From the NCBI RefSeq assembly GCF_036021035.1, contig NZ_CP107930.1:4798006-4862005 (forward strand): 64,000 nt of DNA, in the 5' to 3' direction. The position numbers and the translations under genes are program-made. Under the pieces are notes generated by a model. It did no database searches. It was not told the DNA's origin and saw only the letters and a list, made by a program, of their open reading frames with translations. The DNA comes from Kineococcus sp. NBC_00420 (GTDB lineage: Bacteria; Actinomycetota; Actinomycetes; Actinomycetales; Kineococcaceae). Each line of letters opens with the position of its first letter. Positions within the stretch are counted from its first letter, which is position 1. Positions 1-64,000 of this stretch are shown piece after piece.

Positions 1-143
1 TCGACCGCACGGCCTACCTGCGCCTCCTCGGGGCCGCCCTGCCGCTGCCCGTGCCCCGCGCGTTCACCGCTGCGGGGGTGCCCCGCGACGAGGTGCACGA
101 CGCGGCACGCCCCGATCGGCCCATCGACTACGACAAGGGGTAG
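1..143 (+). CDS. C-terminal end of an unidentified protein (cut by window edge)
   Basis: The frame running from base 3 to the TAG at 141-143 encodes 46 residues ending RPIDYDKG. Nearly every codon ends in G or C, which supports real coding. The fragment is rich in Leu, Pro and Ala and shows no motif that I recognise, so no function is offered. It lies 76 bp upstream of ctaC on the same strand. Its stop codon forms the first three bases of a possible -10 box (TAGTCT, 141-146) that could serve ctaC. Confidence 0.5.
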   Translation, partial: DRTAYLRLLGAALPLPVPRAFTAAGVPRDEVHDAARPDRPIDYDKG

Positions 144-219
144 TCTCCTCACCAAAGGACGGCTCTGCTCAAGACCAACGCGTCGGGAGCACGAAACGTC
201 CCCGTTCACCGCACGAACC

Positions 220-1194
220 GTGGGAAGGCCGACGTTGGGCACGCGAGACTCGGGCGCGACACGTCGTCGCCGTCCCCCCAAGGCACTGCTGGCAGGCGCC
301 CTCACCGGTGGTGCGGCCCTGCTGCTGTCCGGCTGCGCCGGCGACTGGCCGGACGCTTCGGCGAGCAACTTCTTCCTGCCGAACGCCAGCATCGGCGCGA
401 CGGACATGACCGACCGGATCTCCAAGCTCTGGGACGGGTCGTGGATCGCCGCCCTGGCGGTCGGCGTCCTGGTCTGGGCCCTGACGATCTGGTGCGTCGT
501 GGCCTACCGGCGTCGCAAGAACGACCCGGAGATGCCGCCGCAGGTCCGCTACAACATGCCGATCGAGATCCTCTACACGATCGTCCCCGTGATGATGGTC
601 GGTGTCCTCTTCTACTACGTGGCGCGCGACCAGCAGACGATCCTCGACACGAAGAAGGCCCCGGACGTCACGATCCAGGTCGTGGGCAAGAAGTGGTCCT
701 GGGACTTCAACTACCTCGAGGACAACTCCAAGCCGGGCGTCTACGACACCGGTCGTCAGGCCGACCTCTCGGGTCGGGCCGACGTCGAGGACGAGCTCCC
801 GACGCTGTACCTGCCCGTCAACGAGACGGTCCGCTTCGACCTGTACTCCCGCGACGTCATCCACTCGTTCTGGGTCCCGGCGTTCCTCATGAAGATGGAC
901 CTCATCCCGGGCAGCCCGAACGCCTTCCAGGTCACCCCCACCAAGGAGGGGACCTTCAAGGGCAAGTGCGCCGAGCTCTGCGGTGAGTACCACTCCGAGA
1001 TGCTCTTCAACGTGAAGGTCGTCTCGGCGGAGGAGTACCAGCAGCACCTCGACGACCTCGACGCCGCGGGTCAGACCGGCTCGTTGCCGACGACCCTCGC
1101 CGGTGCCGAGGAACTCGCGGGTGTCCAGGCCGACTCCGTCGGCGAGGCCCCTGAGACCGCGAAGGACACGACCAGTGACGGGAACAACGGCTGA
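220..1194 (+). CDS. ctaC: Cytochrome c oxidase subunit II (aa3 type), lipoprotein
   Basis: Electron-entry subunit of the aa3 oxidase; it carries the binuclear CuA centre that takes electrons from the bcc complex. The 324-residue product has an N-terminal basic stretch, a hydrophobic segment and a lipobox (LLSGC, Cys39), then two membrane helices (about 70-95 and 115-135) and an extracellular cupredoxin domain. CuA ligands are visible: His215 in the IHSFWVPAF segment, Cys250, Cys254, His258 and Met261 in the [13 protein letters not shown] block. The start is GTG at 220 with no clear ribosome-binding site. The TGA overlaps the ATG of ctaD by one base, so translation is probably coupled. The position corresponds to Rv2200c of M. 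tuberculosis. A lipidated subunit II is normal for actinobacteria. Confidence 0.95.
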
Positions 1195-2960
1195 TGGCTG
1201 CTGAGAGCTTCAACCTGCCCGGGACGGCAGCGCGCGTCACCACGCGCCAGCCCCTGGGGCAGGTCATCCCGCGCCGTCGTGGCGCGGTCATCGCCGGCTG
1301 GCTCTCCAGCACCGACCACAAGGTCATCGGCAACCTCTACTTCATCACCGCGTTCATCTGGTTCCTGCTCGCCGGGATCATGGCGCTGCTCATCCGTGCC
1401 GAGCTCTTCGAGCCCGGCATGCAGGTGTTCAACACCAAGAACGAGTACAACCAGGCGTTCACGATGCACGGCACGATCATGCTGCTGCTGTTCGCGACGC
1501 CGTTGTTCTCCGCCTTCGCGAACGCGATCATGCCGCTGCAGATCGGTGCACCGGACGTCGCCTTCCCGCGGCTGAACATGTTCGCGTACTGGCTCTTCCT
1601 CTTCGGCGGTCTCACCGCCGCGGCCGGTTTCGTCACCCCCGGCGGCGCCGCCTCCTTCGGGTGGTTCGCCTACGCGCCGCTGAGCGACGTCGTCCACTCG
1701 CCCGGTCTGGGCGGGAACCTCTGGGTCATGGGCCTGGCGTTCTCCGGGTTCGGGACGATCCTCGGTGCCGTCAACTTCATCACCACGATCATCTGCATGC
1801 GCGCCCCCGGCATGACGATGTTCCGGATGCCGATCTTCACCTGGAACACCCTCATCACCAGCGTGCTGGTCCTGATGGCCTTCCCGGTGCTGGCCGCCGC
1901 GCTGCTCGCGCTGGCCGCGGACCGCATCCTCGGGGCCCACGTCTTCGAGGCCGCGAACGGTGGGCCGATCCTCTGGCAGCACCTGTTCTGGTTCTTCGGG
2001 CACCCGGAGGTCTACATCATCGCGTTGCCGTTCTTCGGCATCGTGACCGAGATCTTCCCGGTGTTCAGCCGCAAGCCCGTCTTCGGCTACAAGGGCCTCG
2101 TCTTCGCGACGATCTCCATCGCCGGCCTCTCGGTGACGGTCTGGGCCCACCACATGTACGTGACCGGCAAGGTCCTGCTGCCGTTCTTCTCGTTCATGAC
2201 GATGCTCATCGCGGTCCCGACGGGCGTGAAGTTCTTCAACTGGATCGGCACGATGTGGCGCGGGTCGCTGACCTTCGACACCCCGATGCTCTGGGCCGTC
2301 GGCTTCCTCATCACCTTCCTCTTCGGTGGTCTGACCGGCGTCATCCTCTCCGCGCCTCCGCTGGACTTCCAGCTCTCCGACTCCTACTTCGTCGTGGCGC
2401 ACTTCCACTACGTCGTCTTCGGGACCGTCGTCTTCGCGATGTTCGCCGGCTTCTACTTCTGGTGGCCGAAGCTGACCGGGAAGATGCTGCACGAGGGCTG
2501 GGGCAAGCTGCACTTCTGGCTGCTCTTCGTCGGGTTCCACACGACCTTCCTCATCCAGCACTGGCTGGGTGCGGCCGGGATGCCGCGTCGTTACGCGGAC
2601 TACCTGCCCGGTGAGGGGTTCACCACCATGAACCAGATCTCCACCATCGGGTCCTTCATCCTGGGCCTGTCGTTCCTGCCCTTCCTCTGGAACGTCTACC
2701 GCACCGCCCGCCACGGCGAGCAGGTCACCGTGGACGACCCCTGGGGCTACGGCGCCTCGCTGGAGTGGGCGACGTCCTGCCCGCCGCCGCGGCACAACTT
2801 CACCTCGCTGCCCCGGATCCGCTCGGAGCGTCCGGCGTTCGACCTGCACCACCCCGAGATCGCCGCGCACGACATCCACGACGGCGGCGGCAACCTGCTG
2901 GACGCGGTGTACGGCGGTTCCGACCGCCGTGGCCGTGAAGACGTGACGGAAGGCCGCTGA
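1194..2960 (+). CDS. ctaD: Cytochrome c oxidase subunit I
   Basis: Catalytic subunit of the aa3 haem-copper oxidase; it reduces O2 to water at the haem a3-CuB site and pumps protons. The 588-residue protein is polytopic with the family signatures in order: the early TMHGTIM block with a haem a His, the [10 protein letters not shown] block containing the CuB His and the cross-linked Tyr, the WAHHMYVTG block with the two further CuB histidines, and the AHFHYVVFG block with the haem a3 and haem a ligands. The last ~70 residues form the soluble C-terminal tail usual in actinobacteria. It overlaps ctaC by one base and is followed two bases later by ctaF. Confidence 0.97.
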
Positions 2961-2962
2961 CG

Positions 2963-3364
2963 ATGAAACCCGAAACCTGGCTGTTCTCCGGCGGGATCCT
3001 GTTCTTCGTCCCCGTCGCGTTCGTCTACGGGATGCTGACCCAGTGGACGGAGTGGGTCGGCTTCATCGCCCTGCTGCTCACCGGTGGTCTCGCCCTGCTG
3101 GTCGGTACCTACCTGACCATCACCGCACGGCGTATCGACGAGCGTCCCGAGGACAACCCCCGGGCCGACATCAGCGAAGGCGCGGGCGAGCAGGGCATGT
3201 TCTCCCCGCACTCCTGGTGGCCGTTGTTCCTCTCCGCCGGCGGGGCGGTGACCTTCTTCGGGGTCGCGGTCGGCTGGTGGCTCTGGTTCATCGGGGTCGT
3301 CATCTCCGTGCCGATGATCGTCGGCTGGGTCTTCGAGTACTACAAGGGCGAGCACGCCCACTGA
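2963..3364 (+). CDS. ctaF: Cytochrome c oxidase subunit IV, actinobacterial type
   Basis: Small accessory membrane subunit of the actinobacterial aa3 oxidase, 133 residues. Helices are visible at about residues 5-25 and 32-54, and a hydrophobic block (about 85-125) makes up two more segments, matching the four-helix fold of the family. It starts two bases after the ctaD stop with a good ribosome-binding site (GGAAGG about 9 bases before the ATG). Assignment rests on length, topology and position after ctaD; the family has few invariant residues. A strong hairpin follows immediately. Confidence 0.9.
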   Translation: MKPETWLFSGGILFFVPVAFVYGMLTQWTEWVGFIALLLTGGLALLVGTYLTITARRIDERPEDNPRADISEGAGEQGMFSPHSWWPLFLSAGGAVTFFGVAVGWWLWFIGVVISVPMIVGWVFEYYKGEHAH

Positions 3365-3381
3365 GTTCCACCCGCACGAGG

Positions 3382-3416
3382 AAGGGCCCCGCACCGGAAT
3401 CCGGTGCGGGGCCCTT
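3382..3416. terminator. Bidirectional intrinsic terminator between ctaF and the ABC permease
   Basis: A 17-bp perfect inverted repeat (arms 3382-3398 and 3400-3416), beginning AAGGGCCCCGCACC on the left arm. It lies in the 69-bp gap between two convergent genes and has A/T ends on both sides, so it can stop transcription from either direction. Confidence 0.85.
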
Positions 3417-3433
3417 CGTCGTGCGGTGGGGGC

Positions 3434-4447
3434 TCAGCGGGTCGCGCGGTGGCGGACGTAGCGGGAGAGGCCGACGGCCACGACCAGCGCCCCGCCGTAG
3501 AAGAGCTGCTGGACGAAGCTCTGCGCGCCCAGCATCTGCAGACCGACGACCCCGGAGGAGAGGAAGTACACGGCGACGACGGTGCCGAGGGGGTTGAACT
3601 GGCCCGGGACGATCGCGGTCGCGCCGAGGTAGGCCGCGGCGAAGGCCGGCAGCAGGAACGACTGCGCCGAGGACGGGTCGGCGCCGCCGAGGGCCCCGGC
3701 GTAGACGACACCGGCGAGACCGGCGATGGTCGAGCACCCGAGGAACGCCCCCGCCCGCAGGCGCGGGACGTCGAACCCGGACAGCTTCGCCACCTGCGGG
3801 GAACGACCGACGAAGAGCAGCCGTCGTCCCAGGGGGGTGAACTCCAGGAGCGCGGCGAGCAGGACCGCGGCGGCGAGACCGTAGAAGAACTGCAGCGGCA
3901 CCCCCAGCAGTCGCGTCCCGACGGTCGCCTGGACGAGGTGGGGGTCGATCCCGGTCACCGTGGACTGCCCCGAGATCCACTGCACGACGCCGAGCGCGAA
4001 GGTGCCGGACCCGAGCGTCACGATGAACGACGGGATCCCGAACACGACGACGCCGAGGGCGTTGACGATGCCCACGCAGAGCGCGGAGGCGACCCCGGCC
4101 AGCACCGCCGCACCGATGCTCCAGCCGTGCTGGACGTTCATGACGGCCGTGACCATGGAGGACAGACCCAGCGCGGAGGCGACCGAGAGGTCGAACTCCC
4201 CGGTGATGAGGGGGAGCAGGACACCGAGGGAGGCGACCAGCAGGACCGCCTGGGAACCCAGGACGCCCTGCAGGTTCCCGGCGGTCGGGTAGGTCTGCGG
4301 CCGGGCGAGGGAGAACACCACCAGGACGACGACCCAGACGCCGATGAGGGCGAACCGCTCGGCGTGCGGAGCCAGTCGCCACCGGCTCCGGCCACCGGCC
4401 TCCGTGCTGGGGTCGGTGGACGTGGCGGTGCGGGTGCTCGTGCTCAC
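3434..4447 (-). CDS. ABC transporter permease, RbsC family
   Basis: Membrane channel of a sugar/nucleoside-type ABC importer. The 337-residue product has about 9-10 hydrophobic segments and the family-typical segments LITGEFDLSVASALGL and LGGADPSSAQSFLLPAFAAAYLGAT. The start is GTG at 4447, which overlaps the stop of the ATPase gene by four bases (GTGA), pointing to translational coupling; a longer frame exists upstream but lies inside the ATPase gene. It is the last gene of the rutA-nitrilase-transporter unit and ends at a strong terminator. RbsC-family permeases carry pentoses, autoinducer-2 or nucleosides; the neighbours suggest a pyrimidine-related substrate here, which is inference. Confidence 0.9.
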   Translation of the reverse strand: MSTSTRTATSTDPSTEAGGRSRWRLAPHAERFALIGVWVVVLVVFSLARPQTYPTAGNLQGVLGSQAVLLVASLGVLLPLITGEFDLSVASALGLSSMVTAVMNVQHGWSIGAAVLAGVASALCVGIVNALGVVVFGIPSFIVTLGSGTFALGVVQWISGQSTVTGIDPHLVQATVGTRLLGVPLQFFYGLAAAVLLAALLEFTPLGRRLLFVGRSPQVAKLSGFDVPRLRAGAFLGCSTIAGLAGVVYAGALGGADPSSAQSFLLPAFAAAYLGATAIVPGQFNPLGTVVAVYFLSSGVVGLQMLGAQSFVQQLFYGGALVVAVGLSRYVRHRATR

Positions 4448-6039
4448 GAGGCCTCCCTGGTCTGGGTGGGGACGGGGAAGTGGGTGTCCAGCAGCCGGGT
4501 GCTGGACAGGACGCGGTCGGACAGCGTGGCCTGGGTGAGCTCGGCGCCGCTCAGTTCGGCGACCACGTGGCCGCGGGCCAGGACCAGGACGCGGTCGCAG
4601 ACCGTGGCGAGCTGCTCGTAGTCGGAGCTGGCGAGCAGGATCGAGGCGCCCCGCTCGGCCGCCTGGCGCAGCAGGTCGAAGACGAAGGCCTTGGCGCCCA
4701 CGTCGATCCCCTGGGTCGGTTCGGCGAGCAGGACGACCCGCGGGTCGGTCTGCAACCACTTGGCCAGGACGGCCTTCTGCTGGTTGCCGCCGGAGAGGGT
4801 CCCGAACGCCTTGCCCGGGTCGAAGGGCCGCACGTCGTAGCGCCGGGACAGCTCCTGGGCCCGGCGCTGCAGGGCACGGCGGTCGAGGCGGAACCGCGAC
4901 CCCAGCGTCGTCATGACCGGCATCGTCACGTTCCGCTCCACCGACTCCTCGGCGATGCCACCGTCGCGGCGACGGTCGGCGGGAACCAGGACGATCCCCA
5001 CGCCGAGGGCCCGGGCGGGGGTCAGGGACGAGAGCTGGAGGGCGTCGCGGTCGACGAGGAGGTCCCCGGAGACGTCGTCCGCGGCTCCGTAGAGCGCGGG
5101 GAGGACCTCGTCGTAGCCGGAACCGGCCAACCCGGTGAGCCCGAGGACCTCGCCGCGTCCGACGTCGAAGGACACCCCGTGCAGGCGTGGCGCGACCAGG
5201 CGGGCGACCTGGACCAGGCCCTGCCCCGGGACCGGTCCCGGCTGCGGACCCGGTGCGTCCGCGTCGGCGCGCTTGCGCAGGGCCGCGGCCAGGTCGGCGC
5301 CCACGATCAGCTCGGTGAGACCGACCGGGTCCGTCGTGGCGGAGTCCACCGTCCCCGCCCGGCGACCGTCGCGCAGGACGGTGACCTGGGCGGTGTGCTC
5401 CAGCACCTCGGTGAGGTCGTGGGAGACCAGCAGGACCGAGGTGCGGCCGTCCGCGACGAGGTCGCGCACGACCCGGAACAGCAGGTCGGTGCCCTCGCGG
5501 GGGAGGAAGACGGTGGGCTCGTCGAGGATCAGCAGCGTGCGGGAGTCCCCGAGCTCGTCGACCGCGCGCAGGATCGCCACCAGCGCCCGTTCGGTGTCGC
5601 TGAGGGTGGAGACCGCGGCGGCCGGGTCGATGTCGAGGCCGTGCCGGCGCAGGGTCTCGCCCGCCAGTCGGCGTTCGGTCCGCCAGGAGACCACCGCGCG
5701 ACGGGTGGCGATCCCCTGGGCGATGCGCATGTTCTCGGCCACGGACAGCTCGGGCAGCAACCCGAGGTCCTGGTGCACGACGCTGATCCCGAGGGCCCGG
5801 AAGGCCCCCGGGGCCAGCGGCAGGGGGGCAGGGCGGCCCCCCACCTCCAGGACCGCTCCGGCGTCCGGCTCGTAGACCCCGGTGAGGACCTTGATGAGGG
5901 TCGACTTGCCCGACCCGTTCTCCCCCAGGAGCCCGTGGACGGTCCCGGCGGGGATCTCCAGGCTGACGTCGTCCAGGGCGCGGTGGCCGCCGAAGGTCTT
6001 GGTCAGCCCGGTCAGCCGGATGGCGGGGGCGGCTGTCAC
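4444..6039 (-). CDS. ABC transporter ATP-binding protein with two ABC domains, RbsA family
   Basis: Energises the importer. The 531-residue protein contains two fused nucleotide-binding domains. The first has Walker A GENGSGKS (39-46) and a STLSDTERALVAI signature-like segment with Walker B LLILDEP. The second has the degenerate Walker A usual in this family (GLAGSGYDE), an intact LSGGNQQKAVLAKWL signature and VLLAEPTQGID. It overlaps the binding-protein gene upstream by four bases and the permease downstream by four bases. Domain architecture excludes ordinary single-domain ABC exporters. Substrate is not determined by this subunit. Confidence 0.93.
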   Translation of the reverse strand: MTAAPAIRLTGLTKTFGGHRALDDVSLEIPAGTVHGLLGENGSGKSTLIKVLTGVYEPDAGAVLEVGGRPAPLPLAPGAFRALGISVVHQDLGLLPELSVAENMRIAQGIATRRAVVSWRTERRLAGETLRRHGLDIDPAAAVSTLSDTERALVAILRAVDELGDSRTLLILDEPTVFLPREGTDLLFRVVRDLVADGRTSVLLVSHDLTEVLEHTAQVTVLRDGRRAGTVDSATTDPVGLTELIVGADLAAALRKRADADAPGPQPGPVPGQGLVQVARLVAPRLHGVSFDVGRGEVLGLTGLAGSGYDEVLPALYGAADDVSGDLLVDRDALQLSSLTPARALGVGIVLVPADRRRDGGIAEESVERNVTMPVMTTLGSRFRLDRRALQRRAQELSRRYDVRPFDPGKAFGTLSGGNQQKAVLAKWLQTDPRVVLLAEPTQGIDVGAKAFVFDLLRQAAERGASILLASSDYEQLATVCDRVLVLARGHVVAELSGAELTQATLSDRVLSSTRLLDTHFPVPTQTREAS

Positions 6040-7217
6040 GGTCGGCCCCAGAGCGCCTCGTACCCCGCGACGTAGGCGTCGCCGTAGCCGGTGCCGGCGG
6101 CCGGCGGGGTGCCCGTCTCGGCGACGTTGTCGTCGGTGAAGACCTTCAGCGGGGTGCCCTCGTCGCCGTCCTCGACGATCGGGGCCCCGGTCAGGACGCG
6201 CCCGGCCTGGTCCAACGTCGAGTAGGCCAGCCAGGAGATGTTCTCGCCGACGTCCATCGCCATGACGTCGCCGTCCTGGATGAGCTTCAGCAGGTCGGGG
6301 GTCCCGTTGAACGAGGCCATCTGGACCTGGCCGGTCTTCCCGGTCGCGGTGATGCCCTGCTGCGCGTAGATCGACATGGAGTCGTAGATCGGCAGGACGT
6401 AGTTCACCTCCGGGTCGGACTGCAGGGCGGTCTGGACCTCGCCGGAGATCTTCGTCGCCCAGTCGGTGGTCGGGACGTTGACGACCTTGCTCGTGCAGGA
6501 GGGGCAGTTCTCCTTCAGCGTGGCCTGCATCGCCTCGACCATGCCGTTGGAGGGCGGCACCTCCTGGGAGGTGATGATGACGGCGTCGACCGAACCCCCG
6601 GAGTCGGCGATGGACCAGTTCGCGATGAGGGCGGCGGCCTCGTTGAACGGGGCCGTGACCTGAGCCGCGATCAGGGGCGCCGAGGTGGCGCTGAACGTCG
6701 TCCCCGTCTGCTGGGTGTGGGTCACGATGACCGGGATGCCCGCGGTCTTGGCCCGTTGCAGGGCCGGGGTCAGCAGGTCGGCGTTGATGCCCTGCGCGAG
6801 CACGATGAGGTCCGCGCCCTGGCTGATGGCCTGGTCGATCCCGGCGCTGTGCTCGGTGGGGGTGCCCTGGTTGGTGTACTCCACCCAGGTGGCTCCGTAC
6901 TTCTCGGCGATCGTCGCGCTCTCGTCGTCGACGGCCTGGATGTAGGGGATCGCGCTGGAGTTCGGGATGTTGAAGATCTTCTTGCCCTTGATACCGGACA
7001 TCGCGAACGCCGGGGCGTCGAGGGTGAACGTCGGGTCGACGCTGGCGGCCTCGACCGCGGCCGCGGCCGCGGTCACCCCGGCCTGGTCGACGTCGCCGGA
7101 ACCACCACCGGTCGAGGCGTCGGAACTGCTGCAGGCGGTGAGGGTCGCGGACAGGCCGACGGCGAGGAGGAGGGCAGCGGCCCGGAACGAGGGGCGGCGC
7201 GGCGAGGCGACGGGCAC
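6036..7217 (-). CDS. Substrate-binding lipoprotein of the ABC importer (periplasmic-binding protein type 1 fold)
   Basis: Captures the substrate outside the membrane and delivers it to the permease. The 393-residue product has a lipoprotein signal peptide (SATLTAC, Cys29) and a ribose-binding-like body with an IDQAISQGADLIVLAQG segment and a C-terminal DDNVAETGTPPAAGTGYGD stretch. The start is GTG at 7217 with an AGGAG about six bases upstream. Two cysteines within NCPSC may form a disulfide. It begins 52 bp after the nitrilase-family gene on the same strand. The family binds sugars, nucleosides or purine derivatives; a pyrimidine or nucleoside ligand is suggested only by the linked rutA gene. 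Confidence 0.88.
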   Translation of the reverse strand: MPVASPRRPSFRAAALLLAVGLSATLTACSSSDASTGGGSGDVDQAGVTAAAAAVEAASVDPTFTLDAPAFAMSGIKGKKIFNIPNSSAIPYIQAVDDESATIAEKYGATWVEYTNQGTPTEHSAGIDQAISQGADLIVLAQGINADLLTPALQRAKTAGIPVIVTHTQQTGTTFSATSAPLIAAQVTAPFNEAAALIANWSIADSGGSVDAVIITSQEVPPSNGMVEAMQATLKENCPSCTSKVVNVPTTDWATKISGEVQTALQSDPEVNYVLPIYDSMSIYAQQGITATGKTGQVQMASFNGTPDLLKLIQDGDVMAMDVGENISWLAYSTLDQAGRVLTGAPIVEDGDEGTPLKVFTDDNVAETGTPPAAGTGYGDAYVAGYEALWGRP

Positions 7218-7269
7218 AGGAGCTCCTGGAGGGTCGGCGGGAGTTCGTGGGGGGTTTCGTGCTGGTGGT

Positions 7270-8178
7270 TCAGCGGGTCGCGACGAGGCGGGCGAGCAGT
7301 TCGACGACGTCGGAACGGCGGTCGCGCGACAACGGGAACGCCGCGCGGGTGCGGGTGACCAGGTCGAGGTCCAGGTCGACCTGCAGGACTGCTCCGGCGG
7401 AGTGCGCGGGTGCCTCGGAGAGGACGGCGCCGGTGGGGTCGACCGCGCAGGAACGGCCGAAGTAGCTGACCCGGTGGCCGTTGAGCTCCTCGGCGCCGGC
7501 CCGGTTGGCGGCGAGGACGAACACCTGCGACTCCATCGCCCGGATCGACAGTTCCTGCAGGAACAGCTCCTCCCGGCTCCCCAGGGAACTCACGACGGCC
7601 AGCACGACCTCGGCGCCCATCGCCCGGGCCAGCGCCCAGTGCTCGGGGAAGGACCGGTCGTAGCAGATGACGCAGGCGAAGCGGACCCCGAGCACGTCGA
7701 GGACGACGGGGGAGGCGCCGGGGGAGAAGAAGAACTTCTCGTCCACGTCGACACCACCGACGTGGTTGGCCGGCAACGACAACTTCCGGTAGGCCGGGCG
7801 GCTGTTCCCGTCGGCGTCCCGCCAGGGGAGCAGGTCGCCGTTCGCGTCGACCGCGACGGCGGAGTTGTGCAGGACGTCGGAACCCGTCCGCTCGTACATC
7901 CCCCAGACGATCGCGACCCCGAGTTCGCGGGCGAGGGCGGCGAAGCGTCCGGTGGTGGGCCCGGGCAGGGTCTGCGCCCACCCGGAGCGGTCCGTCGCCC
8001 GGGAGGTGCAGAAGTAGGGGGTGGTGATGAGTTCCGGGAGCAGCACGAGGTCCGGGGACGTCCCGTCGTCGCGTCGGGATGCCCTGCGCACCAGCGCTTC
8101 CAGTGGATCGAGGTTCGCGTCGAGGTCTTCGGTGGACTCCCCGGCCTGGACGACCGCCGCGCGCAGGACCCGGCTCAC
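7270..8178 (-). CDS. Nitrilase-superfamily C-N hydrolase (beta-ureidopropionase/carbamoyl-amide hydrolase-like)
   Basis: Predicted amidohydrolase of 302 residues with the full nitrilase triad: Glu49 (LLPEL), Lys132 (AYRKLSLP) and Cys172 ([11 protein letters not shown]). The fold proceeds with the family's usual [16 protein letters not shown] segment. Its GTG start overlaps the rutA stop by four bases (GTGA), so the two enzymes are probably made together. Beta-ureidopropionases and N-carbamoylputrescine amidases are the nearest families by motif. In Escherichia coli the product of RutA is hydrolysed by RutB, an unrelated isochorismatase-fold enzyme; this protein is well placed to replace RutB by cleaving ureidoacrylate or its peracid. 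That role is inference from context. Confidence 0.85.
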
Positions 8179-9251
8179 GCGGGGACCGCCACGTGCCGGC
8201 GACTGGTCATGAGCGGCTGGATGCGTTCCCCGAACGCGTCCACGCCGGCGACGAAGTCGTCGAAGGTCAGCATGACGCCGGCGATCCCGGGGACCGTGGA
8301 CAACTCGTCGAGCATCCGCGCGACGGAGGCGTAGGAACCGATGAGGGTTCCCATGTTGAAGTTCACCGCGCCCTCGGGGAGGGAGATGGTGCGGGCGGTC
8401 GAGTCAGCGTCGGCGTGCACGTCGGCGGCGGCCTCGTCGGCGCGGTAGTCGAGGGCGGAGAGGTCGGCGTTGGCGTGGTAGTCGTGCCACTTCGCCATGG
8501 CCAGCTCGTCGGTCTCGTCGGCGATCACCATGAACAGGGCGAGCGCGCCGACGTCGCGCCCGGACTCCTTCGTCGCGGCCAGCAGGCGTTCGCCGTGCGG
8601 GGCCATCGCGGTCGGGGTGTTGATCCCGACGCCGTTGAGGAAGTCGTACTCGGTGTTCTCGGCCGCGAAGCGGATCCCGGTCTCGGACTGACCGGCGGCG
8701 ACGACGTCGATGTGTCCGGGGCGGGGGGAGAGCACGCAGTCGTCCATCGTGTAGAACTCGCCCTCGAGGTCGCTGCGACCGTTCTCGGTGAGGTCGCGCA
8801 GGACCCGCACGTACTCCTCGGCGCGGCGGTAGCGGTCGCGGAAGTGGTCGTCGCCGGGCCAGAGACCCATCTGCGAGTACTCCTTCGGGGCCCACCCGGT
8901 GACGATGTTCACGCCGATCCGCCCGGGGGCGATCGAGTCGATGGTCGACACCATGCGGGCGACCAACGCCGGGGGCAGGGTGAGGATCGCGGTCGAGGCG
9001 TAGAGCTTGATGCGGTCGGTGACCGCCGCGAGCCCGGCCATCAACGTGAAGGACTCCAGGTTGTGGTCCCAGAACTCCGTCTCCCCGCCGAAACCGCGGA
9101 GTTTGATCATCGAGAGGGCGAAGTCGAACCCGTGCTGCTCCGCCTTCTGGACGATGGTCTTGTTCAGTTCGAAGCTGGGCATGTACTGCGGCGACGACGT
9201 GGAGATGAGCCAGCCGTTGTTGCCGATCGGGATGAAGACGCCGACGTCCAC
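8175..9251 (-). CDS. rutA: Pyrimidine monooxygenase RutA-like (flavin-dependent, luciferase-like)
   Basis: RutA opens the uracil ring between N3 and C4 using FMN and O2, giving a ureidoacrylate peracid. The 358-residue product matches my memory of E. coli RutA over long stretches: [15 protein letters not shown] near the N-terminus, [41 protein letters not shown] and, at the C-terminus, [15 protein letters not shown] with FGERIQPLM. The GTG start at 9251 is fixed by GAGGAG six bases upstream and by alignment of the N-terminus with RutA; longer frames upstream lack family similarity. It heads a five-gene unit with a nitrilase and an ABC importer. No flavin reductase (RutF) or RutB, C, D, E is present in the window, so a reductase must come from elsewhere. 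Confidence 0.92.
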
Positions 9252-9618
9252 GAGACTCCTCGGTTGGTCGTGGGTGGGTGCGTGACCTGCTTCGATGACT
9301 TCGAATGTCACTCGAGTCGAACGTAGGTCGTCCGCGTTGCTTGCTCGTCTCGTTCCTGTGAACAGCTCGTTTCGCCGGGGCCGGGAACATCCGGGGCCCT
9401 GCCCGGGCGGGGAAACCCTGCGGCTGGTCGTCCGGGGATCGCGGTCTCCCGTTGCTGGCACCCCGGTCGGTGCCTGTCGCGACCGTGACCGGATCGTGAT
9501 GTGCACGCGTGCAACGCGACGTGTCCGCGCGGCGTCACCAGGGTGAGCCGTCCAGGTGCGAGGATCGACGGCGGGGGAAGTACGAGAGGGTCCTGGTGAC
9601 CCGGGGGAGAAGCGCTCG
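9252..9618. promoter_or_regulatory. Divergent intergenic region upstream of rutA and the L,D-transpeptidase gene
   Basis: 367 bp without a gene. On the minus strand a possible -10 box TACGTT (9320-9325) lies about 70 bp before rutA. An interrupted inverted repeat TTCGA-N12-TCGAA (9300-9321), with a CTCGAG palindrome inside it, sits at the expected transcription start and could be an operator. On the plus strand a GGGGGAGA ribosome-binding site precedes the transpeptidase start. I see no other structured element. Confidence 0.4.
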
Positions 9619-10848
9619 GTGGAGAACAGCACGTACGTCCAGGTGCGGCGACGCACGATCGTCGCGGCGGTCCTGGCAGGGGTCGCCCTGCCGTTCGGGC
9701 TGACCGCCTGCCAGTCGGACGCCGACTCCGGCGCGGCCGGGAAGCCGTCCGCGAGCGGGACGCCGTCCGCACCGCCGGCCACGATCACCGTGACCCCGGC
9801 CGACCTGACCGGTGACGTCCGTCCGGACGCACCCGTCACCGTCACCGCGGCCGGGGGCAAGCTCACCGACGTCACCGTGACCGCGGCCGACGGCACCCCG
9901 CTGGCCGGTGCCGTGGACGCCGCCGGGACCACGTGGACCAGCAGCGCGGCACTCGCGCCGGCCACGGCCTACGCCGTGCACGCCGTCGCCACGAACACCG
10001 CGGGTTCGGCCGCGACGCGGGACAGCACCCTCACGACGTTGACCCCGACCGAGACAGCCTTCCCGGCCGTGGCGCCGCTGGCCGGTTCCGAGGTCGGGGT
10101 CGGGATGCCGGTCATCGTCACCTTCGACGCCCCCGTCGCCAAGGACAAGCGCAGCGTCGTCGAGCAGAACATGACCGTCACGGGGTCCCCGAACCCCGTC
10201 GCCGGGTCGTGGAACTGGCGTTCCGACACCAAGGTCGAGTTCCGGCCCGAGCAGTACTGGCCCGCGCACAGCACGGTGCACGTCGGCCTCGCGCTCGGCG
10301 CGATCGAGGTCGCCCCGGGCGTGTGGGGCAAGAGCCGCGACATCGACTTCACGATCGGCTCCGCGATGCTCAGCACCGTCGACATCGGCGCGCACACCCT
10401 CACCGTCACCCGCGACGGTGAGGTCCTCAAGACCATCCCCGTCACCCTGGGGCAGTCCGGCAGCGGCGGGCAGTTCGTCACCCGCAGCGGCACCAAGGTG
10501 ATCATGAGTCTCGAGAAGTCCCGGGAGATGAACTCCGAGACCACCGGCATCGGGCAGGACGACCCGCGCTACTACAACCTCGACGTGAAGTACGCGATGC
10601 GTCTCACCAACTCGGGGGAGTTCCTGCACGCCGCCCCGTGGTCCGTCGCCTCGCAGGGCAGGGCGAACGTCAGTCACGGCTGCACGGGCATGAGCACCGA
10701 GAACGCGCAGTGGATGTTCCAGAACTCCAAGGTCGGTGACGTCGTGACCTACACCGGCAGCGACCGCGGCATCGAACCCGGCAACGGCTTCAACGTGTGG
10801 AACGAGACCTACGACCAGTGGCGCCAGGGCTCCGCGCTGACCGCCTGA
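9619..10848 (+). CDS. L,D-transpeptidase lipoprotein with N-terminal Ig-like domains
   Basis: Forms 3-3 crosslinks in peptidoglycan. The 409-residue product has a lipobox (FGLTAC, Cys31), a low-complexity Ser/Pro/Thr linker, two beta-rich Ig-like regions (about 55-260) and a C-terminal YkuD catalytic domain with the SHGCTGMS motif (His353, Cys355). This layout matches the actinobacterial LdtMt2 type. The start chosen is GTG at 9619, with GGGGGAGA about eight bases upstream; a longer frame from 9556 would put a charged, proline-rich tail before the signal peptide. The next gene overlaps its 3' end. Confidence 0.92.
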
Positions 10849-11789
10849 GACGCCGCCGACTGTGGGCCCGTCGCTCCTGGCGGGCCCTCCTCGCGGTCGC
10901 CACCGTCGTGGCCGTGGTCGTCCTCGTGCACCGTCTGCAGGGGGCCGACCTGGGGGAGCGGCTGCGCTCCGCCGACCCCGGCTGGGTGACGATCGCCGCG
11001 ATCGTCGCCGTCGTCCCCCTGCTCGGCAACGTCGCCTCCATGACGGCCCTCTCGCCCGTGCGGATCCCGGTCGTGCGGACCTGCCTGCTCTGGCTCGCGA
11101 CGTCCTTCGTCAACCTCGTCACCCCGTCGAGCACCGGGGGGGTCGCGCTGACCGTCCGCTACCTGCAGCAGCGGGGCCTGCCGCTCGCGGTCGCGGCCAC
11201 CACCATCGGCATCGTCCAGTCCACCTCGTTCGTCGTCACCGCGGTGCTCCTGCTCGGCTGCGTCCTCCTCGCGGGTCGCGAGCCCGAGGCCGGGGTGTCG
11301 CTGCCCTGGCCGGTCCTCGGCGGGGCGGTCGTGCTCGCGGGCGTGCTGTTCCTCGTCGTCCGCTGGTGGCCCCGCGCCCGGCGTCTCGTCGCCGAGAAGG
11401 TGGTCGAGCCGGTCCGGGCGGAATGGCCGGCGCTGCGCCGCGTCCTGACCCACCCGACCCGCGTCCTGGTGGCCCTGCTCGGACACCTGGCGGTGCCCCT
11501 GGGGTTCGCCTCCACCCTGCTCTGCTGCGCCCGTGCGGTCGGGGGAGACCCCTCGCTGCCCCTGCTGGTGCTCGTCGTCGTCGGGAGCTCCGCCGTCGCC
11601 GCCGCGATCCCCGTTCCGGGGGGCATCGGCGCCTCCGAGGCCTCACTGGCCGCGGGACTGGTGGCGTCGGGGCTCGACCCGGTGCCCGCTCTCTCCGCCG
11701 CGCTCCTCTACCGGGCCCTGACGTTCTGGCTCCGCGTACCCTTCGCCTGGGTCGCTCTCCTCTGGCTGCGGCGGCGCCGCGCGGTCTAG
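10797..11789 (+). CDS. Integral membrane protein, lysylphosphatidylglycerol synthase TM-region/UPF0104 family
   Basis: A 330-residue membrane protein with about eight hydrophobic helices and the family-typical segments TSFVNLVTPSSTGGVALTVRYLQQRG and AAIPVPGGIGASEASLAAGL. The family includes flippase-like and lipid-modifying membrane domains; no aminoacyl-transfer domain is attached here, so only a transport or flippase-type role can be suggested. The first GTG (10797) overlaps the transpeptidase gene by 52 bases; an in-frame GTG at 10818 is an alternative. The overlap suggests co-expression with the peptidoglycan crosslinking enzyme. A strong hairpin follows. Confidence 0.85.
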   Translation: MERDLRPVAPGLRADRLRRRRLWARRSWRALLAVATVVAVVVLVHRLQGADLGERLRSADPGWVTIAAIVAVVPLLGNVASMTALSPVRIPVVRTCLLWLATSFVNLVTPSSTGGVALTVRYLQQRGLPLAVAATTIGIVQSTSFVVTAVLLLGCVLLAGREPEAGVSLPWPVLGGAVVLAGVLFLVVRWWPRARRLVAEKVVEPVRAEWPALRRVLTHPTRVLVALLGHLAVPLGFASTLLCCARAVGGDPSLPLLVLVVVGSSAVAAAIPVPGGIGASEASLAAGLVASGLDPVPALSAALLYRALTFWLRVPFAWVALLWLRRRRAV

Positions 11790-11797
11790 GGGTTCGG

Positions 11798-11843
11798 ACC
11801 GTCGACGCACCGGGCGAGACGGTCCGCCCGGTGCGTCGACGGT
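11798..11843. terminator. Bidirectional terminator hairpin
   Basis: Inverted repeat with 19-bp perfect arms (11798-11816 and 11825-11843; left arm starts ACCGTCGACGCACC) and an eight-base loop, between two convergent genes. Confidence 0.85.
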
Positions 11844-11863
11844 TCCCACCCGGGCGGGCGGGA

Positions 11864-12625
11864 TCAGCCGGTGAAGCTGCCCGTGTCGCCGACGTAGCGG
11901 GTGTGGTCCGCGGGGACCGGGTCGACCGCGGCACTCGCCACCTCGGCGGCGAACTCGGCGACGTCGTAGAGCTTGCCGGCGGCCTCCTTGCGGGTGGCCA
12001 GCGCACCGGGGTTGGAGCGTTCGAGCAGGGTGGCGGTGATGGTGCCCTCGATCATGTCCCCGGACACGACGACGAACTCGATCCCGCGCGCCTCGAGATC
12101 GGGGAGGAGAGCCCGCAGTGCGTCCTCTCCGGCCCGCTTGCTGCGCGCGACCGCTTCGTACTCCGGCATGGTCTCGGTCGTGTTGATGAAGTGCGCCTGG
12201 TGGCTGGTGACGAAGACGATGCGGGAGCCGGCGGCGAGCAGGGGGAGCGCGGTCTGCAGGACGCGCACCTGGGCGTCGCGGTTGAGCTGCATCGCGTAGT
12301 CCTCGGCCATGCCCTGTTCCATGCCGCCCGAGGCGTTGAGCACCAGCACGTCGAGACCACCGAGTTCGGCGCGGACCGTGTCGAACATCGCGGTGACGGA
12401 GGCGTCGTCCGTCAGGTCCGCGGCGACGGCGAAGGCCGTGGCGCCCGACTCGGTGAGCTGGGCGACGAGCTTCTCGGCGCGGACGGCCTTGTTGCGGTAG
12501 TTGATCACCACGGACGCACCCGCCTGAGCGAAGTACGTGACGGTCTGGGCGCCGATGCCGCGGGAGGAACCGGTGACGAGGACGCGCTTGCCGGTCAGGG
12601 TGTCAGGGGCGAGGGGGGAAGTCAC
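11864..12625 (-). CDS. SDR-family oxidoreductase-like protein lacking the canonical catalytic Tyr
   Basis: A 253-residue short-chain dehydrogenase fold protein. The dinucleotide-binding motif VTGSSRGIG (17-25) is intact, the NAG motif reads NAS (97-99) and the catalytic Ser (141, VTSHQAHF) is present. The position of the YxxxK tyrosine is Val159 before Lys163; Tyr156 lies three residues earlier. NAD(P) binding is therefore likely but normal dehydrogenase chemistry is uncertain. The start is GTG at 12625 with a poor ribosome-binding site. It stands alone between two terminators, convergent with the upstream membrane-protein gene and downstream of qcrB on the same strand. Substrate unknown. Confidence 0.85.
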   Translation of the reverse strand: MTSPLAPDTLTGKRVLVTGSSRGIGAQTVTYFAQAGASVVINYRNKAVRAEKLVAQLTESGATAFAVAADLTDDASVTAMFDTVRAELGGLDVLVLNASGGMEQGMAEDYAMQLNRDAQVRVLQTALPLLAAGSRIVFVTSHQAHFINTTETMPEYEAVARSKRAGEDALRALLPDLEARGIEFVVVSGDMIEGTITATLLERSNPGALATRKEAAGKLYDVAEFAAEVASAAVDPVPADHTRYVGDTGSFTG

Positions 12626-12678
12626 GGGGGGAGAGCCTAACTGTTCGGTTCAACGGTTCGACGTGTCGAGGGACAGCA

Positions 12679-12714
12679 GAAGGGCCCCGAACCGTTCCCG
12701 GCTCGGGGCCCTTC
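12679..12714 (-). terminator. Intrinsic terminator after qcrB
   Basis: Arms GAAGGGCCCCGA (12679-12690) and its exact complement (12703-12714) enclose a 12-base loop in which ACC and GGC can partly pair. It lies 11 bases past the qcrB stop. Confidence 0.8.
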
Positions 12715-12725
12715 GGTGGAGCTGA

Positions 12726-14396
12726 TCAGCCGTGGGTCGTCTGCGACGTCCCGATGGCCGGGTTGTCACCCCGCTCGAGCTCGTCGGCGTGGGCGTTCTC
12801 GAGCTCACTGTGCTCGTCGTGGTGCGAGGCGGCCAGTTCCGTCGGGGTCACCGGCTCGACGCGGTCTTCGAAGTAGAACTTCGACAGCTGGCGCTGGATC
12901 TTCCCGTAGATCGTGTCCGGGTTCCCAGCGTCGACGCGGTCGTCGATCTCCATGGGGCGCGGGTTGTCGTGCTGGACCAGGGTCCACCGCTCCAAATCGG
13001 TCAACGGGGCGTGGACCTCGATGAACTCACCGTGGGGGAGGCGGACGATGCGCCCGGTCTCGCGACCGTGCAACGCCTTTTCGCGGTCGGCCCGCTGCAG
13101 GCCGAGGCAGATGCGCTTGGTGATGACGAACGCGAGGGCCGGGAGGACGAATACGGCGAGCCGCAGGAAGCGCGTGATGTCGTTGATCGACAACGAGAAC
13201 ATGTGGGCGATGATGTCGTTGCCGCCCGAGATCCACAGCAGGACGTAGAACGTCAGCGCCATCACACCGAGACCCGTACGGGTCGGCTGGTTGCGCGGCC
13301 GGTCCAGCAGGTGGTGCTCACGACGGTCGCCCGTCGCCGCCTGCTCGATCCAGGGGTAGACGACCGCCGCGAGGACCATCAAGCCGCAGATGACGAGAGC
13401 CATCAGGATGTTGAACGAGAAGGTGTGACCCCACAGCTGGAACTCCAGCCACCCCGGCATCAGCCGGACTGCACCGTCGGTCCAACCCATGTACCAGTCC
13501 GGCTGCGAACCGGCGGTGACGGGCGAGGGGTCGTAGGAGCCGTAGGCCCAGATCGGGTTGATCGAGACCAGCGACGCGATGAGGGCGATGACCCCGAAGA
13601 CCAGGAAGAAGAACCCGCCGGCCTTGGCCATGTACACCGGGAAGAGGGGGAAGCCGACGACGTTGTCCTCGGTGCGGCCCGGGCCGGGGTACTGGGTGTG
13701 CTTGTGCACGACGACGAACATGAGGTGCACCGCGATGAGCGCGAGCATGATCGCCGGCAGCAGCAGGATGTGGATGGTGAAGAACCGCGGGATGAAGTCC
13801 GTCCCGGGGAACTCGCCACCGAAGAGGAAGAAGCTGATGTAGCTCCCGACCACCGGGATCGCGAGGATGATCGCCGACGCGATGCGGATACCGGTACCGG
13901 AGAGGAGGTCGTCCGGCAGCGAGTACCCGGTGAACCCCTCGCCGACGGCGAGGACGGCGAGCAGGACGCCGATGACCCAGTTGACCTCACGCGGCTTGCG
14001 GAACGCGCCGGTGAAGAACACCCGGCACATGTGCACGACCGTCGCGGCCACGAAGACCAGCGCGGCCCAGTGGTGGACTTGGCGCATCAGCAGTCCACCA
14101 CGGACGTCGAAGGACAACCGCAGGGTGGACTCGTAGGCCTCCGAGACGTGCTGTCCCGTCAGCGGCAGGTAGATGCCGTTGTACGTCGTCTCGGCCGCGG
14201 ACGGCTCGTAGAAGAACGTGAGGAAGGTGCCCGTGAGCAGCAGGATCACGAAGCTGTACAGCGTGATCTCGCCGAGCATGAACGACCAGTGGTCGGGGAA
14301 GATCTTGCGGGCGAACCCGTTGACGACCTTGCTCGCGCCGACGGTGTCGTCGGCGAAGTTCGCGACGCCACCGGCCGCCTTGTCGATGGTGCTCAT
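12726..14396 (-). CDS. qcrB: Cytochrome bc1 complex cytochrome b subunit
   Basis: Oxidises menaquinol and carries the two b haems of the actinobacterial bcc complex. The 556-residue protein has the N-terminal four-helix haem domain (haem-binding His in segments such as RQVHHWAALVF), the quinol-site region with a PDWYMGW motif, and the long soluble C-terminal extension (about 120 residues) characteristic of actinobacteria. Its start overlaps the qcrA stop by four bases (ATGA). In transcription order it is the last gene after ctaE, qcrC and qcrA. In mycobacteria this subunit is the target of imidazopyridine inhibitors. Confidence 0.97.
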   Translation of the reverse strand: MSTIDKAAGGVANFADDTVGASKVVNGFARKIFPDHWSFMLGEITLYSFVILLLTGTFLTFFYEPSAAETTYNGIYLPLTGQHVSEAYESTLRLSFDVRGGLLMRQVHHWAALVFVAATVVHMCRVFFTGAFRKPREVNWVIGVLLAVLAVGEGFTGYSLPDDLLSGTGIRIASAIILAIPVVGSYISFFLFGGEFPGTDFIPRFFTIHILLLPAIMLALIAVHLMFVVVHKHTQYPGPGRTEDNVVGFPLFPVYMAKAGGFFFLVFGVIALIASLVSINPIWAYGSYDPSPVTAGSQPDWYMGWTDGAVRLMPGWLEFQLWGHTFSFNILMALVICGLMVLAAVVYPWIEQAATGDRREHHLLDRPRNQPTRTGLGVMALTFYVLLWISGGNDIIAHMFSLSINDITRFLRLAVFVLPALAFVITKRICLGLQRADREKALHGRETGRIVRLPHGEFIEVHAPLTDLERWTLVQHDNPRPMEIDDRVDAGNPDTIYGKIQRQLSKFYFEDRVEPVTPTELAASHHDEHSELENAHADELERGDNPAIGTSQTTHG

Positions 14397-15424
14397 CCGC
14401 GCTCCCAGAAGCTCGGGCCCACGGCTTCGTCGAAGCCGTCCGTCGCCACGAGGTACCCCTCGTCATCCACCGCGATGGGCAGTTGGGGGAGGGCCCTCTT
14501 GGCGGGGCCGAAGATCACCTTGCAGTCTTGCGTCAGGTCGAACGTCGACTGGTGACACGGGCACAGCAGGTGGTGGGTCTGCTGTTCGTAGAGGGCCACC
14601 GGGCAGCCCATGTGAGTGCAGATCTTGGAGTAGGCGACGGTTCCGTCGACCCCCCACTCTGCGGACTTCTGCGTCAGCAGACCCTCGTCCAGACGCATGA
14701 GCAGCACGGCCGACTTGGCCTTCTCGTTGAGGACCGACTCGGCGTTCTCGATGCCTTCGGGCAGCACGTGGACGACAGACCCGATGCTGACGTCCGCCGC
14801 ACGGATGCGACCACCCTCGGGGTCCTTGACCAGGTGGGTGCCCGCTTCCCACATCGTGATGGAGAGCTTGTTGCCGGGCAGCGGACCCGTGTCGCGGAAG
14901 AAGAACACCGCGGGGATCGGGAAGAGTGCCAGCGCACCGACGAGGGTGTTGCGGATGAGCGGACGACGCCCCAGACCGGCCTCCGCGGTGCCCTCCTTGA
15001 GGATCCCCACGGCTTCGTCACGCTCGGCGGTGGTCCCGCGCTGGCGGTGACGGAGGTCGATGCGCTCGTCGTCGGGCATGAGGGTCTTGGCCCAGTGCAC
15101 CGCCCCGACCCCGAGGGCGAAGAGGGAGACGAACATCGACAGGCCGATCGCCTTCGTCGACAGGCTGACCCGCTCGAAGCTGTCGTCGTACTTGATCGCG
15201 ATGATCGAGACGATGATCCCGATCGTGCCGATCATCGAGAGGATCAGGAAGAAGGCGACCTGACGTTCGGCGCGCCGGGCGGCGGCCGGGTCGGTGTCAC
15301 CCATGCGGTGCCGGTGCTCCGGCAGCCCCGGGTTGTCGAAGCGGTCGGGAACGCCGCCTGAGGGCTTGGCGAGGGTGGTGTTCGCCTGCCCGTGCGCCTC
15401 TTCGGCGCGTTCGATGTCGCTCAT
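14393..15424 (-). CDS. qcrA: Rieske iron-sulfur subunit of the bcc complex
   Basis: Transfers electrons from menaquinol to cytochrome cc through a 2Fe-2S cluster. The 343-residue protein has three hydrophobic helices (about 57-78, 92-112 and 158-176), a feature of actinobacterial Rieske subunits, then the cluster domain with CTHMGC (269-274) and CPCH (288-291). Cys269, His271, Cys288 and His291 are the expected ligands, with Cys274 and Cys290 forming the disulfide. It overlaps qcrB by four bases and follows qcrC after 58 bases. Confidence 0.97.
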   Translation of the reverse strand: MSDIERAEEAHGQANTTLAKPSGGVPDRFDNPGLPEHRHRMGDTDPAAARRAERQVAFFLILSMIGTIGIIVSIIAIKYDDSFERVSLSTKAIGLSMFVSLFALGVGAVHWAKTLMPDDERIDLRHRQRGTTAERDEAVGILKEGTAEAGLGRRPLIRNTLVGALALFPIPAVFFFRDTGPLPGNKLSITMWEAGTHLVKDPEGGRIRAADVSIGSVVHVLPEGIENAESVLNEKAKSAVLLMRLDEGLLTQKSAEWGVDGTVAYSKICTHMGCPVALYEQQTHHLLCPCHQSTFDLTQDCKVIFGPAKRALPQLPIAVDDEGYLVATDGFDEAVGPSFWERG

Positions 15425-15482
15425 GCTCCCTGTCCGTCCGGTTCCTTCGCCTGTCGCTTCGCGGTGTTGCAGATGTCGCTCA

Positions 15483-16313
15483 TCAGGACGACTTCATCCC
15501 CAACCAGACGGAGACGCCGATCAGGAGGCCGATGCCGCCGATCCAGGCCAGCAGACCCTCGGAGACCGGGCCGATGGAACCCAGCGTGAGGCCGCCCGGG
15601 TCCGGCCGCACGTCCTCGTTGGTCAGCCAGGCGATGATCGCCGTCTTGTCCTCGGTGCTGATGGTGTTGTTGTTGAAGACCGGCATCGACTGCGGGCCCG
15701 AGACCATGGCCTCGTAGATGTGCTTGGCGGAGACCCCGTCGAGGCTCGGCGCGTACTTGCCGGCCGTGAGAGCTCCACCCTTGCCGGCGAAGTTGTGGCA
15801 CATCGCGCAGTTGGTGCGGAAGATCGCGGCGCCCTGCGCGAGCTGCTCCTTGCTGACCGAGCTGGTGTCGAGCTGCTCGTCCGTCGGCATGGCCGGGCCC
15901 GGGGCGAGGGAGGCGATGTACGCCGCCATCTGGTTGATCTGGTCCTGCGAGAAGCGGACCTTGCTCACCTCGGGGGCCTGGGCGCCCGACTGGGCCAACG
16001 GCATGCGCCCGGAGCCGACCTGGAAGTCGACGGCCGCGGCGCCCACGCCGATGAGGGAGGGGCCGGGGTTCTTGCCCTCGACCACGCCGCCACCCTGCGC
16101 GTTGAGCCCGTGGCAGGTGCTGCAGTTGGCGAGGAACAGCTTCTTGCCCGCCTCGACGTCGTCGGCCGACGCGGTCGCGGTGGTCGCCTGCGCGTCGCGC
16201 GGGGCCACCGCGGCGTACAGGCCGCCGACGAGGAGGAGCGCCAACGCGATCAGCACGACGACGGCCATCGGGTGGCGCCGCCGGGCGCTGAGTGCGGTGA
16301 GGGTCCTGGTCAC
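15483..16313 (-). CDS. qcrC: Dihaem cytochrome c subunit of the bcc complex
   Basis: Passes electrons directly from the Rieske protein to the CuA centre of the aa3 oxidase, replacing a soluble cytochrome c. The 276-residue protein has an N-terminal membrane helix (about 15-36), two CXXCH haem sites (CSTCH at 64-68, CAMCH at 169-173) and a C-terminal membrane anchor (about 250-272). It lies between ctaE and qcrA on the minus strand, as in M. tuberculosis Rv2193-Rv2196. Confidence 0.96.
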   Translation of the reverse strand: MTRTLTALSARRRHPMAVVVLIALALLLVGGLYAAVAPRDAQATTATASADDVEAGKKLFLANCSTCHGLNAQGGGVVEGKNPGPSLIGVGAAAVDFQVGSGRMPLAQSGAQAPEVSKVRFSQDQINQMAAYIASLAPGPAMPTDEQLDTSSVSKEQLAQGAAIFRTNCAMCHNFAGKGGALTAGKYAPSLDGVSAKHIYEAMVSGPQSMPVFNNNTISTEDKTAIIAWLTNEDVRPDPGGLTLGSIGPVSEGLLAWIGGIGLLIGVSVWLGMKSS

Positions 16314-16376
16314 GGTGCTGGTGCTCGCTTCCTACGGGGCGTTCGGACTGCGGGAACTGCGCTGGCGGTCGGGCCG

Positions 16377-17036
16377 TTACTTCAGGATGTAGATGATCGT
16401 GAACAGACCGATCCACACGACGTCGACGAAGTGCCAGTAGTACGAGACGACGATGGCGCTGGTCGCCTCCTGGTGCCCGAAGCGCTTCACCGCGAAGGAC
16501 CGGCCGATGACCATGAGGAAGGCGATCAGACCGCCGAAGACGTGGATGCCGTGGAAGCCGGTGGCGAGGATGAAGACCGAGCCGTAGGCGTTGGTGGCGA
16601 TGGTCAGACCCTCGTGCGCGAGTTCTGCGTACTCGAAGACCTGACCGGCGACGAAGAGCGCTCCGAAGATGTAGGTGAGGACGAACCACTCCTGCATGCC
16701 CCACTTGGAGAGCTGGTGGAGCTTGCCGAGGCGGCGCGGCTGGAAGCGCTCCGCGGCGAACACCCCGAACTGGCACCAGAACGACGAGATCACGAGGATC
16801 GTCGTGTTGACGCTGGAGAACGGCACGTTCAGCAGCTCGGGTCCGGACTCCCAGAGCGCCGGGGCCACCGACCTGATCGTGAAGTACATGGCGAACAGGC
16901 CCGCGAAGAACATGAGCTCGCTCGACAGCCACACGATCACGCCGACCGACACCATGTTCGGTCGGTTCACGGACCCGTGGGCCGGACTCGGGGTACTGCT
17001 CTGGACAGCCTGTGCACTCGCCACGCGCACAATCAT
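16377..17036 (-). CDS. ctaE: Cytochrome c oxidase subunit III
   Basis: Stabilising subunit of the aa3 oxidase. The 219-residue protein shows five or more hydrophobic helices and the family segments [35 protein letters not shown] and [15 protein letters not shown]. The start is ATG at 17036, preceded by a GGGTGGGG stretch; a longer frame upstream codes for an Arg-rich tail unlike the family. It heads the ctaE-qcrC-qcrA-qcrB operon, separating this oxidase subunit from ctaC-ctaD-ctaF as is usual in actinobacteria. Confidence 0.95.
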
Positions 17037-17350
17037 GCCCCACCCGTTTCCGCTTCGCTGCCCGGCCCACCGACAACGTGTCGTAGATCTCCGTTGGGCC
17101 GGTCGGGGGAGGTTCGCCACGGGGTGTGCGCAGGTCGTGCGGAGGGTGCGGATCCTGCGTGGAGCAGGGCGTCCGGGCCGCGCGACGGCGTCCACCGCCC
17201 CCTGAGGTCACGGAACGGTCTCGATCTGGGGACCGCGTGTCCGGCGCGTCGGCAGGTGGGCCCGCCCGTTCCCGCGATCAGTAGGGTTCGGGTCGCCGCG
17301 TGCTCGAGCGCGGCGCTCGATCGTGTCGACCCAGGGAGCCAGGACCAGCC
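17037..17350. promoter_or_regulatory. Divergent promoter region between ctaE and trpD
   Basis: About 314 bp without a gene. A possible -10 box TAGGGT (17282-17287) faces trpD, placing the start of transcription about 55 bases before the ATG. The leader contains a 7-bp hairpin with a 3-base loop (17304-17320). No Trp-rich leader peptide was seen, so I find no sign of attenuation. No obvious ctaE promoter box stands out. Confidence 0.4.
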
Positions 17351-18421
17351 ATGACCACCCCCGCCGCACCCACGTGGTCCGGGCTGCTGACCGAGCTGAT
17401 GGCCGGTCGCGACCTCGCCCTGGAGCAGGCGTCGTGGGCCATGGACCAGGTGATGCGCGGCGAGGCCAACGACGTCCAGCTGGCGGGCTTCCTCGTGGCC
17501 CTGCGCGCCAAGGGTGAGACCAGCGCCGAGCTGACCGGGCTGGCCGAGGCCATGCTGAGCCACGCCGTGCCGTTGGAGGTCCCCGGCCCGATCGTCGACC
17601 TCGTCGGCACCGGTGGGGACCGCGCGCACACGGTGAACATCTCGACCATGGCCTCGCTGGTGCTCGCCGGAGCCGGCCACCGCGTCGTCAAGCACGGCAA
17701 CCGGGCCGCCTCGTCCTCCTCCGGCTCCGCCGACGTGCTCGAGGCGCTCGGGGTCCGGCTCGACCTGCCGCCGCAGCGGGTCGGCCAGCTCGCCGTCGAG
17801 GTCGGGATCACGTTCTGCTTCGCCCAGGTCTTCCACCCCGCCATGCGCTTCGCCGCCGGTGCCCGCAGCGGCCTCGGGGTCCCGACGGCCTTCAACGTCC
17901 TCGGCCCGCTGACCAACCCGGCGCGGGCGGGTGCCTGCGCCATCGGGGTCGCCGACCGCCGGATCGCCCCGCTCGTGGCCGGCGTCCTGGCCGGCCGGCG
18001 GACCTCGGCGCTGGTCTTCCGCGGCGAGGACGGGCTCGACGAGCTCACGAGCACGGGGCCGGCCCGGATCTGGGTCGTGAGCGGCGGCCAGGTCACCGAG
18101 ACGGTGCTCGACGCCGTCGCAGAGCTCGGGCTGGCGCCGTCGACGCTGGCCGACCTGCGCGGCGCGGACGCGGCCTACAACGCGGGCGTGGCCCGCAGCC
18201 TGCTCGCGGGAGCCCGGGGTCCGGTGCGCGACGCCGTCGTCCTCAACGCGGCCGCGGCGATGGTCGCGGCCGGGGTGCGGGCCGCGGGCTCCACCGCCGT
18301 CGACCCCGCGCCCGCGCTCGTCGACCACCTCGCCGAGGGGATGCGGCGGGCCGAGGCCGCGCTGGACTCCGGCGCGGCGGCCGACGTGCTCGACCGGTGG
18401 GTCCGCGCCAGCGCGGCCTGA
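17351..18421 (+). CDS. trpD: Anthranilate phosphoribosyltransferase
   Basis: Second step of tryptophan synthesis: anthranilate plus PRPP to phosphoribosylanthranilate. The 356-residue protein has the PRPP-binding VGTGGD motif (85-90), the NIST segment, KHGNRAASS and the GPLTNPA motif, all in the expected order. The ATG at 17351 follows an AGCCAGGA ribosome-binding site. It stands apart from other trp genes, next to ctaE, an arrangement shared with mycobacteria (Rv2192c). Confidence 0.96.
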
Positions 18422-18446
18422 CTCCCGGGCGCCCCGCGGTGGGGGT

Positions 18447-18480
18447 CCCTCGGTCGAAACCGTCCCTCAGTCGAAACCGA
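18447..18480. repeat. Imperfect 17-bp tandem duplication at the 3' end of the RAM-domain gene
   Basis: Two adjacent 17-base units (18447-18463 and 18464-18480) both read CCCTC[G/A]GTCGAAACCG plus one base. The second unit contains the stop codon of the minus-strand gene, the first lies just beyond it. Flanking bases also allow an 8-bp hairpin (18447-18454 with 18476-18483). Confidence 0.6.
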
Positions 18481-18745
18481 GGGCGAAGGCCGTCTCGAGG
18501 TCGTGCTTGGAGTAGGCGCGGAAGGCGATGTTCGTCGTCGTGCTGACGACGCCGTCGACCCGCGCGATCCCGCCGGCGATGACGTCGGCCAGCCGGTCGT
18601 GCTCCTGCACGCGGACCATGACGACGAGGTCGACGTCCCCGGTCACCGAGTAGACCTCGCTGACCCCGTCGAGGTCGGCGAGCGCCTGCGCGACCTCGGG
18701 GATGCGCCGGCCGTCGCACTGGACGTTGACGATGGCGGTGATCAC
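18467..18745 (-). CDS. Stand-alone Lrp/AsnC ligand-binding (RAM) domain protein
   Basis: A 92-residue protein corresponding only to the C-terminal effector-binding domain of Lrp/AsnC regulators (ITAIVNVQCDGRRIPEVAQ then SVTGDVDLVVMV). There is no helix-turn-helix, so it cannot bind DNA alone; such proteins form oligomers and may sense amino acids or modulate full-length Lrp proteins. It is convergent with trpD and lies 9 bases after the nuclease gene on the same strand. Its ligand is unknown. Confidence 0.88.
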   Translation of the reverse strand: MITAIVNVQCDGRRIPEVAQALADLDGVSEVYSVTGDVDLVVMVRVQEHDRLADVIAGGIARVDGVVSTTTNIAFRAYSKHDLETAFALGFD

Positions 18746-18754
18746 GCGCCGAGA

Positions 18755-20515
18755 CTACTCGGGCTGCCCCGGGCGCAGGTGGTACCGCGCCCAGCCCGCG
18801 CCGCGCACGGGTGAGGCCCAGGGGCGCCGGTCGTCCTCCTCGACGCTGACCAGGCGCACCCCCGGTTGCTCGAGCCAGCCCAGCAGCAGGTCGGTCTCCT
18901 CCACCAGCAGGCCGCTGCGGGCGGCGTCGGGCGCGGGGACGGCCTCGCCGGTGGCCCGCAGGGCGGCGATGTGCGGCATCGGGTCGGCCCCCCGCGGGGT
19001 CACGCACGTCCCGGCGAGCCGGCCGTGACGGATGAGGACGACCTCCCAGCCGCCGTTGCGCCAGCCCGGCGTCGCGACGCTGCGCCGAGCCGCGACGATC
19101 TCGGGGGCCGAGGCGATCGGCGCGCGACGCTGGGAACGGTCGGCGGCGTGCAGGAACGCCTCGAGGCGGTCCCGGGCCCCGGCGGCCTCCTCGTAGCGCT
19201 GCTGCTCGGTGAGGAGCTGCAACCGGTCCCGGCCGCGGGTGAAGGTCGTCGTCGCGTCGTGGTGCATCGCGTCGCGGACGGCCGCGACGACACCGGCGTA
19301 GGACTGCGCGTCCTGCCCGCCGCGTCCGGTGCCCAGGCAGGGCGCGCCGCAACGACCGATCTCGAGCAGGACGCAGGCGCCCGGGCCGTCCTGCGTAGGG
19401 TTCTTCGGGATGCGACGGGTGCACTGGCGCAACGGGTGGGCGTCGTGCAGGGCCTCCACGGCGAGCTCGGCGGTGCGGGCCGAGCGGAAGGGGCCCAGGT
19501 AGTCGCCACCGTCCTCGCGCCGTTGCCGCACCAGCGACAGGCGGGGCCAGGCGTCGGTGGTGAGCTTGACCCAGGTCACCTTCTCCGGGGTCTTCGACCG
19601 CCGGTTGTAGGGCGGGGCGTGCTCGGCGATGAGCCGGAGTTCGCGCACCCTCGCCTCCAGCGGTGTCTCGCAGACCACCGGGACGACGCTGGTCGCCGCC
19701 CGGACCATCTCGGTCATCCGCGGACGCGTCTCCGAGGCCGTGAAGTAGGACGACACCCGCCGGTGCACGTCGACGGACGTGCCGACGTAGAGGACCCGCC
19801 CGGCGGCGTCGCGGAACTGGTAGACCCCCGGGGCCGAGGGCAGCCCGACGGCGAGGTGCTTCTTCTCCCGGCGTGCCTTGCTGACGACCGTCGCGGCGAA
19901 CGCGGTCAGGTCCTCGATCGTGTGGACGCCGCGGTTGCCGACCCGCCCGAGCAGCGCGTGCAGGACGTCGACCGTCGCGCGGGCGTCGTTGAGGGCGCGG
20001 TGGTCCGGGGTGGTCACGGTGCCGAACAACCGGGCCAGCGAGCCGAGCTTGTTGTTCGGGGCCTCGTCGCGGTCGACGAGCTGACGGGCCAGGACGACGG
20101 TGTCCACCACCCGCGGCTTCGGCCAGTCGCGGTCGGTGAGCCCGCAGGCGGCGACGAGGAACGAGACGTCGTAGCGGGCGTTGTGCGCGACGAGGACCGC
20201 GCCGCGGTCGAAGCCGGCGAACTCCAGGAACGCGGGGAGCGCCTGCCGCAGCGTCGGCGCCGAGGCGACCATCCGGTTCGTGATCCCCGTGAGGACCTGG
20301 ACGAAGGCGGGGATGGGGGAGGTCGGGCGCACCAGGGTCTGGAACTCGCCGAGGACCTGGCCCCCGCGGACCTTCACCGCGCCGATCTCGGTGATGCCGG
20401 CCTCGGCCGGGGGGCCACCGGTCGTCTCGAGGTCGACGACCACGAAGGTCACGTCCGCCAGCGGCCGGCCCAGGTCCTCGAAGCTGCTCTGGAAGCTGGT
20501 GGTGCCGCTGGACAT
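18755..20515 (-). CDS. DEDDh 3'-5' exonuclease fused to a GIY-YIG/UvrC-N-like nuclease
   Basis: Predicted DNA-repair nuclease of 586 residues. The N-terminal part is a DnaQ-like exonuclease (Asp28 and Glu30 in VVDLETTG, HNARYD at 111-116, His172 and Asp177 in DHRALNDA). The middle carries a GIY-YIG domain (GVY 230-232, YVG 243-245, and NRRSKTPEK), followed by a UvrC-like region with a Cys-containing GACVLLEIGRCGAPCLG segment and a UVR-like helix pair. It resembles E. coli Cho joined to an exonuclease, and matches the M. tuberculosis Rv2191 type. The ATG at 20515 gives a clean N-terminus. A perfect SOS box lies 135 bp upstream. Confidence 0.9.
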   Translation of the reverse strand: MSSGTTSFQSSFEDLGRPLADVTFVVVDLETTGGPPAEAGITEIGAVKVRGGQVLGEFQTLVRPTSPIPAFVQVLTGITNRMVASAPTLRQALPAFLEFAGFDRGAVLVAHNARYDVSFLVAACGLTDRDWPKPRVVDTVVLARQLVDRDEAPNNKLGSLARLFGTVTTPDHRALNDARATVDVLHALLGRVGNRGVHTIEDLTAFAATVVSKARREKKHLAVGLPSAPGVYQFRDAAGRVLYVGTSVDVHRRVSSYFTASETRPRMTEMVRAATSVVPVVCETPLEARVRELRLIAEHAPPYNRRSKTPEKVTWVKLTTDAWPRLSLVRQRREDGGDYLGPFRSARTAELAVEALHDAHPLRQCTRRIPKNPTQDGPGACVLLEIGRCGAPCLGTGRGGQDAQSYAGVVAAVRDAMHHDATTTFTRGRDRLQLLTEQQRYEEAAGARDRLEAFLHAADRSQRRAPIASAPEIVAARRSVATPGWRNGGWEVVLIRHGRLAGTCVTPRGADPMPHIAALRATGEAVPAPDAARSGLLVEETDLLLGWLEQPGVRLVSVEEDDRRPWASPVRGAGWARYHLRPGQPE

Positions 20516-20649
20516 GGGGGGACCGTAGGCGCCGGGCCCGACACGACCGCGGCGCGACACGCGCAGACCGCCCTCCGCGGTGGTCGGCCGGCACGCCGCT
20601 CCGTCGGGCGCTGCGGTGCCCACGGACCTCCCCCGGCCCGCTGACCTGG

Positions 20650-20665
20650 TCGAACGCCCGTTCGA
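20650..20665. promoter_or_regulatory. LexA (SOS) box between the nuclease gene and the small Cys-rich gene
   Basis: TCGAACGCCCGTTCGA is a perfect match to the actinobacterial LexA consensus TCGAAC-N4-GTTCGA. It lies in the divergent intergenic region, 135 bp before the nuclease start and about 80 bp before the small protein on the other strand. The nuclease is the more likely target because of its repair function. Confidence 0.8.
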
Positions 20666-20743
20666 GGGGTCGTGTCGGAGGGCAGTGCTGGGATGCGGAG
20701 CACCGGCCGCTGGGGCCGGTCCCGACGATCCGGAGGTCACCCG

Positions 20744-20929
20744 GTGCTCATCGACTGCGACAGCTGCACGGTCCGTCCGCAGGCGTGCTCCGAGTGCGTC
20801 GTCTCGGTCCTGCTCGGACCACCGGGGGACGCGGTGCTCGACGTCGACGAGCTCGGGGCGGTGGAGGTGCTCGCGGCCTCCGGGCTGGTCCCCCCGCTGC
20901 GGCTGGCGACCCGGCGCGAGGCGGGATGA
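20744..20929 (+). CDS. Small protein with four cysteines, function unknown
   Basis: A 61-residue protein starting at GTG 20744, fixed by GGAGG eight bases upstream. Cysteines at 5, 8, 15 and 18 form two CxxC pairs and could bind zinc or an iron-sulfur centre. The rest is acidic and contains no membrane segment. It lies 7 bases before the metalloprotease-like lipoprotein gene and may be translated with it. I recognise no named family. Confidence 0.7.
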   Translation: MLIDCDSCTVRPQACSECVVSVLLGPPGDAVLDVDELGAVEVLAASGLVPPLRLATRREAG

Positions 20930-20936
20930 TGCCGAG

Positions 20937-22091
20937 GTGCGTCCCGTCCCGTCGTTGCCACGACGGCTCTTCCTCCTGGCGCCCCCCGTCCTCGCCGGGT
21001 GCTCCGCGCGGCCCACGGCCCCCGTAGCCGACGGCGTCCAGCAGGTCCTCGCCGCCCGCGGGGCCGCGCTGGTGGCCGGTGACCTCACGGCGGCCGGTGC
21101 GGGCTACGACCCCGCCGAGCGCAGCGCCGTGCGCGTCCTCGACGCCCGGGCCGTGCGCGCCGGACTGCGCGAGTGGGCCGTCAGCGGGCTCGACGACGCT
21201 GCCGCGGGCGTCGCGGGGACCCTCCGGGTCCGCGTCGAGGGCGAGGGGCGGGCCGTCGCCGGCGCCTTCCGGGCCGGCTGGGACGGTCGGCTCCGCACCT
21301 CCACCGCGGGGACACCGCAGCCGTGGGACCTCGGTGACGTCGAGGCCCGGGTCGTCGGGGGCGGGGTCGTCCTCGTGCTCGACCTCGCCGCCGGTGAGGT
21401 CGCCGACCAGGTCGCGGCCGACCTCCCCGACGCCACGGCGCGCGTCGACGCCGCCTGGGGCGGGGACTGGCCCCGGGGGACGGCGGTCGTCGTCCTCCCC
21501 ACGGCCGCCGAGGTCACCCGGTTCGCCGGACGCGACCCCTCCGGGCGGCTCGATGCCGTCGCCGTGGGCCTCGACGCCGACCTGCCCGACGGTGCCCCGG
21601 CCGGGGTCCGCGTCGTGCTCTCGGTGGAGCGCTTCACCGCGCTGAGCCCGCTGGGGCGCAGCGTCACCCTCACCCACGAACTCGTCCACGTCGCGACCCG
21701 GGCGACCCCCCGCGCCGCCGGTGCCGTGGTGCCCACCTGGCTGACCGAGGGCTACGCCGACCACGTCGCCCGCCTGCGCCGTGACGTCGCCGCGACGGCG
21801 CTCGCCGCCCCGCTGCTGAGCGCGGACGGCGTCCCGCAGGTCCCCGACGACGCGGCGTTCCGCAGCTCGGAGCCGGCGGTGCTGCAGCTCGCCTACGCCG
21901 CGGCGTGGACGCTGGTGACGTCGGCGGCCCGGGTGGCGGGGACGTCGGCGGTGACGGCGCTGCTCCGCACGGTGCTGGCCGGGACGGACCTGGAGGCCGC
22001 CTGCCGGCAGGCGCTGGGCCGCTCGTTCGCGGACGTCGTCGAGACCTGGCGCGCCGACGTCGCGAGCGACCTGGTGGGGTGGGGGCCGTGA
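20937..22091 (+). CDS. Lipoprotein with gluzincin (HExxH) peptidase-like domain
   Basis: A 384-residue secreted lipoprotein (PPVLAGC, Cys22). The C-terminal half has HELVH (247-251) and a downstream WLTEGYADH with Glu271, the arrangement of gluzincin metallopeptidases of the peptidase-MA type. The N-terminal 150 residues are beta-rich with no recognised motif. Its stop overlaps the start of the PimB-like gene by four bases (GTGA), so it is probably co-expressed with lipid mannosylation. The GTG start has only a weak ribosome-binding site. Natural substrate unknown. Confidence 0.8.
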   Translation: MRPVPSLPRRLFLLAPPVLAGCSARPTAPVADGVQQVLAARGAALVAGDLTAAGAGYDPAERSAVRVLDARAVRAGLREWAVSGLDDAAAGVAGTLRVRVEGEGRAVAGAFRAGWDGRLRTSTAGTPQPWDLGDVEARVVGGGVVLVLDLAAGEVADQVAADLPDATARVDAAWGGDWPRGTAVVVLPTAAEVTRFAGRDPSGRLDAVAVGLDADLPDGAPAGVRVVLSVERFTALSPLGRSVTLTHELVHVATRATPRAAGAVVPTWLTEGYADHVARLRRDVAATALAAPLLSADGVPQVPDDAAFRSSEPAVLQLAYAAAWTLVTSAARVAGTSAVTALLRTVLAGTDLEAACRQALGRSFADVVETWRADVASDLVGWGP

Positions 22092-23278
22092 GCACGCTCG
22101 TCGTCACCAACGACTTCCCGCCGCGGACCGGGGGGATCGAGTCGTTCGTCCACGCCGTCGTCCGCCGCCTGCCCGCCTTCGGCGACGGCGACGCGGCCCG
22201 GGTCGTCGTGCACACCGCCCGCCAGCGGGGTGACACCGCCGTGGACGCGGAGCTGGCCGCGCGGGGGATCGTCGTGGTCCGCGACCCGTCCCCGCTGATG
22301 GTGCCCACCCCGGGCATCGTGCGGCGGGTGCAGCGCACGGCCCGCGAGCACGACGCCGACCGGGTCTGGTTCGGGGCGGCGGCCCCGCTGGGGCTGATGG
22401 CGCCCGCGCTGCGCACGGCCGGGGTGCGGCGCACGGTCGCGACGACGCACGGCCACGAGGTGTGGTGGTCCAGCCTGCCCGGATCCCGCTCGGCCCTGCG
22501 CCGGATCGGGGAGGGCAACGACACCGTCACCTACCTCGGCGACTGGTGCCGCTCGCGCATCGAGCGACCGCTCACCGTCGCCGCGAGGTCCCGGATGCGC
22601 CGGCTCACCCCGGGCGTCGACGCGGAGGTGTTCCGTCCCGACCCCGCGGCCCGGGAGCGGGTGCGCGCCGAGTTCGGCCTGGGGCAGCGCCCCGTCGTCG
22701 TCTGCGTCTCGCGGATCGTCGCCCGCAAGGGCCAGGACGTCCTGGTCCGGGCGCTCCCCGAGATCCGGCGGCGGGTGCCGGGCGCGGCGCTGCTGATCGT
22801 CGGCGACGGTCCGCACCGCGGGGCGGTGGAGGCGCTCGCCCGGCGCTCGGGGGTGTCCGGGGACGTCGTCTTCACCGGGTCGGTCCCGTGGGACCGGACG
22901 CCGGAGTACTACGCCGCCGGTGACGTCTTCTGCATGCCGACCCGCACCCGCCTCGGCGGGCTGGAACCCGAGGCCCTCGGCATCTGCTACCTCGAGGCCG
23001 CCGCCTGCGGGTTGCCCGTCGTGGCGGGGGACTCCGGGGGAGCCCCGGACGCCCTCCTCGACGGGGTGAACGGTCACGTCGTCGACGGCCGCTCCAGCGC
23101 TGAGGTGGCCGCCGCGGTCGCTGGCCTGTTGCAGGACAGGAGGACCGCCGAGGCGTTCGGTGCCGCGGGACGCGAGTGGGTCAGCCGTCGCTGGGGCTGG
23201 GAGGAGCAGGCACGTCGACTGGCCGACCTGCTGGCCGGGACCGACGTTCCGCCCGACCCGGCGGAACGGCGGGACTGA
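22088..23278 (+). CDS. GT4 glycosyltransferase, PimB-like phosphatidylinositol mannoside mannosyltransferase
   Basis: A 396-residue GT-B glycosyltransferase. The N-terminal domain begins LVVTNDFPPRTGGIE, the glycine loop of GT4 enzymes, and the C-terminal nucleotide-sugar domain has VSRIVARKGQD and a GLEPEALGICYLEAAACG segment with the EX7E-type glutamates. By position between the Rv2191-like and FadD15-like genes it corresponds to M. tuberculosis PimB (Rv2188c), which adds the second mannose to PIM1. Exact acceptor is inferred from context. The GTG start overlaps the upstream lipoprotein stop. Confidence 0.88.
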   Translation: MSTLVVTNDFPPRTGGIESFVHAVVRRLPAFGDGDAARVVVHTARQRGDTAVDAELAARGIVVVRDPSPLMVPTPGIVRRVQRTAREHDADRVWFGAAAPLGLMAPALRTAGVRRTVATTHGHEVWWSSLPGSRSALRRIGEGNDTVTYLGDWCRSRIERPLTVAARSRMRRLTPGVDAEVFRPDPAARERVRAEFGLGQRPVVVCVSRIVARKGQDVLVRALPEIRRRVPGAALLIVGDGPHRGAVEALARRSGVSGDVVFTGSVPWDRTPEYYAAGDVFCMPTRTRLGGLEPEALGICYLEAAACGLPVVAGDSGGAPDALLDGVNGHVVDGRSSAEVAAAVAGLLQDRRTAEAFGAAGREWVSRRWGWEEQARRLADLLAGTDVPPDPAERRD

Positions 23279-24566
23279 GCGCGCCCGAGGACGCGGCCAC
23301 GGCGAGCAGCAGCAGGGCCCCGACGAGCCAGAACTGGTTGTAGAAGGCCTGCTTGTTCACCAGGTTCGCCACGAACAGGACGGCCGCGCACCAGCTCAGC
23401 AGGCCGGCCAGGCCGACCGCGCGGCGGCGCAGCGTCACCACGGCCGCACCCAGGACCGCGAGGACGACCACCCCGACGACGGCGATCGGCAACTGCACGC
23501 CGGCCTCGTTGAGCACGAAGGTGTAGAGCGTGTCGGCGAAGCGCAGGGGGGCGAGGTCGAGCATCGTCGTGACCGTGTCGTGCCGGAAGTCGCCGAACCC
23601 GGCGACGATCCAGGGCGCCATGAGCAACCCCGCCCCGCCGGTGGCGACCGCCGTGCGCCGCCAGCCGAAACGGGGCCAGACCGCGAGGAGCGGCAGCAGG
23701 GCCACCACGTGCTGCTTGCTGGCCAGCGCCACCGCGAGCGGGACCACGGCCCACCAGGCACGCCCGGTCCGCACCAGCAGCGCCCAGCCGGCGAGACCGA
23801 CGAGCACCGTGGGTTCCGTCCAGGCCTGCTCGATCAACGTCCCGGAGCCGGGAGCGAGCAGCAGCAGCGCGGCCGCCGCGACCGCCGGCCGGCGCCAGCG
23901 GCCCAGCGCACCGACGCAGAGGGCGCTGACCAGCACGAGGACCAGCAGCGCCCAGCGCACGTCCCCGGCGAGCCAGCGACCCGGGGCCGTGAGCACCGCC
24001 GTCCACGGCAGGTACGCGAAGGCGTCGGTGATGCCGGGGGAGCCGACCCAGGTCTGGGCGTACATCGACTTCCCCGCCGCCATCGCGTCCGCGGACTGCT
24101 GCAGGATGACCCAGACGTCGATGCGGGGCGCCGGGTCGCCGACGATCACCAGCGTGCCCGTGCCCACGGCCCCGACGACCCCCGCGAGCACCGCCAGTCG
24201 CCGGCTCGCCCCGCTGCCGGGCAGCAGCAGCCCGGCGACGACGAAGCAGCACACCCCGAGCACGATGCGGACCAGCAGCTGCCCCGCGTCGTCGAGGTAG
24301 CTGAAGGCGGGGACGCCCAGGTTCACCAGGCCGACGAGCGCCAGCAGGGCGGAGGGCACCCACCCGCCCGCTGCGCCGTCCCGTGCCTCCCGAGCCTCGC
24401 GGTCGTCGCGTGCCGTCCACGCCAGCCCCACGACCAGGGCGGCGATGACGACGTAGCCGGCGACGATCCACCACCGGTAGCGCACCACGCTGTGGGTGGC
24501 CAGGGCCATCAGCCCCGTCCACGCCACGAGCGTGGACGCGTCGCGACGGCTCATCGAGTGGATCAC
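23181..24566 (-). CDS. Polytopic membrane protein, GT87-like mannosyltransferase
   Basis: A 461-residue integral membrane protein with about ten to twelve hydrophobic helices and a short external loop containing DVWVILQQSADAMAAGKSMYA, resembling GT-C polyprenol-phosphate-mannose-dependent enzymes of the GT87 family. Its start overlaps the acyl-CoA synthetase stop by four bases (GTGA); an ATG four codons later is an alternative. The last 98 bases overlap the 3' end of the PimB-like gene on the other strand; the encoded tail is a non-membrane Pro/Arg-rich extension. A role in glycolipid assembly fits the neighbours but is inferred. Confidence 0.82.
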   Translation of the reverse strand: MIHSMSRRDASTLVAWTGLMALATHSVVRYRWWIVAGYVVIAALVVGLAWTARDDREAREARDGAAGGWVPSALLALVGLVNLGVPAFSYLDDAGQLLVRIVLGVCCFVVAGLLLPGSGASRRLAVLAGVVGAVGTGTLVIVGDPAPRIDVWVILQQSADAMAAGKSMYAQTWVGSPGITDAFAYLPWTAVLTAPGRWLAGDVRWALLVLVLVSALCVGALGRWRRPAVAAAALLLLAPGSGTLIEQAWTEPTVLVGLAGWALLVRTGRAWWAVVPLAVALASKQHVVALLPLLAVWPRFGWRRTAVATGGAGLLMAPWIVAGFGDFRHDTVTTMLDLAPLRFADTLYTFVLNEAGVQLPIAVVGVVVLAVLGAAVVTLRRRAVGLAGLLSWCAAVLFVANLVNKQAFYNQFWLVGALLLLAVAASSGALSPAVPPGRAERRSRPAGRPVDVPAPPSPSDG

Positions 24567-26362
24567 GAGGAGTAGAGGGCCTCGACCTGGTCGGCGAGGT
24601 CCTTCAGGACCTCCGACCGCTTCACCTTGAGGGAGGGGGTCAGGTAGCCGTTCTCCACGGTGAAGTCGTCGGCCAGCACCCGGAACTTGCGGATCGACTC
24701 CGCCCGGCTGACCGACTCGTTGGTCCGGTCGACGGCCTTCTGCAACTCCGCCAGCACCTCCGCGTCGGTGCGGGCGGTCGCGAGGTCGAGACCGGGTCGG
24801 CCGTGGTTGGCGCCCCAGCCCGGCAGCGCCTCCTCGTCCAACGTCAGCAGGCAGGCCACGAAGTGGCGCCCGTCGCCCACGACGACGGCCTGCGAGATCA
24901 GCGCGTGCGCCCGCAGCCGGTCCTCCAGTGCGGACGGCACGACGTTCTTGCCGTTCGCGGTGACGATGATCTCCTTCTTGCGCCCGGTGATCCGCAGGTA
25001 GCCGTCATCGTCGAGGGTGCCGAGGTCGCCGGTGCGGAACCAGCCGTCGGCGAAGGCCTCCCGGGTCTCCTCGGTCCGTCCGCGGTACTCGTGGAAGACC
25101 CCGACCCCGCGGGCCAGGATCTCGCCGTCCTCGGCGATCGTGATGTCGGTGCCCGGCAGGGGGAGCCCGACCGTTCCGACCTTGATCTTCGAGGGGCGGT
25201 TGACCGTCAGCGGGGCCGTCGTCTCGGTGAGGCCGTAGCCCTCGAGCACGACGAGGCCGACGCCGCGGAAGAAGTGCGCGAGGTGCTCACCCATGGGCGC
25301 ACCGCCGGAGACGGCGTACTCGACGCGGCCCCCCATGAGCGTGCGCAGCTTGGAGTAGACCAGGCGGTCGAAGACGCGGTGGCGCACCCGCAGCGCCACC
25401 GACGGGCCGCCGGTGTCGATGGCCCGCGACCACGCGTCCGCGGTGAGCGCGGCCTGCTCGAAGATCCGCGCCCGGAACCTCCCGCCGGAGGCGGCGCGCT
25501 GCTCGGCCCCGTTGAAGACCTTCTGGAACACCCGCGGCACGGCCAGGATGAACGTGGGCCGGAACCCGGCGAGGTCCGGCAGCAGGTCCTTGGCGTCGGC
25601 CGTGTGGCCCATCCGGATCCGGCTGACCAGGCACAGCGCCTGGATGAAGCGGGCGAAGACGTGGGCCAGCGGGATGAACAGCAACGTCGCCGCGTCCTGG
25701 CGGCGCAGCACCTCGGGGATGGCCTCGTCGGCGTTGCGGGCCAGGTCGAGGAAGTTGCCGTGGGTGAGCAGGCAGCCCTTGGGCCGGCCCGTCGTCCCGG
25801 ACGTGTAGATCATCGTCAGCGGGTCGCCCGGACGGGCCAGCGAGCGGGAGTGCTCGACGTCGGCGTCGCTGACGTCCTCGCCCGCGGTGCGCAGGTCGGC
25901 GACGGCCCCCGACTCCAGCGTCCAGACGTCGCGCAGGGCGGGGAGGCGCTCGCGGACGGAGGCGATCCGGCCCGCGTTCTCGGTCGTCTCCACGACGGCG
26001 GCCACGCAGCCGGAGTCGGAGAGGATCCACTCGATCTGCTCCGGGGAGCTCGTCTCGTAGACGGGGACGGTCACGGCCCCCGCGAACCAGCCGGCGACGT
26101 CGAACAGCGTCCACTCGTAGCTGGTCCGGCCCATGATCCCGATCCGGTCGCCGGGGTGGATGCCCGCGGCCAGCAGGCCCTTCGCGATCGCGGTGACGTC
26201 GGCGAGGAACTCCTGCGCCGTGATGTGCTGCCACGTGCCGTCCGCACCCTTGCGGCTCACGCTGACGTGCCGGGGGTCCTGCCGCGCGGTGTCCACCACG
26301 CAGTCGGTCAGGTTGCCGGTCGTGGCGGGCTGGACGAGCGGTGGCTCGCAGCTGCTCCGCAC
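24563..26362 (-). CDS. Long-chain fatty acid-CoA ligase, FadD15-like
   Basis: Activates fatty acids with ATP and CoA. The 599-residue ANL-family enzyme has the P-loop TMIYTSGTTGRPKG, the YGLTETTA motif, the TGD motif (WFRTGDLG) and the RKKEIIVTANGKNV hinge. The GTG at 26362 follows AGGAGG by seven bases and is preferred over longer frames. It is probably transcribed together with the overlapping GT87-like gene, linking acyl activation to glycolipid synthesis, as in the mycobacterial Rv2187-Rv2188c neighbourhood. Confidence 0.93.
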   Translation of the reverse strand: MRSSCEPPLVQPATTGNLTDCVVDTARQDPRHVSVSRKGADGTWQHITAQEFLADVTAIAKGLLAAGIHPGDRIGIMGRTSYEWTLFDVAGWFAGAVTVPVYETSSPEQIEWILSDSGCVAAVVETTENAGRIASVRERLPALRDVWTLESGAVADLRTAGEDVSDADVEHSRSLARPGDPLTMIYTSGTTGRPKGCLLTHGNFLDLARNADEAIPEVLRRQDAATLLFIPLAHVFARFIQALCLVSRIRMGHTADAKDLLPDLAGFRPTFILAVPRVFQKVFNGAEQRAASGGRFRARIFEQAALTADAWSRAIDTGGPSVALRVRHRVFDRLVYSKLRTLMGGRVEYAVSGGAPMGEHLAHFFRGVGLVVLEGYGLTETTAPLTVNRPSKIKVGTVGLPLPGTDITIAEDGEILARGVGVFHEYRGRTEETREAFADGWFRTGDLGTLDDDGYLRITGRKKEIIVTANGKNVVPSALEDRLRAHALISQAVVVGDGRHFVACLLTLDEEALPGWGANHGRPGLDLATARTDAEVLAELQKAVDRTNESVSRAESIRKFRVLADDFTVENGYLTPSLKVKRSEVLKDLADQVEALYSS

Positions 26363-26546
26363 GCTGGTTCCTCCTCGCATCGCTCCCGGGCCGCCGTGCT
26401 CGCGCGGTGCGCGGACGTCCGGGCGCCGCCGTCTCCGTCGGCGGTGCGACGACCCTACCCGCGAGGGGTCCCCGCCCCGGCGCGACGTCACCGCGACACC
26501 CGCACGGAGCAGCGGGAGGGGTTCAAGGTCGGGGCCGGGGGTGTCG

Positions 26547-27167
26547 ATGCGTGCAGGTGTGAACGACGAGCAGGTGCGACCGCTCCCCGTCGGGGACCTC
26601 CACGGCTTCGCGCCGCTCGACGACCAGGGCCTGCTGCCGGCCCCCCGGCACGCCGGTCGCGACACGACCCGCACCAGCGCCGCGTTCGGCGCGGTCGAGG
26701 TCGGCCCGCCGGTCAGCCGGCTCGCGCACGAACCCGTCGCGGCGCCCGCACCGGCGGGTCCCGTCGTGGCGCGCGCCGAGCGCTGCCCCTCCTGCGCCGC
26801 CCGGGTCCGCCCCGAGCAGGACTGGTGCTCCCTCTGCCACGCCTCGTTGCTGCCCGCCCCCGCGCCGGTGGTGATCGCGCCGGTGGTGACGGCCGCGCCC
26901 GTGCGCCGTGAGCTCCCGCCCGCACGGGTCGTCGAGGACGAGGACGGTCAGCTCGCGCTGGACTTCGAGCAGCCCCGGCCCGCCGCGCCGGCCGTCGACG
27001 AGGCCGAGGTCGAGCGGATGCTCGGTGCCCTCGCCCGCACCGACGTCAAGGGACCGCGCGGCCTGCAGAGCCGGCAGGCGAAGATCGCCGTCGCCGTCGG
27101 GGGCGGCCTCGGCCTGACGGCCTTGCTGCTCGGTGGCATGACCGCCCTGGGAGTCGTCCTCGGCTGA
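26547..27167 (+). CDS. Zinc-ribbon protein with C-terminal membrane anchor
   Basis: A 206-residue protein of unknown function. A zinc ribbon is formed by Cys80, Cys83, Cys94 and Cys97 (CPSC...CSLC); the rest of the N-terminal region is disordered and Pro/Ala-rich, and one hydrophobic helix (about 180-204) ends the protein. ATG at 26547 and GTG at 26541 are both possible starts. It is divergent from the acyl-CoA synthetase. Conserved only as an actinobacterial hypothetical protein as far as I can tell. Confidence 0.7.
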   Translation: MRAGVNDEQVRPLPVGDLHGFAPLDDQGLLPAPRHAGRDTTRTSAAFGAVEVGPPVSRLAHEPVAAPAPAGPVVARAERCPSCAARVRPEQDWCSLCHASLLPAPAPVVIAPVVTAAPVRRELPPARVVEDEDGQLALDFEQPRPAAPAVDEAEVERMLGALARTDVKGPRGLQSRQAKIAVAVGGGLGLTALLLGGMTALGVVLG

Positions 27168-27279
27168 GGCGCGGGACCGGCACGGGTCACCCGCACGCAC
27201 CGGGTAACCTCGCCGGGGCTGCACGTTCGGGCAGCCGCCCCGGTCGCGGGGCCGACGTCGCAGGGAGAACCGCACCGGC

Positions 27280-28281
27280 ATGGTCGAGCAGCGCGCCGAG
27301 ACGCACCACCACGACGCCACGAGCACCGGCAACGCCGTCGGTGTCGACATCGGGGGGACGAAGATCGCCGCCGGGGTCGTCGACCACCGCGGCGAGATCA
27401 TCGCCCAGACCCGCCGGGAGACCCCGGCCCTGCACCCCGAGGCCATCGCCGACGCCGTCGCGGACGCGATCGCGGAGCTGGAGACGACCCACGAGTTCGG
27501 TCCCGTCGGCGTCGCCGCGGCCGGTTTCGTCGACGCCGCCCGGCGCAGCGTCGTCTTCGCCCCGAACCTCGCCTGGCGCGACGAACCCCTCGCCGACCGC
27601 CTGGAGTCCCGCGTGGCGCGCCGCGTCGTGGTCGAGAACGACGCGAACGCCGCCGCGTGGGCGGAGTACCGCTTCGGTGGCGGTCTCGACGAGGAGGGCA
27701 ACGCGGTCGCCGACCTCGTCATGCTCACGCTCGGCACCGGCCTCGGGGGCGGGATCGTCTCCGGCGGTCTGCTGCAGCGCGGGGCCAACGGTGCCGCCGC
27801 CGAACTGGGTCACGTCCGCGCCGTCCCCGGCGGCCGGGCCTGCGGGTGCGGGAACTCCGGCTGCTGGGAGCAGTACGTCGCCGGGAACGCCCTCGTCCGC
27901 GACGCCCGCGACCTGCTCCGCTCCGGCGACGCCGACGGTGCGGTGTTGCTGCGCGAGGTCGGTGGCGACCCGGACGCGGTGACCGGTCCCGTCATCACCC
28001 GCCTCGCCCAGGCCGGTGACCCCGGCTGCGCGCGCCTGCTCGCCGACGTGGGCCGCTGGTTGGGCGAGGCCGTCGCGAGCTTCGTCGCGATGCTCGACCC
28101 CGAGGTTGTCGTCATCGGTGGCGGCGTGTCCAGCGCCGGTGACCTGCTGCTGGCCCCGGCCCGGGTGAGCCTGGCGGAGAACCTCTCCGGCCGGACCCAC
28201 CGCAAGCCGCCGCCGCTGCGCACGGCGACGAAGGGCAACGACGCCGGGATCATCGGCGCCGCCGACCTCGCCCGGGTCTGA
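27280..28281 (+). CDS. ROK-family sugar kinase (glucokinase-like), first of a tandem pair
   Basis: Phosphorylates glucose or a related sugar with ATP. The 333-residue protein has the ATP site VGVDIGGTKIAAGVV, the catalytic ENDANAAAWAEYRFG block and the ROK zinc motif CGCGNSGCWE. AGGGAGA lies upstream of the ATG and a possible -10 TAACCT at 27205-27210. The next gene, 32 bp downstream, encodes a close paralogue. The N-terminus carries a His-rich run. Confidence 0.9.
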   Translation: MVEQRAETHHHDATSTGNAVGVDIGGTKIAAGVVDHRGEIIAQTRRETPALHPEAIADAVADAIAELETTHEFGPVGVAAAGFVDAARRSVVFAPNLAWRDEPLADRLESRVARRVVVENDANAAAWAEYRFGGGLDEEGNAVADLVMLTLGTGLGGGIVSGGLLQRGANGAAAELGHVRAVPGGRACGCGNSGCWEQYVAGNALVRDARDLLRSGDADGAVLLREVGGDPDAVTGPVITRLAQAGDPGCARLLADVGRWLGEAVASFVAMLDPEVVVIGGGVSSAGDLLLAPARVSLAENLSGRTHRKPPPLRTATKGNDAGIIGAADLARV

Positions 28282-28313
28282 CGGACGACACCCCTGCGAT
28301 CGGGAGCAGAGAC

Positions 28314-29396
28314 ATGGCCGCACCCCGCACCCCGCGCCCGCCCCGCCGTCGGCGCGCACCCGACCCGCGACGGGTCGCGCTGCAGCAACGGCTGCGCCAG
28401 CAGACCCGCCGGGTCTTCATCGGGGACGGGCCGGCCGTCGGCGTCGACATCGGCGGGACGAAGGTCGCGGCGGGAGTCGTCGACGGCGAGGGCAACGTCG
28501 TCATGCAGTTGCGGCGCGACACGCCCACGACCAGCCCGCAGGGGGTCGAGGACACGATCGCCGAGGTCGTGGAGGAGCTCGCCGCCCACCACGACATCGT
28601 CTCCGTCGGCATCGGGGCCGCGGGTTTCGTCGACGCCGAACGCGCGACGGTGCTCTTCGCGCCGCACCTGGCCTGGCGCCACGAACCGTTGCGCGAGGCC
28701 GTCGAACGACGCATCCGCGCCCGGCTGGGTCGGCGCATCGGCCGGCGCACGATCGTCGAGAACGACGCCAACGCCGCCGCCTGGGCCGAGTACCGCTTCG
28801 GGGCCGGCCAGGAGGAGTCGCGGCTCGTCTGCGTGACGATGGGCACGGGCATCGGCGGTGGGATCGTCAACCAGGGCCGCGTGGTCCGCGGCCGCTACGG
28901 CATCGCCGGTGAGTTCGGGCACATGATCGTCGTTCCCGGTGGCCACCGCTGCGAGTGCGGCAACCGCGGCTGCTGGGAGCAGTACGCCTCGGGCAACGCA
29001 CTGGTGCGCGAGGCCCGGGAGCTCGCCCGGTCGAACTCGCCCGTCGCGCACACATTGCTGGAACTCGCCGGGGGCGATCCCGAGGCGATCACCGGCCCGC
29101 TCGTCACCGAGGCCGCCCGGGCCGGCGACCCGGCCGCGGTGGAACTCTTCGAGGACGTCGGCCGCTGGCTCGGCATCGGTGTCGCGAACCTCGCCGCCGC
29201 GCTGGACCCGGGGACCGTCGTCATCGGGGGTGGGGTCTCCGACGCGGGTGAGCTCCTGCTCGGCCCCTGTCGCGAGGCGTTCCGCCGCACCCTCACGGGG
29301 CGGGGTTTCCGTCCCGAGCTCACGATCGCCCGCGCCAAGCTCGGCCCGGCGGCGGGTCTGGTGGGTGCGGCGGACCTGTCCCGCGGCTGGGGCTGA
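28314..29396 (+). CDS. ROK-family sugar kinase, second of a tandem pair
   Basis: A 360-residue paralogue of the preceding kinase with the same landmarks: VGVDIGGTKVAAGVV, AAGFVDAE, ENDANAAAWAEYRFG and CECGNRGCWE. It differs by a basic N-terminal extension of about 40 residues (many Arg) and by an insertion rich in Arg before the END motif. The pair clearly arose by tandem duplication. Its stop overlaps the ATG of the next gene by one base. Confidence 0.9.
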   Translation: MAAPRTPRPPRRRRAPDPRRVALQQRLRQQTRRVFIGDGPAVGVDIGGTKVAAGVVDGEGNVVMQLRRDTPTTSPQGVEDTIAEVVEELAAHHDIVSVGIGAAGFVDAERATVLFAPHLAWRHEPLREAVERRIRARLGRRIGRRTIVENDANAAAWAEYRFGAGQEESRLVCVTMGTGIGGGIVNQGRVVRGRYGIAGEFGHMIVVPGGHRCECGNRGCWEQYASGNALVREARELARSNSPVAHTLLELAGGDPEAITGPLVTEAARAGDPAAVELFEDVGRWLGIGVANLAAALDPGTVVIGGGVSDAGELLLGPCREAFRRTLTGRGFRPELTIARAKLGPAAGLVGAADLSRGWG

Positions 29397-30157
29397 TGGC
29401 CTGCCCGGGTTCCGTCGGGCGCCCTGTCGCCCGGATGCGGGTGGCGACGTTCAACGTGCGTGAACTGCTCGACGACACCGTCGCGCTGCGCGACCTGCTG
29501 CGCACCGCGGCGGCCGACGTCGTGTGCCTGCAGGAGGTCCCCACGTTCGGTCCGGTCGCCCACCGCCTCGGCGACCTCGCCGCCGACACCGGCCTGTGGC
29601 TCGCGGCGTGGGGTCGGGCCGGTGCGGGGACGGCGGTACTCACCGCCGCCCGCGTCGACGTGCGGGCCGGCGCGGTGCGGGAACTGCCGACCGCCCGCTG
29701 GCGGGGGCGCAGGCCGGTGCGGCGCCGGGGAACCGCCGAGGCCGTCGTCCGCGTCCCGCTGGGTGGGGGGTGGTCGCGGGAGGTGCTGGTGCGCAGCGTC
29801 CACCTCGGCCTGGAGGCCGGGGAGCGTTCCGACCACGTAGCCCGGCTGCTGCCCGCGACCCCCGTCCCGGGGTCCTGCGGGCCGTGGTCCGACGCGCCCC
29901 TGGTGATGGCGGGGGACCTCAACGAAGAACCCGGCGGAGCGGTCCACCAGCGGTTCTCGACGGTGCTCGCGGACGCGGCCGAGGTCGCGGGCCGCCCCTT
30001 CCCGACCTTCCCGGCGCGGGCACCGCGCAGGCGGCTGGACCTGGTCCTCGTCGATCGCCGGCTGAGCGTCACCGGGGTCAGCACCCCGCCGGGGAACGCG
30101 GCCGCAGCCACCGACCACCTGGCGGTCGTCGCCGACCTGCTCGTCCCGGCCGGTTGA
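29396..30157 (+). CDS. Endonuclease/exonuclease/phosphatase-family protein
   Basis: A 253-residue metal-dependent phosphoesterase fold. Hallmarks are Asn20 in ATFNVREL, Glu47 in CLQEVPTFG, the GDLNEEPGG segment with Asp and Asn, and the C-terminal TDHLAVVADL. No signal peptide is seen. Substrate could be DNA, phospholipid or a small phosphate ester; nothing in the sequence decides. It is coupled to the second sugar kinase through a TGATG overlap. Confidence 0.82.
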   Translation: MACPGSVGRPVARMRVATFNVRELLDDTVALRDLLRTAAADVVCLQEVPTFGPVAHRLGDLAADTGLWLAAWGRAGAGTAVLTAARVDVRAGAVRELPTARWRGRRPVRRRGTAEAVVRVPLGGGWSREVLVRSVHLGLEAGERSDHVARLLPATPVPGSCGPWSDAPLVMAGDLNEEPGGAVHQRFSTVLADAAEVAGRPFPTFPARAPRRRLDLVLVDRRLSVTGVSTPPGNAAAATDHLAVVADLLVPAG

Positions 30158-30166
30158 GGACGGGTC

Positions 30167-30712
30167 TCAGACCACGGCACCGTCGTCGTCGTCATCGTCC
30201 CGCGAGCCGGGAAGACGGATGACCAGGGTCGCGAACCCGGCCACGAACACCCCCGCGGTGATCGCGGTCACGAGCTGCGGGACGTCGTTCCAGCCCAGCG
30301 CCACGACGAGCAGGAAGAGCGGTGCGCCGACGACGGCGATCCACGCGGCCCAGCCCAGGAGGTCGCGGGGGAGAGGCTGTGGTTCGGCGGGGACGAAGCG
30401 TTCCTCGGAGGAGGACCGCAGTTCGACCGGCTCGTCGTCGCGCCGGCGGGGGGTTGCGAACCACTCGGGCGTCGGGACGTCCTCGTGGGGGGGCGGAGGG
30501 AGCGGAGTGACCGGGCGGACCAACCGGGGCTCGGGGCGAGGCGCCTCGCCGGCCTGGGCGTCGTCCTCGTCGGCCGCGGGGCTGGTGTCGCTGGTGTCCC
30601 CGGCCGACGTGTCGGTCCTCGACGTGGCTTCCTCACCCCAGTGCGCGACGATCAGCGCGAACGCCGCATCGACGTCGAGGGGACCGGATCCGTCGTCCGG
30701 GGTTCGAGGCAC
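30167..30712 (-). CDS. Hypothetical protein with disordered N-terminus and two C-terminal membrane helices
   Basis: A 181-residue protein. The first ~120 residues are Pro/Glu/Asp-rich and probably disordered; two hydrophobic helices (about 120-140 and 144-166) follow, and the protein ends with a run of six aspartates. No family is recognised with confidence. It is convergent with the phosphoesterase gene (10-bp gap) and divergent from the acyltransferase. Confidence 0.7.
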   Translation of the reverse strand: MPRTPDDGSGPLDVDAAFALIVAHWGEEATSRTDTSAGDTSDTSPAADEDDAQAGEAPRPEPRLVRPVTPLPPPPHEDVPTPEWFATPRRRDDEPVELRSSSEERFVPAEPQPLPRDLLGWAAWIAVVGAPLFLLVVALGWNDVPQLVTAITAGVFVAGFATLVIRLPGSRDDDDDDGAVV

Positions 30713-30826
30713 ACCCCAATGGTGTCACGGGTGACCCGGGGTGGTCGAGGTTTCGGCGTGGCGCGCGCCGGTCCGTTCGCTAGGGTCGGCGATCACCGAT
30801 CGGGCGACGAAGGACGAGGGGGGCCG

Positions 30827-31627
30827 GTGCCGCGCTTTCCCGTCCTGTACTGGCCGATCAAGCTGCTGGTCGCGGAACCGCTGGTCACGGCCGTGTTCCG
30901 GCCCTGGGTCCGCGGGCTCGAGAACGTCCCCACCGACGGTCCGGCGATCCTGGCCAGCAACCACCTCTCCGCCGCGGACACCGTGCTGCTGCCGACGGTG
31001 GTCCAGCGGCGGGTCACCTTCATCGCCAAGGCGGACCTGTTCACCGGCCGCGGCGTGCGCGGCCGGCTCACCAAGGGCCTCATGCACGGGATCGGTCAAC
31101 TGCCCGTCGACCGTTCCGGGGGCCGGGCGTCCTCGGCCGCCATCGCGGGGGCGGTGCGCGTCCTGCAGGAGGGCGACCTCTTCGGCATCTACCCCGAGGG
31201 GACGCGGTCACCGGACGGTCGCCTCTACCGCGGCCGCACCGGTGTCGCCCGCATCGCCCTCGCCTCGGGTGCCCCGGTGATCCCGGTCGCGATGATCGGC
31301 ACGGAGGACCTGCTGCCGACCGGCCGGAGGCTGCCCCGGATCCGGCGCGTCGGCGCCGTGTTCGGGGAGCCGCTGGACTTCTCCCGCTTCGCCGGTCGGG
31401 GGGACGACCAGCTCGTCGTCCGCTCCGTCACCGACGAGATCATGTACGCGATCCAGAAGCTCTCGCGCCAGGAGTACGTCGACGCCTACGCCGAGCGCAG
31501 CCGGCTGCGCAGCGAGCTGTCCCGCAGCACCGGCGTCCCCGAACCGCCGAGCACCGCCACCGGCGGTCCGGGCGGGCGCGCCGCCCCGACCGGCGACGCG
31601 CCGGGGCCGGACGACGCGCAGCACTAG
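30827..31627 (+). CDS. 1-acyl-sn-glycerol-3-phosphate acyltransferase, PlsC-like
   Basis: Makes phosphatidic acid or acylates a related lipid. The 266-residue protein has the HX4D motif (His46-Asp51 in SNHLSAAD), an FIAKADLF segment, and YPEGTRSPDG. The GTG at 30827 follows a GAGGGG ribosome-binding site; a -10-like TAGGGT lies at 30781-30786. The C-terminal 40 residues are a disordered Gly/Pro tail. It corresponds in position to M. tuberculosis Rv2182c, between fadD15/pimB and the DAHP synthase. Confidence 0.9.
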   Translation: MPRFPVLYWPIKLLVAEPLVTAVFRPWVRGLENVPTDGPAILASNHLSAADTVLLPTVVQRRVTFIAKADLFTGRGVRGRLTKGLMHGIGQLPVDRSGGRASSAAIAGAVRVLQEGDLFGIYPEGTRSPDGRLYRGRTGVARIALASGAPVIPVAMIGTEDLLPTGRRLPRIRRVGAVFGEPLDFSRFAGRGDDQLVVRSVTDEIMYAIQKLSRQEYVDAYAERSRLRSELSRSTGVPEPPSTATGGPGGRAAPTGDAPGPDDAQH

Positions 31628-31702
31628 ACCCGCGGTGGCAGAGTTCCCTCCGGACGGACGACAGGCACGTCGGCGAAGGCGCCGAGGACTGGAGAACGCA
31701 CG

Positions 31703-32734
31703 ATGCGGGTCGGGATCCTCACCGGGGGCGGCGACTGCCCCGGACTGAACGCGGTCATCCGGGCGGCGGTGCTGGCCGGGACGCAACGGCACGGGATGGA
31801 GTTCGTCGGGTTCCTCGACGGCTGGCGCGGGGTCCTCGACGGGGACACCGTTCCCCTCGACGAGGAGACCGTCAGACCGCTGCTGACCATCGGCGGCACG
31901 ATCCTCGGCTCCTCGCGGACGAACCCGCTGGCCGACGGCGTCGACGACGGCGTCGCCCGGGTCCGCAAGCAGCTGACGGCGCTCGAGGTGGACGCGCTGC
32001 TGGCCATCGGCGGCGAGGACACCCTCGGCGTCGCCACGGCCCTGCACGCCGCGGGCATCCCGGTCGTGGGCGCCCCCAAGACCATCGACGACGACCTGTC
32101 GGCCACCGACGCGACGTTCGGGTTCGACACCGCGGTGCAGACCGCCGTCGACGCCTGCGACCGCCTCGCCACCACCGGCGCGAGCCACCACCGGGCGATG
32201 ATCGTGGAGGTGATGGGCCGTCACGCCGGCTGGATCGCGCTGCACACCGGGATGGCGGCCGGCGCGCACGTCACGATCCTGCCCGAGGAGGATCCCGACC
32301 TCGACGCCGTCGCCGACGTGACGCGTTCCGTCCTGGCCCGCGGTCAGGCACCCCTCATCGTCGTCAGCGAGGGCGCGAAGGTCCACGGCGAGGAAGCCGC
32401 GAAGAACGCCCCGCGGGACGCCTTCGGACACGCCCAGCTCGGCGGGGCCGGCGACGCCTTGGAGCACGAGCTCCTCGCCCGCGTCCCGGGGTTGTCGACG
32501 CGGGTCACCGTCCTGGGCCACCTGCTGCGGGGCGGGACCCCGTCGGCGGCCGACCGGATCCTCGCGACGCGGTTCGGGCTGTCGGCGATCGAGGCGCTCG
32601 CGAGCGGGAACCTGGGCACGATGGCGTCCCTGCACGGGGTCGAGGTCCACCAGGTGCCGCTGGCCGAGGCCACCGGGGTGTTGCGCACGGTGCCCGACGC
32701 GCGACGGGCCGAGACGGCCGGCGTCCGGTGGTGA
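31703..32734 (+). CDS. 6-phosphofructokinase with pyrophosphate-type active-site residues
   Basis: Phosphorylates fructose 6-phosphate. The 343-residue protein matches the actinobacterial PFK group that includes the Amycolatopsis methanolica PPi enzyme (LTGGGDCPGLNAVIR, GGTILGSSRTNP, EVMGRHAGWIALH). The two diagnostic positions read Asp106 (in GGEDT) and Lys126 (in PKTIDDD); Gly at both marks ATP enzymes, while Asp and Lys mark PPi enzymes. Catalytic Asp129 is present. The motif end is DDD rather than the usual DND. GGAGA precedes the ATG. A pfk symbol is withheld because donor specificity is untested. Confidence 0.93.
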   Translation: MRVGILTGGGDCPGLNAVIRAAVLAGTQRHGMEFVGFLDGWRGVLDGDTVPLDEETVRPLLTIGGTILGSSRTNPLADGVDDGVARVRKQLTALEVDALLAIGGEDTLGVATALHAAGIPVVGAPKTIDDDLSATDATFGFDTAVQTAVDACDRLATTGASHHRAMIVEVMGRHAGWIALHTGMAAGAHVTILPEEDPDLDAVADVTRSVLARGQAPLIVVSEGAKVHGEEAAKNAPRDAFGHAQLGGAGDALEHELLARVPGLSTRVTVLGHLLRGGTPSAADRILATRFGLSAIEALASGNLGTMASLHGVEVHQVPLAEATGVLRTVPDARRAETAGVRW

Positions 32735-32789
32735 CGCTCGGTCACGAGTGTGGCAACCCCACCCCGCGGGGGGTGCGACACTTGCCCGC

Positions 32790-34184
32790 GTGAGCACTCC
32801 CACGACGACGAACTCCGCGGGTCTGTCCAGCATCACGTGGCCCGACCTGCCCGCCGCCCAGCAGCCGCAGTGGCCGGACGCCGCCGCGCTGGCCGAGGTG
32901 CACGCGGAGCTCGCGTCGTATCCGCCCCTCGTCTTCGCGGGGGAGTCCGACCAGCTGCGCGGTCAGCTGGCCGAGGCCGCCCGGGGCGAGGCGTTCCTGC
33001 TGCAGGGCGGGGACTGCGCCGAGACGTTCGCCGGCGCCACGGCCGACGGCATCCGCCGCCGGCTGAAGACGATGCTGCAGATGTCCGCCGTCCTCACCTA
33101 CGGGGCCAGCCTGCCGATCATCAAGGTCGGTCGCATGGCGGGGCAGTTCTCCAAGCCGCGCTCCAGCAACGACGAGACCCGCGACGGCGTCACGCTTCCC
33201 GCCTACCGCGGCGACGCCGTCAACGACTACGCGTTCACCCCCGAGTCGCGGATCCCCGACCCGCAGCGACTGCTCCGCGCCTACCACACGTCCTCCGCGA
33301 CGCTGAACCTCATCCGGGCGTTCACGACCGGTGGGTACGCGGACCTGCGCAAGGTCCACGAGTGGAACCGCGGCTTCGCGGCCACCGCGGCCAACGCCAA
33401 GTACGACTCCCTCGCGCACGACATCGACAAGGCCATGAAGTTCATGGCGGCCTGCGGCGCTGACTTCGACGCCCTGCAGACCGTCCAGTTCTGGTCCAGC
33501 CACGAGGCGCTGCTGCTCGACTACGAGCGTCCGCTGACCCGGACCCTCGACGAGGAACCGCCGCTCAGCGGTCCCGCCGCCGAGGACGTGCGCCAGGGCG
33601 GTCCCTACGACGTCGCCGCGCACATGGTCTGGATCGGGGAGCGCACCCGTCAGCTCGACGGTGCGCACGTGGACTTCGCCGCGAAGATCCGCAACCCCAT
33701 CGGGATCAAGCTGGGGCCGAAGACCTCCGTCGACGACGCGCTCGCGCTCATCGACAAGGTCGACCCCTACCGCGAACCGGGCCGGTTGACGTTCATCACG
33801 CGCATGGGCGCCTCGACGATCCGCGAGGCCCTGCCCGCCCTCGTCGAGGGGGTCACGAAGTCCGGCGCCCAGGTCACCTGGGTCTGCGACCCGATGCACG
33901 GCAACACGATCACCTCGACCAGTGGGTACAAGACCCGTCGCTTCGACGACGTCGTGGACGAGGTCCGCGGGTTCTTCGAGGTCCACCAGGCCCTGGGCAC
34001 CGTGCCCGGCGGCCTGCACGTCGAACTCACCGGGGACGACGTCACCGAGTGCCTCGGTGGGGCCATGGAGATCGACGACGCGGCGCTGGCGACCCGCTAC
34101 GAGTCGCTGTGCGACCCGCGGCTGAACCACCAGCAGTCGCTGGAGCTCGCCTTCCTCGCGGCGGAGATGCTCTCCAAGCGCTGA
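32790..34184 (+). CDS. aroG: 3-deoxy-7-phosphoheptulonate (DAHP) synthase, class II
   Basis: First step of the shikimate pathway. The 464-residue protein is the plant-like class II type, with LQGGDCAETF, KVGRMAGQFSKPRS, WNRGF, HMVWIGERTRQLDGAHV and DPMHGNT. The GTG at 32790 gives the usual N-terminus; an in-frame GTG at 32748 would add 14 residues with no family support. In M. tuberculosis the same gene (Rv2178c) also lies beside pknL. It ends at a strong terminator. Confidence 0.95.
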   Translation: MSTPTTTNSAGLSSITWPDLPAAQQPQWPDAAALAEVHAELASYPPLVFAGESDQLRGQLAEAARGEAFLLQGGDCAETFAGATADGIRRRLKTMLQMSAVLTYGASLPIIKVGRMAGQFSKPRSSNDETRDGVTLPAYRGDAVNDYAFTPESRIPDPQRLLRAYHTSSATLNLIRAFTTGGYADLRKVHEWNRGFAATAANAKYDSLAHDIDKAMKFMAACGADFDALQTVQFWSSHEALLLDYERPLTRTLDEEPPLSGPAAEDVRQGGPYDVAAHMVWIGERTRQLDGAHVDFAAKIRNPIGIKLGPKTSVDDALALIDKVDPYREPGRLTFITRMGASTIREALPALVEGVTKSGAQVTWVCDPMHGNTITSTSGYKTRRFDDVVDEVRGFFEVHQALGTVPGGLHVELTGDDVTECLGGAMEIDDAALATRYESLCDPRLNHQQSLELAFLAAEMLSKR

Positions 34185-34193
34185 CCGTGCACG

Positions 34194-34231
34194 ACGAAGG
34201 GTCCGCCACCTCCGGGTGGCGGGCCCTTCGT
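34194..34231. terminator. Bidirectional terminator between DAHP synthase and the PASTA kinase
   Basis: Arms 34194-34210 and 34215-34231 (left arm ACGAAGGGTCCGCCACC) pair with one mismatch around a TCCG loop, between convergent genes. Confidence 0.82.
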
Positions 34232-34237
34232 GCGTCC

Positions 34238-36112
34238 TCAGACGACGGTGAGGGTGATCGTCGAGCCCTTGGGGATCGACGTGCCGGCCTCGGGGTCGCT
34301 GGAGCGGACGGTGCCGAACACCCCGCCGAGGACGTTGTTCACCTGGACCTGGAACCCGAGTCCCTGGAGCTTGGCGCGGGCCGCGTCGACCTGCGTGCCC
34401 TGCACGGCCGGGACGGCCACCAGCGGCGGACCCGAGGAGACGACGAGGTCGACGGCGTCACCGCGGAACAGCGTCCCGTCGGGGGGTGTCTGCGAGATGA
34501 CCTCACCGGCCGCGACGCTCTCGCTGACCTGCTGGGTGATCTTGCCCACCGACAGACCTGCGGCGGTGATGGCCTTCTGGGCGGCGTCCTGCGTCTGGTT
34601 CACGACTCCGGGCACGCCGATCGGCTCCCGGCCCTTCGAGACGACGAGGTCGACCCTGGAGTCGTGGGGCACGACCTGCCCCACGTCCGGGGTGGCGGCC
34701 ACGATCGAGCCGTCCGGGACCTTCTCGTCGAACTGCTCGCTGACGTTCCCGATCGTGAGGCCGGTACCGGTGAGGAGCTGTTCCGCCTCGTCCCGGGTCT
34801 TGCCGACGACCTCGGGGACGGCGAACTGCTGGACGCCCTGGGAGACGACGATCGTGACGGTGCCGTCCTTGCGGACGCGACCGCCTTCCCCGGGGTCGCT
34901 GGACACCACCAGGCCCTGGGCGACGGTGTCGCTGAACCCCTGCTGCTCGTCAACGGCGAGACCCGCGGCCTGCAGGGTGCTGGTGGCCTCCTGCGGTGAC
35001 TTCCCCGCGACCGGCGGGGTCGTGGTGTACGCGCCGGGGCCGGCGGTGAAGTACCAGGCCAGTCCGGCGGCGACGGCGAGCACGAGCAGGACCAGTCCGA
35101 CCAGCAGGCCGCGGCGGGAACGGTGGCCCTCGGTCGGCGCGGGTCGCTTCTCCGGGACAGCCGCGGCGGTCTTGCCGATGCGGGTCGTGCTGCCCGGCGC
35201 GGCCGCACCGGCGGGGCGGGGCGGACGGGCGGCGAGCTGTTCCGGGGTCAGCGAGGCCTGCACCGCGCGCAGCTGCTCGAGCATCTCCCCGGCGTCGTCG
35301 GGACGTTCGTCGGGGTCCTTGGCCAGGGCGTCGAGGACGAGGGCGTCCAGCGAGGGGGACAGCCCGGGCGCACGGGTCGAGGGCAGCGGGACCTGCTCGT
35401 GCACGTGCTTGTAGGCGATCGTGAACGGGCTCTCACCCGTGAACGGAGGAGCGCCCGTGAGCATCTCGTAGAGCATGACGCCGACGCCGTAGACGTCGCT
35501 GCGGGCGTCGGTGGTCCGCGACTCCAGCTGCTCGGGGGCCAGGTACTCCGCGGTGCCCATCAGGTCGCCCATGCCGACGGTGGTGCTCTGCCCCCCGGGA
35601 CTGGCGGCGCGGGCGAGACCGAAGTCCGCGACCTTGACCCGGCCGTCGTCGGCGACGAGGACGTTGGCGGTCTTCACGTCGCGGTGCAGGACGCCCTTGC
35701 GGTGGGCTTCGGCCAGCGCCTCGAGCACGCTGGCGGTGACCTTCAGCGCCTCACCGGGGGTGAGGGCCCCCGCGTCGAGGACCACGTCGCGCAGGGTCCG
35801 GCCGTCGACGAGCTCCATCACCAGGTACGCCGTCTCGACGCCACCCTCGTGGTCGACGCCCTGGTCGAGCACCGCGACGACCCCGGGGTGCCCGATCCGC
35901 GCCGCCGACTTCGCCTCGGTGACGAACCGGGCGCGGGCGGCCGGGTCGTGGGCGAGGTCGGCCCGGAGGACCTTCACGGCGACGGCGCGGTCGAGCCGCT
36001 CGTCCTCGGCGCGGTAGACGACACCCATCCCACCTCGCCCGATCCGTCCCAGGACGCGGTAGCGCCCGTCGAGGCGTCGCCCGACGAGGGGGTCGGAGAG
36101 GGTTGCGTCCAC
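34238..36112 (-). CDS. Serine/threonine protein kinase with PASTA repeats, PknL-like
   Basis: Membrane receptor kinase of 624 residues. The cytosolic Hanks-type domain has the Gly loop GRGGMGVVY, Lys47, HRDVKTAN (Asp145) and DFG, with an activation loop containing Thr/Ser residues before GTAEYLAPEQ. A single membrane helix (about 335-357) is followed by four PASTA repeats that bind peptidoglycan fragments or lipid II. The GTG start is at 36112. Its neighbours are a LysM lytic transglycosylase (same strand) and the Rv2175c-like DNA-binding protein, which in M. tuberculosis is a PknL substrate. Confidence 0.93.
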   Translation of the reverse strand: MDATLSDPLVGRRLDGRYRVLGRIGRGGMGVVYRAEDERLDRAVAVKVLRADLAHDPAARARFVTEAKSAARIGHPGVVAVLDQGVDHEGGVETAYLVMELVDGRTLRDVVLDAGALTPGEALKVTASVLEALAEAHRKGVLHRDVKTANVLVADDGRVKVADFGLARAASPGGQSTTVGMGDLMGTAEYLAPEQLESRTTDARSDVYGVGVMLYEMLTGAPPFTGESPFTIAYKHVHEQVPLPSTRAPGLSPSLDALVLDALAKDPDERPDDAGEMLEQLRAVQASLTPEQLAARPPRPAGAAAPGSTTRIGKTAAAVPEKRPAPTEGHRSRRGLLVGLVLLVLAVAAGLAWYFTAGPGAYTTTPPVAGKSPQEATSTLQAAGLAVDEQQGFSDTVAQGLVVSSDPGEGGRVRKDGTVTIVVSQGVQQFAVPEVVGKTRDEAEQLLTGTGLTIGNVSEQFDEKVPDGSIVAATPDVGQVVPHDSRVDLVVSKGREPIGVPGVVNQTQDAAQKAITAAGLSVGKITQQVSESVAAGEVISQTPPDGTLFRGDAVDLVVSSGPPLVAVPAVQGTQVDAARAKLQGLGFQVQVNNVLGGVFGTVRSSDPEAGTSIPKGSTITLTVV

Positions 36113-36144
36113 GATCAGCGAGTCTAGGTGGACCGAGCGTCAGG

Positions 36145-37290
36145 TCAGCTGAAGCGCGCCTGCAGTGTCTGCACGTTGGCCACGTAACGACGCGTGTCGT
36201 CGTACATCCCGCGCGAGCGCACCGACGCCTGACCCTGGTAGTAGGACGCGATCGCGACGTCCGGCGGGTTGTTGGCGACGAGCGTGCGCAGGATCGCCAC
36301 CCCGGCCCGCGCGTTGTCGCGCGCGTCGAACAGGTCGATGGGTCGTCCCAGCAGGTCCGAGGCCCACTCACCGGAGCTCGGGATGACCTGCATCGCGCCG
36401 ATGGCGTTGGCGCCGGAGACGACCTTCATGGTGAAGCCGGACTCCTGGTAGCCGATGGCCAGCGCCAGCGACGGGTCCACCCCGAGCTTCACCGCGGTGG
36501 AGCGGATGATCTCGCGCATCTCGTCGCGGCTCGGCTGGGCGGAGGCCTGCAGCTTCGCGCGGTTGGTCTCGACGGCTTCGCTGACGGTGGCCGCCTGGGT
36601 CGGCTGCGGGGCCGGGGCCTGCGTCGCCGTCGTGGGGCGGCCGCCGAGCTGCAGCGCCTGGCCCTCGAGGATGAAGCCGGTGTCGTCGAGGCCGTTGAGC
36701 GCGACGAGGTCGTCGACGCTCACCCCGGTCGTCTGCGCGATGTGGGACAGGGTGTCCCCGGCGCGGACGGTGTACGTCGTGCTGCCCGTGCGGGTGGTGG
36801 GTCCGGCGCCGGCACCCGTGCCGCCGGACAGTGTGAGGACCTGACCGGCGCGGATGAACCCGTCGGCGCTGAGCCCGTTGGCCTCACGCAGGGCACCGAC
36901 GGTGGTGCCCTGCGCCACGGCGATCGCCCCGAGGGTGTCACCGGGGCGGACGGTGTAGCTGCCACCGGCGGGCGCGTCACCGGCGTCGCTGCCGGTCGCC
37001 TCGGGCCGGGGGATCCGCAGGCGCTGGCCCTCGACGATGGTGGCGCCGCGGTCGAGGCCGTTGGCCTCCACGATCGCGTCGACGGTGGTGCCGGAGCGGT
37101 TCGCGATCGCCCCCACGGTGTCGCCGAGCTGGACGGTGACGGTCTCCTCCGGCGTCGCGGCGTGGGCCGCGGTGGCCGTGGCGGGGACGAGCGCGGTGGG
37201 AGCGGCGGCCCCGACGAGGGCGGCGGCCAGCCACCGGCCGCGCCGGGAGTTCTTCTCGGGTGCGTCGCTGGGGTCGTGGTCGTCGGCCAT
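36145..37290 (-). CDS. Secreted LysM protein with lytic transglycosylase domain
   Basis: Cell-wall hydrolase of 381 residues: signal peptide (to about residue 45, ending ATAAHAA), three LysM repeats (VTVQLGDTVGAIANRSG, YTVRPGDTLGAIAVAQG, YTVRAGDTLSHIAQTTG) separated by low-complexity linkers, then an SLT domain with catalytic Glu in YQESGF and the GAMQVIP segment. The ATG at 37290 follows CGAGGAAC. It precedes the PASTA kinase gene by 32 bases on the same strand, suggesting a shared transcript and possible control of wall turnover by the kinase pathway. Confidence 0.9.
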   Translation of the reverse strand: MADDHDPSDAPEKNSRRGRWLAAALVGAAAPTALVPATATAAHAATPEETVTVQLGDTVGAIANRSGTTVDAIVEANGLDRGATIVEGQRLRIPRPEATGSDAGDAPAGGSYTVRPGDTLGAIAVAQGTTVGALREANGLSADGFIRAGQVLTLSGGTGAGAGPTTRTGSTTYTVRAGDTLSHIAQTTGVSVDDLVALNGLDDTGFILEGQALQLGGRPTTATQAPAPQPTQAATVSEAVETNRAKLQASAQPSRDEMREIIRSTAVKLGVDPSLALAIGYQESGFTMKVVSGANAIGAMQVIPSSGEWASDLLGRPIDLFDARDNARAGVAILRTLVANNPPDVAIASYYQGQASVRSRGMYDDTRRYVANVQTLQARFS

Positions 37291-37453
37291 GGCGGGGGTT
37301 CCTCGCAGGTCGTCAGGGGCTAGTGGTGCACGAGCTTCAGGTGGGGCTGGTGGGGCGGGGGTGAACCTATCGGACGCTCCCGACACCACCACCCCAACGA
37401 TGGTGGAGAGCGTGACTTCGTCGGGGGAGGTGGGCGGGCGCGTCGCGAGACGG

Positions 37454-37468
37454 CAGACTGGTGGGGTG
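37454..37468 (+). promoter_or_regulatory. Leaderless promoter -10 box of the Rv2175c-like gene
   Basis: CAGACT (37454-37459) is followed by exactly six bases and the GTG start at 37466. The first base deviates from TANNNT. Confidence 0.45.
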
Positions 37469-37861
37469 GTTGCACCGCTGAGAGCAGAGATCGCCCGTGA
37501 GACGGGTACCGACGAACTGGACGCCCTCGTCCCCGAGTGGCTGACCGTCCCCGACGTGGCCGAGGTGGCCGGCGTCGACCAGCGCGAGGTCCGGCGCTGG
37601 CTGCAGGAACGTGAACTGGTGGCCGTCCGTCGCGGGGAACGTGCCGTCGCGCACGTCCCCGCCGGATTCGTCACCCCTGAGGGTCCGCTGAACCACCTGA
37701 AGGGCACGTTGTCGGTGCTCGCCGACTCCGGCTTCACCGACACCGAGTCCATCGGGTGGCTCTACACGCCGGACGACACGCTGCCGGGCACGCCCGTCGA
37801 CGCGCTGAAGGCGAACCGCAAGACCGAGATCCGCCGTCGCGCGCAGGCCCTCAGCTTCTGA
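37466..37861 (+). CDS. Rv2175c-like winged-helix DNA-binding protein
   Basis: A 131-residue protein with an excisionase/MerR-like helix-turn-helix (TVPDVAEVAGVDQREVRRWLQERELVAVRRG) and the C-terminal domain of the Rv2175c family (FVTPEGPLNHLKGTLSVLADSGF, then TPVDALKANRKTEIRRRAQAL). In M. tuberculosis the orthologue is phosphorylated by PknL, which blocks DNA binding. The GTG at 37466 is preferred because a -10-like box sits six bases upstream; ATG at 37400 would add 22 residues. It is divergent from the LysM gene. Confidence 0.88.
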   Translation: MVAPLRAEIARETGTDELDALVPEWLTVPDVAEVAGVDQREVRRWLQERELVAVRRGERAVAHVPAGFVTPEGPLNHLKGTLSVLADSGFTDTESIGWLYTPDDTLPGTPVDALKANRKTEIRRRAQALSF

Positions 37862-37870
37862 GGACCACGA

Positions 37871-37903
37871 CCGACGACCTCGCTGGCCCAGTGAGGTCGT
37901 CGG
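37871..37903. terminator. Bidirectional terminator between the Rv2175c-like gene and crtB
   Basis: CCGACGACCTC (37871-37881) pairs with its complement (37893-37903); inner CTGG/CCAG extends the stem after one mismatch. It lies between convergent genes. Confidence 0.8.
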
Positions 37904-37911
37904 TGGGGACC

Positions 37912-38877
37912 TCAGCGGGCAGCGGTCCGCCAGCGCGACTCCTCGCGGCGCGCCCGCCGGGCCCGGACCAGGCCGGGCAGGGCGACGGCCAGGCGACGGC
38001 GTCCGCTGACCCGCACCCGGCGTGCGAGGACGTCGTACCCGGCGCGCTCGACCTCGTCGAGGATCCCGCCGTAGAGCAGGTACGCCGTGCGCAGGCAGTC
38101 CCGGCTGGTCGGGTGGACCATGTCCAGCCCGAGCTCCGCCTCGGCGTACAGCTCCCGGGTCCGCTCGGTCTCGAAGGCGAGCAGGTCGCGGACGGCCTGC
38201 GGTGTCGTCCCCGCCCTGCGCGCGGCGAAGAGGTCCTCGCGGGTCAGCCCGAACCGCGTGAGGTCCTCACCGGGCAGGTAGACCCGACCGCGGTCGAGGT
38301 CCTCACCGACGTCGCGGATGAAGTTCGTCAGCTGGAACGCCACGCCCAGGGCGCGGGCCGGCGCGACGGCGTCCGGGGTGAGCGGCTCCAGGATCGGCAG
38401 CATCTGCAGACCGATGACCGCCGCGGACCCGTAGACGTAGCGGTCCAGGTCCGCGTAGGTGGGGTAGCCGGTCTCGGTGATGTCCATCCGCATCGAGTCC
38501 AGGAACGCCTCGACCTGCTCCCGCGGGATGTCCCAACGGCGCATCGTCACCGCCATCGCCCGCCCGACCGGGTCGTGCGGGCCGTCCTCGTCCAACGACT
38601 TCAGGAAGTCGTCGGACCACGCGACGAGAGCGTCCGGGTCGGGGTCGGTGAAGGAGTCGACGAACTCGTCGGCGTAGCGGGCGAACCCGTACAGCGCCCA
38701 CACGTAGGGACGCTTCGCCGCGGGCAGCAGCAACGTCGCCAGGTAGTACGTCTTCCCGTGGTCGGCGTGCAGGCGCCGGCAGGTCTCGAACGCGGCGCGC
38801 AGCTCCGGGTCGTGCAGCGCGGGGTCGGTCGCCGCGGCCGCGTCCAGGGCCGCGGCGCTGCTGCGGGGCAGCTTCAC
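37912..38877 (-). CDS. crtB: Phytoene synthase
   Basis: Condenses two GGPP to phytoene, the first committed step to C40 carotenoids. The 321-residue protein has both aspartate-rich motifs, DEFVD (70-74) and DVGED (188-192), and the QLTNFIRDVGEDLDRGRVYLP signature. The GTG start overlaps the crtI stop by four bases (GTGA). It is the third gene of the GGPP synthase-crtI-crtB operon and ends at a terminator. Its Arg-rich C-terminal tail (ARRARREESRWR) is not part of the fold. Confidence 0.95.
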   Translation of the reverse strand: MKLPRSSAAALDAAAATDPALHDPELRAAFETCRRLHADHGKTYYLATLLLPAAKRPYVWALYGFARYADEFVDSFTDPDPDALVAWSDDFLKSLDEDGPHDPVGRAMAVTMRRWDIPREQVEAFLDSMRMDITETGYPTYADLDRYVYGSAAVIGLQMLPILEPLTPDAVAPARALGVAFQLTNFIRDVGEDLDRGRVYLPGEDLTRFGLTREDLFAARRAGTTPQAVRDLLAFETERTRELYAEAELGLDMVHPTSRDCLRTAYLLYGGILDEVERAGYDVLARRVRVSGRRRLAVALPGLVRARRARREESRWRTAAR

Positions 38878-40433
38878 ACGCTGCGCCAGGCGCGCGAACG
38901 GTACGAGCGGTCCCGGCCCGTCACGCGCTCGGCCGCCAGCCGACCCGAGACGAGCACCATCGGCACCCCGACCCCGGGCTGGGTGCCGGAGCCGGTGAAG
39001 ACGACGTTCTCGCCCCACATGTTCCCCGGCCGGAACGGCCCGGTCTGGCGGAACAGGTGCGAGGACGCGAACGGGGCGCCGTCGGCCATGCCCCGGCGTT
39101 CCCAGTCGGCCGGGGTGGCGACGTCCTCGACCTCGAGGGAGTCGCCGAAGCCCTCGTAGCCGCGCTGCTCCATGACCTCCAGCACGTGCTCGCGGTAGCG
39201 CGGGGCGTGGGTGTCCCAGTCGATCCGGCTCGAGCCCGCCGAGAGCGACGGCGTCGGGAAGAGCACGTAGTAGACGTGCTTGCCGGCCGGGGCCAGCGAC
39301 GGGTCGGAGACCGTGGGGCGCGAGACGAGGACCGAGGGGTCGCTCATCAGCCGCCCGTCGAGGAGTTCGGCGAACACCTGCTCCCACGCGTCCCCGAAGT
39401 GGATCGAGTGGTGGACCGGATCCGGGTAGTCCTTCGAGGACCCGGCCAGCAGGAGGTAGCAGGAGGGGGAGAAGGTCAGCTTGCGCCGCACCGGGTCCCC
39501 GAGGAGCTGCTCCCGGGCGACCGGGAGGTCGGGGTTGAGCACGACGACGTCGGCGGGGAACCGCCGCCCGTCCGCGGTGAGGACCGCCGTGGCCCGTCCG
39601 CCGTGGTGCTCCACCTTCGTGACGGTCGTGCCGTAGTGGAACTGCACCCCGTGCTTCTCCGCCGCGGCCGCCATCGCCGTCGGCAGCGCGTGCATGCCGC
39701 CCTTGGGGAAGAAGACCCCCGCGACGGAGTCCATGTAGGCGATGACGGCGTAGAGCGCGAGGGCGTCGTAGGGGGACAGCCCCGCGTAGAGGGCCTGGAA
39801 GGAGAACATCCGCTGGGTCCGCGGGTCCTTGAGGAACTTCCCGACCTCGGGGGCCATCTTCTTGAAGCCCCCGGCCGCCAGCAGGCGCACGAGGTTCGGC
39901 TTGAGCAGGTCCAGCGGGGTGTCGATGTTGGAGTCGATGAAGTCGCGGATCTCGTAGCGGTAGAGGTTCGCGACGTGCTGGACGAAACGCCGGTAGCCGT
40001 CGGCCTCCGCTGCGCCGCAGAGCTTCTCGATCTCCACCGCGGTCCGCTCCACGTCCGAGGAGACGTAGAGGCTCGAACCGTCGGCGAAGTTCCCGCGGTA
40101 GAGCGGGTCGACGGGCTGCAGGTCCAGCCAGTCGTTCATGTCCTCGCCGAGGGCGTCGAAGCAGTCGGCGATGAGGTCCGGCATGGTGAGGACCGTCGGA
40201 CCGGTGTCGAAGCGGTACTGCCCGTCCGCCGTGTCCGTCACCACCAGTCCGGCACGACCACCCGGCACGTCCTCCCGTTCGAGGACGGTGACCTTGCGTC
40301 CGGCACCGGCCAGGCGCATCGCGGTGGACAGCCCGGCGAGGCCGGCCCCGACCACGACGACGTTCTCGCTGGGGCCGCTCACGTGCCGGGTGCGGCCCGG
40401 CAACCAGTCGAGGGTGCGGTCGAGGGCGCTCAC
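38874..40433 (-). CDS. crtI: Phytoene desaturase
   Basis: FAD-dependent enzyme converting phytoene stepwise to lycopene or a related polyene. The 519-residue protein has the dinucleotide-binding fold VVVGAGLAGLSTAMRLA, the FDTGPTVLTMPDL segment and the C-terminal TGSGTQPGVGVPMVLVSG signature of bacterial CrtI enzymes. Its GTG start overlaps the GGPP synthase stop by four bases. Confidence 0.94.
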   Translation of the reverse strand: MSALDRTLDWLPGRTRHVSGPSENVVVVGAGLAGLSTAMRLAGAGRKVTVLEREDVPGGRAGLVVTDTADGQYRFDTGPTVLTMPDLIADCFDALGEDMNDWLDLQPVDPLYRGNFADGSSLYVSSDVERTAVEIEKLCGAAEADGYRRFVQHVANLYRYEIRDFIDSNIDTPLDLLKPNLVRLLAAGGFKKMAPEVGKFLKDPRTQRMFSFQALYAGLSPYDALALYAVIAYMDSVAGVFFPKGGMHALPTAMAAAAEKHGVQFHYGTTVTKVEHHGGRATAVLTADGRRFPADVVVLNPDLPVAREQLLGDPVRRKLTFSPSCYLLLAGSSKDYPDPVHHSIHFGDAWEQVFAELLDGRLMSDPSVLVSRPTVSDPSLAPAGKHVYYVLFPTPSLSAGSSRIDWDTHAPRYREHVLEVMEQRGYEGFGDSLEVEDVATPADWERRGMADGAPFASSHLFRQTGPFRPGNMWGENVVFTGSGTQPGVGVPMVLVSGRLAAERVTGRDRSYRSRAWRSV

Positions 40434-41527
40434 GAGCGACGGCTCGTGGCGGCGACGACGAGTTCGTGCAGCGCGGCGCGGGCCGGTTCGCTCACGTCGG
40501 CGGCGTCCAGCGTCGCGCAGGCCACGTCTACCTGTTCGGAAATGATCTTCTCCACTCCAGTCAGGGCACCGGTGTCCACCAGAACCTGTCGCAAGGTCTG
40601 GACGCCCGAGGCGTCCAGGTCGGGGGCGCCCAGGTAGCGCTTGATCTGCGCGGCCTGGGCGGGGTCGGCGGCCTGCACGGCCAGACCGACCAGCACGGTG
40701 CGCTTGCCCTCCCGGAGGTCGTCCCCAGCGGGTTTGCCCGTCTCGGTGGGATCACCGAACACGCCCAGGACGTCGTCGCGCAGCTGGAACGCCTCACCCA
40801 GCGCCAGCCCGAAGCGCGAGTAGTCGGCCAGCAGGTCGGTCGAGGCCCCGGCCAGCGAGCCCCCCAGCAGCAGCGGGTGCTCGATGGAGTACTTCGCGCT
40901 CTTGAACGTCACGACCCGCCGGGCCCGGTCCACGGCGCCGGCGGCACCGCGCTGGTCCGAGGACGCCTGCTCGAGCATGTCGAGGTACTGCCCACCCATG
41001 AGCTGCGTGCGCATCACGTTGAAGATCCGCCGGCCGCGGTCCAGGGCGTCGGGGTCCAGGCGGGCCCGGGAGAAGAGTTCGTCGCTCCACCCCAGGCACA
41101 GGTCGCCCGCGAGGACCGCCCCGGCCAGCCCGAACCGCTCGCCGCTGCCGTCCCAGCCCTGCGCCGCGTGCAGCGACGCGAAACGGCGGTGCACGGCGGG
41201 CTGGCCCCGGCGGGTGTCGGAGTCGTCCATCACGTCGTCGTGGATGAGCGCCGCCGCCTGGAAGAGTTCCAGCGACGCGGCGGCGGTCACGATGCCCTCG
41301 TCGGGGAGGTCGCCACCGACGCCGCGGAAACCCCAGTAGCAGAACGCCGGACGCAACCGCTTCCCACCGGAGAGCAACGACGAGATCGCGTCGAGGATCG
41401 GTGTGCAGTCGTCACTGACCTCGCTCAGGACCGCGGCCTGGTCCCGCAGGAAGTCGTCGAGGACCTCCGAGACGGCACGTCGCAGATCGCTGGTCACCGT
41501 CGGGTGGGCGGAGGAGGCGGGCGGCAC
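40430..41527 (-). CDS. Geranylgeranyl diphosphate synthase (polyprenyl synthetase family)
   Basis: Supplies GGPP to the downstream crtB product. The 365-residue protein has the first aspartate-rich motif HDDVMDD (Asp97, Asp98, Asp101) with DTRRGQP, and the second motif LRDDVLGVFGD (Asp250, Asp251). Small residues ahead of the first motif fit a C20 product. It opens a three-gene operon with four-base overlaps at each junction. The GTG start sits six bases after a TAGAGT box, so the transcript is probably leaderless. Position matches idsA2 (Rv2173) of M. tuberculosis. Confidence 0.92.
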   Translation of the reverse strand: MPPASSAHPTVTSDLRRAVSEVLDDFLRDQAAVLSEVSDDCTPILDAISSLLSGGKRLRPAFCYWGFRGVGGDLPDEGIVTAAASLELFQAAALIHDDVMDDSDTRRGQPAVHRRFASLHAAQGWDGSGERFGLAGAVLAGDLCLGWSDELFSRARLDPDALDRGRRIFNVMRTQLMGGQYLDMLEQASSDQRGAAGAVDRARRVVTFKSAKYSIEHPLLLGGSLAGASTDLLADYSRFGLALGEAFQLRDDVLGVFGDPTETGKPAGDDLREGKRTVLVGLAVQAADPAQAAQIKRYLGAPDLDASGVQTLRQVLVDTGALTGVEKIISEQVDVACATLDAADVSEPARAALHELVVAATSRRS

Positions 41528-41539
41528 AGGTGCACTCTA
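41525..41539 (-). promoter_or_regulatory. Leaderless promoter of the GGPP synthase-crtI-crtB operon
   Basis: On the minus strand TAGAGT (41534-41539) is followed by six bases and the GTG at 41527. The same TAGAGT-GC context occurs before the CruF-like gene. Confidence 0.6.
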
Positions 41540-41609
41540 AGCACCCCCCTGTCGGCAGGCGAACGCGCGTCCGGGCTGGTCACCGGCGGGTCACGGGCGG
41601 GTCGGGCTC

Positions 41610-41625
41610 TACCGTTGGGTCCGTG
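41610..41625 (+). promoter_or_regulatory. Possible leaderless promoter of the CDP-alcohol phosphatidyltransferase-like gene
   Basis: TACCGT (41610-41615) is followed by seven bases and GTG at 41623. It is divergent from the GGPP synthase promoter, 70 bp away. Confidence 0.5.
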
Positions 41626-42273
41626 GCGATGGATCGAGAGGCGTACCTGCGCGCCTGGCGTGCACTGCACGGTGGAACGCACGCCAACGCCCTCGTCCGC
41701 GGCTGGCTCAGCGCGGCGCACGCCCTCGCCCGCCCGCTCGCCGGGGCCGGCGTCCCCCCGGCGGCGATCACGCTGTCCGGCGGTGCCCTCGCGGTCGTCG
41801 CGGCGGCCGTCGCCGTGCTCGGTGGCCGCGGCGGGGTGGCGGCGGTGGCGGCCGGCGCGCTGCTCGCGATCGCCGGGATCTTCGACAACCTCGACGGTGC
41901 CGTCGCGGTCATGACGGGCCGGACCAGCCGCCGCGGCGCGCTGCTCGACGCGGCCTGCGACCGGGTCGGCGACGCCGCGTGCGCCGTCGTGCTCTGGGGG
42001 TGCGGCGCCCCGGCCTGGTTGGTCCTCACCGCGGGCGGGTTCGCCCAGCTGCAGGAGTACCTGCGCGCGCGGGGTCAGGGCCTCGGCGTCGACGACGTGC
42101 GGATCGTCTCCGTCGCCGAACGCCCCGTCCGGCTCGCGATCGCCGCGTCCTGCGCCGCCGCCACCGCCGTCGTCGTCTGGCTGGACTGGGCGACGCTCGG
42201 CGCCGGGGTGTGGGCCGTCCTCGGCTTCATCGGGCTGGTGCAGGTCGCGACCGCGGTCGGCCGCCGGCTCTAG
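41623..42273 (+). CDS. CDP-alcohol phosphatidyltransferase-like membrane protein
   Basis: A 216-residue membrane protein with five or six helices. It carries the CDP-alcohol phosphotransferase motif in altered form: Asp91-Gly92, then Val96 in place of the usual Arg of DGxxAR, Gly105, Asp109 and Asp113. All four metal-binding aspartate positions seem kept, but the Arg is lost, so activity or substrate may be unusual. It lies alone on the plus strand inside the carotenoid region, and its TAG overlaps the stop codon of the convergent CrtI-type gene. A role in carotenoid or phospholipid chemistry is possible but not shown. Confidence 0.82.
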   Translation: MAMDREAYLRAWRALHGGTHANALVRGWLSAAHALARPLAGAGVPPAAITLSGGALAVVAAAVAVLGGRGGVAAVAAGALLAIAGIFDNLDGAVAVMTGRTSRRGALLDAACDRVGDAACAVVLWGCGAPAWLVLTAGGFAQLQEYLRARGQGLGVDDVRIVSVAERPVRLAIAASCAAATAVVVWLDWATLGAGVWAVLGFIGLVQVATAVGRRL

Positions 42274-43736
42274 GCCGGCCCGATGAGGTCGGTGACGATC
42301 CGCGCCGAGAGACCCACCAGGGGCAGCCCCCCACCCGGGTGCGAACTGCCCCCGACGAGGAACAACCCCGGGACGGGTGAGCGGTTCGCCGGGCGCAGGA
42401 AGGCCGAGCGCGCCCCGTTGCTGGCCGTCCCGTAGATCGCCCCGCCGTCGCTGCCGGTGCGGCGTTCGAGGTCGGCGGGGGTGCGGACCTCGCTCCAACG
42501 CAGCCTGTCCCGGACGTCCAGACCGCGCGACGCCATGGTCTCCAGCACCGTGCGGGTGTGCCGGCGCACGAGGTCGGGTGCGCTCCAGTCGGTGCCGCGC
42601 TCCGGGTCGTGCACGGGGGCGTTGACCAGGACGAACCAGGCCTCGGAGTTCTCGTCCGGACGCAGCGCCGGGTCGTCGGGGGCGCTGACGTAGACCGTCG
42701 GGTCCGCCACCGGCCGGCCGGCGGCGAGGTCGGCGAACTCCGCGTCGTAGTCGTCGGGGAAGAGGACCGTGTGGTGACGCAGCCCCGGGGTCCGCCCGTC
42801 CAGGGCCAGCAGCAGCACGAACCCCGACGTCGAGCGGCGCGAACGGCGGGGCGCCAGCCGCGGTCGGGGCAGCAGCGTGCGGTACAGCTGCGCAGCGTCC
42901 ACCGCCGAGACGACGACGTCGGCGTGCACCTCGGTGCCGTCGGCGAGGCGGACCCCGCTCGCACGGACCCCCTCGTTCAGCACGGCGGCGACCGGGGTCC
43001 CGGTGTGGATCCGCACCCCCAGCTCACCCGCCCGGTCCGCGACGGCGCGCGCCAGCCCGTGCAACCCGCCGCGGACGTACCAGGCGCCGAAGGCCTGCTC
43101 GACGAAGGGCACCGTCGCCAGCGCGGCGGGCGCCTTCGCGGGGTGGGACCCGGAGTAGGTGGCGTAGCGGTCCAGCAGGACCCGCAGGCGCGGGTCACTC
43201 AGGTAGCGCCGTCCCAATCCCCGCAGACTCGCCCACGGGGCCACCGTGGTGACGTCGGAGCGTCTGCGGGCCAACCGCACCAGCGTTCGCGAACCCTCCA
43301 GGGGGGACTCGAGGAACGGTTCGCGGGCCACGTCCCAGATCGCCGCGGCGCGGCGGTGGAACGCCGTCCACTGCGCTCCCGTCCCCGCCCCGAGGGCCTC
43401 GTCCAGGGCCTTGGCGACGACCGGCATCCCGCCCCCCGGCAGGTCGAGTTCCGTGCCGTCGGCGAAGCGGTAGTGCGCGATCGGGTCGAGCGGGACGACG
43501 TCCAGCACCGACTCGATCGGGTCACCCGTCTTGAGGAACAGGTCGCGCTGCACCGCGGGCAGCGTCAGCAGCGACGGACCGGTGTCGAAGGAGAACCCGT
43601 CCCGGCTGAACCAGCCGAGCTTCCCGCCGACCTCCTCGGCCTGCTCGAAGAGCTCCACGCGGTGCCCGAGGGCGGCCAGTCGCGCCGCGACCGACAACCC
43701 CCCGAGGCCCGCCCCGATGACGACGACGGTGCTCAG
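42270..43736 (-). CDS. Second CrtI-type carotenoid desaturase/oxidoreductase (CrtD-like)
   Basis: A 488-residue FAD enzyme with VVVIGAGLGGLSVAARLA at the N-terminus, FDTGPSLLTLP, and a C-terminal LVGGSSHPGGGLPLVGLSARI block. It belongs to the phytoene desaturase superfamily but differs from the CrtI product; next to a CruF-like hydratase it may be a 3,4-desaturase of the CrtD kind. No ATG or GTG lies near the Rossmann motif; the best start is CTG at 43736, overlapping the stop of the glycosyltransferase gene (CTGA), with GGAAGGGG about nine bases upstream. It is the last gene of the cruF-GT2 operon. Confidence 0.85.
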   Translation of the reverse strand: MSTVVVIGAGLGGLSVAARLAALGHRVELFEQAEEVGGKLGWFSRDGFSFDTGPSLLTLPAVQRDLFLKTGDPIESVLDVVPLDPIAHYRFADGTELDLPGGGMPVVAKALDEALGAGTGAQWTAFHRRAAAIWDVAREPFLESPLEGSRTLVRLARRRSDVTTVAPWASLRGLGRRYLSDPRLRVLLDRYATYSGSHPAKAPAALATVPFVEQAFGAWYVRGGLHGLARAVADRAGELGVRIHTGTPVAAVLNEGVRASGVRLADGTEVHADVVVSAVDAAQLYRTLLPRPRLAPRRSRRSTSGFVLLLALDGRTPGLRHHTVLFPDDYDAEFADLAAGRPVADPTVYVSAPDDPALRPDENSEAWFVLVNAPVHDPERGTDWSAPDLVRRHTRTVLETMASRGLDVRDRLRWSEVRTPADLERRTGSDGGAIYGTASNGARSAFLRPANRSPVPGLFLVGGSSHPGGGLPLVGLSARIVTDLIGPA

Positions 43737-44836
43737 AGCGTCCGCCCCTTCCAGGTCAGTTCGCCCCGGCCGTGGCGGCGCCAGGAGTCGGCCAGCAGCC
43801 CGAGGAAGACGGCGATGGAGGCCGGGTGCGCGAACGCGTCCGGAACGGAACGGCCACCGGTGCGCTCCGCCGCCGCGTAGCGGCCGACGACGCCGGCGAG
43901 GTAGCCGAGCGCCCCCGCCTTCGACCCCGTCAGGGCCGCGACCGGCGGCACGAGGTAGGCCAGGGCCAGGGCCGCACCCACGGCGCCCGCCGCGGGGGCC
44001 GATCCGAACGCCGACCACAACGACTTCGCGTACCCCTCGCGCAGCTCGTCCCAGCCGCCGTACATCCGGCACGTCGCGAGCGCCGTGCCGTCGGCGACCC
44101 CACCGCGCCCACCGTGCGCCTTCACCGACCGCAGCAGGGCCAGGTCGTCGAGGACCTCGGCCCGCACCGCCGCGTGCCCGTCCGCGTCGCGGTAGGCGGC
44201 GGTGTCGACGAGGAGGAACTGCCCGTTCGCGGCGGCGAGGCTCGCCCGCGGCGAGACCTCCGCCCGCCGCAGCGGCAACGTCGTCAGCCAGGACCACTGC
44301 AACAACGGCTGCACGAGCCGCTCGCTCCAGGTGTCGGCGAGCTGGCGGGGGTAGGGACTGACCAGGTCCAGGCCGGTGCTGCGCAGCAGGTCGACCCCCG
44401 CCGCCACGGCGTGCGGGGCGAGCACCACGTCCGCGTCCACGAAGACCAGCACCTCACCCCCGGCGGCCTGGGCCAGCAGGTGGCAGGCGTGGGTCTTCCC
44501 CAGCCAGCCCGGTTCCGGGCCGTCGCTGCGCAGCAACCGGACCCGTGGGTCGGCGGCGGCGATCGCCGCGACGATGTCGGCCGTGCGGTCGGTCGAGGCG
44601 TCGTCCAGGACGAGCACCTCGTAGTCGGGGACGCTGAGCTGGTCCAGCAGCGAGGTCAGGCAGGCCTCGACGCGGTCCTCCTCGTCGCGCACCGGCACCA
44701 GCACGCTGATCCGTCCCGGGACCGGCGGTGGATCGAGCGGAGGGAGTCGCAACGCGCGGGCGTTCACCAGCGAGTGGGCGGTCAGCGCCACGGCGCTCGC
44801 CGTCCCGGCCCAGGTGAGGGTGCGCCACCAGTTCAC
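43733..44836 (-). CDS. Family 2 glycosyltransferase, membrane-bound, carotenoid-type
   Basis: A 367-residue GT-A enzyme with an N-terminal membrane helix, ISVLVPVRDEEDRVEACL, the DDAST and FVDADV metal motifs, a long acceptor domain and two to three C-terminal helices ending HGRGELTWKGRTL. This layout resembles CrtQ/CruC-type enzymes that glycosylate carotenoid hydroxyl groups. GTG at 44836 overlaps the CruF-like stop by four bases, and its own stop overlaps the CrtI-type start, so the three are probably translated as a unit. Sugar donor unknown. Confidence 0.88.
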   Translation of the reverse strand: MNWWRTLTWAGTASAVALTAHSLVNARALRLPPLDPPPVPGRISVLVPVRDEEDRVEACLTSLLDQLSVPDYEVLVLDDASTDRTADIVAAIAAADPRVRLLRSDGPEPGWLGKTHACHLLAQAAGGEVLVFVDADVVLAPHAVAAGVDLLRSTGLDLVSPYPRQLADTWSERLVQPLLQWSWLTTLPLRRAEVSPRASLAAANGQFLLVDTAAYRDADGHAAVRAEVLDDLALLRSVKAHGGRGGVADGTALATCRMYGGWDELREGYAKSLWSAFGSAPAAGAVGAALALAYLVPPVAALTGSKAGALGYLAGVVGRYAAAERTGGRSVPDAFAHPASIAVFLGLLADSWRRHGRGELTWKGRTL

Positions 44837-45621
44837 CGCCGACCCCCGAGCACGACGCGGAGGTAGGGGAGGACGGTGAGCCCCATCGCGACCCCGCCGT
44901 AGGCGGCCACGACGGGACGCCGGAAGAACACCGCGTTGCCCAGCGTCGAGCCCAGCCAGGTCCAGCTGAGCAGGGTCGCGGGGACGGTCTGCGGGTCCTC
45001 GTCCTCCGCCGGCAGGGCCCGGTGCAGCGCCGCGCAGATCACGAGGGCCGTCAGCAACCAGCCCGCGTAGTTGCCCAGGGGGATGCCCGGCACCCCCGGC
45101 AGGTGCGGGTGGGGGTCGGCGAAGACCCAGTGGCCCGCGGCGGTCATCTGCGGGTCGAGGAAGAGGTCCCAGCTGGCCAGCGTCCACGCGGCCGTGGCGA
45201 CGACCACGACGTCACGCCGTCCGCGGGACCACTCCCGGGGCAGCTCCCGGGCCAGGCGCCGTCCGAGCCGGACCGCCGGCTGGGCCAGCATCGTCCACGC
45301 CAGCGGGACGACCACCGGCACGTCCAGCACCTGCGGACCGAGGGTCCCGGCGTAGCGGTAGTGCCCGAAGGGTTTCCCCGTGCGGGTACCCACCGCCTCG
45401 GCCAGCAGACCGAGACCGCCCGCGACGGCCAGGGTCGTCACCGTCCCGCGCGCACCGCCCCGGCGGGCCGCGTCACCGAGGGCCGCCGCGGAGAAGGCCG
45501 CGACCGATCCGATCGTCGTGCGGCGCAGGGTCTCGCCCCGCAGCAGCGGGTGGGCGATCTGCGTGAGCACGGCCGCCCCGGTGAGGACCCCGGTCAGGAG
45601 CGGCGCGAGTTTGGGAGGCAC
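44833..45621 (-). CDS. cruF: Carotenoid 1,2-hydratase, CruF-like membrane protein
   Basis: Adds water to the terminal double bond of acyclic carotenoids such as lycopene, giving the 1-OH used for glycosylation. The 262-residue membrane protein contains the family-typical GTRTGKPFGHYRYAGTLGP and WDLFLDPQMTAAGHWVF segments with conserved His, Tyr and Asp, followed by PHLPGVPGIPLGNYAGWLL. It starts at GTG 45621, six bases after a TAGAGT box, and heads an operon with a GT2 glycosyltransferase and a CrtI-type enzyme. Confidence 0.88.
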   Translation of the reverse strand: MPPKLAPLLTGVLTGAAVLTQIAHPLLRGETLRRTTIGSVAAFSAAALGDAARRGGARGTVTTLAVAGGLGLLAEAVGTRTGKPFGHYRYAGTLGPQVLDVPVVVPLAWTMLAQPAVRLGRRLARELPREWSRGRRDVVVVATAAWTLASWDLFLDPQMTAAGHWVFADPHPHLPGVPGIPLGNYAGWLLTALVICAALHRALPAEDEDPQTVPATLLSWTWLGSTLGNAVFFRRPVVAAYGGVAMGLTVLPYLRVVLGGRR

Positions 45622-45633
45622 CCCAGCACTCTA
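45619..45633 (-). promoter_or_regulatory. Leaderless promoter of the cruF operon
   Basis: Minus-strand TAGAGT (45628-45633), six bases, then GTG at 45621. Box and spacing are identical to those of the GGPP synthase operon. Confidence 0.6.
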
Positions 45634-45665
45634 GGAGTCGGCTCCGACACGAGCCCCGGCCGGCC

Positions 45666-46361
45666 TCAGGGCACGGCTCCGTCCAACGTCCCGCGGACCT
45701 CCAGCACCCGGAACCGCGCGAACAGTTCCTCCGCGTACCAGCCTTCCCGCGGGGTGGCGGCCATGACCTCGCGGTGGGCGCTGCGGCGGTGGGCGAACTC
45801 CCGCATCGCGTTCGTCGACTCCCACAACGAGAACGTCCCCTGGTACCCCAGTGGCGCCTCACCCACCCCGATCGCGCACCGCAACCCGGGCACGGTGTGC
45901 AGGTCGGCGGCGACGGGCGGGACCGCCCGCCAGAACGAGGGCGCCTTCGTCGGTCGCAACCGGGCGCGCGTGATCGAGGCCACCGGCCCGCCGTCGTCCG
46001 GCGCCGACCGGGACCCGCCGAAGGGTTCGCGCCCGGACCAGCTGCCGCGGCTGCTCAGCGGGGCCAGGCGGACCTGCAACCGCTCGGCGGCGAAACCCCG
46101 CCAGGCGCGGACCGGCCGGGAGTCCTCGTAGCGGTCGGCGTCGGCCCGGGAGTTCCAGGCGACCAGGACGGCCCAGTGCAGCGGGTCCGCGTCGCGGACC
46201 GTGAAGGTCGTGCCGTCACCGGTGCCCAGGAGCTTCGCGAACTGCGCTCCCGGCAGTCGCGTCACCGTCCGGCGGTCCACGGCCATCCGCCACAGCGCCC
46301 GCGGAACGGTCTGCGCCGCAACCTTCCAGACGTCGAGCGTGACGATCTCAGGGGTGGGCAC
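45666..46361 (-). CDS. CrtA-like (spheroidene monooxygenase family) protein
   Basis: A 231-residue protein resembling CrtA carotenoid ketolases: the C-terminal half has GTFSLWESTNAMREFAHRR, AHREVM, and WYAEELFARFRVLEVRG. CrtA of purple bacteria introduces keto groups at C-2 of acyclic carotenoids that carry 1-oxy groups. The N-terminal half repeats a ferredoxin-like (dimeric alpha-beta barrel) pattern with HWAVLVAWNSRADADRYEDS. GTG at 46361 follows a TAGCCT box by six bases. It lies 44 bp before the cruF gene on the same strand. A ketolase role fits the neighbourhood but is inferred. Confidence 0.8.
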   Translation of the reverse strand: MPTPEIVTLDVWKVAAQTVPRALWRMAVDRRTVTRLPGAQFAKLLGTGDGTTFTVRDADPLHWAVLVAWNSRADADRYEDSRPVRAWRGFAAERLQVRLAPLSSRGSWSGREPFGGSRSAPDDGGPVASITRARLRPTKAPSFWRAVPPVAADLHTVPGLRCAIGVGEAPLGYQGTFSLWESTNAMREFAHRRSAHREVMAATPREGWYAEELFARFRVLEVRGTLDGAVP

Positions 46362-46373
46362 GCGCTGAGGCTA
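46359..46373 (-). promoter_or_regulatory. Possible leaderless promoter of the CrtA-like gene
   Basis: Minus-strand TAGCCT (46368-46373), six bases, then GTG at 46361. The TAG is also the stop codon of the upstream hydrolase gene. Confidence 0.5.
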
Positions 46374-47192
46374 CGCGGTGCGCAGTCGGTCGCGGACGAC
46401 GGTGGCGCAGTCCGCGGGCCGGTCCCACACCGGGACGTGACCGCAGTCCTCCCACTCCAGCCAGTGCGTCTGCGGTGGCGCGCAGGCCCGCACCACGAAC
46501 GACGGTGGCAGCACCCGGTCCCGCAGACCGGTCACGACCGTCACCGGGACGAGCACCGCACCGCCCCGGGTGAACGCCCCGCCTGCGATGCCGGCGTCCG
46601 CGCCGGCGTACCCGGGTGCGGCGGCGATGGAGCGCACCGCCGCGCGCACGACCTCGGCCGGCAGGCGGCGGGGTGCGGTGCTGGTCGCTCCGAGGGCCAG
46701 CGTCCGCCCGATCCTGGTCGTGACGAGTCCACTCGGGAACCGGCCGGCGAGGCGGGCGAACTGCTGACCGGTCGGCAGCAGCGGCGGCCGTCGGCGGGGA
46801 GTCGTCCAGAGCCCCGCGGGGGTGAAGGCGGTGACGCTGGCGATGGTGTCGCGGGCCCCGGGTTCCGCCGCGGCCTCCAGGCAGATCCAGCCGCCGAGGG
46901 AGTGCCCGACCAGGTGGACGGTGCGTCCCTGCCGGTTCGCGAGGGTGGCGGTGAGCCGGTGCAGCCGGGCACCCAGCGCCCGGGGGCTCATCTGCGCGCT
47001 GTCGATCGACGGACCGACCCCGTGCCCCGGGAGCTCGACGACGATGAGGCGGTGGTCGGTGGCGAGGTGCGGGACGAGGGGGGCCCACGTGCTCGCGGCG
47101 CCGCCGAGTCCGTGGACGAGGACGACGACCGGTGCCTCGGAGACGGTGGACCCGGCGTGGTGGACGGCGAACCCCTCGAGGAGTTCGATCAT
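46371..47192 (-). CDS. Alpha/beta-hydrolase
   Basis: A 273-residue alpha/beta-hydrolase fold protein: oxyanion HGLGG, nucleophile Ser98 in GHSLGGW, probable acid in GLRDRVLPP and His in EDCGHVPVWDRP. The cap region (about 120-200) is Arg/Pro-rich. ATG at 47192 overlaps the stop of the deacylase gene by four bases. Substrate unknown; an esterase or lipase role next to carotenoid genes is possible. Confidence 0.85.
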   Translation of the reverse strand: MIELLEGFAVHHAGSTVSEAPVVVLVHGLGGAASTWAPLVPHLATDHRLIVVELPGHGVGPSIDSAQMSPRALGARLHRLTATLANRQGRTVHLVGHSLGGWICLEAAAEPGARDTIASVTAFTPAGLWTTPRRRPPLLPTGQQFARLAGRFPSGLVTTRIGRTLALGATSTAPRRLPAEVVRAAVRSIAAAPGYAGADAGIAGGAFTRGGAVLVPVTVVTGLRDRVLPPSFVVRACAPPQTHWLEWEDCGHVPVWDRPADCATVVRDRLRTA

Positions 47193-47710
47193 CCGATCTC
47201 GACGGGGTGCCCGCTGGTGAGGCGGAGGAGCTCGTCGTAGCGGGTGCGGAACACGGCGTGCGGGTGTCCGGCCGGGACCCAGATCGCCGGGTACGGGGCC
47301 AGGGCCACGTCCACGAAGGTCGGTAGTTCCGCGGTGAGTCCGATGGGCGACGCCGATCCCAGGACGGATCCGGTGCGGCGCAGCACTTCCGAGTCGTCGT
47401 CCCACCGGAGTTCCGGTTCGCTGAGCACGCCGGCGAGGGTGGGCAGGAAGATCGGGTGCGTCGCGGAGGCCACGACCAGCAGGTGCCTGCTGTCCCGGGT
47501 CTTCAGTACGGCGGTGGTCGCCACGGCGGCGAGCGGGACCCCGAGGTGTTCCGCGAGCTCGGCCGGGTTGCGCAGGGTCGCCGGTACTTCGAGGACCTCA
47601 CCCGCGCCGCCCAGGTCGACGAGAGCGGTCGCGGTGGCCTCCACGGCGGGGGGCGTGGCGGTGGTCGGCCCCCCGTTCCCAGGAGTCTCCTGCAGCACCG
47701 TCCACCTCAT
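47189..47710 (-). CDS. YbaK/ProX-type aminoacyl-tRNA deacylase
   Basis: Predicted trans-editing enzyme of 173 residues that hydrolyses mischarged tRNA. It shows the YbaK fold landmarks: an ATTAVLKTRDSRHLLVV strand with Lys, the central LGSASPIGLTAELPTFVD and the final AGHPHAVFRT. The N-terminal 30 residues are a low-complexity extension. The ATG follows a TACCGT box by eight bases. It overlaps the hydrolase gene by four bases. Confidence 0.85.
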   Translation of the reverse strand: MRWTVLQETPGNGGPTTATPPAVEATATALVDLGGAGEVLEVPATLRNPAELAEHLGVPLAAVATTAVLKTRDSRHLLVVASATHPIFLPTLAGVLSEPELRWDDDSEVLRRTGSVLGSASPIGLTAELPTFVDVALAPYPAIWVPAGHPHAVFRTRYDELLRLTSGHPVEIG

Positions 47711-47724
47711 GCACCACCACGGTA
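47708..47724 (-). promoter_or_regulatory. Possible promoter of the deacylase-hydrolase pair
   Basis: Minus-strand TACCGT (47719-47724), eight bases, then ATG at 47710. Confidence 0.4.
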
Positions 47725-47776
47725 GGCCGGTTCGCGCGCCCCGTCGCGCCGAGCGTCCGGGAGACGTTCGTGCAGG

Positions 47777-48610
47777 TCAGCGCGTGAGGACGGTGGATCC
47801 CGTGAGGACGTGGACCGGGGTCGGTGCGGACGTCACCGAGGCGGTGCCGTCGATGGGTCGGTAGGGGAGCCCCGCGATCGTGTACTCGCCGGTGTAGGTG
47901 GTGGTGAGGGTGATCTCCCGGTCGCCCGCTGCGGTGTACGTGTGGGTGAGGCTCTGGTGCGGGTAGGGGTTTCCGGGATCCTCGGTGGGCCCCAGGGTGG
48001 AACCGTCGCCGAACGTCCACGTCCAGCTCGTCGGCGTGGCGCGGATGGTGACCGGGTAGCCCAGGATGGTGGTGTCCCGGGTGACCGTCCCCGCGGTGGT
48101 GTGCAGGATCAGCGGGACGTTGAGCAGGGCCTCGCCGCCGTCGGGTTGGAGGTTCACCGGGCTCGCGGGCAGCGGGACGCGGCGCAGGTCGGCCTCGGTG
48201 ACGGTCGGCAGGACGACGGGTTCTGCGGTGGTTGCGTCGGTCGTGCAGGAGTTCCCCTGGTTGACCCAGCGGACGTCGTCGCCGGTCCGGGTCCAGGTGG
48301 TGACGAGGAACTGCCCGGGCGGGCAGTTCGCGATGGAGGCCCGGCAGGTGTCGGACCCGAAGGAGCCTTCCGGGCCGTTGCGGCCGCAGGCGGGGGTCTT
48401 GGAGACCTGGACCGGAGGCCCGGAAGTCTTGGACGGTTCTTGTCTTCGTGTCGGCTCTCTGCTGGCTTTCGCGGTACCAGCGCCAACCTCAACGGAGCCT
48501 CCGGAAGCGCGACCCCAGGAGTTTCTGGCTGCTTCTGCAGCTGGGAGCGGCCCGAGGACGGAGATGAACCCAAAGGCGACGATGCAGGCGGCCTGCATCT
48601 TGCTTGTCAC
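47777..48610 (-). CDS. Secreted protein with PKD-like domain
   Basis: A 277-residue protein with an N-terminal signal peptide (ending near PLPAAEA), a Cys-containing middle region (CRASIANCPPGQFL) and a C-terminal PKD-like fold (TWTFGDGST, HTYTAAGDREITL). Such pairs of secreted PKD protein and lipoprotein occur in actinobacteria without known function. GTG at 48610 overlaps the lipoprotein stop by four bases and has GGAGG four bases upstream; ATG at 48598 is an alternative. The 5' part has visibly lower GC than the surroundings. Confidence 0.78.
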   Translation of the reverse strand: MTSKMQAACIVAFGFISVLGPLPAAEAARNSWGRASGGSVEVGAGTAKASREPTRRQEPSKTSGPPVQVSKTPACGRNGPEGSFGSDTCRASIANCPPGQFLVTTWTRTGDDVRWVNQGNSCTTDATTAEPVVLPTVTEADLRRVPLPASPVNLQPDGGEALLNVPLILHTTAGTVTRDTTILGYPVTIRATPTSWTWTFGDGSTLGPTEDPGNPYPHQSLTHTYTAAGDREITLTTTYTGEYTIAGLPYRPIDGTASVTSAPTPVHVLTGSTVLTR

Positions 48611-49227
48611 TCTGCCTCCCAAACGATCCAATGGCCGTCGATCCATTTCAGCCACAGGAAGAACGTTTCCCCTGTCAAACCAGGCACTTGTTCGATCTCG
48701 TGACCCGAAGCATCGACGATGACGTGGGGAGGTCTGTCGACGGTGACATCCATCTGGATCTCGCCAATCGCAGGATCCCAGGATCTGAACCACGTCTCGC
48801 GAAACCGAGTCTCCAAGCCGACGTGTTCGTATCCGTGGGTGAGGTAGCCGGTAATTTCTCGAATGTCGTAGTCGCAGCCAGAGCAGCCCGAGTCTGAGAT
48901 CGAATGTAATAGCGCTACGTCCCCGGTGTTCCTCGAGTAGTTGAGGACCTGGATGTAGTAGCCGGCGAAGGCGCTCGCACCGTCCTGGGTGAACGTGGTG
49001 CCCAGTTCGGACAGCTCTGGGACGGGTAGCGATCGTGTCGTGGTCGGGTCGCTCCGCGGCGAGGTCTCTTGCGTCTCCGACGGCGTCGGCGTCGCGACGG
49101 GTCCGCTCGTCGCGGTGGTCGTGGACCTCGCGACGGGTGCGGCGACGGTCTCGTTCGAACACCCGACGAGCAGGCCGGTGGCGGCGAGCGTGACGAGGGG
49201 TACGGCGGCGCGGTGGAGCTGGATCAC
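48607..49227 (-). CDS. Lipoprotein, DUF6318-like
   Basis: A 206-residue lipoprotein (GLLVGC, Cys23) with a Thr/Ser/Pro linker and a globular domain containing FAGYYIQVLNYSRNTGD, SGCSGC and ITGYLTHGYEHVG, which fits the DUF6318 family as I remember it. It uses more A/T-ending codons than its neighbours (48610-48960). GTG at 49227 is chosen because it precedes a short basic segment and the signal peptide. No function is known. It is coupled to the PKD-like gene. Confidence 0.75.
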   Translation of the reverse strand: MIQLHRAAVPLVTLAATGLLVGCSNETVAAPVARSTTTATSGPVATPTPSETQETSPRSDPTTTRSLPVPELSELGTTFTQDGASAFAGYYIQVLNYSRNTGDVALLHSISDSGCSGCDYDIREITGYLTHGYEHVGLETRFRETWFRSWDPAIGEIQMDVTVDRPPHVIVDASGHEIEQVPGLTGETFFLWLKWIDGHWIVWEAE

Positions 49228-49581
49228 TGCGGCACGGTCGCACGGCCGGGGCTCTCGCAGGCACCGCCGGACGGCGTCTGTGGACAACCTGTCGGCCGTT
49301 CGGGTGACCTCTCGCGAGCGCTCACCCTCCGTCCCTGGGGAGAGACTCTCCGCTCTGTGGATGACCCGGTTCACCGTTGACGACCCCTGAGTGGGGTGGT
49401 GTAGCTTCGAGTTGCGTTCGAACCGGTGTTCGAACGTGGTGACCGCCCGGTGGCGCGGTCCGGGGGGAGGGGAAGCTCCGCGGGCCGCGCTCCGGGTGTG
49501 TCGTCGCGGGCCGCTTCCCCCGGCTCGCCGCGCTGCGGGTGATCCACCGCAGCGCCGGCTCGAGTGGGGAAGGTGACAGCG
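49228..49581. promoter_or_regulatory. Divergent intergenic region with SOS-controlled promoter
   Basis: 354 bp without a gene. It holds a -10-like TAGCTT (49401-49406) and, 10 bases later, a perfect LexA box; the rest up to the DUF6504 gene is a G-rich leader of about 150 bases. I see no clear promoter for the minus-strand lipoprotein gene. Confidence 0.5.
49416..49433. promoter_or_regulatory. LexA (SOS) box upstream of the DUF6504-HEPN-dnaE2 unit
   Basis: TTCGAACCGGTGTTCGAA: both half-sites match TCGAAC-N4-GTTCGA perfectly and the symmetry extends outward. It overlaps the expected transcription start downstream of TAGCTT, an arrangement that would allow repression by LexA. Confidence 0.88.
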
Positions 49582-49986
49582 GTGCGACGGTTCTTCGACG
49601 AGGTCCACGTCCGGTCCGGTGCGGTGGGGGAGGCGCCCGACGAACCCGTCCAGTTCGTCTGGCACGGACGGCTCTACGTCGTGCGCACGGTCCTGTCCCG
49701 GTGGCGTGAACGCAGCGCCTGGTGGGAGCACCCGGCCGTCGCCGCCGTCCACGGGGACGGCCCGACGGGCGGTGGCACGGCGACCGCGGTCCGTCCCGTC
49801 CTCGAGATCGGCGACCTCGAACGCGAGGTCTTCCGCGTCGAGGCCAGCGTCGGGCGCTCCGGTGCGGTCGGTGTCTACGACCTCGCCCGCCGCGTCCCGC
49901 CCGGAACGGCGGCTGTGTCGGAGGGCGCTGCTACTCCTTCTCCTGACGGATCGGACGGCTGGCAGTTGCTGCGCGTCAGCGACTGA
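49582..49986 (+). CDS. DUF6504-like protein, first gene of an SOS-controlled unit
   Basis: A 134-residue protein beginning RRFFDEVHVRSG, with a beta-rich core (PVQFVWHGRLYVVRTVLSRWRERSAWW, then REVFRVEAS and GVYDL). It fits the DUF6504 family as I remember it, often found near error-prone polymerase genes in actinobacteria. GTG at 49582 has GGAAGG eight bases upstream; GTG at 49573 is an alternative. No catalytic motif is seen. Its place behind a LexA box and before dnaE2 suggests a role in damage tolerance, possibly as a polymerase accessory factor (inference). Confidence 0.75.
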   Translation: MRRFFDEVHVRSGAVGEAPDEPVQFVWHGRLYVVRTVLSRWRERSAWWEHPAVAAVHGDGPTGGGTATAVRPVLEIGDLEREVFRVEASVGRSGAVGVYDLARRVPPGTAAVSEGAATPSPDGSDGWQLLRVSD

Positions 49987-50043
49987 ACCGCCGCCCGACC
50001 TCACTGCACCGCACCAGACCGACCGATCACGGAGGAGAACGCG

Positions 50044-50475
50044 ATGCCCGCCACTCTCGACGTCCCCCAGGGTCTCCCGCGCCCGCTGACCACTGCCGCC
50101 CTCGACCTGCTCGAGCGCTGCGAGGACGAACTGCTCGTCGCCCTGCGCTCCGACGACACCGCCGAGCGCTACGTCCACGCCCACCTCGCCGCCCTGCGCG
50201 CGGGCGCCGCCCTCGTCGCCGTCCACGGACGTCCCACCAGTCCCCGGCGCAGCGGCCCCCGCAGCGTCTGGGAGATGCTCCCCGCCTTCGACTCCGCCCT
50301 GCAGGAGTGGGCTGAGCGGTTCGCCGCGACCGCCCCGCTGCGTTCCGCGGTCGAGGCCGGCCGGACCGGCGTCGTCGACGAGGCTGCCGCCGAGGAACTC
50401 CTCGCCGACGCCGAGCAGTTCCATCGCGTCGTGGAATCGTTGCTCGGGCTCAGCGCCCTCCCGCTGGCCGGCTGA
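50044..50475 (+). CDS. HEPN-like helical protein (SAV_6107 family)
   Basis: A 143-residue all-alpha protein (LTTAALDLLERCEDELLVAL, YVHAHLAALRAGAALVAVHG, SVWEMLPAFDSALQEWAERFAA) typical of the SAV_6107 group of HEPN-like proteins. I do not see the RX4-6H motif that marks HEPN RNases. GGAGGAG precedes the ATG. It lies 57 bp after the DUF6504 gene and 97 bp before dnaE2, so all three may share the SOS promoter. Function unknown. Confidence 0.75.
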   Translation: MPATLDVPQGLPRPLTTAALDLLERCEDELLVALRSDDTAERYVHAHLAALRAGAALVAVHGRPTSPRRSGPRSVWEMLPAFDSALQEWAERFAATAPLRSAVEAGRTGVVDEAAAEELLADAEQFHRVVESLLGLSALPLAG

Positions 50476-50572
50476 ACGCCGCGGGCGACCACCGGCGGAC
50501 GCGCCCGCGACCCAGCACCTCGCACCACTCCGCTCGGCCTTCCCCACGGGCGCGTTCTCGAAGGACGTCCCC

Positions 50573-53500
50573 ATGCGCACCACCGCAACCTCGAACTCCC
50601 CGTTCACGCACCTGCACGTGGCCTCCGGCTACTCGCTGCGCTACGGCACCTCCACCCCGACCGCTCTGGTCACCCGGGCCGCCGAACTCGACATGGCGAC
50701 CCTCGCCCTCACCGACCGCGACGGTCTCTACGGCGCCGTGAAGTTCGTGCGCGCCTGCAGCGAGGCGGGGATCACCCCCGCTCTCGGCGTCGACCTCGCC
50801 ACGGCCCCCAGCGGGCTGGTCGACGGTCTGCCGGCCTGGGCCGACCCCTCGGTCGCAGTGCGCCGCACCACCTCCGGCAACCCCACCCGCGGTGGGGCGG
50901 TCGTCGACCCCCGGCTGCCCCGGGTCACCGTGCTCGCCCTCGGCGCCGACGGCGCCGGCGCCGCTCGCGGCTGGGCGGGGTTGTGCCGGCTGGTGAGCGA
51001 GACCCACCTCGGCGGGGTGCGCGGAGCCCCGATCAGCAGCCTCGAACTCGTCGCGGCGAACGCCGTCGACACCTCGGGTCGTCCGGCGCTGGTCGTGCTG
51101 CTGGGCCCGGGGTCCGAACTCGGGCGGGCGGTGCTCGCCCGTCGCGACGACCTCGCCCGGTCCGTCCTGCAGCGGTGGCGGGACCGGCTGCCCGTCGGTT
51201 CGCTGCACGTCGAGGTGGTCTGCCACCACGCCCCACCGGGAACGGCGGGCAGCGTCGAGCACGCCGCCCGGATGCTGGGCCTGGCCCACGAGGTCGGGGT
51301 TCCCGTCGTCCTCACCGCCGCCGTCCGCTCCGCCGGAACCGACGGGGCACCCACCGCCGACCTGCTCGACGCGATCCGCCGGCTCGTCCCGCTGGGCACC
51401 CGGCACCTGGACCGGACGACGGGACAGGGGCACCTGCTGCCCACGGCCGACATGGTCCGGACGGCGGCCGACGTCGCCCGTGCCGCCGGCGACCTCGGCT
51501 GGGCCGCGGAACTCCTGAACGCCACGACGACCCTGGCCGAGCGTCTCTGCCTCGACCCGGCCACCGACCTCGGCATCGGCGCCCACCACCTGCCCGACCG
51601 GGAGGCCCTGGGGCTGGCGCCGGACGTCGAGGCGATCGCCGTCCTGCGTCGACGCTCCGAGGCGGGCATCTCCCGGCGCTACCCCGGCGCCGACCTCAAG
51701 CTCGAGGCCACGGTCCGTCGCCGCCTCGACGAGGAGCTCGACATCATCGGGAAGGTCGGTTTCGCCAGCTACTTCCTCACCGTCGCCGACGTCTGCGACC
51801 TCACCCGGTCCCTGCACGTCCGGGTCGCGGCCCGCGGGTCCGGTGCGGGCAGCCTGGTCAACCACCTGCTGGGGATCTCCGACGTCGAACCCCTCGAGCA
51901 CGGCCTGCTCATGGAACGGTTCCTGAACCCCCGCCGTGGGCAGCTGCCCGACATCGACCTCGACGTCGAGTCCGCCCGCCGCGAGGACGTCTACGAGGCG
52001 ATCCTCGACCGCTTCGGCGGCGAGCGCGTCACCTGCGTCTCGATGATGGACAGCTACCGGGTGCGCCACGCCGTCCGCGACGTCGGTGCGGCGCTGGGTC
52101 TGCCGCCGGGGGAGGTGGACGCCATCGCCACGGCGTTCCCGCACCTGCGTGCCCGCGACGCCCGCAACGCCATCGCCGAGCTGCCCGAGCTGCGGCGCAG
52201 CGGGTTGGGGGAGGAACGCCTCGACGTCTTCTTCGACCTCGTCGAACGCCTCGACGGTCTGCCCCGCCACATCGCACTGCACCCCTGTGGGGTCGTGCTG
52301 TCCAACCCCACGCTGTTGGACCGGACCCCGGTGGAGGCCAGCTGGAAGGGTTTCCCGATGAGCCAGTTCGACAAGGACGACGTCGAGGACATGGGGTTGC
52401 TCAAGCTCGACGTCCTCGGGATCCGGATGCAGTCGGCGATGGCCTACGCGGTGCAGGAGGTCGCACGCGTCGAGGACGTCACCCTGAACCTCGACGACCG
52501 CGAGCAGGTGCCGCTGGACGACCCGGCCACCTACAAGCTGATCCAGTCCACCCGCACCCTCGGCTGCTTCCAGATCGAGTCGCCCGGCCAACGCGAACTC
52601 GTCGGCAAGTTCGCCCCCGCCACCTTTCACGACGTCATCGTCGACATCTCGCTGTTCCGGCCCGGACCGGTGAAGTCGGACATGGTCAACCCGTTCCTGC
52701 GCGCCCGGCAGGGGTGGACGCAACCGGAGTACCTCGACGACCGGCTGCGCCACGTGCTCGAGCAGACGTACGGGGTGGTCGTGTTCCACGAGCAGGTCAT
52801 CGAACTCATCCAGGCCACCACCGGCCACGACCTCGCCGTCTCCGACGAGTACCGCCGCCACCTCGGCACCCGCGCCGGTCAGGAGGAGATGGAACCGCAG
52901 TTCAAGCGCCTCGCGATGGAGCACGGCTACCCCGAGGCGACGGTGGACCGGATCTGGGAGGTGCTCACGGCGTTCGCCTCGTTCGGGTTCTGCAAGGCCC
53001 ACGCCGCCGCGTTCGCCCTGCCGACCTACCAGTCGGCGTGGTTGAAGGCGCACCACCCGGCGGCGTTCCTGGCGGGGGTCCTCACCCACGACCCGGGCAT
53101 GTACCCGAAACGACTGATCCTCGACGACGCCCGCAACCTCGGCATCGAGGTCCTCGGCCTCGACGTCAACGCCTCGGGTGACACCTACCGCATCGAGCGC
53201 GTGGCCGTCCCCGAACCTCGGACCGGGCAGAGCGGTCAGGAACTCCTCGACCCCTGGCTCGGTGGCCGTGGGGTGCGCAACGCCGACGGCCTGGGGGAGG
53301 GCATCGCGGACGGGACGGGGTTCGGCATCCGGCTCTCGCTGACCGACGTCAAGGGGATCTCCGGGGCCGAGGTGACCCGCATCGTCGCCGGCCGGCCCTA
53401 CCGGTCGTTGGCCGACCTCTGGCAGCGGGCCCGGCCCACCCGGCTGATCGCCGAACGTCTCGTCCTCGCCGGCGCGCTGGACTCCCTGCACGGCATGCGC

Positions 53501-54532
53501 CCGGTGGGGCGGGCCGGCGACGCCGCCCCCCGACGGGGCCGCACCACCCGCCGCGACCTGCTGCTGCAGGTCGCCGAACTCGACCGCTGGAGCCGCTCGC
53601 TCACCGGGACCACCACCACGCGCGCCCGCAGGACCGCCCCGCGCAGCGGCCCCCTCGACGTCCGGGCGGCTGCGGCCGCGCAGTCCCGGGCCGCCCGGCC
53701 CGTCGACGACTCCGCCCGCACCGTCCAGCTCGCCCTCGACCTCGGGGACGCCCCCGAGGAGGTCGCGCTCAGCGGGTTGCCCGAGATGACCGGGGCCGAA
53801 CGGGTCCGGGCGGAACTCGACGTCCTCGGCCTCGACGTCAGTGCGCACGTCGTCGACTTCTACGCACCGCTGCTGCGGGCGCTGCAGGTCACCCCGGCCC
53901 GTGATCTGCGGTCGCGGCGCAACGCCGCCGAACTGCTCGTCGCCGGGGTGAAGGTCGCCACCCAGACCCCGCCGGTCCGCTCCGGGCGGCGTGTCGTCTT
54001 CCTCACCCTCGACGACACCACCGGCCCCCTCGACGCGACCTTCTTCGAGGACGCGCAGGGTCCCTACGCCGCGACGGTCTTCCACTCCTGGTTGCTCGTG
54101 GTGCGGGGGGTGCTGCGCCGCACCGGCCCGCGCGGGGTCTCGTTGCGCGCCACCGGCGCCTGGGAACTGCCCGCGTTGTGGGACGCCTGGACCGAGGGCG
54201 GGATCGAGGTCGTGCGCGACCTCATCACCAGCGCCCCGAACCCCGAGTACTCCCGCGCAGCGACCGTCGGCGCCGCCGCCAGTCGTTCCTCCCGCCCGGT
54301 GATGACCCCGGCCCCGCACGCCGAGGAGCACGGTTCCGCCGGGGGGATGGGCACCCGACGCGTGCTGGTGCACGCCAGCGGGTTCCGCCAGTCGCCCTAC
54401 GCCGACCTGAGACCGGCGGGCGAGGACACCCGCAACTCCCGGTCCATCGGCCGGGCCGCGGCTCCCGAGGAGGACCGGGAGGAGCCCCCGCGCAAGCTGT
54501 GGCACTCCAGCCAGGGCAGTTCGGGGTGGTGA
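50573..54532 (+). CDS. dnaE2: DNA polymerase III alpha subunit, error-prone DnaE2 type
   Basis: C-family polymerase of 1319 residues used for translesion synthesis. The PHP domain begins THLHVASGYSLRYGTSTP, a DnaE2-like opening; the palm has RGSGAGSLVNHLLGI and PDIDLD (459-464, catalytic Asp460 and Asp462), followed by finger segments (TLGCFQIESPGQREL, FRPGPVKSDMVNPF, VVVFHEQVIEL) and FGFCKAHAAAFA. The C-terminal part has the helix-hairpin region and an OB fold (VFLTLDDTTGPLDATFFED). The product is longer than typical DnaE2 because of extra residues in PHP and a charged linker at about 990-1060. ATG 50573 is chosen by fit to the family N-terminus. Missing from this locus are imuA and imuB. 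Confidence 0.9.
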   Translation: MRTTATSNSPFTHLHVASGYSLRYGTSTPTALVTRAAELDMATLALTDRDGLYGAVKFVRACSEAGITPALGVDLATAPSGLVDGLPAWADPSVAVRRTTSGNPTRGGAVVDPRLPRVTVLALGADGAGAARGWAGLCRLVSETHLGGVRGAPISSLELVAANAVDTSGRPALVVLLGPGSELGRAVLARRDDLARSVLQRWRDRLPVGSLHVEVVCHHAPPGTAGSVEHAARMLGLAHEVGVPVVLTAAVRSAGTDGAPTADLLDAIRRLVPLGTRHLDRTTGQGHLLPTADMVRTAADVARAAGDLGWAAELLNATTTLAERLCLDPATDLGIGAHHLPDREALGLAPDVEAIAVLRRRSEAGISRRYPGADLKLEATVRRRLDEELDIIGKVGFASYFLTVADVCDLTRSLHVRVAARGSGAGSLVNHLLGISDVEPLEHGLLMERFLNPRRGQLPDIDLDVESARREDVYEAILDRFGGERVTCVSMMDSYRVRHAVRDVGAALGLPPGEVDAIATAFPHLRARDARNAIAELPELRRSGLGEERLDVFFDLVERLDGLPRHIALHPCGVVLSNPTLLDRTPVEASWKGFPMSQFDKDDVEDMGLLKLDVLGIRMQSAMAYAVQEVARVEDVTLNLDDREQVPLDDPATYKLIQSTRTLGCFQIESPGQRELVGKFAPATFHDVIVDISLFRPGPVKSDMVNPFLRARQGWTQPEYLDDRLRHVLEQTYGVVVFHEQVIELIQATTGHDLAVSDEYRRHLGTRAGQEEMEPQFKRLAMEHGYPEATVDRIWEVLTAFASFGFCKAHAAAFALPTYQSAWLKAHHPAAFLAGVLTHDPGMYPKRLILDDARNLGIEVLGLDVNASGDTYRIERVAVPEPRTGQSGQELLDPWLGGRGVRNADGLGEGIADGTGFGIRLSLTDVKGISGAEVTRIVAGRPYRSLADLWQRARPTRLIAERLVLAGALDSLHGMRPVGRAGDAAPRRGRTTRRDLLLQVAELDRWSRSLTGTTTTRARRTAPRSGPLDVRAAAAAQSRAARPVDDSARTVQLALDLGDAPEEVALSGLPEMTGAERVRAELDVLGLDVSAHVVDFYAPLLRALQVTPARDLRSRRNAAELLVAGVKVATQTPPVRSGRRVVFLTLDDTTGPLDATFFEDAQGPYAATVFHSWLLVVRGVLRRTGPRGVSLRATGAWELPALWDAWTEGGIEVVRDLITSAPNPEYSRAATVGAAASRSSRPVMTPAPHAEEHGSAGGMGTRRVLVHASGFRQSPYADLRPAGEDTRNSRSIGRAAAPEEDREEPPRKLWHSSQGSSGW

Positions 54533-54568
54533 CCGGGATGGCGGACGGGCACGGCGGTACGGGGTGTC

Positions 54569-54574
54569 TAGGGT
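54569..54574 (+). promoter_or_regulatory. Possible -10 box before the methyltransferase gene
   Basis: TAGGGT, about 50 bases before the GTG start, in the short gap after dnaE2. Confidence 0.4.
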
Positions 54575-54623
54575 GGGGAGGCGCAGCACCGACCGGACGA
54601 ACCGCACGACCCTGGAGGAACGA

Positions 54624-55373
54624 GTGGCGAAGGAACGGGGCCGTCCCCGCACGTCGACGGTCCTCTGGGAAGGGGTCGCACGCCTGCTCGAGGCGGCCGC
54701 GGGGTCCGGAGGCTCGGGCAGCGCTGAACTCACCGTCGTCGACCTCGGTGGCGGCACCGGCGGGCTCGCCGTGCGGGTCGCCGCGCTGGGTCACCGGGTC
54801 GTCGTCGTCGACCCCTCGCCCGACGCCCTCGCCGCGCTGGAGCGCCGCACCGTCGAGGCGGGGTTGTCGGACCGGGTCCGTTCCCTGCAGGGCGACGCGT
54901 CCGACCTCGCCGCCGTCCTCGAACCCGGCAGCGTCGACGTCCTGCTCTGCCACGGAGTCCTCGAGGTCGTGGACGACCCGGCCGCCGCGCTCCGGGCCGC
55001 GCACACGGTCCTGCGCCCCGGGGGCCGGCTCAGCCTGCTCGTCGCGCAGTGGCCGGCGACCGTCCTGTCCCGCGTCCTCGCGGGTCACCTCGACCAGGCG
55101 CTGCACGTTCTCTCCGACCCCGACCACCGCTGGAGCGGGCACGACCCGCTGCGCCGACGCTTCGACCGCGCCTCGGCGACGGCCCTGGCCGAGGCGGTCG
55201 GGTTCGACGTCACCGCGGTGGAGGGAACCCGGACCTTCAGCGACGTCGTGCCCTCGGCCGGCACCGGGTCCGACGACGCCCTCGCCCTCCTGCGCGAGCT
55301 GGAGTCGCGGGCCTCGGCCTCACCGGAGCTGCTCGGTCTCGCCGGCCACCTGCACCTGCACGCGACCCGCTGA
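54624..55373 (+). CDS. SAM-dependent methyltransferase (class I)
   Basis: A 249-residue Rossmann-fold methyltransferase. Motif I is VVDLGGGTGGLAVRVA, the acidic residue after strand 2 is in VVVVDPSPDA, and LLCHGVLEVVDDP is motif IV-like. GTG at 54624 follows GGAGG by five bases. It resembles SmtA/CmoA-like enzymes in general layout but its substrate is not apparent. It lies between dnaE2 and dinB, an arrangement that could be incidental or part of the repair block. Confidence 0.85.
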   Translation: MAKERGRPRTSTVLWEGVARLLEAAAGSGGSGSAELTVVDLGGGTGGLAVRVAALGHRVVVVDPSPDALAALERRTVEAGLSDRVRSLQGDASDLAAVLEPGSVDVLLCHGVLEVVDDPAAALRAAHTVLRPGGRLSLLVAQWPATVLSRVLAGHLDQALHVLSDPDHRWSGHDPLRRRFDRASATALAEAVGFDVTAVEGTRTFSDVVPSAGTGSDDALALLRELESRASASPELLGLAGHLHLHATR

Positions 55374-55400
55374 ACTGCTCCCTCCCACGGGGAGGGGGCG

Positions 55401-56627
55401 GTGAGCCGCCGGCAGCTGCGGCGTCCCAGCGCGCCCGGTGGCTGGGGACTGGAGGACGACGACTCCGGCTGCACGGTGCTGCACGTCGACATGGACGCCT
55501 TCTACGCCTCCGTCGAACTGCTGCGCCGTCCCGACCTGGTCGGCACCCCGGTCATCGTCGGCGGCGGCAGCCGCGGGGTGGTGCTGTCCGCGACCTACGA
55601 GGCCCGCCGCTACGGAGTGCACGCCGCCATGCCCATGGCCCGCGCCCGGCGGTTGTGCCCGAGCGCCACCGTCCTGCTCCCGCACCACGAGGACTACTCC
55701 CGGATCTCCGCGGGGGTCATGGAGGTGTTCCGGTCGGTCACCCCGCTCGTCGAACCGCTCAGCCTCGACGAGGCCTTCCTCGACGTCTCCGGTGCGCTCC
55801 GCCGCCTCGGCCGCCCGGCCCAGATCGGCGCGGCCCTGCGTGACCGGATCGCCGACGAGCAGGGCATCACCTGCTCCGTCGGGGTCGCCTCGACGAAGTT
55901 CGTGGCCAAGCTCGCCTCCGGTGGGGCCAAACCCGACGGCCTGCTGGTCGTCCCGCACGCCCAGACGGTCGCCTTCCTGCACGCGCTGCCCGTCTCGGCG
56001 TTGTGGGGGGTGGGGGAGCGCACCGAGGAGGCGCTGGCCCGGCTCGGCCTGCGGACCGTCGCCGACATCGCCCACACCCCGGAGTCGACCCTGGTGCGGG
56101 GGTTGGGGGAGGCCACCGGCAAGCACCTGCACGCCCTGGCCTGGGGCCGCGACGGACGTCGGGTCGTGGCGGCCGCTCCCGAACGCAGCATCGGTTCCGA
56201 GGAGACGTTCTCCCGCGACGTCGACGACCCCCGGGTGGTGCACCGCGAACTGCTGCGGCTGGCCGAGCGGACCGCCTCGCGCGCCCGGGCCGCGGGGATG
56301 GCCGGACGCACGGTCGTCCTCAAGGTCCGCTTCGCCGACTTCACGACGATCACCCGGTCCCGCACCCTGCGCGAACGCACCGACGTCACCCGGGAGATCC
56401 ACACGACCGCCCGTGACCTCTTCGACGCCCTCGCCCTGGACCGCGCCCGGTTGCGCCTGGTCGGGGTCCGGCTGGAAGGGCTGGCCGACGCCGCGACCCA
56501 GCCGCGCCAGCTGGTCCTCGGGGAACGGGCCCACGGGTGGCGCGACGCCGACGGGGCGGTCGACCAGGCGGGTGCCCGCTTCGGAGCCGGGAGTGTGAGA
56601 CCCGCCACTCTCCTCACCCCCCGGTGA
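55401..56627 (+). CDS. dinB: DNA polymerase IV, Y family
   Basis: Translesion polymerase of 408 residues. Catalytic acidic residues lie in HVDMDAFYASVE (Asp30) and SLDEAFLD (Asp123, Glu124). The helix-hairpin-helix and little-finger domains follow; QPRQLVLGERA near the C-terminus may act as a weak sliding-clamp-binding peptide. GTG at 55401 follows GGGGAGGGGG. No SOS box is seen directly upstream. It is probably functionally linked to dnaE2, 870 bp upstream. Confidence 0.93.
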   Translation: MSRRQLRRPSAPGGWGLEDDDSGCTVLHVDMDAFYASVELLRRPDLVGTPVIVGGGSRGVVLSATYEARRYGVHAAMPMARARRLCPSATVLLPHHEDYSRISAGVMEVFRSVTPLVEPLSLDEAFLDVSGALRRLGRPAQIGAALRDRIADEQGITCSVGVASTKFVAKLASGGAKPDGLLVVPHAQTVAFLHALPVSALWGVGERTEEALARLGLRTVADIAHTPESTLVRGLGEATGKHLHALAWGRDGRRVVAAAPERSIGSEETFSRDVDDPRVVHRELLRLAERTASRARAAGMAGRTVVLKVRFADFTTITRSRTLRERTDVTREIHTTARDLFDALALDRARLRLVGVRLEGLADAATQPRQLVLGERAHGWRDADGAVDQAGARFGAGSVRPATLLTPR

Positions 56628-56809
56628 TCGCCCGACCCGGGGGAGCGTTTCCGGTGGCCATCCGGCACACTCGTCTGACCTGCGGTGGAACCGACTGCAG
56701 AGCTGCGTCGTTCATCCGGCAGAGGTACGAGACACGCCAACAGCACCACGGCACGACGGTCGGTACGCGACGATGTGGTAAGCCGAGTTTCGTCCGCAGC
56801 CGCGGGGAC

Positions 56810-56815
56810 ATATCC
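56810..56815 (+). promoter_or_regulatory. Probable -10 box of the DUF3040 gene
   Basis: TATCCT, with TTTCGT 17 bases upstream as a possible -35, about 35 bases before the GTG. Confidence 0.45.
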
Positions 56816-56849
56816 TTGAAGCTCAACGTGCGCACGCCAGGAGGTACAG

Positions 56850-57245
56850 GTGCCGCTCTCGGAACATGAGCAGCGTCTGCTCGAGCAGATGGAACGTGCG
56901 CTGTCCGCGGACGATCCCAAGTTCGCCAACGCCATGAAAGGTTCTCGTCACGGACGCGCCGCCAAGCGGCGCCTCTTCATCGGCATCGCTGCCGTCGTGG
57001 TGGGTCTCGTGCTCCTCATCATCGGGGCCAGCATGAGTCTGATCTGGCTGGGAGCAGGCGGTTTCATCGTCATGCTCGCCGGCACGATCTGGGCCTTCTC
57101 GCCGGCTCGGGGAACGTCGGGGACCGCCGCCGGACAGCCTCCCGCGAGTGGCCCACGCCCGACGCGACCGGCCAAGTCGCGGAAGAGCGGGTCCTTCATG
57201 GAACGCCTCGAGCAACGGTGGGACCGCCGACGCGGTCAGTGGTGA
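56850..57245 (+). CDS. DUF3040 membrane protein
   Basis: A 131-residue actinobacterial protein with the DUF3040 opening PLSEHEQRLLEQMERAL, then ADDPKFA, two membrane helices (about 42-62 and 64-85) and a basic tail (RPAKSRKSG, RWDRRR). GTG at 56850 has AGGAGG six bases upstream. Members are common near mraZ in actinobacteria; the function is unknown. Confidence 0.9.
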   Translation: MPLSEHEQRLLEQMERALSADDPKFANAMKGSRHGRAAKRRLFIGIAAVVVGLVLLIIGASMSLIWLGAGGFIVMLAGTIWAFSPARGTSGTAAGQPPASGPRPTRPAKSRKSGSFMERLEQRWDRRRGQW

Positions 57246-57251
57246 TCCACG

Positions 57252-57276
57252 CCGCACCGGACCCGGTCCGGTGCGG
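57252..57276 (+). terminator. Terminator hairpin after the DUF3040 gene
   Basis: CCGCACCGGA and its complement separated by five bases, 7 bases after the stop codon. Confidence 0.65.
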
Positions 57277-57293
57277 ACCACACGCAGAACACC

Positions 57294-57330
57294 AGGACGG
57301 GCGCCGCGAGATCCTCGCGGCGCCCGTCCT
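57294..57330. terminator. Strong bidirectional terminator before the transglutaminase gene end
   Basis: 17-bp perfect arms (57294-57310 and 57314-57330, left arm AGGACGGGCGCCGCGAG) with a 3-base loop, between convergent genes. Confidence 0.85.
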
Positions 57331-57358
57331 CGTCGTACCCCGGTGAGTCGGGGACCGG

Positions 57359-59659
57359 TCAGTCCCGGTCCCACCACGCCAGCAGCCGACGCACCCCGGC
57401 CATCGGGAACAGCCGCGCCCGCCACCGCTGCCACCGCGACCGGCTCGCCGCCACGGTGTCGACCACGACGTCGACCTGGGCGCGGACCAGGCGCCCGGTC
57501 TGGGCCGCCGTGCGCGACTCCACCAGCACCGAACCCGCCGCGGTGGGCCGGGAGCCGAAGCGGTTGCCCTCCACCGCCGCGCGCATCCGCTGGACCTCCT
57601 CCGCCGCGGGCGAGCCGGGAACGGTGAACGCCAGCAACTCCGCCGCCCGCTGACGGGGCGTCGTCGACGGGGACCAGTGCACCCCCAGGTCGTGGACCCG
57701 TTCCTCCAGCTCCGACCAGGCCGCCTCCGCCGAGGAACCGGTGTCGTGCACCCCGGCCCACCGCCGCCGCCCGGTCACCACCGCCGACACCCACGGCGTG
57801 AGGACCAGCAGCACCAGCAGCAGGGCCCCGAGGATCCACCCCCACGGCAGCGCGGCCACCCGGCCCCAGCCGGTCAGCGGCGCAGCGTCAGCCGCGCCGC
57901 TCGCGGTCGCGGTCGAGGTCGAGGAGGTCGCCGTCGGGGACGAGGCGGACGGCCCGGCGACGGGCGCCGAGGTCGAGGAGGACGGAGCCGCGGTCGGCAC
58001 CGGGGTCAGCGGCACCGTCCAGGACGGCGACCGACCGGTCCGGGTGGCGGGCGTGGGTTCGAAGCGGGTCCAGCCCACCCCCTCGAAGTACAGCTCCGGC
58101 CAGGCGTGCGCGTCCTGCGCACTGATCCGCCAGCTGCTGGTGCCGTCGTCGCCGCCGGTGGAGTTCTCCTGACCCGGTAGGAACCCGATGGCCACCCGGG
58201 CGGGGATCCCCAGCGAGCGGGCCATCACGGCCATCGCCGAGGCGAACTGCACGCAGAAGCCCGACTTCTGGGTCAGGAAGTCCACGACCGCACTCGTGCC
58301 GCCGTCGTTGGGGGCGTCCGTCGAGTAGGTGAACCCCCCGGTGGAGCGGAGCCACTGCTGCAACGCGGCGGCCTGCTCGTAGGGGTTGCTCGCACCGCCC
58401 GTGACCTGCTGGGCCGTCTGCTGCACGACCGGGGGCAGGTCCTTCGGCAGCTCGGTGTAGCGCGACTCGATGTCGCCCGGTGCCGCGGGGGCGGCCCGCA
58501 GCTGGTCCTCCGTCGGCGTCACCTCGAGGTGGTTCACCGTGTAGGAGCGGCCCCGGGTCGTCTCACCGTCGCCGACGACGTTGAGGCTGTCGGTCTCGTA
58601 GAGCCAGTCGCCGTTGATGGCGACCTTGAGGCTCGGGTACGGCAGCGGGAGGTACGTCTGGTCCAGCCCGCGCACCGAGATCGAGGTGGTGCGCACCGTC
58701 GAGGCGTCGCGCACCACCTCGGAGAGGCCCGGCGCGGGGGACAACCCGTCCTGCACCCGCTGGCTGCGGGGGATGTCCGCCCCCGTGCTCGGCGCCCAGG
58801 TCTCGCCGTCGAACACGTCGGCGGTCACGATCCGCAACGGCGCGGGATCGGGCTGGTCGGTCCGGTACGTCAGGATCGTGGCGTCCGACCGCGCGCCCAG
58901 GCTGGCCTTGAGGTTCAGGATCGGGTTGATCACCGCGATGGTGTCGCCCGGGCCCGTGTCGATGGTCAGCGGCCGTTCGTCCAGACCCGGGACCGCTGCG
59001 GGCACGGCGATCGCGGCCACGAGCGCGACGGCCGCCGTGGCGCTCGCGGTCACCCCTGCGACCGAACGGCGGGCGGACCCGGCCGGGCGCAGGAAGGCCC
59101 CGCGACGGTCGCTCGCCAGCAGCACCAGGAACGGGATGCTCGCGATGACGAAGGTGATCGCCCCCGAACCGCCGGGGGCCAGGGCCAACGGCACCGCCAT
59201 CACGACGAGCAGCGGCAAACCCGCCAGCGCGGGCCGTCGCAGGGTGACGGCGAAGAGGTCCACGGCGAGGGCCGTGAGCCCCGCACCCGTCACCAGCAGC
59301 AACCGCAGCCCCCGCAGGTCGACGGCCGGCACGCTGTAGCGACGGATGACCTGCACCCCGTCGGTGGCCAGCTGCACGAACCGGCCCGGGGTGCTGGGCG
59401 TGGGGACGACCCCGAGCAGGGTGGTGCTCCCGCCGAACAGCACGAGGAGCACCGCCAGCAGGACGAGGACCTGCACCCCGACGGCGAGCCCCCGACGACG
59501 GAACAGCCCCCGGACCAGCAACCCCGAGGCGGTCACGGCGCAGACCATCCCCAGGGCCCCGACGACCCACCCGGAGGAGACGACGAGCGGACGCAGGGTG
59601 AGGACGGCGGCGGCGCTCGCGACTCCCGCCCACAGGGCCGTACGGGCACTTCGGGTCAC
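57359..59659 (-). CDS. Transglutaminase-like membrane protein (TgpA type)
   Basis: A 766-residue protein with about six N-terminal helices, an extracellular transglutaminase-core domain and a final helix with a cytosolic tail. The papain-like triad is visible: Cys in KSGFCVQFASAMAVMARSLG, His in AQDAHAWPELYFEG and an Asp-containing stretch after it. Its GTG overlaps the DUF58 stop by four bases. The MoxR-DUF58-transglutaminase trio is common in bacteria, thought to link a chaperone-like ATPase to envelope protein processing; the target is unknown. Confidence 0.92.
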   Translation of the reverse strand: MTRSARTALWAGVASAAAVLTLRPLVVSSGWVVGALGMVCAVTASGLLVRGLFRRRGLAVGVQVLVLLAVLLVLFGGSTTLLGVVPTPSTPGRFVQLATDGVQVIRRYSVPAVDLRGLRLLLVTGAGLTALAVDLFAVTLRRPALAGLPLLVVMAVPLALAPGGSGAITFVIASIPFLVLLASDRRGAFLRPAGSARRSVAGVTASATAAVALVAAIAVPAAVPGLDERPLTIDTGPGDTIAVINPILNLKASLGARSDATILTYRTDQPDPAPLRIVTADVFDGETWAPSTGADIPRSQRVQDGLSPAPGLSEVVRDASTVRTTSISVRGLDQTYLPLPYPSLKVAINGDWLYETDSLNVVGDGETTRGRSYTVNHLEVTPTEDQLRAAPAAPGDIESRYTELPKDLPPVVQQTAQQVTGGASNPYEQAAALQQWLRSTGGFTYSTDAPNDGGTSAVVDFLTQKSGFCVQFASAMAVMARSLGIPARVAIGFLPGQENSTGGDDGTSSWRISAQDAHAWPELYFEGVGWTRFEPTPATRTGRSPSWTVPLTPVPTAAPSSSTSAPVAGPSASSPTATSSTSTATASGAADAAPLTGWGRVAALPWGWILGALLLVLLVLTPWVSAVVTGRRRWAGVHDTGSSAEAAWSELEERVHDLGVHWSPSTTPRQRAAELLAFTVPGSPAAEEVQRMRAAVEGNRFGSRPTAAGSVLVESRTAAQTGRLVRAQVDVVVDTVAASRSRWQRWRARLFPMAGVRRLLAWWDRD

Positions 59660-60981
59660 GGGGTGACCTCCTGGTCGGTGAGCGGGGTGGTGTCGCTGAC
59701 GCCGGCGGCCGTGCCGGAGGAGACCCCCGTCGGTACTCCCCGCGCACCGGTGCGGGTCAGCCTGGCCCAGACGTCGGAGACGGGGTCACCGGGACCGGCG
59801 AGCGCGGTGCGCCAGCCGGCCCGGGCCAGGACCAGGTGCGCACGCTGCAGACCGGCGCCGTCCTCCGACGGCCCGGGACTCGCCCAGGCCGCGGTCCGTT
59901 CCAGGATCGCCAGCGCGGGCACCCCGAGCGGGCGCGCAGCCAGCAGCGGAGCGACGTCGTCCTCGTCGACGGCACCGAGGACCGCGACCAGCAGGGTGGA
60001 CTCGGCGCGACCGAGGGCGGCGGTGGAACGCGCCAGCCCGTCCGGCGAGCCGGGCTGCAACCGGGCCAGCGAGCGCATCAACCCACGGACGGCGGAGGTG
60101 TCGTCGAGCTCGCGCGGGGGGTCGAAGGCGCCGTCGTGCAGCAGCCGGACGCGGTGCCCGCGCCGGTGCAGGTGCACGGCGGCCGAGGCGGTCAGGCTGA
60201 CCGCCCACTCCAGCGAGGAACCCGCGCCCCGGCCCGCGTGCGCCCCGGCCCGGCTGTCCAGCAGCAGCACCACGTCGGGGCGGCCCGGGTGCTCGTCGGA
60301 ACGCACCATGACCGACCCGCGACGAGCGGTGGAGCGCCAGTGCACCCGACGCAGGTCGTCGCCGACGCGGTACTCCCGGATCGACAAGTCGTCGGGGGAG
60401 GCGGCCGCCGAGGCGCTCGCGGACGAACCGCGGGCTCCACCCAGCTCGCCGAGGGTGAGGTCGGCCAGCGGGTGGACGCGGGGCAGGACGTCGAGGGTGA
60501 CGCTCTCACCGACGGTCCGGCTGGCCGTCACGAGCCCGAACACGTCACGGGCGATCAACGTCGCCGGTCCGAGGGGGTAGGACCCCCGGACCTCAGCCCT
60601 CACCGTGTACTCGAGGTCGAGGGTCTGGCCCTCCCTGAGGCGCGGCACGGCGAGGCGCGCCGTCCCACCGAGCGTCAGTGGAGCCTGGTCCTCGACCACG
60701 AGGCGCACGCCGGACCGCGACCGGCCGAGGACGGTCAACCGCACGGTGCTGGAGACCCCGGCCTCGACCAGTTCGGACTTCGACCTCGCCACGAGGTCGA
60801 GGGTTCTCGCGCTGCGCACCGACGACCAGCCGGCGACGACGAGGAGCACCGCCAGCAGGACCCCCACCCGCAGGATGTCGCGCTGCCCCAGCACGGGGGC
60901 GCCGATCAGCAGCACCACCGCGACGCCGGCGAAGGACCACCCCCGCGCGGTCGGGCGCAGACGAACCGGACCCTGGTTCAC
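59656..60981 (-). CDS. DUF58-domain protein
   Basis: A 441-residue protein with two N-terminal membrane helices (about 12-28 and 33-50), a beta-rich middle and a C-terminal von Willebrand A-like region with the DUF58 signature REYRVGDDLRRVHWRSTARRG and VVLLLDSRAG. It probably works with the neighbouring MoxR ATPase. The start is GTG at 60981, seven bases after the moxR stop. Confidence 0.92.
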   Translation of the reverse strand: MNQGPVRLRPTARGWSFAGVAVVLLIGAPVLGQRDILRVGVLLAVLLVVAGWSSVRSARTLDLVARSKSELVEAGVSSTVRLTVLGRSRSGVRLVVEDQAPLTLGGTARLAVPRLREGQTLDLEYTVRAEVRGSYPLGPATLIARDVFGLVTASRTVGESVTLDVLPRVHPLADLTLGELGGARGSSASASAAASPDDLSIREYRVGDDLRRVHWRSTARRGSVMVRSDEHPGRPDVVLLLDSRAGAHAGRGAGSSLEWAVSLTASAAVHLHRRGHRVRLLHDGAFDPPRELDDTSAVRGLMRSLARLQPGSPDGLARSTAALGRAESTLLVAVLGAVDEDDVAPLLAARPLGVPALAILERTAAWASPGPSEDGAGLQRAHLVLARAGWRTALAGPGDPVSDVWARLTRTGARGVPTGVSSGTAAGVSDTTPLTDQEVTP

Positions 60982-60988
60982 CGTGCGC

Positions 60989-62008
60989 TCACCGCGGCGA
61001 GGGGAGGGCCGTCGTGCGCAGGACGTCGGTGACCACGTCGGACCCGTCCCGGCCGGCGAGCAGAGCGTCCGCGGTCAGCAGCAGGCGGTGGGAGACGACG
61101 GGGACCGCGAGGGCCTGGACGTCGTCGGGCAGGACGTGGTCACGCCCTTCGAGCGCAGCCCGGGAGCGGGCCGCCCGCAGCAGGTGCAGGGCGGCGCGGG
61201 GCGAGGCACCCAGACGCAGGTCCGGGTGCACCCGCGTGCGCCGCACCAGGTCCACGACGTACTGCTTGAGCGCCTCGGCGGCGTGCACGCTGCGGACGGC
61301 CCGGGCGAGGAGCCGGACCTCGGCGACGTCCACGACGGGGCTCACGGCGTCCAGCGGGGCCGCTCCGCCGTGCTCGTTGAGCATGGTCAGTTCCGCGTCG
61401 GCCGAGGGGTAGCCCATCGAGATCCGGGCCATGAACCGGTCGCGCTGCGCCTCGGGCAGCGGGTAGGTGCCGTCCATCTCCACCGGGTTCTGGGTGGCGA
61501 AGACGATGAAGGGCCGGTCCAGCTTCCAGGTGGTGCCGTCCACGGTCACCTGGCCCTCCTCCATGCACTCCAGCAACGCCGACTGGGTCTTGGGCGAGGC
61601 GCGGTTGATCTCGTCGCCGATGACGACGTTGGCGAACACCGCGCCCGGGCGGAACTCGAAGGCAGCGCGCTCCTGGTTCCAGATGCTCGACCCGGTGACG
61701 TCGCTGGGAAGCAGGTCGGGGGTGAACTGGATGCGGCGGACCGTGCCGTCCACGGCCCGGGCGAGGGTCTTGGCGAGCATCGTCTTGCCGACCCCGGGCA
61801 CGTCCTCGACGAGCAGGTGCCCCTCGGCGAACAGGACGGTCAGCGCGAGGCGGACCGTCTCGTCCTTGCCCTGGATGACCCGGTCCACGGTCGTCGCCAG
61901 CGCGTCGGCGGTGCCGCGCAGGCGTTCCAGGGCCGCGGGGAGCTCTCGGGGGTCGAGGGCGAGGGGCTCGCCGGAGTGGCTGCCCGGGAGTGCGCTCGTC
62001 GTGGTCAC
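60989..62008 (-). CDS. MoxR-family AAA+ ATPase
   Basis: A 339-residue chaperone-like ATPase with Walker A (EDVPGVGKT, 69-76), Walker B (VVIGDEINRA), sensor 1 (FATQNPVEMDGTYPLPEAQRDRF) and a C-terminal lid. MoxR proteins help mature vWA-domain partners, here the DUF58 protein. The GTG start follows a GACGAGACGAGG leader. It heads a three-gene operon divergent from mraZ. Confidence 0.93.
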   Translation of the reverse strand: MTTTSALPGSHSGEPLALDPRELPAALERLRGTADALATTVDRVIQGKDETVRLALTVLFAEGHLLVEDVPGVGKTMLAKTLARAVDGTVRRIQFTPDLLPSDVTGSSIWNQERAAFEFRPGAVFANVVIGDEINRASPKTQSALLECMEEGQVTVDGTTWKLDRPFIVFATQNPVEMDGTYPLPEAQRDRFMARISMGYPSADAELTMLNEHGGAAPLDAVSPVVDVAEVRLLARAVRSVHAAEALKQYVVDLVRRTRVHPDLRLGASPRAALHLLRAARSRAALEGRDHVLPDDVQALAVPVVSHRLLLTADALLAGRDGSDVVTDVLRTTALPSPR

Positions 62009-62452
62009 GTGGCCTCGTCTCGTCGATGGGCGTCCGCGGGTACGAACGTCCTAAGCCGCCGAAGGGTGCCCGAACCCCTCAGGTCCGAGCACCCCAGCAC
62101 GCGACGGCTCCACTCTGCCCCACGACACAGGCGCTCCGCCCGTTCACTCCCACACCCGTTCCCCCCACCTCCCTCCACCCCGCCACCCCCCGCTCCTCCA
62201 CACCGCTCCACGACCCGCGCGGACCGCTCCCCGAAGGGCTTCCGGACGGCCTGGCGGGCCGTGCGCGCAGCGTGGCGAGCCCACGGCCCTCCACCGGCCC
62301 TCCCCGGCGCTCCCCGCCTCTGACCTGCATCGACGATGCGATCGGACCGTCACTCCGGGTCGATGCACGTTGACCGTGGAGGAAAGTGGAGTACGGTGGA
62401 GGAGTCCGGTCCGCCAGGACCGGACGACGACCCGTCCGGGTGGGGGTGCGCG
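62009..62452. promoter_or_regulatory. Divergent regulatory region between moxR and mraZ
   Basis: 444 bp without a gene. From about 62090 to 62310 the plus strand is strikingly C-rich and contains five CTCCAC hexamers (62108, 62173, 62196, 62206 and one near 62289), i.e. GTGGAG on the minus strand, two of them exactly 10 bp apart. A perfect inverted repeat GCATCGACGATGC lies at 62327-62339. The mraZ promoter and operator fill 62370-62401. Confidence 0.5.
62370..62401 (+). promoter_or_regulatory. mraZ promoter overlapped by three MraZ-type GTGGAG boxes
   Basis: Three direct GTGGAG repeats at 62376-62381, 62386-62391 and 62396-62401 are spaced by 4 bases (10-bp period), as expected for MraZ operators. 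They overlap a promoter with -35 TTGACC (62370-62375), 16-base spacer and -10 TACGGT (62392-62397). Binding by MraZ should block this promoter, consistent with autoregulation. Confidence 0.8.
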
Positions 62453-62884
62453 GTGTTCCTCGGAACCCACACACCGCGTCTGGACGACAAGGGTCGACTG
62501 ATCCTCCCGGCTCGTTTTCGGGACCAGTTGCTCGACGGGCTGGTCATCACCAGGGGGCAGGAACGCTGCCTCTACATCTTCCCCATGCAGGAGTTCCAGC
62601 AGATGCACGAGGAGATGCGGCAGGCGCCGCTCACCAACAAGGAGGCGCGCGACTACCAGCGCGTCTTCCTGTCGGGTGCCTCGAGCGAGCTGCCGGACAA
62701 GCAGGGGAGGGTCACGGTCCCGCCGCTGCTGCGCACCTACGCCGGACTCGAACGCGACGTCGCCGTCATCGGTGCCGGCGCCCGCGTCGAGCTCTGGGAC
62801 CTGCCGACCTGGGAGACCTACCTCGACGAGGTGGAACCCGCCTTCGCGGGCCAGCGCGAGGAGGTCCTCCCGGGGATCCTGTGA
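62453..62884 (+). CDS. mraZ: Transcriptional regulator MraZ
   Basis: DNA-binding regulator of the division/cell-wall (dcw) cluster. The 143-residue protein has two AbrB-like repeats, [13 protein letters not shown] near the N-terminus and [13 protein letters not shown] in the middle. GTG at 62453 gives the expected opening [14 protein letters not shown]; the longer frame upstream runs across the promoter. The operator upstream predicts self-repression. rsmH follows after 187 bp, a larger gap than in many relatives. Confidence 0.95.
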
Positions 62885-63071
62885 TCCCCGACCTCCGGAT
62901 CGAGGTCGAGACACCGACCGTCGGCCGCGGCCTCCAGCCGCTCTGTCCCGCCGGTCCTGACGCCACTTCCCCGGCGCCAGGGCCGTCGGAGCACGAGCGG
63001 ATGGGGACCGCGGCCTACGGCCGCCGCTCCGCAGGGGCAGCAGGAAGCAGTGGCACGCAGGAACCCGGGGG

Positions 63072-64000
63072 GTGACGACGATGGACGAGGACGACCCGCG
63101 GGGCGACGCGCAGGGCAGGGCGGACGACGCCGCCCGTCGTCACGCCTCCGTGATGCTCGAGCGCTGCACGCAGGTGCTGTCCCCGGCCCTGGGCCACCCC
63201 GGTGCGGTGAGCGTCGACGTCACCCTCGGCATGGGCGGGCACGCCCACGAACTCCTGCGCCGCCACCCGGACCTCCGCCTCGTCGGGATGGACCGTGACC
63301 CGCAGGCCCTGGAACTCGCCGCCGCCCGCCTGCACGAGTTCGTCGACCGGGTCACCCTGGTGCACAGCGTCTCCGACGGTCTCGACGACGCGCTGGACGA
63401 CCTGGGGATCGAAACCGTCGACGCGGTGTTCTTCGACCTCGGTGTCTCCTCGCTGCAGCTCGACGAGGTCGAACGGGGTTTCTCCTACTCCCGGGACGCG
63501 GCTCTGGACATGCGCATGGACCGCGGCTCGCCCACCACGGCGGCCGACGCCCTGAACTCCTACTCGCACAGCCAGTTGACGCGGATCCTCCGGATCTACG
63601 GCGAGGAGCGCTTCGCCCCGCGCATCGCCTCGGCGATCGTCCGCGAACGTGAGCTGGAACCCTTCACCACTTCTGCGCGACTGGTGGACCTGGTGCGCGC
63701 CAACGTTCCTGCCGCCACCCGGCGCACCGGCGGCAACCCGGCCAAACGCACTTTCCAGGCGTTGCGCATCGAGGTCAACGACGAACTCGGCGTCGTGGAG
63801 CGGTCGCTGCCGGCGGCGTTCGAACGGCTCGCGCCGAACGGTCGGCTCGCGGTGCTGACGTTCCACTCCCTCGAGGACCGCATCGCCAAGAACGTGCTGC
63901 GGGAACTCTCGACGAGTTCCGCCCCGCCCGACCTGCCTTTCGTGCCAGCGGGTTCCGGGCCGCGAGCGGAACTCCTGACCCGCGGGGGAGAAACCGCCGA
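63072..64000 (+). CDS. rsmH: 16S rRNA (cytosine-1402-N4) methyltransferase, 3' end outside window
   Basis: Methylates C1402 of 16S rRNA; second gene of the dcw cluster. At least 309 residues are present, with ARRHASVMLERC, the SAM motif VDVTLGMGGHAHELL, GMDRDPQALELA, the FFDLGVSSLQLDE block, RMDRG and FQALRIEVNDEL, LTFHSLEDR. Starts at GTG 63072 or ATG 63081 are both possible. The gene runs off the end of the window. Confidence 0.94.
   Translation, partial: MTTMDEDDPRGDAQGRADDAARRHASVMLERCTQVLSPALGHPGAVSVDVTLGMGGHAHELLRRHPDLRLVGMDRDPQALELAAARLHEFVDRVTLVHSVSDGLDDALDDLGIETVDAVFFDLGVSSLQLDEVERGFSYSRDAALDMRMDRGSPTTAADALNSYSHSQLTRILRIYGEERFAPRIASAIVRERELEPFTTSARLVDLVRANVPAATRRTGGNPAKRTFQALRIEVNDELGVVERSLPAAFERLAPNGRLAVLTFHSLEDRIAKNVLRELSTSSAPPDLPFVPAGSGPRAELLTRGGETA

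Follow-up and report, generated by a model that had tools for sequence, protein, structure and literature searches.

The rutA-nitrilase-importer operon of Kineococcus sp. NBC_00420 is one half of a two-locus gene set devoid of RutB, which probably serves to import a pyrimidine-like ring and extract its nitrogen. Sets of a similar kind are present in other soil bacteria. The most convincing explanation, which we consider likely, is a RutB-less RutA catabolic system split over two loci, with the operon in the window (the whole 64,000-nucleotide stretch analyzed) as the importer/ring-opening half.

Organization of the operon

Frame checks and profile searches found all five genes open at the coordinates that the initial annotation had given them (Table 1). 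The rutA gene starts with GTG at 9251 and shares 4 bases with the nitrilase gene (8175-8178), the overlap originally described, and two further 4-base overlaps occur in the operon. The RbsABC-type importer that had been placed downstream of the nitrilase is confirmed by its three components, Peripla_BP_4, a double ABC ATPase and BPD_transp_2, and spans 3434-7217 on the minus strand; the ATPase scores 358.6 bits against the AraG model, under the cut-off of 689. Altogether, rutA, the nitrilase gene and the importer genes form one minus-strand operon closed by a strong hairpin.

Table 1. Features of the window operon and its promoter region, and genes of the second locus
Feature	Coordinates	Strand	Basis
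Terminator hairpin between the operon and convergent ctaF	3382..3416	-	-36.2 kcal/mol, z -6.0
Importer permease, BPD_transp_2	3434..4447	-	PF02653, 98.9 bits
Importer ATPase, two ABC domains, AraG/RbsA type	4444..6039	-	PF00005 in two stretches
Importer lipoprotein substrate-binding protein, pocket unlike ribose-binding protein	6036..7217	-	Peripla_BP_4
Nitrilase-superfamily amidohydrolase; probable substrate an N-carbamoyl (ureido) acid	7270..8178	-	PF00795, 154 bits
rutA, FMN-dependent ring-opening monooxygenase, RutA family, RutB-less subgroup	8175..9251	-	TIGR03612
Palindromic operator candidate TGACATTCGAAGTCA, 44 nt upstream of rutA	9296..9310	-	motif comparison
Degenerate promoter/operator block copy TACGTTCGACTCGAG	9311..9325	-	by eye
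GlnR-like box GAAAC-n6-TTCAC	9358..9373	-	fits AC/T-n9-AC consensus
Second locus: LacI regulator, rutA2, AtzE-like amidase, MFS transporter, isochorismatase-fold hydrolase, PF01613 flavin reductase, SsuE-like FMN reductase			

RutA

The strong similarity to RutA stands, the window protein scoring 606.4 bits against TIGR03612 and passing the curated equivalog cut-off of 498.3 (scanned as part of the larger frame 8175-9965, with the hit falling inside the rutA gene), with 62% identity to E. coli RutA over 354 positions; the second RutA copy of the genome scores 606 bits. Its placement within the family, however, follows the initial annotation only in part: the 13 RutB-linked RutAs form a single clade with support of 100/100, and the window RutA lies outside it. 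The O2-pocket residues L65, N134, V136 and F224 and the substrate-side W139, whose roles are described in PMC7662398 and PMC10005588, are preserved, but Ser occupies the O2-pocket position 105 of the E. coli enzyme. Among the 33 grouped sequences on which this grouping is based, position 105 is Ser in 20/20 RutB-less and Thr in 13/13 RutB-linked RutAs, and the RutB-less group is marked by Ser105, Ala127, Val204, Ser304 and Thr305, all five absolute in the sample. According to PMC7662398, the T105S mutant of E. coli RutA retains ca. 80% activity. Given the position outside the RutB-linked clade, uracil is best regarded as a putative substrate, which the window RutA would open oxidatively. A third RutA-like gene (L007) was rejected as a member of the system, with 275 bits, below the cut-off, ca. 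35% identity, and a different importer and isochorismatase.

RutB and other Rut proteins

The initial annotation had left room for an intact rutB elsewhere in the genome; no match passes the RutB cut-off genome-wide (best 35.5 bits versus 377.95), in agreement with its claim that RutB is missing. Six isochorismatase-domain genes were inspected as possible hidden RutBs and dismissed, none reaching the RutB cut-off and the second-locus one being 24-26% identical to RutBs; in RutB-less loci, RutB queries match the isochorismatase gene alone, at 22-30% identity. RutC, RutD and RutG from Klebsiella gave no tblastn match at 1e-4 in the window, the second locus, the locus of a same-genus genome (G078) and ten further loci (L038-L047), and RutE gave none at 1e-4 in the actinobacterial clusters. 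A RutE (malonic semialdehyde reductase) equivalog is encoded outside the cluster, at genome positions 4439215-4439793 (256.4 bits, cut-off 152). The statement that no flavin reductase is present holds locally, since tblastn at 1e-10 with the two flavin-reductase types of the clusters as queries returned nothing in the 64-kb window, but it does not extend to the genome, in which a PF01613 flavin reductase, 25% identical to RutF, and an SsuE-like FMN reductase accompany the second rutA.

Nitrilase

The intact Glu-Lys-Cys triad reported initially is corroborated by conservation, with Glu49, Lys132 and Cys172, together with a second Glu147, invariant in 15/15 aligned relatives. Arg175, invariant in 14/14, aligns with an Arg of D-carbamoylase 1erz and is absent from N-carbamoylputrescine amidase. 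The fold is closest to carbamoylases, with ca. 24-29% identity to D-carbamoylase (1erz/6lei), N-carbamoylputrescine amidase (5h8i) and β-ureidopropionase (2vhi), and its score with the N-carbamoylputrescine amidase model is 130 bits (cut-off 410). The enzyme probably hydrolyzes an N-carbamoyl (ureido) acid. The window nitrilase has RutA, not a hydantoinase, as its partner, a conserved pairing also encountered in other actinobacterial genomes.

Importer and binding protein

The AF2 model of the binding protein (pLDDT 82) displays a pentose/hexose-binding fold, for which fold searches retrieve the broad pentose/hexose-binding family alone, with no ligand named, and the best sequence matches are ribose-binding proteins. 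The ribose contacts of RbsB are D89, R90, R141, N190, D215 and Q235; the window protein carries H, T, A, Y, N and E at these positions. The importer shares domain architecture and binding-protein fold with RbsABC-type sugar importers but differs by replacement of the ribose contacts, and the non-ribose residues of its pocket do not vary over the two phyla compared. The permease is 51.6% identical to that of a Palleronia rutA cluster, and the importer accompanies RutA in both phyla, in support of the initial annotation; an MFS transporter also belongs to the set.

Second locus and distribution of the gene set

The two loci lie 2.44 Mb apart on the same chromosome, have rutA alone in common and are otherwise complementary, together comprising 11/12 genes of the fullest Rhodococcus clusters, with RibBA missing. 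In the G078 genome most of the set occurs in one combined cluster, where no match to SsuE-like or RibBA proteins was found. The amidase of this cluster has its nearest solved relative in the AtzE family (6c62, biuret hydrolase by PDB name), whereas the isochorismatase-fold protein is nearest to N-carbamoylsarcosine amidohydrolase (1nba, 26st) or 3uao, which we take to be maleamate amidohydrolase NicF and which the PDB list names a putative isochorismatase. Where a family model exists, the scores lie under the family cut-off, and among the called genes of these loci none was recognized as a cyanuric acid, creatinine or nicotinate gene. In addition, the genome has a dihydropyrimidinase gene adjoining a nitrilase-family gene, so the RutA set may not be its sole pyrimidine route, and this separate locus could already handle uracil.

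The search of actinobacterial genomes proposed by the initial annotation, for rutA with nitrilase and importer genes and without rutB, disclosed further loci: Rhodococcus, Gordonia and Nocardia species hold a nearly complete set and Amycolatopsis a part, with enzyme genes present and importer genes not nearby. Across ten loci of other actinobacteria, the nitrilase, the amidase and the isochorismatase are each found in 10/10, the importer and MFS transporter in 9/10, RutA and LacI in 8/10 (contig ends truncate the other two), both reductases in 7/10 and RibBA in 5/10. Related RutB-less sets with RutA, amidase, isochorismatase and a homologous importer also occur in the Alphaproteobacteria Palleronia and Rhizobium rhododendri, whose sets gave no match to the nitrilase queries used; the A. 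vitis nitrilase shows just 25-27% identity. The Palleronia cluster carries a RutE equivalog (299 bits) and a Rid protein, pointing to the C3 end product of uracil. The view of the nitrilase as the single replacement of RutB is not supported, because the amidase and isochorismatase are at least as conserved and the Palleronia and R. rhododendri sets lack a nitrilase match.

RutA was detected at E ≤ 1e-60 in 5/149 genomes of the order (two at 39-48% identity, and one with no RutA but that of the third, 35% type). The nitrilase was detected at 1e-40 in 2/149 of them, and RutA at 1e-90 in 2/396 sampled genomes of the phylum; these low counts indicate a patchy system. The named-genome scan relied on two short peptide patterns, which catch close relatives only. 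A search of open-access papers found no description of such a cluster.

Promoter sites and regulation

Genome-wide, the 13-bp palindromic core, at ≤1 mismatch, occurs solely upstream of the window rutA and rutA2, where a GlnR-like box is present too. By eye, the degenerate block next to it lies as far from the GlnR-like box as its counterpart in the other clusters does. The GlnR consensus AC/T-n9-AC is given in PMC3662644 and also in PMC3087709. With a pattern composed after inspection of the promoters, the GlnR-like box is found in 12/12 motif-bearing rutA promoters, 11 by pattern and one (L046) by eye, at a distance of 47 nt from the motif in the 10 pattern-matched relatives. In one Rhodococcus MAG (L052), a second RutA gene standing alone lacks both the operator motif and the GlnR-like box. 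From these pattern matches, LacI and GlnR are predicted to act at rutA promoters.

Proposed pathway and alternative explanations

Under nitrogen limitation (GlnR-like box) and with a ligand releasing the LacI repressor from the TTCGAA operators, both operons would be transcribed. The ABC importer would bring in the pyrimidine-like ring, and RutA, supplied with FMNH2 by the second-locus reductase, would cut it at an amide bond to yield a ureido acid, which in the case of uracil would be ureidoacrylate. Together, the nitrilase, amidase and isochorismatase-fold hydrolase may then liberate the carbamoyl group and the rest of the amide nitrogen in the form of NH3 and CO2, and the C3 enamine would proceed to malonic semialdehyde, a substrate for the RutE-type reductase encoded elsewhere. 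The alternative uracil/nucleoside scavenging route suggested initially survives as a RutB-less Rut-like set for nitrogen scavenging, with uracil/thymine or another pyrimidine-like ring as the possible substrate. Several observations count against the split-system reading: three C-N hydrolases exceed what uracil should need, RutA falls outside the RutB-linked clade, an extra dihydropyrimidinase locus exists, the L052 RutA lacks the motifs, no nitrilase matches in Palleronia and R. rhododendri, and the A. vitis identity is weak.

A quite possible alternative, though one short of probable, is that RutB-less RutAs open a ring other than uracil or thymine, for instance a pyrimidine carrying substituents or a cyclic imide of another kind, with each hydrolase removing one amide or ureido group. 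The separate RutA group with its five absolute differences, the three hydrolases, the dedicated binding protein with its invariant non-ribose pocket and the separate dihydropyrimidinase locus all fit, but the TIGR03612 score is above the threshold for an equivalog and the Palleronia malonic semialdehyde reductase and Rid protein point to the C3 product of uracil. That equivalog score, the preserved O2-pocket residues and W139, the absence of RutB, the presence of RutE and the carbamoylase-like nitrilase would suit a Rut pathway for uracil/thymine with the nitrilase as sole substitute for RutB and the ABC importer standing in for RutG; this is rather unlikely, since conservation of the amidase and the isochorismatase-fold hydrolase matches that of the nitrilase, since both persist where it is not found, and since RutA bears the residues of the separate group.

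It is very improbable that RutA and the nitrilase are adjacent by chance, next to an importer for an unrelated sugar. The ribose-binding fold and best matches, and the Amycolatopsis enzyme genes without nearby importer genes, speak for it, but the set recurs in further actinobacterial loci and in the same-genus genome, the importer stands with RutA in two Alphaproteobacteria, the ribose contacts are replaced and one operator is common to both loci. Riboflavin or lumichrome catabolism is a possible further reading in view of RibBA in half of the loci, a riboflavin-kinase-like gene in G078 and RibB in Thioclava; the RutA solved-structure list at 1e-5 contains no entry named riboflavin lyase, and it seems simpler to ascribe these genes to the provision of flavin to RutA.

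Comparison with known systems and implications

The split gene set resembles the E. coli rut operon (rutABCDEFG) in its RutA, with the O2 pocket alike except for T105S, in the RutE equivalog and in an associated flavin reductase, here at the second locus. On the other hand, E. coli uses RutG, RutB and the regulator RutR, whereas the actinobacterial clusters have (i) an ABC importer and an MFS transporter, (ii) a nitrilase, an AtzE-like amidase and an N-carbamoylsarcosine-hydrolase-like isochorismatase, and (iii) LacI. The oxidative barbiturase/ureidomalonase pathway of Rhodococcus, as covered in PMC7662398, likewise represents actinobacterial pyrimidine degradation by amidohydrolases, but differs by the presence of RutA in the window set.

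The annotation "pyrimidine utilization protein A" implies Rut-pathway uracil use for such genes, whereas phylogeny, an O2-pocket residue and gene partners split RutAs into two groups. Tentatively, the RutB-less clusters of Actinomycetota and Alphaproteobacteria may constitute a separate, unrecognized catabolic system, in which a Ser105 RutA subgroup with its own importer, regulator and nitrilase/amidase/isochorismatase set would act on a pyrimidine-like substrate other than uracil or thymine; the clade of RutB-linked uracil RutAs would then branch from the surroundings of this subgroup. The gene set is an example of a catabolic system in two halves, one operator sequence being retained by both. 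It predicts a RutB-less route under nitrogen control, with its own importer and regulator, and makes testable both the hydrolysis of a ureido intermediate without RutB and flavin N5-peroxide chemistry on non-uracil rings.

Organization of the Two rutA Loci

The rutA operon of the window comprises five genes on one strand, with the coordinates and gene names that the initial annotation had assigned; adjacent genes overlap by 4 bases at three junctions and are 52 bases apart at the remaining one, and a hairpin stands between the operon and the convergent cytochrome oxidase genes. The strong similarity to RutA claimed there also holds, the window protein reaching 606.4 bits with the equivalog profile for RutA, whose cut-off is 498.3, and sharing 62% identity with E. 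coli RutA (220/354 aligned positions). It retains the O2-pocket residues L65, N134, V136, and F224 as well as W139, with serine at position T105. According to the available parts of two studies, Thr105 and Asn134 are located at the RutA O2 site (PMC10005588), and mutants at T105, N134, and V136 are inactive, except for T105S, with ~80% of the activity left (PMC7662398).

The genome, a single contig of 5,434,400 bases, encodes a second full RutA (RutA2) at locus L020, surrounded by (i) a LacI regulator, (ii) an AtzE-like amidase, (iii) an MFS transporter, (iv) an isochorismatase-fold protein, (v) a PF01613 flavin reductase, and (vi) an SsuE-like FMN reductase, an open frame with 63% identity over 170 columns to its R. 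ruber counterpart. The only gene common to both loci is rutA, and the two sets combined account for all but one (RibBA) of the 12 genes found in the fullest actinobacterial clusters. The predicted absence of rutB agrees with a RutB profile search of the whole genome, which finds nothing over the cut-off of 377.95 (best, 35.5 bits). Window RutA is a RutA family member by score, but the system itself does not count as a rut operon, given that the search for RutB found none; the architecture of a split, RutB-less RutA system is probable.

Outside both loci, the genome encodes a RutE equivalog (256.4 bits, cut-off 152) and a dihydropyrimidinase (547.5 bits, cut-off 393) adjoining a nitrilase-family gene. 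An F420-type LLM oxidoreductase (TIGR03842, 575 bits) lies directly next to a dihydropyrimidinase and a nitrilase-family gene, possibly a reductive pathway of pyrimidine type whose reductase depends on F420. The gene of a third RutA-like monooxygenase (275 bits, below the cut-off) overlaps an isochorismatase-fold gene downstream of an ABC importer whose binding protein is of the NMT1 type; locus L033 in genome G048 has a similar gene order.

Coordinates of the features discussed (window positions unless a locus or the genome is named)
Feature	Coordinates	Strand	Remark
rutA	8175-9251	-	first gene of window operon
Nitrilase-family gene	7270-8178	-	second gene
Lipoprotein binding protein	6036-7217	-	third gene
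Double-domain ABC ATPase	4444-6039	-	fourth gene
Permease	3434-4447	-	last gene
35-nt hairpin	3382-3416		operon end; -36.2 kcal/mol, z -6.0
L,D-transpeptidase-like gene	9619-10848	divergent	upstream of window operon
Degenerate block copy and exact operator candidate	9296-9325		copy at usual spacing, operator candidate directly downstream
rutA2	genome 2366314-2367384 (L020)		606 bits; 78% identical to window copy
LLM oxidoreductase, dihydropyrimidinase, nitrilase-family gene	L071:7723-11045 (genome C1:4329722-4333044)
Third RutA-like gene and neighbors	L007:5737-10184 (genome C1:4986736-4991183)
Second RutA, Rhodococcus MAG	L052:8801-9871
Nitrilases, Puerhibacterium/Cellulosimicrobium	L048, L049, L050, around 10001-10900
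Riboflavin kinase-like gene	L032:3070-3558
RibB, Thioclava	L057:2548-3123

Occurrence in Actinobacteria

Within the order, the nitrilase (E ≤ 1e-40) occurs in 2 of 149 genomes and RutA (E ≤ 1e-60) in 5, two at 39-48% identity and one only 35% identical; at 1e-90, RutA is found in 2 of 396 genomes sampled from the phylum. The same-genus genome G078 has a single cluster (L032) encoding LacI, importer, RutA, nitrilase (77% identical to that of the window), amidase, MFS, isochorismatase, and flavin reductase, with an extra riboflavin-kinase-like gene; SsuE-like and RibBA genes have no match in this 16-kb locus. A single scan of named-species genomes with a nitrilase alignment gave 13 loci, ten of which display the cluster (six in Rhodococcus, two in Gordonia, and one each in Nocardia aurantia and Amycolatopsis acidicola). 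Nitrilase, amidase, and isochorismatase are present in all ten; MFS, binding protein, ATPase, and permease in nine, the exception being Amycolatopsis; RutA and LacI in eight; the two reductases in seven; and RibBA in five. Loci L039 and L041 start ~100 bases ahead of the nitrilase, at a contig end; in the L041 genome, rutA and LacI lie together where a different contig ends (L053), and no RutA over the cut-off was found in the available sequence of the L039 genome. Among the three reductase-less loci, L038 and L046 stop soon past the permease and L040 has a different gene there.

By tblastn across the window, L020, L032, and L038-L047, Klebsiella RutC, RutD, RutE, and RutG have no match, and RutB queries match solely the isochorismatase gene (22-30% identity). 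Actinobacterial loci uniting rutA, nitrilase, and importer without rutB, which the initial annotation had proposed to search for, exist in G078 and in clusters of Rhodococcus, Gordonia, and Nocardia. In the distant actinobacterium G390, RutA (49-51% identity) is encoded together with a nitrilase at 38% and an isochorismatase at 34%.

The remaining three loci (Puerhibacterium and Cellulosimicrobium) have no RutA and pair a 47-51% identical nitrilase with MFS and ABC genes; judged by eye from the first residues, neighboring proteins look of polysaccharide-deacetylase/PuuE and old-yellow-enzyme type. One Rhodococcus MAG encodes a second RutA over the cut-off, with a 24% match to RutF 1.5 kb away and no cluster genes or operator nearby. 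Genes for riboflavin biosynthesis or a riboflavin kinase appear repeatedly among the RutB-less rutA clusters, in three lineages (RibBA in L039, L041, L042, L045, and L047; the kinase-like gene of L032; RibB in Thioclava), perhaps because RutA uses up FMN.

Promoter Elements

A block with core ACATTCGAAGTCA precedes rutA in the window and the clusters, with one mismatch ahead of RutA2. Searching seven genomes at up to one mismatch, with the reversed motif as control, gave exactly two sites in the genome of the window, ahead of window rutA and rutA2 (control, 0); two exact sites in each of four Rhodococcus/Nocardia/Gordonia genomes (G539, G542, G535, G537), by coordinates one ahead of rutA and one ahead of the importer, along with 0 to 3 sites at one mismatch; in G078, a single exact site at rutA and another off-target; and one exact site and one reversed-control match in Amycolatopsis (G536). 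The TTCGAA-centred palindrome is a candidate LacI-type operator, which suits the LacI encoded in L020.

Eleven of the 12 motif-bearing promoters also contain, by pattern, GnAA(C/T)-n6-(G/T)TnAC, and the twelfth (L046) shows GAAAC-n6-GAAAC by eye; the pattern, devised after viewing these promoters, occurs in 0.15-1% of shuffled ones. This predicted element fits the GlnR consensus as described in the accessible text of PMC3087709 and PMC3662644. Its distance to the motif is 47 nt in the ten matching relatives. The window promoter has 63 nt at this point and a degenerate block copy that keeps the 47-nt spacing, an arrangement that looks like duplication and displacement of the operator. Neither element was found upstream of the lone RutA of L052.

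RutA Phylogeny and Plasmid-Borne Sets

A tblastn search of 72,556 plasmid records with window RutA returned 66, of which 19 were inspected, including six unannotated records whose gene content was typed by tblastn. In 12, rutB is next to rutA: Klebsiella, Pantoea, Rhizobium (3), Neorhizobium, Moraxella, Sphingobium (2), Niveispirillum, Novosphingobium humi, and Falsirhodobacter, where the gene is annotated as 'isochorismatase' yet its product is 61-65% identical to RutBs. In the other seven (Palleronia, Thioclava, Roseomonas, Agrobacterium vitis, Allorhizobium ampelinum, Rhizobium rhododendri, and Novosphingobium resinovorum), RutB queries return nothing or just a 22-30% isochorismatase match at the locus. 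In Palleronia, RutA is 66% identical, the related amidase 47-49%, the isochorismatase 49%, and, of the importer, the permease 52%, the ATPase 40%, and the binding protein 37%; the set also includes a malonic semialdehyde reductase (299 bits, cut-off 152) and a Rid protein, with no nitrilase match at the locus. In R. rhododendri, the genes for RutA, amidases, isochorismatase, and importer are arranged much alike, accompanied by one for a reductase that shares 60% identity with RutF. The A. vitis locus combines RutA with isochorismatase, amidase, flavin reductase, and MFS; its nitrilase is 25-27% identical, and its ABC importer is of another kind. Fewer genes are shared by Thioclava, Roseomonas, and N. 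resinovorum.

The RutA-family tree comprises 38 rows, 33 in two groups and five outside. The 13 RutB-linked RutAs (12 from plasmids plus E. coli) group in a single clade (100/100) that excludes all 20 RutB-less RutAs; the tree is midpoint-rooted with some long branches, and therefore no direction of change is readable. Ser105, Ala127, Val204, Ser304, and Thr305 are found in 20/20 RutB-less RutAs and Thr, Ser, Ile, Thr, and Asn, respectively, in 13/13 RutB-linked ones, counts that are not independent because many rows are close relatives. Ser105 also occurs in the outgroup rows G390, G135, and G107, and Thr in both RutA3-type rows. Window RutA and RutA2 are sisters (99/95) with G078 RutA next to them, and thus would derive from a duplication within the genus, consistent with the splitting of one cluster.

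Substrate and Proposed Pathway

The model of the window binding protein (pLDDT 82) displays a ribose/pentose-binding fold by fold search, at 12-21% identity. At the positions that we take to be the ribose contacts of RbsB, alignment maps D89 to His, R90 to Thr, R141 to Ala, N190 to Tyr, D215 to Asn, and Q235 to Glu. Among these replacements, His, Tyr, Asn, and Glu are conserved throughout 12/12 cluster binding proteins from two phyla, as is a Trp close by; the Thr is not. Judged from these residues, ribose is an unlikely ligand.

A substrate other than uracil is possible, though somewhat less likely than not: the separate group of window RutA, the presence of three hydrolases, and the dihydropyrimidinase that this genome encodes next to a nitrilase-family gene speak against plain uracil, whereas the score of RutA and the association with RutE and Rid in Palleronia favor uracil or thymine.

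No description of a cluster that joins RutA to a nitrilase or lacks RutB was found in the open-access literature searched; the available part of PMC8113886 gives the known Rut scheme as RutA/F, RutB, RutC, and RutE. The split RutB-less system is thus a variant of the Rut kind not previously described in that literature. In this system, the importer would take up the substrate and RutA would open the ring in a flavin-dependent manner; the nitrilase, the amidase, and the isochorismatase-fold hydrolase, in an order and on substrates that we infer, would strip the ureido and amide nitrogen, and the C3 product would go to malonic semialdehyde reductase.
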